Of a DNA stretch of 36,405 nt, positions 1-36,405 are shown one piece after another; positions within the stretch are counted from its first letter, which is position 1; the number at the start of each line of letters is the position of its first letter. The DNA is from Wenjunlia tyrosinilytica (GTDB lineage Bacteria; Actinomycetota; Actinomycetes; Streptomycetales; Streptomycetaceae), in the NCBI RefSeq assembly GCF_014646055.1, contig NZ_BMMS01000028.1, positions 72,512-108,916 on the forward strand. The letters run 5' to 3'. Made by a program: the position numbers and the translations under genes. The notes under the pieces are model-generated. The model ran no database searches and was not told the DNA's origin. It saw only the letters and a list, made by a program, of their open reading frames with translations.

Positions 1-22
1 GGCGTTGAGCCATGGCCTCCGC

Positions 23-2584
23 TCACTCGACGCCGATGGCCTTGAGCACATCGAGCTTGGCGGCACGTCCGGCGGGCCGCAGCCCGGCGAGCGCTCCGGC
101 CACCACCCCCACCAGCAGGACGACGCCCAGCCGTGGCACGGGAATGGCGAACGCGCTCGTTCCGGCGCTGTCGGCGGCCCGCACCAGGGCCCAGCCGAGG
201 AAGGCGCCGAGGCCGAGCCCGCCGACGGTGCCGAACGCGGCCACCAGCACCGACTCCCAGCGCACCATGGCCCGCAGTTGCGAACGGGTCTGGCCCACCG
301 CGCGCAGCAGGCCGAGTTCGCGGGTGCGCTCATGGACGGCCAGGGTCGCGGTGTTGGCGATACCGAGCAGGGCGATGAGCACGGCGAGGGCGAGCAGGGC
401 GTAGACGGTCGACAGCATCAAGTCGACTCCCCTGGCCGCCGACTTGGCGTATTCGGCGCGGTCCTGCACATCCGGGTGGCCGTAGCCGGCCGCGGTCTTC
501 TCCACCGCGGCCCTGCCCGCGCCGAGGGAGACACCGTCCTTGAAGGCGACGGCGACCAGGGTGTCGCGGTCCTGCACCCGGTGCGGCGCCCACGCCCGGC
601 GGGTGATGAGGTAGTCGCCCGACAGGTCGCCCCGCTCGTAGACGGCCCGGACGGTGAACGGCTGCCGCTGCCCGTCCGCGAAGACCAGTCGCGCGGTGCT
701 GCCGAGGTGCCAGCCGTGCTTGCCGGCCTCGCCGCGGGAGACGGCCACGCCCCCGGTGCCCAGCCCGTCGAGGCTTCCGCGCACCGAACCCAGGTCGATC
801 ACGTTCGCCAGGCGCCGCGGATCGGTGACGGTCAGCTCCCGTCCCCCGCCGTCGACCTTGGCGACGCCCTTGCCGAGCCCCACCGACTCACGTACCTGCG
901 GCAGTTCACCGACGGCCGGGGCCAGCCTGGGGCTGAGCCCGCTGCCGCCCGCGCCGAACGCGGGGGTGGTGATGGCGACATCGCCCGCGAACGAGCGGTC
1001 GACGGTGCGGTCCATGGTGGCCTTCAACGACGCGCCGAACACGGTGAACAGGGTGACCACGGCCACGCCCACCATCAGCGCGGTGGCGGTGGCGGCGGTG
1101 CGCTTGGGACCGCGCAGCGCGTTGCGTCCGGCCAGCGCGCCGGTCACCCCGCGCAGCCGCGGCAGGGGTGCGCCGAGGACGCGCACGGCCGCCGTGGAGG
1201 CCACCGGGCCGAGGACGACGAACGCGATCACCACCAGCACGGCGCCGGTGGCGGTGACCGGCACCTGGGGACTGCCCGAGGCGCCGACCACGGCCAGTGC
1301 GATCCCGGCCGCGCCGAGGACGGCGCCCGCCGCGGCTCGTTTCCACGAGGCACCCGAACGGTCCACCGCCGTCTCCCGCAGAGCGGCCAGCGGCGCGGTG
1401 CGGCCGGCCCTGACCGCGGGCACGAGGGCGGAGCCGACGGAGACGGTGACACCGACGGCCAGTGGCACGGCCATCGCGGCGGTGGTGATCACCATGCCGC
1501 CGGTCGGCATCCCGAACCCGAGCGCCGGGAAGAGGGCCTTGAGCCCCAGGGCCACCCCGACGCCTCCGAGCAGCCCGGCGAGGGAGGAGACCAGCCCGAC
1601 GGCGACCGCCTCGGCCAGCGTGGATCCCACCACCTGGCGGCGGGAGGCGCCGAGGGCCCTGAGCAGGGCGTTCTCACGCGTGCGCTGGGCGACGACGATC
1701 GCGAAGGTGTTGTGGATGCTGAAGGTCGCCACCAGCAGCGCGATCCCGGCGAAGACGAGGAGCAAGGTGGTGAAGACGCCGAGGAACCGGCCGGAGACCT
1801 CGTCCTGGTTCTCCTGGGTCGCGCGCTGCCCCGTGAGCACCTCGCTGCCCTTCGGCAGGAGCGGGGCGATCCGGTCCGCGACCTCGCGCTGCGAGACTCC
1901 GGAGGCCGCCCTCACCTGAATGGCGGAGGCGCGGTCGGGGCCGGTGGTGAGGTACTTCTGCGCGGTGGGCAGGGTCAGCGCGGTGAAGGTGACCTGGCCC
2001 ATGCCGTCGGCTCCGCCGAAGGTGGCGATGCCGACGATCCTCACCCGCAGGGGGTCGGGGGTCCGCACGACCGCGGTGTCGCCGACCTTCAGGCCGCCCT
2101 TCTTGGCGGCGCCCCGGTTGATGACGGCCTCGTGCTCCGACGTCGGGGCGCTGCCCTCGACCAGGTGGTAGGGGTTGAGCCTGGCGTCGGTGATCCAGTT
2201 GCCCGCCAGCGTCGGCGGTCCCTGGCCGCCCACGGGCTTGCCGTCGCTGCCGATCAGCTGGCCGGCGCCCTGGACGCTCGGCACGGCCGCGGCGACGCCG
2301 GGCACCTTGCCGAGCCTGCCGGCCAGTGATGCCCGTACCGGTTCGCGCACCCCGCCGCCCTGTCCGGCGTCGATGACGTCTGCGCTGCGCACGACGGCGT
2401 CCGTGCCGGTGTTGGCGTCGACGAACAGGGTGTCGAAGTTGGCCCGCAGGGTGTCGCCCATGACCATCGTCCCGGCCAGGAACGACACGCCGAGCAGGAC
2501 GGCGAGGAAGGTCCCCGCGAAACGGCGTTTGTGGGCGCGCAGAGCGCTGAGACTCAGTCGGAACGCGGCTCGGGTGCCGGTCAT
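23..2584 (-). CDS. FtsX/MacB-type ABC transporter permease
   Basis: Predicted 853-residue integral membrane permease of an ABC system of the MacB/LolCDE/FtsX type. These systems use cytoplasmic ATP hydrolysis to drive conformational work on the outer face of the membrane (lipid, lipoprotein or antibiotic handling) rather than classical import. Visible layout: a first membrane helix at about residues 23-42, a large extracytoplasmic domain, an FtsX domain at about 270-390 (contains RTRENALLRALGASRRQV), central helices at about 420-530, a second extracytoplasmic domain, and a C-terminal FtsX domain at about 715-800 (contains ERTRELGLLRAVGQTRSQ). The duplicated FtsX domains are normal for the long actinobacterial form. 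Its start codon overlaps the stop of the ATPase gene by 4 bp (ATGA), so the two are translationally coupled. Substrate is unknown. Confidence 0.93.
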   Translation of the reverse strand: MTGTRAAFRLSLSALRAHKRRFAGTFLAVLLGVSFLAGTMVMGDTLRANFDTLFVDANTGTDAVVRSADVIDAGQGGGVREPVRASLAGRLGKVPGVAAAVPSVQGAGQLIGSDGKPVGGQGPPTLAGNWITDARLNPYHLVEGSAPTSEHEAVINRGAAKKGGLKVGDTAVVRTPDPLRVRIVGIATFGGADGMGQVTFTALTLPTAQKYLTTGPDRASAIQVRAASGVSQREVADRIAPLLPKGSEVLTGQRATQENQDEVSGRFLGVFTTLLLVFAGIALLVATFSIHNTFAIVVAQRTRENALLRALGASRRQVVGSTLAEAVAVGLVSSLAGLLGGVGVALGLKALFPALGFGMPTGGMVITTAAMAVPLAVGVTVSVGSALVPAVRAGRTAPLAALRETAVDRSGASWKRAAAGAVLGAAGIALAVVGASGSPQVPVTATGAVLVVIAFVVLGPVASTAAVRVLGAPLPRLRGVTGALAGRNALRGPKRTAATATALMVGVAVVTLFTVFGASLKATMDRTVDRSFAGDVAITTPAFGAGGSGLSPRLAPAVGELPQVRESVGLGKGVAKVDGGGRELTVTDPRRLANVIDLGSVRGSLDGLGTGGVAVSRGEAGKHGWHLGSTARLVFADGQRQPFTVRAVYERGDLSGDYLITRRAWAPHRVQDRDTLVAVAFKDGVSLGAGRAAVEKTAAGYGHPDVQDRAEYAKSAARGVDLMLSTVYALLALAVLIALLGIANTATLAVHERTRELGLLRAVGQTRSQLRAMVRWESVLVAAFGTVGGLGLGAFLGWALVRAADSAGTSAFAIPVPRLGVVLLVGVVAGALAGLRPAGRAAKLDVLKAIGVE

Positions 2585-3348
2585 GGGCCGACCTCCTGGG
2601 GAGTGCGGCGCGCGCCGGGGGCACGGCCGTCGAAGGCCTTCATCCGGTCCAGGACCCGCTCGGCGGTGGGCTCGGGCATCCGGTCGACCAGCCGGCCGTC
2701 GGCGAGGAAGAGCACCTCGTCGGCGTGGGCTGCGGCGACCGGGTCATGCGTGACCATCACCGCGGTGCGCCCCATCTCGTGGACCGCGCGGCCGAGCAGG
2801 CCCAGGACCTCGGCACCGGAGCGCGAGTCGAGGTTGCCGGTCGGCTCGTCGGCGAAGACGACGTCCGGCCGCCCTGCGAGGGCGCGCGCGACCGCCACCC
2901 GCTGCTGCTGTCCGCCGGACAGTTCGCTGGGCCGGTGGTGCAGGCGGTCGCGCAGGCCGACCACATCCACCAGGGCGTCGATCCACTCGGGGTCGGCGGG
3001 GCGGCCGGACAGGTCCCGGGGCAGGGTGATGTTCTCCCGGACGGTCAGGGTCGGCACCAGGTTGAACGACTGGAAGACAAACCCGATCCGCTCCCGCCGA
3101 AGGACGGTCAGCTGCTTGTCGGTCAGACCGCTGAGCTCGACATCGCCGATCCGGGCGCTCCCGGAGGTGAGGGTGTCGAGGCCCGCGGCGCAGTGCATGA
3201 GCGTGGACTTGCCGGAGCCGGAGGGGCCCATGATGGCGGTGAACCCAGCGGCCGGGAAGTCGACGCTCACCCCGTCGAGGGCCCGGACCTCGGTCTCCCC
3301 CGAGCCGTAGACCTTGGCGGCGTCGACCACGCGGGCGGCGGCGGTCAT
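2581..3348 (-). CDS. ABC transporter ATP-binding protein (MacB/LolD type)
   Basis: 255-residue ATPase partner of the FtsX permease just downstream. Walker A GPSGSGKST is at residues 41-49, the signature LSGGQQQR lies near 146-153 and Walker B FADEPT near 168-173, followed by the switch histidine in MVTHDP. This is the compact LolD/MacB ATPase form. The start chosen is the ATG at 3348 because it overlaps the stop of the upstream SHOCT gene by 4 bp and gives the usual family length; an open frame continues further upstream without family similarity. The three genes form a tightly coupled operon of membrane protein, ATPase and permease. Confidence 0.94.
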   Translation of the reverse strand: MTAAARVVDAAKVYGSGETEVRALDGVSVDFPAAGFTAIMGPSGSGKSTLMHCAAGLDTLTSGSARIGDVELSGLTDKQLTVLRRERIGFVFQSFNLVPTLTVRENITLPRDLSGRPADPEWIDALVDVVGLRDRLHHRPSELSGGQQQRVAVARALAGRPDVVFADEPTGNLDSRSGAEVLGLLGRAVHEMGRTAVMVTHDPVAAAHADEVLFLADGRLVDRMPEPTAERVLDRMKAFDGRAPGARRTPQEVGP

Positions 3349-3677
3349 CGCGCACCGCCCTTGGGCTCGGCCTGCCGCTCGCTGTGCATGGCCTCGTTGA
3401 GCACCGACAGCCGCATCCAGTACTCGTTCTCGTCGATCTGCCCCTCGGCGAAGCGCCGGCCGAGCACGTCGACCGGTGAGGGCTCCGCGGGACCGGCGCC
3501 GAGGTGCCAGGGGCCGGGTCCTCGCCGGCGGGGGCCCGCGCCCCCGCGCCGGGCGGTGCGGCGCAGGAAGGTGATCAGACCGAGGACGACGACGGCCCAG
3601 ACCAGCGGGACGAACAGGATCCACGGTCCGGGGCCGTTCCAGCCCTCGTGTGCCAGCAGGGTCATCGCGGTGTCCAT
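3345..3677 (-). CDS. Small SHOCT-like single-span membrane protein
   Basis: 110-residue protein, first gene of the ABC operon. One hydrophobic segment at about residues 18-40 (contains WILFVPLVWAVVVLGLITFL) is followed by a basic linker and a C-terminal SHOCT-like helix pair at about 73-100 (VDVLGRRFAEGQIDENEY). SHOCT domains are short oligomerisation modules common at the ends of actinobacterial membrane proteins. The ATG at 3677 is preceded by GAGGAG at 6 nt spacing, which favours it over the internal ATG four codons later. The coupled stop/start with the ATPase suggests that it helps assemble or regulate the transporter; no direct function is visible. Confidence 0.8.
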   Translation of the reverse strand: MDTAMTLLAHEGWNGPGPWILFVPLVWAVVVLGLITFLRRTARRGGAGPRRRGPGPWHLGAGPAEPSPVDVLGRRFAEGQIDENEYWMRLSVLNEAMHSERQAEPKGGAR

Positions 3678-3765
3678 GGTGGGCTCCTCGGTAGGGCTTC
3701 CGCTTCCACTACCGAGACTGGCCGCGCGGGGCCGCGCGGTCGTCGTCCACCGAGCGGCACCCGGG

Positions 3766-3788
3766 GTACCACGGGAGGAGTACGGGGG
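3766..3788. promoter_or_regulatory. Candidate response-regulator site upstream of the ABC operon
   Basis: GTAC-N10-GTAC element (GTACCACGGGAGGAGTAC at 3766-3783) followed by a G run. It lies about 90 bp upstream of the SHOCT gene start. Read on this strand it shares GTAC-N8-GGAGTACGGGGG with an element upstream of the histidine kinase gene (13805-13827, other strand). The shared half site is seen directly; binding by the response regulator is inference. Confidence 0.45.
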
Positions 3789-3877
3789 GCCGTGAAGGGG
3801 GCCGACGACCCTGCGCCTGCGTCGGCGGTCGCGGTCCCGGCCGCTTTGCCGCACGGGCTCCCCGCCTCGGCGGCGCC

Positions 3878-5125
3878 CTACTCCCCCAGCGCCCCCAGCG
3901 GGTCGTCGAGGACCGGCTGCCAGGCCGCTTCCGCCGCGCCCACCAGGCCCGCGTGGTCCAGCCCCGAGGGCAGCAGGGCCACACCCCGGCCCCACAGGCT
4001 CCGGCGGGCCACCGCCGAGTGCAGCCGGTCCGGGTCGGCCGTGAGGAGGGCGGCGTGCAGGCCGCCCAGCACGATCCGGTCCGGGTTGAGGATGTTGACC
4101 AGCCCCGCGAGGCCCAGGCCCAACCGGTCGGCGAGCAGGCCGGCGGCCCTTGCGACGCCCTCGTCCGCGTACTCCTCACGGAGCAGGCGCGCGGCCTGGT
4201 GCAGCAGCGAGAACTGCGGCCCCGGCGCCCGTCCGGCCGCCTCCAGGAAGGCCAGGGGGTCGGCCTCCACGTCCAGGCATCCCCGGCTGCCGCACCGGCA
4301 GGGCCGCCCGCCCGGGTCCACCGTCAGATGGCCGACCTCGAGGGCCAGGCCGCCACTGCCGGTGTGCAGGCGACCGTCCAGCACCAGCGCCCCGCCGACA
4401 CCCCGGTGCCCGGTGGTCACATAGAGCAGGTGCCGGGACTTCGTTCCCGCGCCGTGCCGGTGCTCGGCGAGCGCGGCGAGGTTGGCGTCGTTGCCGACGA
4501 AGCACGGCAGCGGGGCGCCGTCGGGGCCGCTGAGTCCGGCGCGTTCGACCTGTTCGGTGAAGGCGGCGCGCACGGGCGCGCCGATGGACCAGGCGAGGTT
4601 CAACGGGTCCAGGGCCTCGCCCTCGGGTTCCGAGACGGCCGACGGCACGGCCAGTCCGACACCGACGCACCGCCGCGTCGAGCCCCGCAGCAGCCGCGCG
4701 CCGGCCTCGACCACCTCGCCGATGACTCCCGCCGGGTCCTCGGGCGGGGTCATACAGCCGGGAGCGGTGGCGACCACATGCCCGCCGAGCCCCACGAGGG
4801 CGGCCCGGTAGCCGTCGACGTGCACCTGCGCGGCCAGGACGACGGGGCCCTCCGGATCGACGGACAGTCCGTGCGACGGGCGCCCATGGGTGCCGGCCGC
4901 GGGCGCCGCCGGGTGGGTGTCCACCCGGATCAGGCCGAGGCTCTCCAACTCCGCGGCCACCGCGCCCGCCGTGGCCCGGGTCACTCCCAGTTCCGAGGTG
5001 AGGACGGCACGGGTGGGGGCCTGCCCGGTGTGCACCAGGGTCAGTGCCTGGCCCAGGACACCGCGGCCGCGTTCCAGCCTTGTCCGAGTCTGCGTCACTC
5101 CTCTATTCTCACTTTGTGCCGTCAC
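3878..5125 (-). CDS. ROK family transcriptional repressor (NagC/XylR type)
   Basis: 415-residue sugar-responsive regulator. An N-terminal winged helix-turn-helix at about residues 25-70 (contains RAVLTSELGVTRATAGAV) precedes a ROK/ASKHA sugar-binding domain. The ROK zinc motif CRCGSRGCLD is visible. Such proteins bind a sugar or sugar phosphate and release DNA. The gene is divergent from an MFS transporter (5116-6369), a classic repressor/transporter pair, so it probably controls that transporter and itself. The GTG at 5125 gives the longest frame but overlaps the start of the divergent gene, so its mRNA would have to be leaderless. A GTG at 5098 is an alternative but has GAGGA abutting it directly, too close for a normal ribosome site. 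Confidence 0.88.
   Translation of the reverse strand: MTAQSENRGVTQTRTRLERGRGVLGQALTLVHTGQAPTRAVLTSELGVTRATAGAVAAELESLGLIRVDTHPAAPAAGTHGRPSHGLSVDPEGPVVLAAQVHVDGYRAALVGLGGHVVATAPGCMTPPEDPAGVIGEVVEAGARLLRGSTRRCVGVGLAVPSAVSEPEGEALDPLNLAWSIGAPVRAAFTEQVERAGLSGPDGAPLPCFVGNDANLAALAEHRHGAGTKSRHLLYVTTGHRGVGGALVLDGRLHTGSGGLALEVGHLTVDPGGRPCRCGSRGCLDVEADPLAFLEAAGRAPGPQFSLLHQAARLLREEYADEGVARAAGLLADRLGLGLAGLVNILNPDRIVLGGLHAALLTADPDRLHSAVARRSLWGRGVALLPSGLDHAGLVGAAEAAWQPVLDDPLGALGE
5080..5116 (+). promoter_or_regulatory. Promoter of the MFS gene, leaderless
   Basis: TTGTCC at 5080-5085 and TATTCT at 5104-5109 with an 18-bp spacer match the -35/-10 pattern of the main sigma factor. Transcription would begin near 5116, exactly at the GTG start of the MFS gene, giving a leaderless message. 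The element sits inside the 5' end of the divergent ROK gene, so a repressor bound here would affect both genes. Confidence 0.55.
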
Positions 5126-6369
5126 TAAACAAAATCCGCCCGTCCCTGCGGCGACTGCGTGTCGCCCTCACTGTCTTCTTCGCCCTCGACGGCTTCGTCT
5201 TCGCCGGCTGGGTCGTCCGCATACCCGCCATCAAGCGGCAGGTCGGCGCCTCCGCGGGGGAGCTCGGCATGGCCCTGCTCGGCGTGTCGGCCGGTGCGGT
5301 GCTCACCATGGTGGTCACCGGGTGGCTGTGCACCCGCTTCGGCAGCCACGCCGTCACCGTCGCCTGCGGCGTCCTGCTCTCCCTCAGCATCGCACTGCCG
5401 CCGCTGACCCACTCCGCGCTCGCCCTCGGCCTGGTCCTCCTCGTCTTCGGCGCGGCGTACGGCGGGATGAATGTGTCGATCAACAGTGCCGCGGTGGAAC
5501 TCGTCACCGCCCTGCGGCGGCCCGTGATGCCCACGTTCCACGCCGCGTTCAGCCTCGGCGGTCTGCTCGGCGCCGGGCTGGGCGCCCTGGTGGCCCCGTA
5601 TCTGACCCCTACCCGCCACCTGCTCGTGCTGACCGCGGTGGGCCTGGCCACCACGGCGGTGAGCGGCGCCGTCATGCTGCGCAGCCGGATCGCGGCCGTC
5701 CCTGGCGACGAGAGCACCGCACCCGCGCCCCGCACCGGCCGGGCCCCGCTGATCGTGGCACTGTTCGGCCTCATCGCCCTGTGCACGGCCTACGGCGAGG
5801 GCGCGCTGGCCGACTGGGGAGCGCTCCACATCGAGCAGGACCTGCACACGGGGCCGGGGGCGGCGGCGGCCGGCTACGCCGCGTTCTCCCTGGCGATGAC
5901 GGCGGGCCGGCTGTCCGGGACCCGGCTGCTGGAGCGGACCGGGCAGACCACGGCGCTGGCGCTGGGCGGGCTGACCGCCGCGGCCGGGATGCTGGTCGCC
6001 TCGCTGGCACCGCTGACCTGGCTGGTGATCGCCGGATTCGCCGTCACCGGACTGGGGCTGGCGAACATCTTCCCCATAGCCGTCGCCCGTGCCGGAGCCC
6101 TCGCCGGGCCGGGCGGAGTGGCGACGGCCTCCACGTTCGGCTACTCGGGGATGCTGCTGGGGCCGCCCGCGATCGGGTTCCTCGCCGACCAGGTCGGCCT
6201 GCCGACCGCCCTGACCACGGTGGCCCTGCTGGCGGCCCTCGCGGCGGCCGTCGCCTACGCCGTGCGCGGGACTGCGCGACAATCGGCGCATGGAGTTCCA
6301 GGAGCACCTCGAGGCATTGCGCAGGGAGGGCGAACTGCTGGCTGCGGCAGCGGCCCGCGGCGGCCCTGA
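5116..6369 (+). CDS. MFS transporter (sugar/fucose-permease-like)
   Basis: 417-residue major facilitator with about 12 hydrophobic segments. It starts VPSLNKIRPSLRRLRVALTV and the first helix contains FFALDGFVFAGWVVRIPAIK, typical of the FucP/YbjJ-like actinobacterial MFS group. The GTG at 5116 is chosen because a good -10 box lies 6 nt upstream; the frame also stays open further upstream, but without transporter similarity. It is paired with a divergent ROK repressor, so a sugar or glycoside substrate, or export of a sugar-like compound, is plausible. The last 30 or so residues are polar and overlap the next gene by 80 bp in another frame, an unusually long same-strand overlap. Confidence 0.87.
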   Translation: MPSLNKIRPSLRRLRVALTVFFALDGFVFAGWVVRIPAIKRQVGASAGELGMALLGVSAGAVLTMVVTGWLCTRFGSHAVTVACGVLLSLSIALPPLTHSALALGLVLLVFGAAYGGMNVSINSAAVELVTALRRPVMPTFHAAFSLGGLLGAGLGALVAPYLTPTRHLLVLTAVGLATTAVSGAVMLRSRIAAVPGDESTAPAPRTGRAPLIVALFGLIALCTAYGEGALADWGALHIEQDLHTGPGAAAAGYAAFSLAMTAGRLSGTRLLERTGQTTALALGGLTAAAGMLVASLAPLTWLVIAGFAVTGLGLANIFPIAVARAGALAGPGGVATASTFGYSGMLLGPPAIGFLADQVGLPTALTTVALLAALAAAVAYAVRGTARQSAHGVPGAPRGIAQGGRTAGCGSGPRRP

Positions 6370-7054
6370 CGCATACGTCCCGACCTGCCCCGAGTGGGCC
6401 GTGCGCGACCTCGTCCACCACACGGGCGGGGTGCACCGCTGGGCGGCCGCCTATGTGCTGGAACAGCGCACCGAGGCGATGGACGAGGCGCAGGAGCGGG
6501 AGGTCTTCGGCCCGATGCCGGACGACGCGGACCTGCTGCCGTGGTTCCGCGAGGGGCTGGAGCGTGTCCTCGGCGCCCTGCGCGGGGCGGCGCCCGACCT
6601 GGACTGCTGGTACTTCCTCGCCTCTCCCTCACCGAGGCAGTTCTGGGCACGGCACCAGGCGCACGAGACGGCGATCCACCGGGTCGACGCCGAGGCGGCG
6701 GCGGGGGACGGGCTCTCCCCCGTTCCCGCGGACTTCGGCGCCGACGGGGTGGACGAGCTGGTGAGCTGTTTCCACACCCGCCCGTTCAGTCGCCTGCGCG
6801 CCGACGGACCGCGCCTGCTGCACCTGCGGGCGACGGACGCCGGTGACACCGCGGCGGACTGGTACGTGCACCTCTCGCTGGACGCGCCGACCGTGGAGCG
6901 GGACAGCGAGCAGACCCCTGACTGCACGGTCAGCGGCCCGGCCGAGGCGCTCTATCTGACGCTGTGGAACCGCTCCCTGCCCGACCTCCTCGAGGTCGAG
7001 GGCGACGCCTCCCTGCTGGAGCTGTGGCGCGAGCGCTCGGCGATCACCTGGTAG
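6290..7054 (+). CDS. Maleylpyruvate isomerase N-terminal domain protein (mycothiol-dependent family)
   Basis: 254-residue protein of the DinB/maleylpyruvate-isomerase fold. Family members use mycothiol as cofactor or carry out unknown thiol transfers. The N-terminal four-helix domain carries a histidine in LVHHTGGVHR (43/44) and the pair E126/H130 in the HETAIHRVDAE motif, the usual metal ligands. A C-terminal MDMPI domain follows from about residue 165. It starts inside the end of the MFS gene. A GACAAT box 6 nt before the ATG could give a leaderless transcript of its own; no Shine-Dalgarno sequence is visible. The substrate cannot be told from sequence. Confidence 0.85.
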   Translation: MEFQEHLEALRREGELLAAAAARGGPDAYVPTCPEWAVRDLVHHTGGVHRWAAAYVLEQRTEAMDEAQEREVFGPMPDDADLLPWFREGLERVLGALRGAAPDLDCWYFLASPSPRQFWARHQAHETAIHRVDAEAAAGDGLSPVPADFGADGVDELVSCFHTRPFSRLRADGPRLLHLRATDAGDTAADWYVHLSLDAPTVERDSEQTPDCTVSGPAEALYLTLWNRSLPDLLEVEGDASLLELWRERSAITW

Positions 7055-7129
7055 CGGCCGCTCGCCGCAAACTCCCCCGGCGTCCGCTCGCGTTCCCCCA
7101 TGTCCGCCCATCCGGTACGGTCCCGACCC

Positions 7130-7158
7130 TTGACCGTATTGGTCTAGGCCAATACTGT
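7130..7158 (+). promoter_or_regulatory. Chitinase promoter with embedded DasR-like operator
   Basis: TTGACC at 7130-7135 and TACTGT at 7153-7158 with a 17-bp spacer form a well-matched vegetative promoter. The spacer holds ATTGGTCTAGGCCAAT (7138-7153), which closely resembles the DasR responsive element consensus ACTGGTCTAGACCAGT and is a near-perfect palindrome. In Streptomyces DasR (GntR family) represses chitinase and N-acetylglucosamine genes until aminosugar phosphates accumulate. Occupancy here would block RNA polymerase directly. Confidence 0.82.
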
Positions 7159-7242
7159 CCTGTCTTCACGAGCACGGCTCTTGACGCTCGACGATCCCAC
7201 TCGGACCACCGCCTCATGAGGCGTTTCACAGGGAAGAGCCCC

Positions 7243-8598
7243 ATGCCCCGAAGACTTCTCGGCAGGTTCGCCGCGGCCGCCTGCTCGCTGTCCCTGCTCG
7301 TCGCGCTGCCCGCTCTCATGCCGTCGGCGCAGGCGGACACAGGCGGGCACCACCATCCCTCCCCCGCCTACAAGCGTGTCGGCTACTTCACCCAGTGGGG
7401 CGTCTACGGGCGCGACTACCAGGTCAAGGACCTGGTCACCAGCGGTACCGCCGCGAAGCTGACCCACCTCAACTACGCGTTCGCCAACGTCGGTCCGGAC
7501 GGAAAGTGCTTCGAGGCGTCCGTCCCCGGTGAGGGCGACCCCTGGGCCGACTACCAGCGTCCCCTGGGAGCCGAGGACTCCGTGGACGGCACGGCGGACA
7601 CCGCCGGCCAGGCGCTCGCCGGGAACTTCAACCAGCTCCGCCAGCTCAAGGCGAAGTATCCGCGTCTGAAGACGCTGATATCGATCGGCGGCTGGAGCTG
7701 GTCCACGCACTTCTCCGACGCCGCCCTCACACCGGCCTCCCGCAAGGCGTTCGTGGCGTCGTGCGTCGACCTGTTCATCAAGGGCAATCTGCCGCTGCTC
7801 GACGGGCGCGGCGGCCCCGGCTCCGCGGCCGGCCTCTTCGACGGCATCGACATCGACTGGGAGTGGCCGGGCTCCCCCGGTGACACCGACACGGTCCACC
7901 GCCCGGAGGACAAGCGGAACTTCACCGCGCTCGTCGCCGAATTCCGGCGCCAGCTCGACGCCTACGGCCGCAAGGGGCACAAGCACTACGAGCTGACGGC
8001 GTTCCTGCCCGCCTCGCCGAAGGCGATGGACGCCGGCTTCGAGGCCCGGAAGATCTTCCGCGACCTCGACTTCGGGACGGTGCAGGGCTACGACTTCCAC
8101 GGCGGCTGGGACAGCGCGACCAACCAGCAGTCCTCGCTGCGGGTGCCCGCGGGCTCGCCGACCTCCGCCGACGACTCCAGCGTCGACCAGACCGCGGGCG
8201 ACTGGCTCCACCGGGGCGCGCCCGCCTGCAAGATCGTGGTCGGTGTGCCGTTCTACGGGCGCGGCTGGACGGGTGTGACAGGGGGCGGCGACGGCCTCTT
8301 CCAGCCGGCCACGGGTCCGGCACCCGCCACGTGGGAGGCGGGCTACGAGGACTACAAGCAGTTGAAGAAGCTCGCGGACTCGGGCTCCTTCACCGTCCAC
8401 CGCGACCAGCGGGCGGGCCACGCCTGGCTGTTCGACGGGAAGACGTTCTGGACGTACGACGACCCGAAGGTACTGCGGGCCAAGACCTCCTACATCCGCC
8501 GCCACCACCTGGGTGGAGCGATGATCTGGTCCCTGGACGGGGACACCTCCGACGGTGAGCTCATCGCGGCCGTGGACCGGGGGCTCGGCCACCGCTGA
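7243..8598 (+). CDS. Secreted family 18 glycoside hydrolase (chitinase)
   Basis: 451-residue endochitinase-type enzyme that cleaves beta-1,4-linked N-acetylglucosamine polymers outside the cell. A signal peptide (MPRRLLGRF, hydrophobic core, then PSAQA before DTGG) covers residues 1 to about 30. The GH18 barrel shows SIGGWSWS and the catalytic motif DGIDIDWEW at 200-208, with E207 as acid/base and D205 assisting. No carbohydrate-binding or fibronectin module is attached, so this is a single-domain form. The ATG at 7243 is chosen because GGGAAGAG lies just upstream and the signal peptide begins there; an ATG at 7216 is less likely. A DasR-like operator sits in its promoter, and a strong hairpin follows the stop codon. 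Confidence 0.95.
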   Translation: MPRRLLGRFAAAACSLSLLVALPALMPSAQADTGGHHHPSPAYKRVGYFTQWGVYGRDYQVKDLVTSGTAAKLTHLNYAFANVGPDGKCFEASVPGEGDPWADYQRPLGAEDSVDGTADTAGQALAGNFNQLRQLKAKYPRLKTLISIGGWSWSTHFSDAALTPASRKAFVASCVDLFIKGNLPLLDGRGGPGSAAGLFDGIDIDWEWPGSPGDTDTVHRPEDKRNFTALVAEFRRQLDAYGRKGHKHYELTAFLPASPKAMDAGFEARKIFRDLDFGTVQGYDFHGGWDSATNQQSSLRVPAGSPTSADDSSVDQTAGDWLHRGAPACKIVVGVPFYGRGWTGVTGGGDGLFQPATGPAPATWEAGYEDYKQLKKLADSGSFTVHRDQRAGHAWLFDGKTFWTYDDPKVLRAKTSYIRRHHLGGAMIWSLDGDTSDGELIAAVDRGLGHR

Positions 8599-8606
8599 CC
8601 GCCAAG

Positions 8607-8640
8607 GGCGGGGCCGCGACAGGGAGCTCGCGGCCCCGCC
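8607..8640 (+). terminator. Hairpin terminator after the chitinase
   Basis: A perfect 13-bp inverted repeat (GGCGGGGCCGCGA at 8607-8619 pairs with 8628-8640) with an 8-nt loop lies 8 bp after the chitinase stop. There is no U tract, as is common in streptomycetes. It may also serve the convergent gene that ends at 8682. Confidence 0.8.
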
Positions 8641-8681
8641 GAGCGCTGAGGCCCCGACGGGTCGCAGCCGGGCACCGCCAC

Positions 8682-9035
8682 TCAGCCCAGGAACTCCACG
8701 CGGTCGATCAGACCGCCCCGCACACGGTAGGCGACGAGGAGGCGGACCGGCTCGTCGGCCACGCCGTGGGCCACCTCGTGGTCCACCACCCAGTCGCCCT
8801 CGGCGAGCCGCCCGACGATCTCCGCGCGGCACCGCCCCTCGGCGAACTGCGGGGCGTAGGTCTCCCGCAGCGCCTCACGGCCCAGCGCCTCGGAGCCGTC
8901 CCGGCGGACGACGCGGATGTCCTTCGTATACGTCGCGGCGAACGCGTCGAGGTCATGGGTGTTGTAGGCGGCGATCTGGCGCTCCACCACACCGACGGGG
9001 CTGTCGGCGGCCGGGCGGATGTCGTGATCGGTCAT
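8682..9035 (-). CDS. NTF2-like / SnoaL-like protein
   Basis: 117-residue protein of the nuclear transport factor 2-like fold. The helix near the N-terminus (VERQIAAYNTHDLDAFAATYT) is followed by VVRRDGSEALGREALRETY and a C-terminal beta segment (LLVAYRVRGGLIDRVEFL), which is the standard order of strands in the family. These small alpha+beta cones serve as isomerases, hydrolases or ligand binders, and function cannot be assigned without a partner. The ATG at 9035 is preferred over an upstream in-frame ATG because the family begins close to it; an AGGAT stands about 10 nt upstream. Confidence 0.8.
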   Translation of the reverse strand: MTDHDIRPAADSPVGVVERQIAAYNTHDLDAFAATYTKDIRVVRRDGSEALGREALRETYAPQFAEGRCRAEIVGRLAEGDWVVDHEVAHGVADEPVRLLVAYRVRGGLIDRVEFLG

Positions 9036-9100
9036 GGACGATGATCCTGCCACGCCGCCTCGCGGCGGGGGAGCACCCATGGGGGTCGGGAGCGCCCGGA

Positions 9101-9285
9101 TCAGGGGCGCTCGGCGTCAGGGACGCCCAGGTCAGGGACGCCCGGTCAGGGACGCCCAGTGCCAGGGGCGCCCAGGTCAGGGACGCCCGGTCAGGGACGC
9201 CCAGTGCCAGGGGCGCCCGGTGTCAGGGGCGCCCGGTGTCAGGGGCGCCCGGTGTCAGGGGCGCCCGGATCGGGGGCGCTCGGCG
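9101..9285. repeat. GC-rich minisatellite, about 12 units
   Basis: About 12 tandem copies of a 14-17 bp unit close to TCAGGGGCGCCCGGTG. Within the array a 45-bp block (9129-9173) is repeated almost exactly at 9174-9218, showing that it grew by block duplication. The core GGGCGCCC is itself palindromic. The stop codon of the small gene at 9255-9554 falls inside the array. Confidence 0.9.
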
Positions 9286-9554
9286 GGCAGGCCGAGCAGG
9301 AGCCGTGCCATGGCCTCCGGGCTGGTGCCCCGTTCGGCCGCCATCGCCACGACCGCGCGCCGGGCGAGCTCGCTCACGCCGAACATCAGCGCGTCCGGGT
9401 CGACATGCGATCTCGCCGCGTCCTTGGCCGCCTCGTCGTTGTCCGCGCTGGCCACCACATAGTCGGCCGCCGCCTCGAAGAGGTTCCGCTGACGTGGCTC
9501 CTCGTGGTCCGTCCGCGCACCACCGCGCAGGAACCCGCGTATGCCGTCCCACAT
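9255..9554 (-). CDS. Small hypothetical protein
   Basis: 99-residue soluble protein that I do not recognise. The N-terminal MWDGIRGFLRGGARTDHEEP is followed by a predicted helical body (NLFEAAADYVVASADNDEAA and ELARRAVVAMAAERG). The last residues, ERPRSGRP, and the stop codon are encoded by the adjacent minisatellite, so the C-terminus has probably been replaced or extended by repeat growth. The ATG at 9554 is supported by GGGGAGGTGG upstream. It lies between the NTF2-like gene and the MarR gene on the same strand, but a gap of 46 bp to MarR allows either read-through or its own promoter. Confidence 0.65.
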   Translation of the reverse strand: MWDGIRGFLRGGARTDHEEPRQRNLFEAAADYVVASADNDEAAKDAARSHVDPDALMFGVSELARRAVVAMAAERGTSPEAMARLLLGLPAERPRSGRP

Positions 9555-9600
9555 CGCAACCACCTCCCCTTTCCGCACATGTGCCCGGAGGGGAAGGGGC

Positions 9601-10026
9601 TTACTCGCCCGGGATGTCCCGAGCGTCGGCGGGCCGGCCCGTCAACTGCCTGCCCAGCACCGCGCGGTGGGTGGGCCGGGCCGACTCGACGCGCTGCCTG
9701 CCCGTGTCCGTGAGGCAGACGTACACACCCCGGCGGTCGTCGCTGCACATCGTGCGCTCGACCAGGCCGTCCTTCTCCAGGCGGCCGACGAGGCGCGAGA
9801 GCGCGCTCTGGCTCAGATGCGCCGAACCCGCCAGCTCCTGGACGCGGAACATCGGCTCGGCGGTGGCCCCGCTCCCCTCGGAGAGCCGGTCGAGCACCTC
9901 GAACTCGCTCGCCCCGATCCCGTGCCGCTCATGCAGCTGCCGGTCGAGCTCGCACCACGTCGTGGCGTGCAGGGCGAGCAGTTCGCGCCACCGCGCCACC
10001 AGCGAGTTGTCGGGCTCCTCAGGCAT
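9601..10026 (-). CDS. MarR family transcriptional regulator
   Basis: 141-residue winged-helix regulator. The order helix, recognition helix (AHLSQSALSRLVGRLEKDGLV) and wing (RTMCSDDRRGVYVCLTDTG) is diagnostic of MarR. It is divergent from a 14-helix drug exporter, so it most likely represses the exporter and itself until a toxic ligand binds. A 9-bp-arm inverted repeat sits between the two genes, and the -10 candidate TACAAT (10052-10057 on this strand) lies beside it. The single cysteine after the recognition helix (MCSDD) could be redox-sensitive, but this is speculation. Confidence 0.92.
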   Translation of the reverse strand: MPEEPDNSLVARWRELLALHATTWCELDRQLHERHGIGASEFEVLDRLSEGSGATAEPMFRVQELAGSAHLSQSALSRLVGRLEKDGLVERTMCSDDRRGVYVCLTDTGRQRVESARPTHRAVLGRQLTGRPADARDIPGE

Positions 10027-10056
10027 GGCCGCACGTTACCAGGAACTGAACATTGT

Positions 10057-10105
10057 ATGCAACAGAATTAAATGCTGTTGCATTAGATGCAGATGCATGT
10101 AGTGT
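10057..10105. promoter_or_regulatory. MarR operator and divergent promoters
   Basis: ATGCAACAG (10057-10065) and CTGTTGCAT (10075-10083) form a perfect 9-bp inverted repeat with a 9-nt AT-rich spacer. For the exporter, TTGCAT (10078-10083) and TAGTGT (10100-10105) with 16 bp between form a promoter whose start point would be at or next to the ATG at 10113, giving a leaderless message. For the regulator, TACAAT on the minus strand abuts the repeat. A second short palindrome, TGCATTAGATGCA, overlaps at 10079-10091. A repressor on the 9-bp arms would cover the -35 box of the exporter. Confidence 0.75.
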
Positions 10106-10112
10106 TCCCGGC

Positions 10113-11741
10113 ATGACCTCACCCGACACCGCACCTGCCGCGGCCGAGCGCTGGAACTCCCGTCTGTGGGGCACCCTGTTGGTGCTCTGCGCCGCCATGT
10201 TCCTCGACGCGCTCGACGTCTCCATGGTGGGCGTGGCCCTACCGTCCATCGGGACGGATCTCGACCTCTCCACCGCCTCCCTCCAGTGGGTGGTGAGCGG
10301 CTACATCCTCGGTTACGGCGGGCTGCTGCTCCTCGGCGGACGCGCCGCCGACCTGCTCGGCCGCCGCCGTGTCTTCCTCATCGCGCTCGCCGTCTTCGCC
10401 GTCGCCTCGCTGCTCGGCGGCCTCGTCGACTCCGGCTCGCTGCTGATCGCCAGCCGCTTCATCAAGGGCGTCAGCGCCGCGTTCACCGCACCCGCCGGCC
10501 TGTCCATCATCACCACCACCTTCGCCGAAGGACCCGTTCGCAACCGGGCGTTGAGCATCTACACCACCTGCGCCGCCACCGGCTTCTCCATGGGCCTGGT
10601 CCTGTCGGGCCTGCTGACCGAGGTCGGCTGGCGCTGGACCATGCTGCTGCCCGCCCCCGTCGCCGTCCTCGCTGTCGCCATGGGAATGAAGCTGATTCCC
10701 CGCGGCCCCGTCGCCCGCAGGGAGCCCGGGCAGGGATACGACCTCGCCGGAGCCGTGACCGGAACGGCCTCGATGCTCCTTCTGGTCTTCACCGTCGTCG
10801 AGGCCCCGAACGCCGGCTGGGCGTCCGCCCGCACCCTGCTGTCGTTCGCGGCCTTCGCCGTCCTGCTCGCCGCCTTCACGGCCGTCGAGCGCCGCACCGC
10901 CTCACCGCTGGTGCGGCTGGGCATACTGCGCTCGGGCGGCCAGATCAGGGCCAACCTCGGCGCGGTCGCGTTCTTCGGCTCCTACGTCGGCTTCCAGTTC
11001 CTGGTGACGCAGTACATGCAGAACCTGCTGGGCTGGTCGGCGCTCCACACCGCGCTCGCCTTCCTTCCCGCCGGCGCCCTGGTGGCCGTGGCCTCCACAC
11101 GGATCGGTCCGCTCGTGGACCGGTTCGGCACCCCGCGGGTGATCGCCGTCGGCTTCGCGCTGCTGGCGGCGGCCTACGGCCTCTTCCTGCGGGTCGGTAT
11201 CGAGCCGCGGTTCCTGGGGGTCATCCTGCCCACGATGATCCTGCTGGGCATGGCCTGCGCCCTGGTCTTCCCCTCGCTCAACATCCAGGCCACCACGGGC
11301 GTGGACGACAACGAGCAGGGAATGGTCTCCGGCCTGCTGAACACCAGCATCCAGGTCGGCGGCGCCATCGTCCTCGCCGTCGTCACCGCCGTGGTGACGG
11401 CGAGCGCCAAGGACGGCGGGACCTCGCACCAAGCGGTGCTCGACAGTTACCGACCGGGCCTGGTCGTGGTGACGGTGTTCGCCGTCATCGGCCTGCTGCT
11501 GACGCTGACCGGGGTCCGCAGGCGCCACGTCCCGCACAGCGTCATCGTGGCGCAGGGAACCGCCGGTCAAGGAACCGCCGGTCAGGGAGCTGCCGGCCAG
11601 GGAACCGCCGGTCAGGGTTCCGCCGGTCGGAAAGAAACCGTGCAGGCGGGCACCGCGCGGGCCGACGCCGTCGACGCGGGCACCGCGCCGACGGGCAACG
11701 CGCCGGTCCAGGACGGAATCCAGGTGCCCCTCGGCAAGTAG
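10113..11741 (+). CDS. DHA2 family (EmrB/QacA-type) drug efflux MFS transporter
   Basis: 542-residue proton-driven exporter with about 14 membrane segments. The first helix contains LDALDVSMVGVALPSIG, the second WVVSGYILGYGGLLLLGG, and the loop motif GGRAADLLGRRR is the conserved motif A. ATG 10113 lacks a Shine-Dalgarno sequence and is probably leaderless from the promoter at 10078-10105. The C-terminal tail (about 55 residues) carries five pentapeptide copies of the type GTAGQ encoded by a 15-bp minisatellite, followed by a disordered tail. The substrate is unknown, but control by a divergent MarR protein points to toxic organic compounds. Confidence 0.93.
   Translation: MTSPDTAPAAAERWNSRLWGTLLVLCAAMFLDALDVSMVGVALPSIGTDLDLSTASLQWVVSGYILGYGGLLLLGGRAADLLGRRRVFLIALAVFAVASLLGGLVDSGSLLIASRFIKGVSAAFTAPAGLSIITTTFAEGPVRNRALSIYTTCAATGFSMGLVLSGLLTEVGWRWTMLLPAPVAVLAVAMGMKLIPRGPVARREPGQGYDLAGAVTGTASMLLLVFTVVEAPNAGWASARTLLSFAAFAVLLAAFTAVERRTASPLVRLGILRSGGQIRANLGAVAFFGSYVGFQFLVTQYMQNLLGWSALHTALAFLPAGALVAVASTRIGPLVDRFGTPRVIAVGFALLAAAYGLFLRVGIEPRFLGVILPTMILLGMACALVFPSLNIQATTGVDDNEQGMVSGLLNTSIQVGGAIVLAVVTAVVTASAKDGGTSHQAVLDSYRPGLVVVTVFAVIGLLLTLTGVRRRHVPHSVIVAQGTAGQGTAGQGAAGQGTAGQGSAGRKETVQAGTARADAVDAGTAPTGNAPVQDGIQVPLGK
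11553..11627 (+). repeat. 15-bp minisatellite inside the exporter gene
   Basis: Five head-to-tail copies of a 15-bp unit (first unit CAGGGAACCGCCGGT) encode Q-G-T-A-G pentapeptides in the cytoplasmic tail of the exporter. Units 1 and 4 are identical and units 2, 3 and 5 differ at 1-3 bases. The unit length is a multiple of three, so copy number changes keep the frame. Confidence 0.92.
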
Positions 11742-11765
11742 CCGACGAGCACCGCCGCACCGGAC

Positions 11766-11808
11766 GGTGCCCGGCTTCGCACCACGGGGTTGTGCGAAGC
11801 CGGGCACC
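11766..11808. terminator. Bidirectional hairpin terminator
   Basis: A perfect 17-bp inverted repeat (11766-11782 with 11792-11808, loop of 9 nt) lies between the exporter and the convergent response regulator gene. It has no U tract. Its position suits termination from both sides. Confidence 0.9.
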
Positions 11809-11865
11809 TCACGCCGTTCCCGGGTCTCGCCCGCCCGGGCCACCTCGGCGGGCGAGACCGTCGTC

Positions 11866-12531
11866 TCAGCCGAGCCAGCCGGGCCGCACCAGGCCCGACT
11901 CGTAGGCCATGACGACGAGTTGGGCCCGGTCCCGGGCGTGCAGCTTCACCATGGCCCGGCTCACATGGGTCTTCGCCGTCAGCGGGCTGACCACCAGGCG
12001 GCGGGCGATCTCCTCGTTGGACAGCCCCATGCCGACCAGCGCCATCACCTCCCGCTCGCGGTCGGTGAGCGGCTCCAGACCCTCCCCCGCCACCGGTTCC
12101 TTGGACCGGGCCGCGAACTCGGCGATCAGCCGCCGGGTCACGCCGGGCGACAGCAGCGCGTCCCCGGCCACCGCGGCGCGCACGGCGCGCAGGAGCTCTC
12201 CGGGCTCGGTGTCCTTGACCAGGAAGCCGCAGGCGCCGGAGCGGATCGCGTCGAAGACGTACTCGTCGAGCTCGAAGGTCGTCAGCACGACCACCTTGAC
12301 CTGCGCCAGAGCGTCGTCGCCGGTGATCGCGCGAGTGGCGGCGAGGCCGTCGAGGAGCGGCATCCGGATGTCCATGAGCACGACGTCCGGAACGAGTTCG
12401 CCGGTCTTCCGGACCGCCTCGTCCCCGTCGGCGGCCTCGCCCACCACCTCGATGTCGGCCTGGGCGTCCAGCAGCGCCCGGAACCCCGCGCGCACCAGCA
12501 GCTGGTCGTCGGCCAGCAGCACCCGGATCAT
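11866..12531 (-). CDS. NarL/LuxR-type response regulator
   Basis: 221-residue two-component regulator. The receiver domain (1-120) has the acidic pair D8/D9, phospho-acceptor D54 in VLMDIRMP and K106 in FLVKD. A LuxR-type helix-turn-helix follows at about 150-212, with TDREREVMALVGMGLSNEEI and VSPLTAKTHVSRAMVKLHA. The start codon overlaps the stop of the kinase gene by 4 bp, so kinase and regulator are coupled. The likely targets include its own operon and possibly the ABC/FtsX operon at 23-3677, on the basis of a shared upstream element. Confidence 0.96.
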   Translation of the reverse strand: MIRVLLADDQLLVRAGFRALLDAQADIEVVGEAADGDEAVRKTGELVPDVVLMDIRMPLLDGLAATRAITGDDALAQVKVVVLTTFELDEYVFDAIRSGACGFLVKDTEPGELLRAVRAAVAGDALLSPGVTRRLIAEFAARSKEPVAGEGLEPLTDREREVMALVGMGLSNEEIARRLVVSPLTAKTHVSRAMVKLHARDRAQLVVMAYESGLVRPGWLG

Positions 12532-13751
12532 CGGCTCTCCTCGGCTTCGGCGACCGCGGCCGCCCGGGTCAGGGGCAGACGGGCCCGCACTCGGTAGCCG
12601 CCGTCACCGCGCGGCCCGGCCTCCACCGACCCGCCGAGCGCCGCGACCCGCTCGCGCATACCGACCAGGCCGTTGCCGCCACCGCTGTCGTGGGTGGTCG
12701 CCGCCGGACCGCCGTCGTCGACGCGCAGCTCCAGGTGCTCGGGTCCGTACTCGATGACGACATGGGCGGTGCGCGACCGCGAGTGACGCACCACGTTGGT
12801 CAGCGCCTCCTGAACGATCCTGAACGCCGCCAGGTCCGCGCCCGGCGACAGCGCGACGGGGGCGCCGACCGTGCGCGTGTCGACCGCGAGTCCCGCGGCG
12901 GCGGCCTGCTCGGTGAGCTCGGGCAGGCGGTCGAGGCCGGGGGCGGGGGAACGGGGCGCCGAGCCGTCGGGGGCCCGAAGCGTGTCCAGGACCTGGCGGA
13001 CCTCGCCGAGCGCCTCCTTGCTGGCGGACTTGATGGTGGTCAGCGCGGTGCGCGCCTGTTCGGGATGGTCGTCCATGAGGGCGAGGGCCACCCCGGCCTG
13101 GACATTGATGACGGAGATGCTGTGCGCGAGGACGTCGTGCAGTTCGCGGGCGATGCGCAGCCGCTCCTCGTTGACCCGCCTGCGCTCCGCCTCCTCGCGG
13201 GCGAGCCGGGACTGCACGGCCTGCTCTCGCCGCACCCGCAGCACCTCGGCCCCGGTGACGATGGCGAGCAGCCACGCGGCCGTGCCGAGCTCACGGGCCC
13301 AGTCGGCCCGGTCCGCGGCGCCGGGGAGCCAGCGGTACAGCCAGTGGCCGACCAGCAGATGGGCGGCGTAGAGGATCCCGAGGGCGATCCACGCCGGGCG
13401 CCGGTGCCCGGCCGCGACGGCGGCGAAGAAGGCGACGACGACGCTGACGAAGACAGGGCCGTACGGGTATCCGATCACGAGGTAGACCAGGGCGACCGCG
13501 GCGGTCCCGGTGGTGACCGCCACCGGGTGGCGGTGGCGCAGCAGGAGCATCGCGGGGCCGAGCAACAGAAGCACATAGGCGGCGACGTCGAGGCCGAGCC
13601 GTTCGGGCTGGCCCCGTGAGGCGAAGGCCGACCCGATCACCTGGATCCCGGCGACGGCGGCCGAGGACCGCCAGGGCACCCGTCCGTCGTCGGCGCGCCG
13701 CACGAGTCCGAGGGGTCCATGCCCCCACCACGGCTCACGCGCATCGCTCAT
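12528..13751 (-). CDS. Sensor histidine kinase (HisKA_3 / NarL-cognate type)
   Basis: 407-residue membrane sensor. About five to six hydrophobic segments fill residues 30-165, followed by a coiled region, the dimerisation/phosphoacceptor motif RIARELHDVLAHS (the histidine after EL is phosphorylated) and a HATPase domain with GNGLVGMRERV. Short extracytoplasmic loops suggest membrane-state sensing of the DesK/LiaS kind rather than a soluble ligand. The ATG at 13751 has TAGCGT 6 nt upstream (13758-13763 on this strand), so it is probably leaderless, but no -35 box is evident, which fits an activator-dependent promoter with the GTAC element at 13810-13827. Confidence 0.95.
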   Translation of the reverse strand: MSDAREPWWGHGPLGLVRRADDGRVPWRSSAAVAGIQVIGSAFASRGQPERLGLDVAAYVLLLLGPAMLLLRHRHPVAVTTGTAAVALVYLVIGYPYGPVFVSVVVAFFAAVAAGHRRPAWIALGILYAAHLLVGHWLYRWLPGAADRADWARELGTAAWLLAIVTGAEVLRVRREQAVQSRLAREEAERRRVNEERLRIARELHDVLAHSISVINVQAGVALALMDDHPEQARTALTTIKSASKEALGEVRQVLDTLRAPDGSAPRSPAPGLDRLPELTEQAAAAGLAVDTRTVGAPVALSPGADLAAFRIVQEALTNVVRHSRSRTAHVVIEYGPEHLELRVDDGGPAATTHDSGGGNGLVGMRERVAALGGSVEAGPRGDGGYRVRARLPLTRAAAVAEAEESR

Positions 13752-13804
13752 ACCGCCACGCTAGTGCGCCACCCGCCCACGGGGCGTCATCCACCAGCGG
13801 TGAT

Positions 13805-13827
13805 CCCCCGTACTCCCGGGGAAGTAC
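13805..13827. promoter_or_regulatory. Candidate autoregulatory element upstream of the kinase operon
   Basis: GTACTCCCGGGGAAGTAC (13810-13827) has 5-bp arms GTACT/AGTAC and lies about 60-75 bp upstream of the proposed start point of the kinase gene, a usual position for an activator. The adjoining C run is seen as a G run on the other strand, giving GGAGTACGGGGG, identical to a stretch at 3777-3788. Known NarL-type regulators bind such short palindromes; binding here is inference. Confidence 0.5.
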
Positions 13828-13838
13828 AGGCCTTCGCA

Positions 13839-13874
13839 CGGGCCGAGGGCTTCCGCCGGGCCGAGGGCTTCCGC
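13839..13874. repeat. 18-bp perfect tandem duplication
   Basis: The 18-bp sequence CGGGCCGAGGGCTTCCGC is present twice in direct succession (13839-13856 and 13857-13874) in the non-coding gap between the kinase start and the flavoenzyme stop. No function is evident. Confidence 0.85.
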
Positions 13875-13924
13875 GCAGGCGGGGGCTTTGCCGGGAGGGG
13901 CGGCGGTGGCGCGGGGCGCCGGGC

Positions 13925-15244
13925 CTACGTCGCCGTCTGCGGCAGCGGCTCCTTGGGGGGCTCCTCCTGCGATCCGTTCCCCGATTCCTTCCCCGATTCC
14001 TTGCGCGGCGCCGCCGAGTCGCCCTGGGGCCGGTTGAACGCCGCAAGGGCCTTGCGGGCCACGCCGTGCCGCTGGAGGAGCTCGGCGAAGGTCGTCGCCC
14101 CGCGGGTGAAGCGGGTGAAGGCGTTCCAGGCCGGAGGGAAGGTGGTGACGGCGCCGTGGAAGACGCCGGGCCTGCGTTCGAAGGCGGCCAGCAGCTGACG
14201 GCCCGCGCTCATCTCCACACCGAGGCCGGCCTTGATCGCGAACGCGTAGCTGAGCGCCTGGTGCCGGGCGGCCACCGCGTCGGGGGCCTCGGCGACCTTG
14301 ACCGCCCACTCCCCCGCGAGGCGGCCCGAGCGCAGGGCGAAGGAGATGCCCTCACGCGTCCAGGGCTCCAGCAGCCCGGCCGCGTCGCCCGCGACCAGGA
14401 CCCGGCCGCGGGAGAGCGGGGAGTTCTCGGCGCGGCAGCGGGTCAGATGGCCGGAGGAGACCACCGGTTCGAACCCGGCCAGGCCCAGCCGTGCGACGAA
14501 GGTGTCCAGGTACTCCTTGGTGGCGCCGCCCTGGCCGCGGGCGGCGATCACCCCGACCGTGAGGGTGTCGCCCTTGGGGAAGACCCAGCCGTAGGAGCCG
14601 GGCATGGGGCCCCAGTCGATGAGCACCCGTCCCGCCCAGTCGTCGGCGACCGGGGGCGGCACCGGGATCTCCGCCTCCAGCCCGAGATCCACCTGGTCGA
14701 ACTTCACTCCGACATGGGCGCCGATACGGCTCGCGCTGCCGTCCGCTCCGACGACGGCCCGGCCGAGGACGACCTCCCCGTCGCTGAGGATCACGGCGAC
14801 GGTGCGGCGGTCGGGGACGGAGGGCCCGTGCTGCTCGACGCGCGAGACGGTGGCGCCGGTGCGCAGCTCGGCGCCCTCGGCCACGGCGGCGTCGACCAGG
14901 GCGGCGTCGAACTCGGAGCGGTTGATCAGGCCGAACAGGGTGCGCCTGGAGCGGCGGGTGCGGCCGAGGCGCCCGTTCATGGTGAAGGTGACGGCTTTCA
15001 CCCGGTCCTTGAGCGGGAGTTGGAAGCCTGGAGGCAGCGCGTCGCGAGAGGGGCCGATGATGCCGCCGCCGCATGTCTTGTACCGGGGCAGTTCGGCCTT
15101 CTCCAGCAGGAGCACCCGTCGGCCCGCCGAGGCCGCGGCATGCGCCGCGCAGGCACCCGCCGGCCCAGCTCCCACCACCACGACGTCCCATACCACGCGG
15201 CTGTCCCGGCCCTCGTTCTCCGCAGCACCCTGCTCATCGCTCAC
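13925..15244 (-). CDS. Geranylgeranyl reductase family FAD-dependent oxidoreductase
   Basis: 439-residue flavoprotein of the GGR/para-hydroxybenzoate hydroxylase fold. The N-terminal dinucleotide motif GAGPAG is at 25-30, then ELPRYKTCGGG matches the family substrate-binding loop, and the second FAD motif reads VLVAGDAAGLLEPWTREGI. Members reduce isoprenoid double bonds, for example in menaquinone side chains or membrane lipids; in actinomycetes many lie in respiratory gene neighbourhoods. The C-terminal 25 residues are a polar tail rich in E, S and P. The GTG at 15244 is preceded by TAGGAT with a 6-nt gap, so the message is probably leaderless. Substrate is not determinable. Confidence 0.9.
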   Translation of the reverse strand: MSDEQGAAENEGRDSRVVWDVVVVGAGPAGACAAHAAASAGRRVLLLEKAELPRYKTCGGGIIGPSRDALPPGFQLPLKDRVKAVTFTMNGRLGRTRRSRRTLFGLINRSEFDAALVDAAVAEGAELRTGATVSRVEQHGPSVPDRRTVAVILSDGEVVLGRAVVGADGSASRIGAHVGVKFDQVDLGLEAEIPVPPPVADDWAGRVLIDWGPMPGSYGWVFPKGDTLTVGVIAARGQGGATKEYLDTFVARLGLAGFEPVVSSGHLTRCRAENSPLSRGRVLVAGDAAGLLEPWTREGISFALRSGRLAGEWAVKVAEAPDAVAARHQALSYAFAIKAGLGVEMSAGRQLLAAFERRPGVFHGAVTTFPPAWNAFTRFTRGATTFAELLQRHGVARKALAAFNRPQGDSAAPRKESGKESGNGSQEEPPKEPLPQTAT

Positions 15245-15373
15245 GGGCGCATCCTACGGGGGCTGTGCGATCATCGGCGCGGCGCGGGGGCCCGGAGGAT
15301 CCCGAACCGCTCCGGCGCCGCTGATGGAACCGCAAGGGCTGCATCCACCCGCCCGCATCCCATGAGGAGCGAC

Positions 15374-16750
15374 ATGCACACCACCCCGCTGGCACAAGCC
15401 GTCCGCGCCGAGATGCCCCGGGCCAGGGCCGAGTTGGCCGAGCTGGTCTCGTATCCCTCGGTCGCCGACCCGCGCCAGTTCCCGCCCGAGGAGTGCGAGA
15501 AGGCCGCCCAGTGGGTGGCGGACGCGCTGACCGCGGAGGGGATGGAGGACGTCGCTCTGCTGCACACCCCGGACGGCACGGCGTCGGTGTACGGGCGCCT
15601 GCCCGCACCCGAGGGGGCGCCGACGGTGCTGCTGTACGCGCACTACGACGTCCAGCCGCCGCTGGACGAGTCGGGCTGGGTCACACCGCCGTTCGAGCTC
15701 ACCGAGCGCGAGGACGGCCGCTGGTACGGGCGTGGCGCCGCCGACTGCAAGGGCGGCCTGATCATGCACCTGGCCGCGCTGCGGGCGCTGCGGGCCGACG
15801 GCGGCGTACCGGTGGGGATCAAGGTCGTCGTGGAGGGTTCGGAGGAGCAGGGCACGGGCGGCCTCGAGCGGTATGTGGAGGCCCACCCGCAGCTGCTCGC
15901 GGCCGATGCGATCGTGATCGGCGACTGCGGCAACTTCCGGATGGGGCTGCCGACGGTGACGGCCACGCTGCGCGGGATGACGCTCGTTGAGGTGGCGGTG
16001 CGGACCCTGGAGGGGAATCTGCACTCGGGGCAGTTCGGCGGGGCCGCACCCGACGCTCTGGCCGCCGTGATCCGCGTGCTGGACTCGCTCATGGACAAGG
16101 ACGGCAACACCGTGATCGAGGGGCTGCCGGTGGACGGCACCTGGGACGGCCTGGAGTACTCGGAGGAGGACTTCCGCGAGGACGCGAAGGTGCTCGAGGG
16201 AGTGGGGCTGCGCGGCAGCGGTTCGGTGGCCGACCGGGTGTGGGCGCGTCCCGCGGTCACGGTCCTGGGCATCGAGTGCCCGGGCGTGGTCGGCTTCACG
16301 CCCTCGGTGCAGGCGAGCGCGAAGGCCGTCGTCAGCCTGCGGGTGCCGCCGGGGATGGACGCCGCGGTGGCGCAGGAGGCCCTGATCGCGCATCTGGAGG
16401 CGGCGGCTCCGTGGGACGCACGGGTGAGCGTCACCGCCCTGGGGCAGGGCCAGCCGTTCCGCGCCGACACCTCCAGCCCGGCCTACACGGCGATGGCCGA
16501 GGCGATGCGCGCCGCGTACGGCCGGGAGATGGCGATCGCCGGGCAGGGCGGTTCGATCCCGCTGTGCAACACACTCCGGGCGACCTACCCCGACGCGGAG
16601 ATCCTGCTGATCGGCCTGTCCGAGCCGCAGGCCCGGATCCACGCGGTCAACGAGAGCGTCGACCCCGGTGAGTTGGAGTCGATGACGTTGACGGAGGCGC
16701 TGTTCCTGCGCGGCTACGCCGAGACCTGGGACGGCCCGGCCGAGGGCTGA
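15374..16750 (+). CDS. M20 family metallopeptidase (dipeptidase)
   Basis: 458-residue cytosolic zinc peptidase of the CNDP/DapE-like M20 family. Metal ligands and catalytic residues are visible: H90 and D92 in YAHYDVQPP, D124 in GRGAADCKGG, the catalytic/ligand pair E157-E158 in EGSEEQG, D184 in IGDCGNF, and a late histidine in QARIHAVNES. A dimerisation lid lies at about 200-330. The frame is open far upstream, but the real start is the ATG at 15374, preceded by GAGGAG; an ATG four codons earlier is the alternative. The 3' end overlaps the convergent aquaporin gene by 37 bp. Confidence 0.93.
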   Translation: MHTTPLAQAVRAEMPRARAELAELVSYPSVADPRQFPPEECEKAAQWVADALTAEGMEDVALLHTPDGTASVYGRLPAPEGAPTVLLYAHYDVQPPLDESGWVTPPFELTEREDGRWYGRGAADCKGGLIMHLAALRALRADGGVPVGIKVVVEGSEEQGTGGLERYVEAHPQLLAADAIVIGDCGNFRMGLPTVTATLRGMTLVEVAVRTLEGNLHSGQFGGAAPDALAAVIRVLDSLMDKDGNTVIEGLPVDGTWDGLEYSEEDFREDAKVLEGVGLRGSGSVADRVWARPAVTVLGIECPGVVGFTPSVQASAKAVVSLRVPPGMDAAVAQEALIAHLEAAAPWDARVSVTALGQGQPFRADTSSPAYTAMAEAMRAAYGREMAIAGQGGSIPLCNTLRATYPDAEILLIGLSEPQARIHAVNESVDPGELESMTLTEALFLRGYAETWDGPAEG

Positions 16751-17532
16751 GCGGGGGGCGCCCCGGCTTCCCCGGCCGGGGCGCCGAAGACCGCCGCCAC
16801 CAGGGCGAGTCCCAGGACGGCGCCCACGATCTGGGCGAGGACGAAGCCGGGTACCGAGGCGGGCGCGATCCCGGCGAAGGTGTCGGTGAAGGCGCGGCCG
16901 AGGGTGACGGCGGGGTTGGCGAAGGAGGTGGAGGAGGTGAACCAGTAGGCGGCGCCGATGTACGAGGCGACCGCCGCGGGCGCGTACCGCAGCCGGTCGG
17001 CGCGGGCGAGTCCGAGGATCAGCAGGATCAGCCCGGCGGTGGCGACTGCCTCGCCGATCAGAAGGTGTCCGGCGGAGCGGTCGTGCGTGGACCAGCGCAC
17101 CAGCGGCCGGTCGAACATGGCGTCGGCGAGCACGGCCCCGCCGATGGCCCCCAGAGCCTGCGCGGCGATGTAGAGCGCGGCCGACCTCGCGTCCGGACCG
17201 TCGTCCTCGCGGCGGGAGTGCCACCACTCGGCGAGAGTGACCACGGGGTTGAAGTGGGCGCCGGAGACCGGGCCGAGGAGCAGGATCAGCACGCCGAGGC
17301 CGAAGACGGTGGCCAGGGAGTTGGCCAGGAGCTGCACGCCGGTGTCCCGGCTCAGCTCGGTGGCCTGGACACCGGAGCCGACCACGACCGCCACCAGGGC
17401 GGCGGTGCCCACGAGTTCGGCCGCCGCGCGCCGGGCCAACGGGGCCTGTCCGGGCGCGTCAGGGGGCCCGGTCGGTGCGACGGCGTCCGCCCGGTGTGCG
17501 GCGGGATCGGGTCTGGTCCCGGTGGCGCTCAA
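16714..17532 (-). CDS. MIP family aquaporin, arsenic-cluster type
   Basis: 272-residue channel with six predicted helices and the two half-helix signatures: HFNPVVT in the first half (NPV rather than NPA) and FANPAVT in the second. It follows arsR by 46 bp on the same strand, so the two probably form one operon. In Sinorhizobium meliloti the aquaglyceroporin AqpS sits with arsR and arsC and lets arsenite leave the cell down its gradient; the same job is inferred here. The start is TTG at 17532, with GAGGAG 8 nt upstream. The N-terminal 30 residues and the C-terminal tail are proline/alanine-rich and disordered. Confidence 0.87.
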   Translation of the reverse strand: MSATGTRPDPAAHRADAVAPTGPPDAPGQAPLARRAAAELVGTAALVAVVVGSGVQATELSRDTGVQLLANSLATVFGLGVLILLLGPVSGAHFNPVVTLAEWWHSRREDDGPDARSAALYIAAQALGAIGGAVLADAMFDRPLVRWSTHDRSAGHLLIGEAVATAGLILLILGLARADRLRYAPAAVASYIGAAYWFTSSTSFANPAVTLGRAFTDTFAGIAPASVPGFVLAQIVGAVLGLALVAAVFGAPAGEAGAPPAQPSAGPSQVSA

Positions 17533-17578
17533 CGGGCACTCTCCTCGGGTGACGTCGGTGGGCCTGGACGGGCGGTGC

Positions 17579-17893
17579 TCAGGCGCAGGGGCGCCTGCGG
17601 CTGCTGTCGGCGGTACGGCGGGCCCGCTCGGCGAGCTCCCCGAGGGCGTCGGCGAGCGCGTCCAGGGCGGCGGGGCGCAGCTTGTAGTAGATGAAGCGGC
17701 CGCACGGCTCGGTCTCCACCAGTCCGGCCTCGCGCAGCACCTTCAGGTGGTTGGACAGGTTGGTCTGCCGGGCACCCGTCTCCTCGACCAGGTGGCACAC
17801 GCACAGCGCCTCGTCCGCGAGCAGGGAGACGATCCTCATCCGCAGCGGGTCCGCCAGCACCTTCAAGGCATCAGTATCGACTGACATCACCAT
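17579..17893 (-). CDS. arsR: ArsR/SmtB family metalloregulator
   Basis: 104-residue winged-helix repressor. ALCVCHLVEETGARQTNLSN contains the CVC pair typical of arsenite-binding ArsR proteins next to the recognition helix (QTNLSNHLKVLREAGLV), and the wing reads ETEPCGRFIYYKL. Binding of As(III) would release DNA. It is transcribed with the aquaporin and divergent from arsC. ATG 17893 and ATG 17887 are both possible starts; no clear ribosome site is seen for either. The palindrome at 17910-17924 lies between the divergent genes and is the likely operator. Confidence 0.9.
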   Translation of the reverse strand: MVMSVDTDALKVLADPLRMRIVSLLADEALCVCHLVEETGARQTNLSNHLKVLREAGLVETEPCGRFIYYKLRPAALDALADALGELAERARRTADSSRRRPCA

Positions 17894-17909
17894 GGGCTGA
17901 TACGTTACC

Positions 17910-17924
17910 GGGTACGGGGTACCC
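17910..17924. promoter_or_regulatory. Candidate ArsR operator
   Basis: GGGTAC-GGG-GTACCC is a 6-bp-arm inverted repeat in the 64-bp gap between the divergent arsR and arsC starts, placed to control both genes. Its role as ArsR site is inferred from position. Confidence 0.5.
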
Positions 17925-17957
17925 ACCGCGACCCGTCCCGGAGAAAGATCCAAGACG

Positions 17958-18371
17958 ATGCCCGCAACCGCTTCCGTCCTGTTCGTCTGCGTCCACAACG
18001 CGGGCCGCTCGCAGATGGCCGCCGGATTCCTCGGCCACCTCGCCGGGGACCGGGTCGAGGTCCGCTCCGCGGGCTCCCTCCCGGCGGACCGGGTCAATCC
18101 CGCCGCCGTGGAGGCGATGAGCGAGGTCGGCATCGACATCGCCGACCAGAGGCCCAAGGTGCTGACCACCGAAGCGGTCCAGGGCTCGGACTATGTGATC
18201 ACCATGGGCTGCGGCGACGCCTGCCCGTACTTCCCGGGCAAGGAGTACCTGGACTGGACCCTGGAGGATCCGGCCGGGCAGGGCATCGACGCCGTCCGCC
18301 CGATCCGGGATGAGATCAGGACCCGCGTCGAGGCCCTCGTCGCCGAGATCGACGCGAAGCGCCGGCAGTAG
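17958..18371 (+). CDS. arsC: Low-molecular-weight phosphatase-type arsenate reductase
   Basis: 137-residue enzyme of the LMW-PTP fold. The P-loop C11-V-H-N-A-G-R17-S is the CX5R active site, LDWTLEDP holds the general-acid aspartate, and C85 and C89 in MGCGDACP match the resolving cysteines of ArsC enzymes. It reduces arsenate to arsenite using thioredoxin or mycothiol; an actinomycete host makes the mycothiol route possible. Divergent from arsR-aquaporin, so arsenate entering the cell would be reduced and the product released through the channel. No arsB or acr3 pump is present nearby. Confidence 0.9.
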   Translation: MPATASVLFVCVHNAGRSQMAAGFLGHLAGDRVEVRSAGSLPADRVNPAAVEAMSEVGIDIADQRPKVLTTEAVQGSDYVITMGCGDACPYFPGKEYLDWTLEDPAGQGIDAVRPIRDEIRTRVEALVAEIDAKRRQ

Positions 18372-18548
18372 CCGCCGCGCTCTCGGCGAGGGCCGCCCTC
18401 GAAGCCCCCCGCCGCGGAGGACGTACGCCGCGGCGCCCCGACAGGTGATGCGCCGCCCGTCCTTGATCGGCTCGCGCAAGGCCCCTTCCCGGACCAATGC
18501 ACCCACCCCACCGACGCCGGGAAGCTTTGGCCAAAGAAATTCCGTTCA

Positions 18549-19358
18549 GTGATGAACCAATCGGGGCTCCTTGCCGTATCGACGGTCATGAGCACTTTTT
18601 CCGGTCCCGGACCGACCGAGCCCGCACCGGCAGGGACCGCACCCCGCGTGGTGGCGTTCTTCGATGTGGACGGCACCCTGCTCTCCGGTACGAGCACGTT
18701 CACTGCCATGGAGCGCTGCCGGCGCGCGCTCGGCCGCCCGCTGACGGAGGCGCAGGGACCGGCCGGGACGCCCGGCGCCACCGGGGGGCCGTACACCGAC
18801 TCCTCCGCCGCCGAGGCGGCGCGCGCCTGCCGGGAACTGCTCTGCGGACTGCAGGTCGCGGAGGTGGCCCGGATCGGCCGTGAATGGTTCCAGGCCGAGT
18901 CCGCTCGAGGCGGGATCTGGAACGAGCAGGTGCTCGAGGCCTTTCGCGGGCACGTCCGGCGCGGCTTCCTCACCGTCCTGGTCTCAGGCGCCGTCCCGGC
19001 CTGCGTCGAGCCCATCGCACGCCACCTCGGCGCCGACGCGATCCTGTGCTCCGACCCGGAGACGGCGGTGGGCCGGTACACCGGGCGGCTGGTCTCCCCG
19101 ATGACCGGCCGGGCCCGCGGCTACGGCGCGCGGCGCTTCATGAACGGGCACGGCCTCGACCGCGCCGGCGCGTTCGCCTACGCCGACCGGGCCACCGACC
19201 TCCCCCTCCTCGCGGAGGTGGGCAACCCGGTGGCCGTGGGCGACGATCCGCTCCTGGCCGCCCACGTCGAGGGCGGCGGCCGGCTCGGACCGCGGTCAGC
19301 GACCGACCGGAGTGCCGGCCTCGAGATAGAGGACGGTCGACTGCTCACGAGCGCGTAG
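18549..19358 (+). CDS. HAD superfamily IB hydrolase (SerB-like phosphatase)
   Basis: About 269 residues. HAD motif I FFDVDGTLLSG carries the nucleophile and acid aspartates, motif II is in VLVSGAV, and motif IV in AYADRATDLPLL. The cap region between motifs I and II fits the IB subfamily, which acts on small phosphate esters such as phosphoserine or phospholipid head groups. The start is uncertain: GTG 18549/ATG 18552 or ATG 18588 (MSTFSGPG); no ribosome site is clear for any. Its 3' end overlaps the convergent NUDIX gene by 63 bp. Confidence 0.86.
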   Translation: MMNQSGLLAVSTVMSTFSGPGPTEPAPAGTAPRVVAFFDVDGTLLSGTSTFTAMERCRRALGRPLTEAQGPAGTPGATGGPYTDSSAAEAARACRELLCGLQVAEVARIGREWFQAESARGGIWNEQVLEAFRGHVRRGFLTVLVSGAVPACVEPIARHLGADAILCSDPETAVGRYTGRLVSPMTGRARGYGARRFMNGHGLDRAGAFAYADRATDLPLLAEVGNPVAVGDDPLLAAHVEGGGRLGPRSATDRSAGLEIEDGRLLTSA

Positions 19359-20333
19359 CGCCCAATGCAGGCGGGCCCGCCGCACGGGGGGCAGCAGGTC
19401 CGCCGCCTCCTCTTCGGTGACGAAGCGCCAGTCGCGCAACTCGTCCCCGGGCAGCCGCAGGCGAACATGCTGGTCGGCGGCGAGCACCCCGCCGTCGAAG
19501 AGCAGCCGCAGCCCGCCGAAGCCGGGCGGCTTGGGCGGCTCCCAGTCGACGACGAGGAGGCTGGGAGCCTCGGTCAGCTCCAGGCCGAGCTCCTCGCCGA
19601 CCTCGCGCACCCCGCCGCAGGCCGGAGCCTCCCCCGGCTCGACGACTCCGCCGGGGAACTCCCATCCGGGCTTGTAGGTCGGATCCACCAGCAGGACCCG
19701 TCCCCGGGCGTCGAAGAGCAGCACACCGGCGGCCAGCGTCGCCGCGGTCGGCTCGGGGGTCTGCACGATCTCGCGCACCGCCGCTCCTTCGGCGAGGAGT
19801 TCGGCGACGCGTTCGGCGCTCTCCGCGGCGTTCGCGGCGCCCGCCTCCACGACGCAGGCGTCCGCCTCCAGCCAGGTCCTTGCCGCCTGGTAGTCGTCGA
19901 TGTGGTCCACGCACCAGCCGCGGACATCGGCGTCGGCCTGCGGGTCTTCGGGGAAGACCACACGCTGCTCGATCCGTTTTCGCAGGATCGTTTCATCGGC
20001 GTGGAGGAGGAAGTGCCGCACCTGCACCCGCCGCGCGGCGAGGCCGCCGAAGATCTCGTCGCGGTACTCCTGGCGCAGCAGCGTCATGGGGACGACGAGG
20101 GGCCCGGGCACCTCGTTCAGCAGTGCGGCGGCGGTGTCGACGACGAGGCGGCGCCACGCGGGGAGGTCCTGGTAGTCGTCCACCTGCCGTATCCGCTTGT
20201 GCGGAAGCATGTCGCGCAGGGCCGAGCCCACGAGTTCCGGGTCGAAGAGCACACTGCCCGGTATCAGTTCGAGAAGTTCACGTGCCGTGCTGGTCTTGCC
20301 CACTCCGAACGCACCGTTGAGCCAGACGATCAC
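19296..20333 (-). CDS. P-loop kinase-like / NUDIX hydrolase fusion
   Basis: 345-residue two-domain protein. Residues 1-185 are an AAA/zeta-like small-molecule kinase domain with Walker A GAFGVGKT at 7-14 and an R-rich lid (LRKRIEQRVVF). Residues 195-340 are a NUDIX domain with the complete box from G229 through E235, R243-E244 and E247-E248 to G250. The first domain probably phosphorylates a small molecule or nucleotide, the second cleaves an X-linked diphosphate. The GTG at 20333 is chosen because AGGAGGGGG lies 8 nt upstream and the beta strand of the P-loop begins at once. An open frame further upstream has no family similarity. Confidence 0.87.
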   Translation of the reverse strand: MIVWLNGAFGVGKTSTARELLELIPGSVLFDPELVGSALRDMLPHKRIRQVDDYQDLPAWRRLVVDTAAALLNEVPGPLVVPMTLLRQEYRDEIFGGLAARRVQVRHFLLHADETILRKRIEQRVVFPEDPQADADVRGWCVDHIDDYQAARTWLEADACVVEAGAANAAESAERVAELLAEGAAVREIVQTPEPTAATLAAGVLLFDARGRVLLVDPTYKPGWEFPGGVVEPGEAPACGGVREVGEELGLELTEAPSLLVVDWEPPKPPGFGGLRLLFDGGVLAADQHVRLRLPGDELRDWRFVTEEEAADLLPPVRRARLHWALRAREQSTVLYLEAGTPVGR

Positions 20334-20558
20334 GGAAGCCCCCTCCTGTGGCGGTCTGTGAACCGCGCCCCCTACGAATTCCCTCGGCTGCCGCGTTCGC
20401 AAACGTTCGAAAACAGGCGAGCCCGGCACCCTTGCCCCGAAGGAGGCGAAAGCGCAGAGGCTATCCGGTGCGGCCCACCGGCAGAAGGGGCACCGGGCGG
20501 CCACCGCGAACGCGGCCGAGTCCCGCCCCACGCCGGGCGCGGGTGCCGGGCCGAAGGC

Positions 20559-21605
20559 CTACAGAGAGCCCGCCTCCGCCCTGAACGGGCCGAGGTGGGA
20601 CAGCGATTGAGCCGCGGCGGCCGCCGCTCCCACCAGGCCCGCGTCCGTGCCCATCAGCGCCGGGCGCACCTCGATGTCCCGGACGAACGACAGGGTCGCG
20701 TACGTGCCCAGCCATTTGCGCAAGGGCTCGAAGAGGACGTCGCCCGCCTTCGCCACTCCCCCGCCGATCACCGCGACCTCGATCTCGGTGAGCGCCGCGG
20801 TCGCCGCGATGCCCGCCGCGAGGGCCTGCGCGGCACGGTCGAACGAGGCCATGGCGACGGGGTCGCCCCGCCGCGCCGACTCGGCGACGGCGGCGGCCGA
20901 CACGTCGTCACCCTCGGGCCGCCAGCCCTGGCTCAGGGCCCGGCGGGCGATATTGGGACCGCTGGCGATCCGCTCCACGCAGCCGCGGGCGCCGCAGGGG
21001 CACTGCTCGCCGTCGAGGTCCACGCTGATGTGGCCGATGTGGCCCGCGTTGCCGGTCGGCCCGGCGTGCAGCACTCCGCCGAGCACCAGACCGCCGCCGA
21101 CTCCGGTCGAGACGACCATGCACAGCGCGTTGTCGAAGCCTCGGGCGGCGCCGAGCCAGTGCTCGGCCGCGGTCATGGCGACACCGTCACCGGTGAGCAC
21201 GACGGGCAGGTCACCGGTCACGGCCGCGACCCGGGGCACGAGCGGGAAGTCGCGCCAGCCGGGCACATTGACCGGACTGACGGTGCCCACCGAGGCGTCG
21301 ACGGGTCCCGCGCTGCCGATGCCCACGGCCCGCACACCCGGCCACCGCGGGGAGGAGGCCAGTTCGGCCAGGACCTGCTCCACCGAGGCCATGACGGTCT
21401 CGCCGCCCTCGCTCGCCGGGGTCGGGCGCAGTGACCGGGCCAGCAGCGCGCCGCACGAGTCGACCAGGGCACCGGCTATCTTCGTACCTCCGATGTCCAG
21501 CGCCGCGATCAGCCCCTCGGGACGGTCCACGGCCGCAGGGGCGCAGGAACCGGAGGGCAGACCGGCGCCGGCCGGGTCCGGAGCGGCGAAGCCGTCGGTG
21601 TGCAT
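20559..21605 (-). CDS. ROK family sugar kinase (glucokinase-like)
   Basis: 348-residue cytoplasmic kinase. The phosphate motif LDIGGTK is at 36-42, the second phosphate loop VVSTGVGGGLV and the ROK zinc motif C202-P-C-G-A-R-G-C-V-E211 are all intact, and there is no DNA-binding domain, so this is an enzyme and not a repressor. Substrate may be glucose, N-acetylmannosamine or another hexose. The first 30 residues are an unstructured extension before the ATP domain. The start ATG 21605 has GAGGAG 11 nt upstream, a long spacing. It is divergent from a LacI regulator, with a palindromic operator between them. Confidence 0.9.
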   Translation of the reverse strand: MHTDGFAAPDPAGAGLPSGSCAPAAVDRPEGLIAALDIGGTKIAGALVDSCGALLARSLRPTPASEGGETVMASVEQVLAELASSPRWPGVRAVGIGSAGPVDASVGTVSPVNVPGWRDFPLVPRVAAVTGDLPVVLTGDGVAMTAAEHWLGAARGFDNALCMVVSTGVGGGLVLGGVLHAGPTGNAGHIGHISVDLDGEQCPCGARGCVERIASGPNIARRALSQGWRPEGDDVSAAAVAESARRGDPVAMASFDRAAQALAAGIAATAALTEIEVAVIGGGVAKAGDVLFEPLRKWLGTYATLSFVRDIEVRPALMGTDAGLVGAAAAAAQSLSHLGPFRAEAGSL

Positions 21606-21677
21606 CGCTGTCGTGTCTCCTCTGGCGGTGGGAGCCCTGACGGGCGCGGAGCCTGCCGGGGTAGTCTCACCTTTGCT

Positions 21678-21689
21678 GACAACGTTGTC
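21678..21689. promoter_or_regulatory. LacI-type operator between the ROK kinase and LacI genes
   Basis: GACAACGTTGTC is a perfect 12-bp palindrome with the central CG typical of LacI-family sites. It lies 47 bp before the LacI start and 73 bp before the kinase start. A TAGTCT box (21662-21667, plus strand) directly upstream could be the -10 of the lacI-type gene, so a repressor here would block it. Confidence 0.7.
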
Positions 21690-21735
21690 CAGTCCGTACC
21701 CTGCACGATCCGAAGCACTAGGAGGACGAGCACAC

Positions 21736-22776
21736 GTGGCCGAGCCCGCGCACAACTCCCGTGGCGCCGCACAGCGGTACGGCGCCCGCCCCACCATGAA
21801 GGACGTCGCTGCCCGCGCCGGCGTGGGCCTGAAGACCGTGTCACGGGTGGTCAACGGCGAGCCGGGGGTCACTCCGGACACCATGCAGCGCGTGCAGTCC
21901 GCGATAGACGCGCTCGGTTTCCGACGCAATGACAGCGCCCGCATTCTGCGCAAGGGCCGTACGTCCAGCGTCGGCCTGGTCCTGGAGGACCTTGGGGATC
22001 CCTTCTACTCCTCCCTGAGCCGAGCGGTGGAGGAGGTGGCGCGGGGGTACGGCTCCCTGCTGTTCACCGGCTCCAGCGACGAGGACCCCGAGCGCGAACA
22101 GGAGTTGACGCTCGCGTTCTGCGCCCGCCGGGTGGACGGGCTGGTGATCGTGCCGACGTCGTTCGACCACCGCTATCTGGAGCCCGAGATCGCGGCCGGT
22201 ATCGCCTCGGTGTTCGTGGACCGCCCGGCCGAGCGGATCGACGCGGACGCGGTGCTCACCGACAACGCGGGCGCGGTCCGCGAGGGGGTCGCCCATCTGA
22301 TCGGACAGGGGCACCGCAGGATCGCCTTCATCGGTGACCAGCCGCGTATCCACACGGCCTCCGAGCGCCTGCGCGGATACCGCGAGACGATGGCGGCCGC
22401 CGGGCTGCCGGTGGACGAGGCCTGGGTGTCCATGGGCTCGACCGCACCGGAGCGCGTGCACGCCGAGCTGTCGCGGATGCTGGACGACCCGCAGCCGGTC
22501 ACCGCGCTGTTCTCCGGCAACAACCGGGTGACGGTCGCCGCGCTGCGCGTCCTGACGGCCAGCTCCCGGCCGGTGGCGCTCGTCGGCTTCGACGACTTCG
22601 AGCTCGCCGATCTGCTCTCCCCGGCCGTCACCGTGGTCGCCCAGGACCCGGCCCGGCTCGGCCGCACCGCGACGGAACTCCTCTTCAACCGCCTGGAGGG
22701 CGAGACGGGACCGCCGCGCCGCGTCGAACTGCGGGGCCGCCTGATCGTGCGCGGCTCCGGCGAGATCGCGTTCTGA
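21736..22776 (+). CDS. LacI family transcriptional regulator
   Basis: 346 residues. The helix-turn-helix and hinge start at T20 (TMKDVAARAGVGLKTVSRVV) and the periplasmic-binding-protein-like effector domain follows from about residue 75 (SVGLVLEDLGDPFYSSL), with the ligand-domain motif VALVGFDDFELADLL. The GTG at 21736 has AGGAGG 10 nt upstream; the internal ATG at residue 21 would remove nothing from the HTH but lacks a ribosome site. Probably responds to a sugar and regulates the divergent ROK kinase and itself. Confidence 0.94.
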   Translation: MAEPAHNSRGAAQRYGARPTMKDVAARAGVGLKTVSRVVNGEPGVTPDTMQRVQSAIDALGFRRNDSARILRKGRTSSVGLVLEDLGDPFYSSLSRAVEEVARGYGSLLFTGSSDEDPEREQELTLAFCARRVDGLVIVPTSFDHRYLEPEIAAGIASVFVDRPAERIDADAVLTDNAGAVREGVAHLIGQGHRRIAFIGDQPRIHTASERLRGYRETMAAAGLPVDEAWVSMGSTAPERVHAELSRMLDDPQPVTALFSGNNRVTVAALRVLTASSRPVALVGFDDFELADLLSPAVTVVAQDPARLGRTATELLFNRLEGETGPPRRVELRGRLIVRGSGEIAF

Positions 22777-22927
22777 TCAGCGTCCTCGTCAGCGGCCGGA
22801 AGCGGGAAGCGCGGTGCCGGATCTCCGCCTGGCCCGCGCCGCCGGGGCCCGCGCCGCCCGGGTCCGCGCCGCCGCCTCGGGCCCTTCCGGGGACCGCGCG
22901 CTGAACACCCGGTGCGGGCATGCCGGA

Positions 22928-24220
22928 TCAGCTCCCGCCGGCACCGCCCGCGGCGGCGGCCGGACCCCGGCCCGAGAGGGCGTCGAGGCGGGTACGGTCC
23001 AGGCCCGTCGCCGCCACCGCCTCCGACAGGTCGACCGCCCCGCAGTCGAGGCCGCGCAGGAGGTAGCCGCTGAGGGCCTTGGCGGTGGCGGGTTCGTCCA
23101 TCACATCGCCGCCCACCCGGTCCACGTAGGCGGCGAGCCGGGCCGCCGCGCTGTCCAGCCCCTCGCGGTAGAAGGCGTAGACGGCGGCGTAGCGCGTGGG
23201 CAGGTGGCCCGGGTGCATGTCCCAGCCCTGGTAGTAGGCGCGGGCGAGCGAACGCCGGACCAGGCCGTAGTGAAGGCGCCAGGCCTCGTGCACCTTCCGC
23301 GTCGGACCGACCGGCAGGACATTGGTTGAGCCGTCGGACAGCCTCACCCCGGTGCCCGCCGCGGCGACCTGCATCACCGCCTTGGCATGGTCCGCGACCG
23401 GGTGGTCCATGCTCTGGTAGGCCGCGGCGACACCGCAGGAGGCGCTGTAGTCGAAAGTGCCGTAGTGCAGCCCGGTGGCCCGACCGGCGGCCGCGTCGAT
23501 GAGCCGGGCCACGGTGGCGCGGCCGTCGGCGCCGAGGATCGCCTGGGTGGTCTCGATCTGGATCTCGAAGCCGATGCGCCCCTCGGGCAGGCCCGTCGCG
23601 CGCTCGAACTCCGAGCACAGGCGCACCATCGCCTCGACCTGCGCGGGGTACGTCACCTTCGGCAGGGTCAGCACCAGACCGCGGGGCAGCCCTCCCGCCT
23701 CGAGCAGTCGGGTGAGGAAGATGTCGAGCGTGCGGATCCCCCGGGCGCGGACGGCGGACTCCATGCACTTCATCCGGATGCCGGCGAACGGCGGCGCGGT
23801 GCCGTCCGCCGCGGCGGCGCCGATGAGCTCGGCCGCACGCTCCGCGGCCGCGTCCTCCTCCCCGTCGGGGCGGGGTCCGTAGCCGTCCTCGAAGTCGATG
23901 CGCAGATCCTCCACGGGCTCGCGTTCGAGCTTGGCGCGCACCCGGTCGTGGACCGGCCCTGCGAGGTCGTCGGGCAGGCCCAGGACCCGGGCGAACGAGG
24001 CCGCGTCGGGCGCGTGCTCGTCCAGCGCCTCGAGCGCCCGGCGGCCCCATGAGGCCACGGTGTCCCGCGCGAAGGCGTCGGCGGGGACGTAGACGGTGTG
24101 CACCGGCCGGCGGCTGCCCGGGTCGCCGGGGTAGCGGCGGGTCAGCTCCGCGTCCACCTCGGACAGCGACGCGTCGACCTCGGCGCGTACCGCGTCCGGC
24201 AGCGATGTCCGGACCACCAT
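22928..24220 (-). CDS. HpcH/HpaI aldolase / citrate lyase-like protein (DUF6986-type)
   Basis: 430-residue protein of the citrate-lyase-beta/HpcH TIM-barrel group. LRIDFEDGYG carries an acidic metal-binding loop, GIRMKCME a conserved R/K pair, VLTLPKVTYPAQV the family strand with P-K, and FEIQIETTQAI the second acidic loop. These match the metal-dependent C-C lyases and malate-synthase-like enzymes; the exact substrate is not known. The ATG at 24220 has GGAGG at 5-nt spacing. A strong promoter with a 15-bp palindrome at the start point lies upstream. Downstream of it lies only the convergent LacI gene, so it is monocistronic. Confidence 0.85.
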   Translation of the reverse strand: MVVRTSLPDAVRAEVDASLSEVDAELTRRYPGDPGSRRPVHTVYVPADAFARDTVASWGRRALEALDEHAPDAASFARVLGLPDDLAGPVHDRVRAKLEREPVEDLRIDFEDGYGPRPDGEEDAAAERAAELIGAAAADGTAPPFAGIRMKCMESAVRARGIRTLDIFLTRLLEAGGLPRGLVLTLPKVTYPAQVEAMVRLCSEFERATGLPEGRIGFEIQIETTQAILGADGRATVARLIDAAAGRATGLHYGTFDYSASCGVAAAYQSMDHPVADHAKAVMQVAAAGTGVRLSDGSTNVLPVGPTRKVHEAWRLHYGLVRRSLARAYYQGWDMHPGHLPTRYAAVYAFYREGLDSAAARLAAYVDRVGGDVMDEPATAKALSGYLLRGLDCGAVDLSEAVAATGLDRTRLDALSGRGPAAAAGGAGGS

Positions 24221-24237
24221 GGGAGCCTCCACGGAAA

Positions 24238-24285
24238 TCAACAATCTGTTGAAGTGACGCTAGCCACCGCCCCCATGATCGTCAA
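24238..24285 (-). promoter_or_regulatory. Promoter and operator of the aldolase gene
   Basis: On the minus strand TTGACG (24280-24285), a 17-bp spacer and TAGCGT (24257-24262) form a good vegetative promoter. Just downstream, spanning the predicted start point, TCAACA-N3-TGTTGA (24238-24252) is a perfect 6-bp-arm palindrome. Such placement is what a repressor of the IclR, GntR or TetR kind uses. No regulator gene is adjacent, so the binding protein is encoded elsewhere. Confidence 0.75.
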
Positions 24286-24303
24286 TACCCGCCCCCACGC
24301 ACC

Positions 24304-24331
24304 GGGCCCGCCGTCGAGCGACGGCGGGCCC
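24304..24331. terminator. Hairpin terminator after etfA
   Basis: GGGCCCGCCGTCG (24304-24316) pairs perfectly with 24319-24331 over a 2-nt turn, giving a very stable 13-bp stem about 70 bp downstream of the etfA stop. No U tract. Confidence 0.75.
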
Positions 24332-24332
24332 C

Positions 24333-24388
24333 GGAGGCGCGAACATGAAGGCGCGAAGGTGAAGGCGCGAACGTGAAGGCGCCGAATC
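24333..24388. repeat. Four-copy 14-bp tandem repeat
   Basis: Four copies of a 14-bp unit close to GAAGGCGCGAACGT run from the terminator hairpin toward the etfA stop codon. Non-coding, function unknown. Confidence 0.85.
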
Positions 24389-24402
24389 AGGCAGTCGGCG
24401 GG

Positions 24403-25365
24403 TCAGCCCTTGCGGGACTCGACCTCCTCGGTCAGCTGCGGCAGCACCTGGAACAGGTCGCCCACCACGCCGTAGTCGACGAGGTCGAAGATGGGCGCCT
24501 CGGCGTCCTTGTTGATCGCGACGATCGTCTTGGACGTCTGCATACCGGCCCGGTGCTGGATCGCACCCGAGATGCCCGCGGCGATGTACAGCTGCGGGGA
24601 GACGGTCTTGCCGGTCTGGCCCACCTGGTTGGTGTGCGGGTACCAGCCCGCGTCGACCGCGGCGCGGGAGGCGCCGACCGCGGCGCCGAGTGAGTCGGCG
24701 AGGGACTCGACGACGTGGAAGTTCTCCGCGCCGTTGACCCCGCGGCCGCCGGAGACCACGATCGCGGCCTCGGTCAGCTCCGGGCGGCCGGTGGACTCAC
24801 GCGGCGTGCGGGAGACGACCTTGGTGCCCTTGGCGGCGTCGCCGAACGACACTTCCAGCGGCTCCACCGCGCCGGCCGCGGAGGCGGCCTCGGGAGCGGC
24901 CGAGTTGGGCTTCACGGTGATCACCGGAACGCCGTTGGTGACACGGGACTTGACGGTGAACGCGGCAGCGAACGCGGACTGCGTGGCGACCGGTCCGTCG
25001 TCGCCCGCCTCGAGGTCGACGGCGTCCGTGATCAGACCGGAGCCGAGGCGCACCGCGAGGCGCGCGGCGATCTCCTTGCCCTCCGCGGAGGACGGGACGA
25101 GCACGGCGACCGGGCCGACCGCCTCGACGGCCTGCTCCAGCGCGTCGACCTTCGGCACGACGAGGTACCCGCCGAACTCCGGGGCGTCGGCGGCCAGGAC
25201 ACGGGTCGCGCCGTACTCGCCGAGCGTGGAGGCAGCGGTGTCGGCACCGGCGCCGAGGTGCACGGCGACGGGCTCACCGATCCTGCGGGCGATGGTCAGC
25301 AGTTCGAGGGTGGGCTTGCGGACGGCGCCGTCCACGTGGTCGACGAGGACGAGTACTTCAGCCAT
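24403..25365 (-). CDS. etfA: Electron transfer flavoprotein alpha subunit
   Basis: 320-residue FAD-binding subunit. Electrons from acyl-CoA and other dehydrogenases pass to the ETF heterodimer and then to the quinone pool. The N-terminal domain begins MAEVLVLVDHVDGAVRKPT, and the C-terminal FAD domain shows VVSGGRGV, AGWYPHTNQVGQTGKTV and YIAAGISGAIQH, the ETF-alpha signature. Length matches the family. It follows etfB by 49 bp on the same strand in the usual beta-alpha order. A ribosome site AGGAGAAATTTCC precedes ATG 25365. Confidence 0.97.
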   Translation of the reverse strand: MAEVLVLVDHVDGAVRKPTLELLTIARRIGEPVAVHLGAGADTAASTLGEYGATRVLAADAPEFGGYLVVPKVDALEQAVEAVGPVAVLVPSSAEGKEIAARLAVRLGSGLITDAVDLEAGDDGPVATQSAFAAAFTVKSRVTNGVPVITVKPNSAAPEAASAAGAVEPLEVSFGDAAKGTKVVSRTPRESTGRPELTEAAIVVSGGRGVNGAENFHVVESLADSLGAAVGASRAAVDAGWYPHTNQVGQTGKTVSPQLYIAAGISGAIQHRAGMQTSKTIVAINKDAEAPIFDLVDYGVVGDLFQVLPQLTEEVESRKG

Positions 25366-25414
25366 GGAAATTTCTCCTAAAGCGGTTCGAGGGCGGTCGG
25401 CGGACAGGTGCGGG

Positions 25415-26203
25415 TCAGATGAACTTCTGACCGGCCAGGTACTCGGCCAGCTGCTTGCCGCCCTCGCCCTCGTCCTTCACGATCGTGCCCGCGGTGCGCG
25501 CCGGGCGCTCGGTCACACCGTCGACCGCGGTCCAGGAGCCCTCGAGGCCCACGGCGGAGGCGTCCACGCCGAGGTCGGACAGCTCCAGCGCCTCGACCGG
25601 CTTCTTCTTGGCCGCCATGATGCCCTTGAACGACGGGTAGCGGGCCTCACCGGACTGGTCGGTCACGGAGACAACGGCGGGCAGGGACGCCTCGAGCTGC
25701 TCGCTCGCCGCGTCGCCGTCCCGGCGGCCGGTGACCTTGCCGTCCGCGACCGCGACCTCGGACAGCAGCGTGACCTGAGGGGTGCCCAGACGCTCGGCGA
25801 GGATCGCCGGGAGGACACCCATGGTGCCGTCCGTGGAGGCCATGCCGCAGACCACGAGGTCGTAGCCGACGTGCTCGACGGCCTTGGCCAGCACCAGGGA
25901 GGTGCCGAGGACGTCGGTGCCGTGCAGCGCCTCGTCGTTGACGTGGACGGCCTTGTCGGCGCCCATCGAAAGCGCCTTGCGCAGCGCGTCCTTCGCGTCG
26001 TCGCCGCCCATCGTCAGGACGGTGATCTCGGCCTCGCCGCCGTTGGCTTCCTTGATCTGCAGAGCCTGCTCGACCGCGTACTCGTCCAGCTCCGACAGCA
26101 GTCCGTCGACCGCCTCGCGGTCTGTGGTGCGGTCCTCGGCGAAGTGCCGGTCGCCTGTGGCGTCGGGCACGTACTTCACACAGACAACGATCCTCAAGCT
26201 CAC
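25415..26203 (-). CDS. etfB: Electron transfer flavoprotein beta subunit
   Basis: 262-residue AMP-binding subunit that contacts partner dehydrogenases. It starts MSLRIVVCVKYVPDATGD and shows EYAVEQALQIKE, VLTMGGDDAKDALRKALSMG and the loop VCGMASTDGTMGVLPAILAE, all typical of ETF-beta. Start GTG 26203 has AGGAG six nucleotides upstream. A TATGCT box at 26265-26270 (minus strand), 60 bp upstream, is the likely -10, with no clear -35. First gene of the etfBA operon. Confidence 0.97.
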   Translation of the reverse strand: MSLRIVVCVKYVPDATGDRHFAEDRTTDREAVDGLLSELDEYAVEQALQIKEANGGEAEITVLTMGGDDAKDALRKALSMGADKAVHVNDEALHGTDVLGTSLVLAKAVEHVGYDLVVCGMASTDGTMGVLPAILAERLGTPQVTLLSEVAVADGKVTGRRDGDAASEQLEASLPAVVSVTDQSGEARYPSFKGIMAAKKKPVEALELSDLGVDASAVGLEGSWTAVDGVTERPARTAGTIVKDEGEGGKQLAEYLAGQKFI

Positions 26204-26448
26204 GCCTGTCTCCTACTGCATCGGTCACGTCCGGCGCGGCGCGCCCAGGCTGCCGCTCCCTGGCAGCATAGGCGCACCCTACGGACCGGTACGCGCTGTG
26301 TACTGGTCCGCGGTTACCAGGCAATTACCGATGAACCCATAGCCGGAGCGCAAGGACCTGAAACTGTGAAACGTGGCACTCAGTGCCAGCAATTTACGTC
26401 CCTCAGTGCCGCACACGTGCCGTCGGCATGCCGTCCGCGAGCCGTCTC

Positions 26449-27174
26449 TCAGTGCCGCAGGGCGTTGAAGCCGCCCTGGTGGTACAGGAGCGGTCGCCCG
26501 GGGCTGGTGGGGTCCAACGCGACCGCCTCCGCGAGGACGAGGCGGTGGTCCCCCGCCGGGATCCTGGCGGCCACCCGGCAGACGAGCCACGCCAGGACAC
26601 CGTCGAGCAGGGGGACTCCATGGGGTCCGGGACGCCAGGAAGTCCCACCGAAGCGGTCGGCGCCCTTGCGGGCGAAGGTCGCGGCGAGCTCCTGCTGGTG
26701 CTCGCCGAGGATGTGCACGCCGACGTACTCGGCGCGGGCGAGCGTGGGCCAGCTCGAGGAGCCGGTACCGGCTCCGAAGGAGAGCAGGGGAGGCTCGGCG
26801 GCGACGGAGCCGACCGAGGTGGCGGTGAAGCCCACCGGCCCCTCGTCGCCCGTCGCGGTGATCACCGCGACGCCGGCGGCGTGCTGGCGGAAGACGGCGC
26901 GGAACAGGTCGGCCGAGGCGGGCGCGGGTGCCTCCCGCGGGCCGGCGGCATCTCGCGCGCCGGTCGCTTCGTGCGGGCCGGTCGCCCGTGGAGCGGCGTC
27001 GTGCGGGCCGGAGGCGCGCGGATCGGAGTCGTGCGGATCGGAGTCGTGCGGATCGGAGTCGCGCGGATCGGAGTCGCGCGGATCGGAGTCGTGCGGATCG
27101 GAGTCGTGCGCGCCGGACGCGCGCGGGTCGGCGTTGCGCAGATCGGCTTCGTGCAGGTCGGCGGAGGCCGTCAT
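26449..27174 (-). CDS. Flavin reductase family protein
   Basis: 241-residue FMN-binding split-barrel protein. The catalytic domain covers about residues 85-240 (contains FRAVFRQHAAGVAVITATG and GFTATSVGSVAAEPPLLSF, the flavin phosphate loop). Family members supply reduced FMN/FAD to two-component monooxygenases, including those that release sulfite from organosulfonates. The first 80 residues are a disordered stretch built from six HDSDP/RDSDP-type repeats encoded by a 15-bp minisatellite, an odd addition to a normally compact enzyme. The start ATG 27174 lies 50 nt after a short leader peptide gene, which suggests regulation by sulfur supply. Confidence 0.88.
   Translation of the reverse strand: MTASADLHEADLRNADPRASGAHDSDPHDSDPRDSDPRDSDPHDSDPHDSDPRASGPHDAAPRATGPHEATGARDAAGPREAPAPASADLFRAVFRQHAAGVAVITATGDEGPVGFTATSVGSVAAEPPLLSFGAGTGSSSWPTLARAEYVGVHILGEHQQELAATFARKGADRFGGTSWRPGPHGVPLLDGVLAWLVCRVAARIPAGDHRLVLAEAVALDPTSPGRPLLYHQGGFNALRH
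27020..27109 (-). repeat. 15-bp minisatellite inside the flavin reductase gene
   Basis: Six tandem copies of a 15-bp unit (plus strand GGATCGGAGTCGTGC; the two middle copies differ at one base) encode D-S-D-P-(H/R) pentapeptides in the N-terminal extension. All six units preserve frame. Confidence 0.95.
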
Positions 27175-27224
27175 GAGTACGGGTGTCCTTCGTGGTCGGC
27201 GGGTCGAGCAGGCTGCGAGGCGTG

Positions 27225-27305
27225 TCAGCCGCTCGAACAGCGGGAACCGGCGTGCCGCACCAGGTCCAGGTGCACTCGGGCGTACAGAAGGGGGCCGTAC
27301 CACAT
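27225..27305 (-). CDS. Short regulatory leader peptide upstream of the flavin reductase
   Basis: 26-codon frame beginning MWYGPLLYARVHLDLVRHAG and ending RCSSG. The core R-V-H-L-D-L-V-R-H-A is shared with the peptide upstream of cysteine dioxygenase in this window (29885-29974), and a cysteine codon lies near the end in both. Short peptides of this look are annotated as putative leader peptides before sulfur-metabolism genes of actinomycetes. A promoter TTGACG (27336-27341) with 18-bp spacer and CACTCT (27312-27317) ends 6 nt before the ATG, so the mRNA is probably leaderless. The flavin reductase starts 50 nt after the stop. Too short for standard gene callers. Confidence 0.75.
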   Translation of the reverse strand: MWYGPLLYARVHLDLVRHAGSRCSSG

Positions 27306-27311
27306 AGCGTC

Positions 27312-27341
27312 AGAGTGACGATTCCGGTCCCGCCCCGTCAA
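27312..27341 (-). promoter_or_regulatory. Promoter of the leader peptide / flavin reductase operon
   Basis: TTGACG at 27336-27341 and CACTCT at 27312-27317 (minus strand) with an 18-bp spacer. The -35 is good, the -10 is moderate. The palindrome CGTCA-N3-TGACG (27308-27320) overlaps the -10 and could bind a regulator. Confidence 0.55.
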
Positions 27342-27367
27342 GACGGCCCCGGGAGATGGGACGAGGA

Positions 27368-27802
27368 TCACCGGTCGTCACCGCCTTCCGCGACGGCCCT
27401 GCCCAGGGCGGCGATCACATCGGCCCTCCTCGGCTGCCCGGACGCCCGGCGCACCAGCGCACCGTCCGCGTCGAGGACGAGCACCGTCGGCGTACGCAGG
27501 ATGGACAGCGCGCGGACCAGTTCCAGACGGGCCTCGGCGTTCACCTCGATATGCGTGACGCCCTCCACCATCGAGGCGACGTCCGCCAGCACCCTGCGGG
27601 TGGCCCGGCACGGCTGGCAGAAGGCACTGGAGAACTGCACCAGGGTGGCCCTCGTCCCCAGCGGCCCGCCGAGCTGCGCGGCCGTCAGCCGCACCCCCGT
27701 ATCGCCCGAACGCACCCGCAGCCTCCCGTCGCGGCGCGCGCGCAGCAGGCCGAAAGCCCCCGCCGACGCGAGCACCGCAAGACACACCATCAGACCGGTC
27801 AT
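27368..27802 (-). CDS. Membrane-anchored thioredoxin-like protein
   Basis: 144-residue protein with one N-terminal membrane segment (about residues 3-21) and a thioredoxin-fold domain. The active site is C62-Q-P-C65 in FSSAFCQPCRATRR, and the cis-proline strand is seen in RTPTVLVLD. It likely acts as a disulfide reductant or exchange protein on the outer face of the membrane. ATG 27802 is chosen for the GAGG five nucleotides upstream; a GTG two codons earlier is the alternative. Divergent from a DUF4395 membrane protein, a common partner of thioredoxin-like genes in streptomycetes. Confidence 0.87.
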   Translation of the reverse strand: MTGLMVCLAVLASAGAFGLLRARRDGRLRVRSGDTGVRLTAAQLGGPLGTRATLVQFSSAFCQPCRATRRVLADVASMVEGVTHIEVNAEARLELVRALSILRTPTVLVLDADGALVRRASGQPRRADVIAALGRAVAEGGDDR

Positions 27803-27877
27803 CCCCACCTCAAGCGTTCACACAGCCTTATTGATTCCCGCGGGTCGCCCCGGCCGCCGGGGGGAACTCAAGCTGCC

Positions 27878-28294
27878 ATGCAAGCCATCGACCCCCGCGG
27901 GGCACGGTTCTCCGCCGCCCTCACCACACTCGTCCTGGCCGCGGTGCTCGTCACCGGCAGCGGCCCGCTCCTCGCCGTGCAGGCGCTCCTCTTCGCGCTC
28001 GGCGCAGCCGGCGGTGTCCGGCGCACGCCGTACGCCTGGCTGTTCCGCGTTCTGGTGCGGCCCCGCATCGGCCCTCCCGCCGTGGCCGAGGACCCCCGGC
28101 CACCCCGCTTCGCGCAGGGCGTCGGCCTGCTCTTCTGCGCGGTGGGACTGGTCGGCTGGTTCGCCGGACCGCCATGGCTGGGCCTGGCGGCGACCGGCTG
28201 CGCACTGGCCGCCGCGTTCCTCAACGCCGCCTTCGGCCTCTGCCTGGGCTGCGAGATGTACCTGCTGGTGCACCGGACCCTGCGCACGACGTGA
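27878..28294 (+). CDS. DUF4395 membrane protein
   Basis: 138-residue integral membrane protein of unknown function. It begins MQAIDPRGARFSAALTTLVL, which fits the DUF4395 entry sequence, and has about four hydrophobic segments. A C122-L-G-C125-E pair near the C-terminus suggests redox chemistry, and it faces a thioredoxin-like gene 75 bp away. The pair may form a membrane thiol relay; this is inference from motif and neighbour only. Confidence 0.82.
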   Translation: MQAIDPRGARFSAALTTLVLAAVLVTGSGPLLAVQALLFALGAAGGVRRTPYAWLFRVLVRPRIGPPAVAEDPRPPRFAQGVGLLFCAVGLVGWFAGPPWLGLAATGCALAAAFLNAAFGLCLGCEMYLLVHRTLRTT

Positions 28295-28419
28295 CGAGTA
28301 TCTCCGCCCGCTCCGGTCCCCGAAGGTGACAGATGGTGCCCGCACGGGGGAACATCTGCCGACAGGCCGAACCTACGGCTGCGTACCTTGTCCCCCGGGG
28401 CCAGGAAAGGTGTTCCCAC

Positions 28420-29136
28420 GTGGCAGAACTCGTCTATCCCCCGGTCATCGGGGTGGCGCACACGATGTTCCGCGCCTTCGATCTCAGGATCGACCTGGCG
28501 GGTTCGGAGAACATCCCCCGCAAGGGCGGGGCGCTGCTGGTGAGCAACCACATCGGCTACCTGGACTTCGTCTTCTGCGGTCTGGCCGCCCGGCCCGCCA
28601 AGCGGCTGGTGCGCTTCATGGCCAAGAAGTCGGTGTTCGACCACAAGATCTCCGGACCCCTCATGCGGGCGATGCACCACATCCCCGTGGACCGGGCGGA
28701 CGGCGTGCATGCCTTCCAGCACGCGCTCAAGGCGCTGCGCTCCGGGGAGATCGTGGGGGTCTTCCCGGAGGCGACGATCAGCCGTTCGTTCACGCTCAAG
28801 CAGTTCAAGACCGGCGCCGCCCGCCTCGCGACGGAGGCGGGCGTGCCACTGCTGCCGATGGCCGTGTGGGGGACGCAGCGGGTGTGGACCAAGGGCCGCC
28901 CGCGCAACTTCTCGCGCAGCCACATCCCGATCTCCATCCGTGTCGGCGAGGCCGTGCACCCCGGCGCGGACGAGAAGCCGGGCAAGCTGACACTGCGCCT
29001 GCGCGACCGGATCGCGGAGTTGCTTGGCGACGCCCAGCGCGACTACCCCGACCGGCCGAAGGGCCCGGAGGACTCGTGGTGGCTGCCCGCCCACATGGGG
29101 GGCACCGCTCCCACTCCGGAAGAAGCCAGGGACTAG
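28420..29136 (+). CDS. 1-acyl-sn-glycerol-3-phosphate acyltransferase (PlsC family)
   Basis: 238-residue membrane-associated acyltransferase that transfers an acyl chain to lysophosphatidic acid or a related acceptor in phospholipid synthesis. The catalytic NHIGYLD (H44 and D49, HX4D) and the acceptor motif FPEAT at 115-119 (usual FPEGT) are visible. GTG 28420 is chosen for AGGAAAGG upstream; the open frame extends further without similarity. TACCTT at 28384-28389 could be its -10. Confidence 0.92.
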   Translation: MAELVYPPVIGVAHTMFRAFDLRIDLAGSENIPRKGGALLVSNHIGYLDFVFCGLAARPAKRLVRFMAKKSVFDHKISGPLMRAMHHIPVDRADGVHAFQHALKALRSGEIVGVFPEATISRSFTLKQFKTGAARLATEAGVPLLPMAVWGTQRVWTKGRPRNFSRSHIPISIRVGEAVHPGADEKPGKLTLRLRDRIAELLGDAQRDYPDRPKGPEDSWWLPAHMGGTAPTPEEARD

Positions 29137-29222
29137 CGGGGACCGGCCACGGCCGGGCACATCCCGGACGGCCGCGACCGCGCCGGCCCCGCGGACCCGC
29201 TCGACGGCGTGCCGACGGCGGG

Positions 29223-29801
29223 TCACCAGTCCTCGGAGCGCTCCACCGCCTTGAGGGTGAGCACATTGCCCTTGCGCCCGTACCGGTGGATCACCGGCAC
29301 CAAGGGGTGGTAGACGTGCACGGAGATCGCGTACTCGGTCTCCGACTCGTTGACGACCTGGTGGACATGCCGGGGGCCGAAGGCGCGCCCCTGGCCGGGT
29401 CCCAGCTCACGGGTGCGGTCCTGGCCCTCCAGCAGCTCCAGCGTCCGCCAGCCCCCGGTGGGCAGCTCCGTGGCGAGGGAGTACTCCGTCAGCCCGCCCA
29501 CGGCGGTGACGAACGCCCCCGAGGAGCCTCCGTGGTCGTGCCAGCCGGTCTCACTGCCGGGCGGCCAGGCCAGCAGCCATGCTTCGCAGCCGCCGGGACC
29601 CTCGAGACGCCGCCAGCTGCGCTCGAACGTCTCGGGCTTGAGACTGGCGATGAGCTCCGCGTCGGCGGCGCTGCGGCGAGCGAAGTCCAGCAGCTCGGCC
29701 AGGGAGGGCAGGTCCGCGCGAGGGCGGGTGCCGGGCCGGGCGGACGTGTGGTCGGGGTTCGGCTGTGCGGGGGCCTGGACGGCCGCGGGCGCCTGGGTCA
29801 T
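29223..29801 (-). CDS. Cysteine dioxygenase (cupin)
   Basis: 192-residue non-haem iron enzyme that oxidises cysteine to cysteine sulfinate. The cupin motif 1 reads GWHDHGGSSGAF (two His iron ligands) and motif 2 GPRHVHQVVN (third His). The first 35 residues are a low-complexity P/A tail. ATG 29801 is taken as start; an in-frame TTG two codons upstream is the alternative, and no ribosome site is clear. A leader peptide gene ends 83 nt upstream, with a strong hairpin in between, suggesting control by cysteine supply. Confidence 0.9.
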   Translation of the reverse strand: MTQAPAAVQAPAQPNPDHTSARPGTRPRADLPSLAELLDFARRSAADAELIASLKPETFERSWRRLEGPGGCEAWLLAWPPGSETGWHDHGGSSGAFVTAVGGLTEYSLATELPTGGWRTLELLEGQDRTRELGPGQGRAFGPRHVHQVVNESETEYAISVHVYHPLVPVIHRYGRKGNVLTLKAVERSEDW

Positions 29802-29831
29802 GGTCAAGGAATGTCACCACCGCTGAGAAGT

Positions 29832-29861
29832 CCCTGCCGGCGCCCTCGGGCGCGGACAGGG
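29832..29861 (-). promoter_or_regulatory. Attenuator-like hairpin before cysteine dioxygenase
   Basis: CCCTG/CAGGG outer arms and a GCGCCC/GGGCGC inner stem form a 30-nt GC-rich hairpin between the leader peptide stop and the cysteine dioxygenase start. It is well placed to halt transcription or translation depending on ribosome progress on the leader. The structure is seen; the mechanism is inferred. Confidence 0.55.
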
Positions 29862-29884
29862 TGGAACGACCGGACTGGGGTGCT

Positions 29885-29974
29885 TCAGCTGCTTGGGCGG
29901 TGACACAGCGCGCTCGCGTGCCGGACCAGGTCCACATGCACGCGCGCGAAAAGCAGCAGCTCGACAGTCGTCAC
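29885..29974 (-). CDS. Short regulatory leader peptide upstream of cysteine dioxygenase
   Basis: 29-codon frame that begins (GTG) VTTVELLLFARV, continues HVDLVRHASALC and ends HRPSS. The motif R-V-H-V-D-L-V-R-H-A-S-A-L-C is the hallmark of the putative leader peptides found before sulfur-assimilation and cysteine genes in actinomycetes. A TACGCT -10 box (29982-29987, minus strand) stops 7 nt before the GTG, so the transcript probably starts at the codon itself. Not reported by usual gene callers because of its size. It is the sister of the peptide at 27225-27305. Confidence 0.85.
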   Translation of the reverse strand: MTTVELLLFARVHVDLVRHASALCHRPSS

Positions 29975-29981
29975 GGGCGAC

Positions 29982-29987
29982 AGCGTA
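29982..29987 (-). promoter_or_regulatory. -10 box of the cysteine dioxygenase leader
   Basis: TACGCT on the minus strand, 7 nt before the leader GTG, fits TANNNT at the spacing of a leaderless start. No convincing -35 is present. Confidence 0.5.
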
Positions 29988-30058
29988 TCCGATGACCGTC
30001 CGCCCGGTCGCGGCGCGGACTGCCCGTCTCACCCAGTGAACGCGTTGGGAACCGCGAA

Positions 30059-30097
30059 ACGCCCCACCGCGGTCCCCCTCGGAACCGGGCGGGGCGT
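30059..30097 (-). terminator. Putative hairpin terminator of the threonine aldolase operon
   Basis: On the minus strand ACGCCCC and GGGGCGT are 7-bp outer arms around a GC-rich 25-nt centre, followed by TTC. It lies about 70 bp after the threonine aldolase stop. Moderate strength. Confidence 0.5.
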
Positions 30098-30140
30098 CTC
30101 GAGCATCCAGCGGGCCTCCCGCTCGGCCTTCCCTTCGGCG

Positions 30141-30190
30141 CCACCGCTTGGCGATCTCCTCGACGCTACCGCTTGGCCATCTCCTCGAGG
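30141..30190. repeat. 25-bp tandem duplication across the threonine aldolase stop codon
   Basis: 30141-30165 and 30166-30190 agree at 22 of 25 positions. The second copy encodes the natural C-terminus (EEMAKR and stop TAG); the first lies just beyond the stop and would read EEIAKRW, the stop having become TGG. Confidence 0.9.
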
Positions 30191-31257
30191 ATGGCCGCCG
30201 CGAACGAGTCGATGTCGTCCTCGGTGGTGTCGAACGAGGCCATCCAGCGCACCTCGCCGGTGTGCTCGTTCCAGAAATAGAAGCGGTAGCGCTTCTGGAG
30301 CCGCTCGCTGACGTCCCTCGGCAGGATCGCGAACACGGCGTTGGCCTGGACCGGACGGACGACCGTGACCCCGTCGATGTCCCGCACCGCGGTTTCGAGG
30401 CGCTCGGCCATCGCGTTGGAGTGGCGGGCGTTGCGCAGCCACAGGTCCCCGGCGAGCAGGGCCTCGAACTGCACCGAGACGAACCGCATCTTGGAGGCGA
30501 GCTGCATCGACATCTTGCGCAGGTACTTCACCCCGCGCGCGACGTCCGGGTTGAGGACGACGACGCACTCGCCGAACAGCAGGCCGTTCTTGGTGCCGCC
30601 GAACGACAGCAGGTCGACCCCGGCGTCGGTGGTGAACTCCCGCAGCGGCACGTCCAGCGTGGCCGCGGCGTTGGCGATCCGTGAGCCGTCCATGTGCACG
30701 ACCATGCCGCGCTCGTGGGCGTGCTCGCAGATGGCCCGGACCTCCTCGACGCCGTAGCAGGTGCCGAGTTCGGTGGTCTGGGTGATCGAGACGGCCAGCG
30801 GCTGCGCGCGGTGCTCGTCGCCCCAGCCCCAGGCCTGGCGGTCGATCAGCTCGGGGGTGAGCTTGCCGTCGGGCGTGGGCACGGTGAGCAGCTTCAGTCC
30901 GCCCATCTTCTCGGGCGCGCCGCACTCGTCCACATGGATGTGGGCGCTCTCGGCCGCGACGACGGCCCCCCAGCGCTCGGAGACGGACTGCAGGGCGACG
31001 ACGTTGGCTCCGGTGCCGTTGAAGACCGGGAACGCCTCGGCCCGGGGGCCGAAGTGCCTGCGGAAGACGTCCTGGAGGTGGCCGGTGTAGTCGTCCTCGC
31101 CGTAGGCGACCTGGTGGCCGCCGTTGGCGAGGGCGACCGCGGCGAGGATCTCCGGGTGGACCCCCGCGTAGTTGTCGCTCGCGAAGCCGCGCACCGCCGG
31201 GTCGTGGTGGCGCGCGGCGTCGGTCGTGTGCGGGTCGTGCTGGTCGTTCGAGGTCAC
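30166..31257 (-). CDS. Low-specificity threonine aldolase family enzyme
   Basis: 363-residue PLP enzyme, fold type I, that cleaves L-threonine or other beta-hydroxy amino acids to glycine plus an aldehyde. FASDNYAGVHPEILAA is the family N-terminus, HMDGSRIANA holds the PLP aspartate, and SFGGTKNGLL carries the Schiff-base lysine (K223). Length is normal. GTG 31257 overlaps the stop of the SDR gene by 4 bp (GTGA), so the two are coupled; GTG 31272 is an alternative. Third gene of the DUF6421 - SDR - aldolase operon. The last codons are tandemly duplicated beyond the stop. Confidence 0.93.
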   Translation of the reverse strand: MTSNDQHDPHTTDAARHHDPAVRGFASDNYAGVHPEILAAVALANGGHQVAYGEDDYTGHLQDVFRRHFGPRAEAFPVFNGTGANVVALQSVSERWGAVVAAESAHIHVDECGAPEKMGGLKLLTVPTPDGKLTPELIDRQAWGWGDEHRAQPLAVSITQTTELGTCYGVEEVRAICEHAHERGMVVHMDGSRIANAAATLDVPLREFTTDAGVDLLSFGGTKNGLLFGECVVVLNPDVARGVKYLRKMSMQLASKMRFVSVQFEALLAGDLWLRNARHSNAMAERLETAVRDIDGVTVVRPVQANAVFAILPRDVSERLQKRYRFYFWNEHTGEVRWMASFDTTEDDIDSFAAAILEEMAKR

Positions 31258-31997
31258 TGAGGCGTCAGCCACTTGCGCTTTCCGTTCACTTCCTCGGCGG
31301 GCCGGTCCCACATCGCGGCGATCTCGTCGGCGAGATCGGCCACGTCGGTGAAGCCGGCGAATTTCGCGTTGGGCCGCTGGGCCCGCATGTCGTCGTGCAC
31401 CAGGGCCTTGACCACCAGGATCCCAGCCGCGGCCGAGGGTCCCGAGTCGCCCCCCGCCTTGCGGAAGGAGTCCCCCAGTGCCAGCGTCCAGGCCTCGGCG
31501 GCGGCCTTGGCCGCGCCGTAGGCGGCGTTGCCCGCGGTGGGCTTGGTGGCACCGGACGCGCTGATCAGCACATAGCGCCCGTGGGGGCTGCGCAGCAGGG
31601 GGTCGTGGAAGGCCAGGGAGGTGTGCTGGACGGTCTTGACGAGCAGCTTCTCCAGAAGCTCCCAGTCGGCCAGGTCCGTCTCGGTGAACGTGGCCGAGCC
31701 GCGCCAGCCGCCGACGAGGTGGACCAGCCCGTCGATCCGTCCGAACTCCTTCTCGGTGCGGCTCGCCCATTCCCGGGCGGCCTGGAGGTCCAGCAGGTCG
31801 ACGGTGTCACCGGTGACGACCGCTCCCCCGGCGGCGTCCCGGGCCTCGTCCACCGCGGCGTGCAGCCGCTCGGCGTCCGCGTCGGAGGCGACGACGGTGG
31901 CTCCGGCGGTGGCCAGGCGGCGCAGGGCCGCCCTTCCGGCCGGTCCCGCGGCTCCCGCCACGGCCACGACGGCACCCTCTAGGGGCTTGCTGTTCAT
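31254..31997 (-). CDS. Short-chain dehydrogenase/reductase
   Basis: 247-residue NAD(P)-dependent SDR. The cofactor loop is GAAGPAG at 15-21, the NAG region is replaced by HLVGG, a serine lies in VLISASGA, and the catalytic Y160-xxx-K164 is in AAYGAAKAA. ATG 31997 has GGGAGGTGG upstream. It follows the DUF6421 gene by 32 bp and is coupled to the threonine aldolase, so it may oxidise or reduce a beta-hydroxy acid or aldehyde handled by those proteins. Substrate is unknown. Confidence 0.92.
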   Translation of the reverse strand: MNSKPLEGAVVAVAGAAGPAGRAALRRLATAGATVVASDADAERLHAAVDEARDAAGGAVVTGDTVDLLDLQAAREWASRTEKEFGRIDGLVHLVGGWRGSATFTETDLADWELLEKLLVKTVQHTSLAFHDPLLRSPHGRYVLISASGATKPTAGNAAYGAAKAAAEAWTLALGDSFRKAGGDSGPSAAAGILVVKALVHDDMRAQRPNAKFAGFTDVADLADEIAAMWDRPAEEVNGKRKWLTPQ

Positions 31998-32029
31998 CCG
32001 TGCCACCTCCCTGGACTGCGACGCCTCGT

Positions 32030-33433
32030 TCACGCGGCGGCCTTTGCGGTGATCCCCTTGGTGGAGGCGATCACGTGCTTGAGCTTCTTGCTGAGTGCCT
32101 CGTAGAACATGCTGAGCGGGAACTCGTCGGGAAGTACCTGGTCCACGAGCTTACGGGGCGGCTGGTCGAGCGGCAGCGCGTCGGGGCCCTTGGCCCACAC
32201 CGACCCCGGGTGCGGGGACAGGTAGGCCGCGACCAGGTTGTAGGCGGCGAACCAGTGGACCAGCTTCGGACGGTCGATTCCGTCCCGGTAGAGCTTCTCG
32301 ATCTCGGCGCAGAGCTGGTTGGTGACGGTGGAGGCGAGGTCCCAGTCGATGCGGAGCTTGTTGTCCGTCCACCGGACCGCGTCGTGCTTGTGCAGGTAGG
32401 CGAAGAGGAGCTGTCCGCCGAGCCCGTCGTAGTTGCGCACCCTCTCACCGGTCAGCGGGAACCGGAAGAGACGGTCGAAGAGAATCGCGAACTGGACGTT
32501 GCGCCCGTGCTCGAAGCCCTCGGACTCCAGCCGCACGGCCTCCTTGAAGGCCGTGAGGTCGCAGCGCAGCTCCTCGAGCGCGTACATCCAGAACGGCGCC
32601 CGCTGCTTGATCATGAACGGGTCGAACGGGAGGTCGCCGTGGCTGTGCGTGCGGTCGTGCACGAGGTCCCACAGCACGAAGGTCTGCACGGCGAGGTCCT
32701 GGTCGCCGACGAGCCGCCGGGCGTCCTCGGGCAGCTCCAGGCCCAGGGTCTCCACCGCGGAGGCCGTCACCCGGCGGAAGCGGGCGGCCTCGCGGTCGCA
32801 GAAGATCCCGCCCCAGCTGTAGCGCTCGGGGACCTCGCGGACGGCGACGGTCTCGGGGAACAGGACGGCGGAGTCGGTGTCGTACCCGGCCGTGAAGTCC
32901 TCGAAGGTGATGGGCACGAACATCGGGTTGTCGAAGCGCGTGCGCTCGAGTTCGGCCAGCCACCGCGGCCAGACGACACGGAGCAGGACGGCCTCGAAGT
33001 TGCGGTTCGGGTTGCCGTTCTGCGTGTACATCGGGAAGAGGACCAGGTGCTCGAGGCCGTCCTGCCGCTCCTGGGAGGGCTGGAAGGCGAGCAGTGAGTC
33101 CAGGAAGTCCGGCACGCCGAAGCCGTCGGCCGCCCAGCGGTCGAGGTCGGTGAGGAGCTTGCCGAGGTATTCGGCGTCGTGCGGGAAGCGGGGGGCGAGG
33201 GCGCGCACGGCGTCGGCCATCGCCGCCACCTGCCGCTCTGCCTCGGCCCGCTCGGGGGCGTCCTCGGCGTCGAAGTCGATCGAGCCGTCCTTGGACTGCC
33301 AGGGGCGGATGGTCTCCACGGCCCGCTTCAGATCGGCCCAGGCGGGGAGCGCCACGGTGCCCATGGGCGCCTCGGCTGCATCACTCGCGCCGTTTACGCC
33401 CTCAATGTCCGTTACCGACAGTAGATTTTTCAT
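32030..33433 (-). CDS. DUF6421-like protein of unknown function
   Basis: 467-residue soluble protein that I match only to an uncharacterised actinobacterial family (DUF6421-like). It contains a striking H259-D-R-T-H-S-H-G266 motif followed by DLPFDPF, which looks like a metal site, and many aromatic residues (RAPFWMYALEELRCD, KLVHWFAAYNL, plus PMYTQNGNPNRNFE). No signal peptide or membrane span. First gene of a three-gene operon with an SDR and a threonine aldolase. A promoter TTGAGC-18-TACGCT (33472-33501) lies 39 bp upstream. The ATG at 33433 has only a weak ribosome site; a GTG two codons upstream is possible. I do not assign a reaction. Confidence 0.82.
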   Translation of the reverse strand: MKNLLSVTDIEGVNGASDAAEAPMGTVALPAWADLKRAVETIRPWQSKDGSIDFDAEDAPERAEAERQVAAMADAVRALAPRFPHDAEYLGKLLTDLDRWAADGFGVPDFLDSLLAFQPSQERQDGLEHLVLFPMYTQNGNPNRNFEAVLLRVVWPRWLAELERTRFDNPMFVPITFEDFTAGYDTDSAVLFPETVAVREVPERYSWGGIFCDREAARFRRVTASAVETLGLELPEDARRLVGDQDLAVQTFVLWDLVHDRTHSHGDLPFDPFMIKQRAPFWMYALEELRCDLTAFKEAVRLESEGFEHGRNVQFAILFDRLFRFPLTGERVRNYDGLGGQLLFAYLHKHDAVRWTDNKLRIDWDLASTVTNQLCAEIEKLYRDGIDRPKLVHWFAAYNLVAAYLSPHPGSVWAKGPDALPLDQPPRKLVDQVLPDEFPLSMFYEALSKKLKHVIASTKGITAKAAA

Positions 33434-33471
33434 GGACACCCCACTTTCACAGGAGAACCTCGCGTCATGAC

Positions 33472-33501
33472 AGCGTATAGAAGAGAGGTTGTCCCGCTCA
33501 A
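33472..33501 (-). promoter_or_regulatory. Promoter of the DUF6421 operon
   Basis: TTGAGC (33496-33501) and TACGCT (33472-33477) on the minus strand with an 18-bp spacer, 39 bp before the start codon. Overlapping TATACG is an alternative -10. Confidence 0.6.
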
Positions 33502-33718
33502 GGGGAGAGGCCGCAGATTATCCTGTGCGACCCCCCACATTGCCGTCGTTCTTCCCGTCCTCGCGGAAAAGGCCACCCAGTACATATGCCCGTCACCCTC
33601 TCGCGTCACTCCTGTCACTGTTCGGACTTTCGCCGGCACTAGGCTGCGGAGCCGACTGGAGCTTTTGGGTTGGCTTCTCCGCCCGCGCAGAAACCGAGAT
33701 CGACAGGCGGTCACGAGT

Positions 33719-34417
33719 TTGAGCTTCCTGACCATCGGCCACCGCGGCGTCATGGGCGTCGAGCCGGAGAACACGCTGCGCTCGTTCATCAGGGCGGAAC
33801 GCGAGGGGCTCGACGTGATCGAGCTGGACCTGCATCTGAGCAGCGACGGCGCCCTTGTCGTGATGCACGACGCGACCGTGGACCGCACCACCGACGGCAG
33901 CGGCCCCATCGGCGACCACACGCTGGACGAGCTGCGCAAACTCGACGCCGGCCTCGGTGAGCGGGTACCGACGTTCGACGAGGTGCTCGACGCGGTCCGC
34001 GCCCCGCTCCAGGCCGAGATCAAGGACCGGGCGGCCGCGCGGGCCCTCGCGGACACCATGCGCCGCCGCGACCTGCTGGAGCGGGTCACCGTCATCTCGT
34101 TCCACGACGAGGCGGTGGCCGAGATCCGGGAACGGCTGCCGGGGGTGCGCACCGGCCTGGTCGCCGGCCGCTACGGCGAGGACGTGGTGCGACGGGCCAA
34201 GGACGTGGGCGCCGAACTGGCCGTCCTCAACCTGCGCAGGCTCACCCTCGCCGTCGTGGAGCGCCTGCACGACGAGGGCATCGGGGTGGTGTCCTGGGTG
34301 GTCAACACGCCGCGGGACCTTCTTCTGGCCAGGACCCTGGGCGTGGACGGCGGCACGACCGACTTCCCCGCGATCAAGCGGGCCGTCGAGGCGGAGGGGC
34401 TCAGCCCAGCTCCTTGA
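33719..34417 (+). CDS. Glycerophosphodiester phosphodiesterase
   Basis: 232-residue GDPD-family TIM barrel that hydrolyses glycerophosphodiesters to sn-glycerol 3-phosphate and an alcohol. The catalytic and metal residues H8, E35, D37 and H50 are in IGHRG, VIELDLHL and VVMHDATVDRTTDG. TTG 33719 is chosen because the barrel begins at once (SFLTIGHRG) and AGGCGG lies 8 nt upstream; an ATG at 33467 would add 84 residues without similarity. No signal peptide, so it is probably cytoplasmic. The 3' end overlaps the convergent GNAT gene by 17 bp. Confidence 0.92.
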   Translation: MSFLTIGHRGVMGVEPENTLRSFIRAEREGLDVIELDLHLSSDGALVVMHDATVDRTTDGSGPIGDHTLDELRKLDAGLGERVPTFDEVLDAVRAPLQAEIKDRAAARALADTMRRRDLLERVTVISFHDEAVAEIRERLPGVRTGLVAGRYGEDVVRRAKDVGAELAVLNLRRLTLAVVERLHDEGIGVVSWVVNTPRDLLLARTLGVDGGTTDFPAIKRAVEAEGLSPAP

Positions 34418-34946
34418 CCAGCGTCTCGAACTCCAGGCCCTCGCGCTTGGGCAGGCCGAACCGCTCGTCGCCGTAGGGGAACGGGGTGGTCCGGCCGGTG
34501 CGCCGGTAGCCGCGCCGCTCGTACCAGGCGACCAGCTCCTCACGGGCCGAGATCACCGTCATGTGCATCTCACGCGCGTTCCACTCGCCGCGGACCACGC
34601 GCTCGGCCTCGGCCAGGACCGCCCGGCCAAGTCCCGCGCCCTGCAGTCCCGGGCGCACGGCGAACATCCCGAAGTAGGCATGGGCGCCCCGGTGCTCCAG
34701 CTGGCAGCAGGCGACCAGCACGCCGTCCCGCTCGACGACGAGCAGGCGGCTGCCCGAGGCGCCCACGACCTCGGCGACGCCCTGCGGGTCGGTGCGCTGC
34801 CCGTCGAGGATGTCGGCCTCGGTGGTCCAGCCCTGCCGACTGCTGTCGCCCCGGTAGGCGGATTCGACCAGCTCCACCAGGGCGGGCACGTCCTCCTCGA
34901 CTGCGGCACGGAAGGTCAGCGATGCGGCGGGGTCTGCGGTCTCCAC
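34401..34946 (-). CDS. GNAT family N-acetyltransferase
   Basis: 181-residue acetyl-CoA-dependent transferase. The central motif A reads AVRPGLQGAGLGRAVLAEAE (V-R-P-x-x-Q-G-x-G-x-G), and the C-terminal GRTTPFPYGDERFGL region is typical of this GNAT subgroup. ADILDGQRTD matches the N-terminal helix of related streptomycete proteins. GTG 34946 is chosen because the domain begins there; no ribosome site is clear, and the frame stays open upstream through the VOC gene in antisense. Substrate unknown. Confidence 0.87.
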   Translation of the reverse strand: METADPAASLTFRAAVEEDVPALVELVESAYRGDSSRQGWTTEADILDGQRTDPQGVAEVVGASGSRLLVVERDGVLVACCQLEHRGAHAYFGMFAVRPGLQGAGLGRAVLAEAERVVRGEWNAREMHMTVISAREELVAWYERRGYRRTGRTTPFPYGDERFGLPKREGLEFETLVKELG

Positions 34947-35006
34947 GCTCCGAAGGCTAACGCGCCGGTGTTTCCCTCCCGAGGGCGCACTGCCTACAGT
35001 CCGCTG

Positions 35007-35399
35007 ATGGTCAACATTCTCAGCAGCCGCATCCTGCTGCGCCCCACCGACCTGGAGCGCAGCCGCGCCTTCTACCGGGACGGGCTCGGCCTGGCGATCT
35101 ACCGCGAGTTCGGCACGGGCGCCGAGCGCGGCACGGTCTTCTTCCTCGGTGGAGGCTTCCTCGAGGTCTCCGGCACCTCCGCCACGCCCCCAGCGCCCGG
35201 AGTGGAACTGATGGTGCAGGTCCCTGACGCGCTGGAGGCCCGGCGAGAACTGGAGGAACGGGGGGTCACCGTGCTGCGGCCACCCCTGCGCGAGCCCTGG
35301 GGCATGATCGAGATGTGGATCTGCGACCCGGATGGCGTAAGGATCTGCGTCGCCGAGATGCCGGAGGACCACCCGGTCCGCTCCCGCCCGAGCCTCTAG
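35007..35399 (+). CDS. VOC superfamily (glyoxalase-like) protein
   Basis: 130-residue vicinal-oxygen-chelate protein with two beta-alpha-beta3 repeats: ILLRPTDLERSRAFYRDGLGL at the N-terminus and ELMVQVPDALEARRELEERG in the second module, ending WICDPDGVRICVAEM. Members are glyoxalases, dioxygenases or resistance proteins; no specific function can be set. ATG 35007 opens the family-length frame. It is divergent from the GNAT gene, 60 bp apart. Confidence 0.87.
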   Translation: MVNILSSRILLRPTDLERSRAFYRDGLGLAIYREFGTGAERGTVFFLGGGFLEVSGTSATPPAPGVELMVQVPDALEARRELEERGVTVLRPPLREPWGMIEMWICDPDGVRICVAEMPEDHPVRSRPSL

Positions 35400-35824
35400 C
35401 GGCCGAGCCTCTAGCCGCCGCGCGGCCCACCACTCGAGCCGCGGTGGCGGCCGCGGCCTTGATGCGCCCACGCGGCCGCGCCGCGGGGGCCCCGCGGGCT
35501 TCGGCCCCTCGCCCGGGGACGGCAAGAACCTCGGCCCTGCGGGCAGCCGGATCGGCCGGACGGCAGCCGCCGGACCGGTCCATGGGCATCCGGACCGGCC
35601 CATGGACATTCAGAGCCTCGGCCCTGGCGCGGGAACGCTCGACTTCGGCCCTACGGCCCGGTCCTCGGACGGCAGGCGCCGGACCGGGTCCGTGACCCGT
35701 TTCAGGCCGGGAACTCGCGTGCTGGGGCCTTGTGGACCGGCGCGCCAAGCCCCTCGGCGCACGGGCCGGGTCCGTGGCCGGGCTTGTTCAGGGCGCTCCG
35801 CCCAGGAGGCCCGCTTCCTCGCCG
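35400..35824. other. Gene-free GC-rich region with degenerate repeats
   Basis: I see no supportable gene in these 425 bp. They hold degenerate direct repeats: a 20-bp unit CCGGACCGGTCCATGGGCAT at 35570-35589 recurs at 35590-35609 with two changes, and TCGGCCCT with varied flanks recurs between 35490 and 35670. The open frames here show no protein-like composition or family motif. Confidence 0.6.
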
Positions 35825-36040
35825 TCCCTGGTGTCGCAGTTCGGCGGGTTCGTCGTCCGGTACCGCGGTATGGCGGCGATCGGTGTGGCCCGCGCCGGCC
35901 AACTCCGGCTCGCCCAGCACCTGCTGACGCTCGTGTGGTCCACGTCGCTGCTCGGCGAGCGCGTCGTCCCCGCCGTCCCCCTGACCGCGCCGACCGTCCT
36001 GGGATGCGTCGCCGTGACCCAGCGGGCGACGGTGCGCTGA
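35825..36040 (+). pseudogene. 3' remnant of an EamA/DMT-type exporter
   Basis: In one frame the last 72 residues read like the C-terminal two helices of a drug/metabolite transporter: SLVSQFGGFVVRYRGMAAIG, then VARAGQLRLAQHLLTLVWST, then LLGERVVPAVPLTAPTVLGC and VAVTQR before the stop. The pattern ARxxQLxLAQxLLTLVWSxxLLGE is typical of EamA proteins. The preceding eight helices are absent; the frame runs into GC-rich repeat sequence upstream with no continuation in another frame. A truncated, dead copy is the best reading. Confidence 0.7.
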
Positions 36041-36055
36041 GGGCCCGAGCCGACG

Positions 36056-36086
36056 GGCCCCGGGGGGGCAGCCTCCCCCGGGGGCC
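36056..36086. terminator. GC hairpin after the DMT remnant
   Basis: GGCCCCGGGGG pairs with CCCCCGGGGGCC (one bulged base) around a short loop, 16 bp after the stop of the pseudogene. Likely the old terminator of that gene. Confidence 0.5.
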
Positions 36087-36208
36087 GCCGGCGCCTCCCC
36101 ACGCCCCTCGGCAGCGCCCACGGGCGCCGCCGACCCGGGCGTCCTGGACCTGCGCAGGCGTTCAATCGGCGCACCCGCCGCCGCGCCCGTGATCCGGTTC
36201 ACGCCCCC

Positions 36209-36405
36209 TTCCTCCGCCCAAGGCGCCCCCCGCCTCCACCCAAGGCGCCCCCTACCTCCACCGAAGGCGCCCCCCGCCTCCACCCAAGGCACCCCTTCCT
36301 CCGCCCAAGGCGCCCCCTACCTCCACCGAAGGCGCCCCCCGCCTCCACCCAAGGCACCCCTTCCTCCGCCGAAGGCGTTTCCCTTCCTCCGCCCAAGGCG
36401 CCCCC
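36209..36405. repeat. 21-22 bp tandem repeat array running off the window
   Basis: At least nine units of 21-22 bp close to CCGCCTCCACCCAAGGCGCCCC. Sub-types alternate, and a three-unit block (CTACC-, CCGCC- and TTCCT-type) of about 65 bp repeats, showing higher-order duplication. One strand is open and reads G/R/W/E-rich, but composition alone does not make it a gene. The array is cut by the window edge. Confidence 0.88.

Follow-up and report, generated by a model that had tools for sequence, protein, structure and literature searches.

A conserved short leader ORF with a fixed UGU cysteine codon precedes a flavin reductase gene in Wenjunlia tyrosinilytica and is a probable cysteine-responsive attenuator

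We analyzed a 36,405-nt stretch of the Wenjunlia tyrosinilytica genome (contig NZ_BMMS01000028.1, positions 72,512 to 108,916), here called the window, in which a flavin reductase gene is preceded by a short open reading frame (ORF) with a cysteine codon near its end (Table 1). A sequence-only reading had drawn attention to this 26-codon frame and to a promoter of its own, TTGACG-18-CACTCT, ending 6 nt before the ATG. Our reading of the minus strand bore out both, and the promoter is conserved as well, with CACTCT as a weak -10 element. The leader starts 62 nt downstream of the thioredoxin-like gene, its stop codon lies 50 nt before the reductase ATG (27174), and its product fits the pattern R-x-x-V/I/L-D-L-x-R ... 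Cys within a short ORF. The reductase gene has an N-terminal 15-nt minisatellite (26990-27146; 10.5 copies encoding D-S-D-P-H/R repeats); by eye, orthologous reductases start much closer to the domain than this repeat-bearing frame does.

Table 1. Features around the flavin reductase gene, in window coordinates
Feature	Position	Strand	Remarks
ETF beta subunit gene	25415..26203	-	Downstream of reductase
Flavin reductase gene	26449..27174	-	PF01613, 130 bits (gathering score 27), E 1e-37; N-terminal repeat region
Shine-Dalgarno GAAGGA of flavin reductase	27186..27191	-	Predicted pairing with leader
Leader-peptide ORF MWYGPLLYARVHLDLVRHAGSRCSSG	27225..27305	-	26 codons; ATG 27305-27303, TGA 27227-27225
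UGU cysteine codon, probable sensing codon	27237..27239	-	Cys residue 23, TGT
Anti-Shine-Dalgarno CCUUC	27287..27291	-	Leader codons 5-7; predicted pairing with reductase Shine-Dalgarno
-10 element CACTCT	27312..27317	-	Inside conserved imperfect palindrome 27319-27309
-35 element TTGACG	27336..27341	-	Direct reading and conservation in 70 leader-bearing loci
Thioredoxin-like gene	27368..27808	-	Directly upstream of leader
Cysteine-dioxygenase-type gene	29223..29807	-	PF05995, E 1.8e-31; start TTG 29807 or ATG just inside
Second leader MTTVELLLFARVHVDLVRHASALCHRPSS	29885..29974	-	GTG start; NF042934 28.7 bits, over cutoff; TGT at conserved Cys

To follow the leader among relatives, we took the best 80 of 416 related reductase loci (79 titled Streptomyces and one titled "Actinobacteria bacterium") and searched the short ORFs directly upstream for R.[HY].D[LVIM].R, with K permitted at the first place. 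The earlier reading had depended on conservation of the motif in orthologous loci, and it was kept directly upstream of the reductase in 69 of the 80 (70 of 81 counting the window). A looser scan gave 71 of 81 and was set aside for its spurious matches in L061 and L099. Five motif-negative loci (L028, L031, L051, L059, and L077) have a small ORF with TGT in which the middle of the motif is altered; its start lies exactly 36 nt downstream of where the -35 element begins. No recognizable leader was present in the other 6 of the 80 (L030, L041, L054, L072, L099, and L102). In two of these, L041 and L099, a short ORF free of Cys codons overlaps the reductase ATG with its TGA by 4 nt (ATGA), and by eye L072 has the same arrangement; it is as if coupling had taken over from attenuation there. 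The gene neighborhood is stable, with a thioredoxin-like gene upstream in 80/80 orthologous loci and ETF-beta downstream in 73/80, some loci ending before ETF-beta is reached.

The consensus of the 70 leaders is M-x-x-E-L-L-L-Y-G-R-V/A-H-V-D-L-x-R-x-A-S-A-R-C-P-G. At motif positions 0, 2, 3, 4, 5, and 7, synonymous codons vary while the residues stay (pN/pS 0.029), a value owed partly to selection, since the search pattern itself required five of the six. Residues that the pattern did not demand are conserved too: V or I at position 3 (68/70), A at 9 (69/70), S at 10 (67/70), and C at 13 (70/70). The distance from leader stop to reductase start ranges from 42 to 86 nt, and the frame offset between the two is 2 in 39 loci, 1 in 28, and 0 in 3. 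This varying offset ruled out that the leader is an N-terminal extension of the reductase.

The promoter is conserved along with the peptide. On the minus strand of the window, the -35 element is followed by an 18-nt spacer, the -10 element, and gacgct (27311-27306), after which the ATG begins. Among the 70 leader-bearing loci, each base of CTTGAC at the -35 element is 99 to 100% conserved, and each base of TCGTCA and CTGAC around the -10 element is 93 to 99% conserved. A scan with the sigma-70 consensus did not call this promoter because CACTCT is a poor match to TATAAT. With only 6 nt between the promoter and the ATG, a leaderless transcript is expected, starting at or next to position 27305; the spacing fits such a start, as does the lack of a Shine-Dalgarno (SD)-like site before the leader start (0 of 70 leaders). 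The -10 element also lies under a palindrome, GTCAG-N-CTGAC, which is perfect in 44 of the 70 loci and present as GTCA..CTGAC in 20 more, and which could be an operator for some regulator. The window copy (27309-27319) has one arm changed.

The leader belongs with a family already in NCBIfam, NF042934 ("cis_reg_atten", putative leader peptide), a 19-position motif ending in Cys with a curated cutoff of 27 bits. The window leader scores 21.5 bits (19.8 in the genome search), below the cutoff, whereas 6 of 10 orthologous reductase leaders pass it (27.1 to 33.2 bits) and the other 4 score 22.8 to 26.2. Orthology, and not the score of the window copy itself, therefore makes it a divergent member of the family. 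Searching the whole W. tyrosinilytica genome with the model gave 21 matches at an E value of ≤10, of which we read 13 (E ≤ 0.03) as leaders. Across the class, 99 of 148 genomes had a match at an E value of ≤1e-4. In control genomes, matches appeared in 10 of 14 at an E value of ≤10, none over the cutoff, and in 0 of 14 at ≤1e-4. The genome search scored 150 of 297 first-look candidates and the class search at most 56 per genome; since only part of the candidates was scored, the numbers of leaders are minimum values, and a missing leader beside some other gene carries little weight.

Leaders of this family in the window genome often stand before sulfur genes. Six of the at least 13 precede plain sulfur metabolism genes: a ThiS-type carrier (a cysteine synthase, judged by eye, comes after it), a rhodanese, a nitrite/sulfite reductase, a TauD dioxygenase, a Cys/Met-metabolism pyridoxal phosphate (PLP) enzyme, and the cysteine dioxygenase of the window. 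Four others precede plausible organosulfur genes, namely, a luciferase-like monooxygenase, a flavin mononucleotide (FMN) reductase (accompanied, by eye, by a binding protein), an ABC permease, and the flavin reductase of the window. The last three head genes for a ROK protein, a 2-oxoglutarate-type oxygenase (L016, by eye), and a protein for which Pfam gave no match (L015). The small sulfur regulon proposed earlier thus holds insofar as sulfur genes follow many of the leaders, but with at least 13 leaders in the genome it is not small. The ROK-family gene (L011, contig C16) lies about 750 nt past its leader, and a ROK gene after a leader recurs in L234. L015 (contig C42) precedes a 436-amino-acid frame that looks haloperoxidase-like by eye; its product, scanned in part, had no Pfam match at 1e-5.

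The most constant feature of the leaders is a codon. The conserved cysteine is encoded by TGT in 70/70 reductase leaders, the window included, whereas the reductase bodies have 83 TGC and 0 TGT, and eleven other genes in the window have about 22 TGC and 3 TGT, an approximate tally in which the reading of one gene was off by a base. We extended the comparison to the family by reading 102 copies (30 class-search loci, 12 from the window genome, and 60 hand-picked rows, a choice that favors strong matches). Three of them were set aside because contig ends cut the loci and misplaced the anchor (L122, L144, and L145). L016 stands outside the 102, its match stopping at profile position 16; its Cys codon is also TGT. 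The 99 usable copies represent 55 genomes, 33 genera, and 18 families; 98 of them encode the Cys at profile position 19 with TGT and one with TGC. Other Cys codons in the same leaders, a few of which may precede the true start, are TGT in 25 cases and TGC in 106 (P = 1e-39 by Fisher's test, uncorrected for relatedness). Other two-fold codons in the leaders end in T only about once in five or six (His, 16/82; Asp, 17/102). The UGU is therefore not explained by base composition, by proximity to the stop codon, or by Cys codons in general, and one leader position demands U in its Cys codon. The single copy with TGC at the conserved Cys (L178) is a natural exception.

UGU is decoded by G-U wobble of tRNA-Cys. 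Wobble reading may make UGU the more slowly read of the two Cys codons when charged tRNA runs low. Counting back from the Cys, D (-9) is present in all 99 copies, R in 98 at both -13 and -6, and L (-8) in 97, though the profile that retrieved the copies describes the same motif and so favors strong residues in such counts. A fixed UGU downstream of an invariant D and near-invariant R and L suggests the codon, perhaps together with the nascent chain, as the sensor. We tentatively propose, with somewhat less than even confidence, that a family spread across actinobacteria reads cysteine through a single, fixed, wobble-decoded UGU placed after a nascent-peptide motif, that neighboring UGC cysteines are idle, and that the reductase leaders add an SD lock. 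If so, the leaders would constitute a codon-specific, peptide-assisted ribosome sensor of cysteine supply. The near-invariance of UGU in a family found in 99 of 148 genomes also provides a one-base test, UGU to UGC, of ribosomal cysteine sensing. The fixed UGU leader may further serve as a simple marker when looking for overlooked sulfur genes in actinobacteria, among them producers of useful compounds. For the 99 copies we also tallied the -10 element, which was TAnnnT in 48, nAnnnT in 28, and neither in 23, with starts chosen so as to favor a nearby -10; the tally therefore serves only as an illustration of leaderless starts.

In the reductase leaders a second feature was found at the RNA level. 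The leader CCUUC is complementary to the GAAGG of the reductase SD. Over the 70 sequences, the SD was predicted to pair with the leader's first 30 nt at a mean probability of 0.80 (0.99 in the window), against 0.17 after synonymous recoding with reductase codon usage and 0.32 with synonymous codons shuffled within the leader. The Leu codon in the anti-SD is CTT in 68/70 leaders, a rare codon in the reductase bodies (14 of 1,158 Leu codons). The leader structure, as modeled, would thus be able to mask the reductase ribosome-binding site. In the wider family (87 members, 12 of the 99 being left out because the rule used gave no gene start), SD-leader pairing was 0.42 versus 0.34 after recoding (P = 0.026, a value that, like the other pairing P values, overstates independence because the sequences are related). 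A general SD lock across NF042934 is thus weak at best, and since family-wide pairing barely exceeds the control, we claim the lock for the reductase subfamily only, for which alone the SD mechanism may hold. In folds restricted to the RNA past a ribosome stalled at UGU, the SD was still partly paired (mean, 0.52). The anti-SD lies upstream of that ribosome, so one stalled ribosome may not by itself unmask the SD. No intrinsic terminator was found in 27150-30100, as a classical terminator-type attenuator would have, and the window gave no match to any Rfam element at gathering score, which speaks against a described riboswitch family.

A second, related leader nearby had also been reported, and it was confirmed 2.67 kb away with a score over the NF042934 cutoff. 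The second leader is followed by a cysteine-dioxygenase-type (thiol-dioxygenase-type) gene, not by ssu genes. Leaders before genes of this type were present in 14 of 17 loci (the window among them; 3 loci overlap the family set), with TGT in 14/14. Searching up to 4 kb by tblastn, we found no cysteine-dioxygenase-type gene beside the reductase in any of the 80 orthologous loci. Control of a cysteine dioxygenase by cysteine shortage would be odd, and the enzyme may act on other thiols.

We then considered what the reductase might serve. Solved PF01613 relatives include the reductase parts of two-component monooxygenases, and flavin reductases of the HpaC/DszD type (DszD being, as we assume, a PF01613-type relative) have the same domain as that of the window. 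The window genome has seven PF01613 genes, of which only the one in the window adjoins a leader among the matches listed. No luciferase-like monooxygenase or partner enzyme was found among the window genes scanned around the reductase. In a genome from another actinobacterial family (G047, locus L225), one NF042934 leader with TGT heads a same-strand row of three luciferase-like monooxygenases, a flavin reductase sharing 50% identity with that of the window, an ABC permease, and an ABC ATPase. The second monooxygenase of this row is 63% identical to one under a leader in the window genome (L007), and the permease is 77% identical to the permease under leader L019 there. Parts that stand under one leader in L225 thus each have their own leader in the window genome, the strongest sign that they work together. 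Other arrangements were found in G040 (L234), which belongs to the Streptomyces family and where a leader is followed by a ROK gene, a reductase 48% identical to ours, an NMT1-type binding protein, transporters (by eye), and a luciferase-like monooxygenase, and in G096 (L227), where the reductase comes directly after a luciferase-like monooxygenase. Among ten more distant reductase loci, a leader-like ORF was present in two and not seen in eight within the fetched stretch. The leader-headed monooxygenase row supports the earlier suggestion that the reductase supplies reduced flavin for organosulfur breakdown. An ordinary flavin reductase is thereby placed in a probable ribosome-read sulfur response, with likely partners named.

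We consider it likely, on these comparisons, that a leaderless, cysteine-responsive attenuator of the NF042934 type controls the flavin reductase and that the enzyme works for organosulfur monooxygenases. The leader probably lets the cell turn on the reductase when cysteine is short. Judging from the promoter spacing, RNA polymerase would start at or next to the leader ATG. With cysteine plentiful, ribosomes would complete the 26 codons, the predicted CCUUC-GAAGG pairing would form, and translation of the reductase would stay low. With Cys-tRNA scarce, ribosomes would stall at the UGU near the end and followers would queue behind them; by analogy with mycobacterial cysteine leaders, stalled and queued ribosomes would together block the pairing and switch the reductase on. 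The enzyme would then provide luciferase-like monooxygenases with the reduced flavin they need to release sulfur from organosulfur compounds, as the gene order in relatives suggests. We counted against this proposal the score of the window leader under the family cutoff, the 6/80 orthologous loci that are leader-less, the lack of a leader in 8/10 distant loci, the weak SD-leader pairing over the wider family, the place of the anti-SD upstream of a stalled ribosome with the SD then still partly paired, and the oddness of a cysteine dioxygenase under such control unless other thiols are its substrates.

Other readings of these observations differ in what senses cysteine and in how the signal reaches the reductase. 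The leader product could be an arrest peptide, in which a nascent R-x-H/A-V-D-L-x-R followed by the UGU-encoded Cys stalls the ribosome at or just before the Cys and senses cysteine or a sulfur metabolite via the tunnel instead of by a hungry codon alone. We regard this as a real possibility, if short of probable. A plain hungry-codon sensor needs none of the near-invariance of R, D, L, and R amid synonymous variation, and of the several Cys codons a single one is held to UGU; yet 5 of the 80 loci retain the start and UGU with an altered H-V-D-L stretch, and polycysteine members have retained further Cys codons, which is what counting of codons would call for. Ribosome position might also set premature transcription termination (e.g., Rho dependent) instead of SD masking, as suggested for mycobacterial cys leaders by Seliverstov et al. 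2005 (PMC1262725). The family-wide SD-leader pairing, close to its recoded control, would suit this, but the region 27150-30100 is free of intrinsic terminators, and the reductase subfamily has both a near-fixed anti-SD CTT and pairing far above recoded controls, so that we think termination unlikely for this gene.

The leader could respond to sulfur as proposed while the reductase serves another step, such as thiol redox with thioredoxin or a reaction with ETF. The constant thioredoxin-like gene upstream and the frequent ETF-beta downstream favor such a role, as does the absence of a luciferase-like monooxygenase from the genes scanned around the reductase. We find it rather doubtful nonetheless, given the 50%-identical homolog inside a leader-headed monooxygenase row and the homologs that neighbor luciferase-like monooxygenases in L227 and in L234, the latter with an NMT1-type binding protein as well. 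Very improbable is the reading that the small ORF serves mainly to hand ribosomes on to the reductase through reinitiation or coupling, with no cysteine sensing. Such a function was proposed for actinobacterial leader genes in PMC4833913, and the overlapping Cys-free ORFs of the leader-less L041 and L099 resemble it, but a gap of 42 to 86 nt is long for coupling, and conservation of the UGU and of the motif would go unexplained. Open frames are abundant in high-GC DNA, but we give virtually no credence to a chance ORF or an N-terminal extension, both of which are refuted by the conservation, the pattern of synonymous substitution, and the shifting frame offset.

Attenuation through small cysteine leaders is known in mycobacteria. 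Polycysteine leaders of mycobacteria, reportedly described by Canestrari et al. in 2020, are leaderless short ORFs with Cys near the stop, upstream of sulfur genes, and the polycysteine members from three genomes of one genus in our NF042934 search (L118, L120, and L121) are presumably the same. The window leader differs from that type (NF042936, leader_Ms4527A) in having a single conserved Cys and no run; no NF042936 match was listed for it, and 2 of the 10 reductase leaders matched weakly (18.6 and 14.2 bits against a cutoff of 45), so it does not belong with the polycysteine leaders. A 2026 paper places several cysteine genes of M. smegmatis under translation attenuation. Candidate cys leaders before cys and cbs operons of Mycobacterium, P. 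acnes, and B. longum were described by Seliverstov et al. 2005 (PMC1262725), and these are likewise small ORFs with Cys codons near the stop. The same paper has an LEU element in which a run of Leu codons pairs with the leuA SD, much as the Leu codons of the reductase leader do here; the cases described in its available part include no Streptomyces cys leader and no flavin reductase. For S. lividans, the accessible text of PMC8079986 gives eight leader peptides, none named for cysteine.

Given the mycobacterial attenuation, the 2005 cys leaders, and the NCBI family name, the kind of leader found at the reductase is already known: cysteine attenuation by leaderless small ORFs, the cys leaders, and NF042934 are in the record, and the reductase leader joins them. 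It departs from NF042934 in that the window copy falls below the cutoff and in that reductase leaders add an anti-SD in their Leu codons; the family model itself, being a protein model, is blind to the choice of UGU. Within the open-access literature searched, no paper among the matches listed dealt with the UGU rule, with NF042934, or with Streptomyces cysteine leaders, and the fixed UGU was not found in print there. The families named in the title of Lyubetsky et al. 2014, PF00480 (ROK) and PF14340 (DUF4395), which that title places in sulfur metabolism, have counterparts in our data: the ROK gene after leader L011 and a DUF4395 gene near the reductase (27881-28294).
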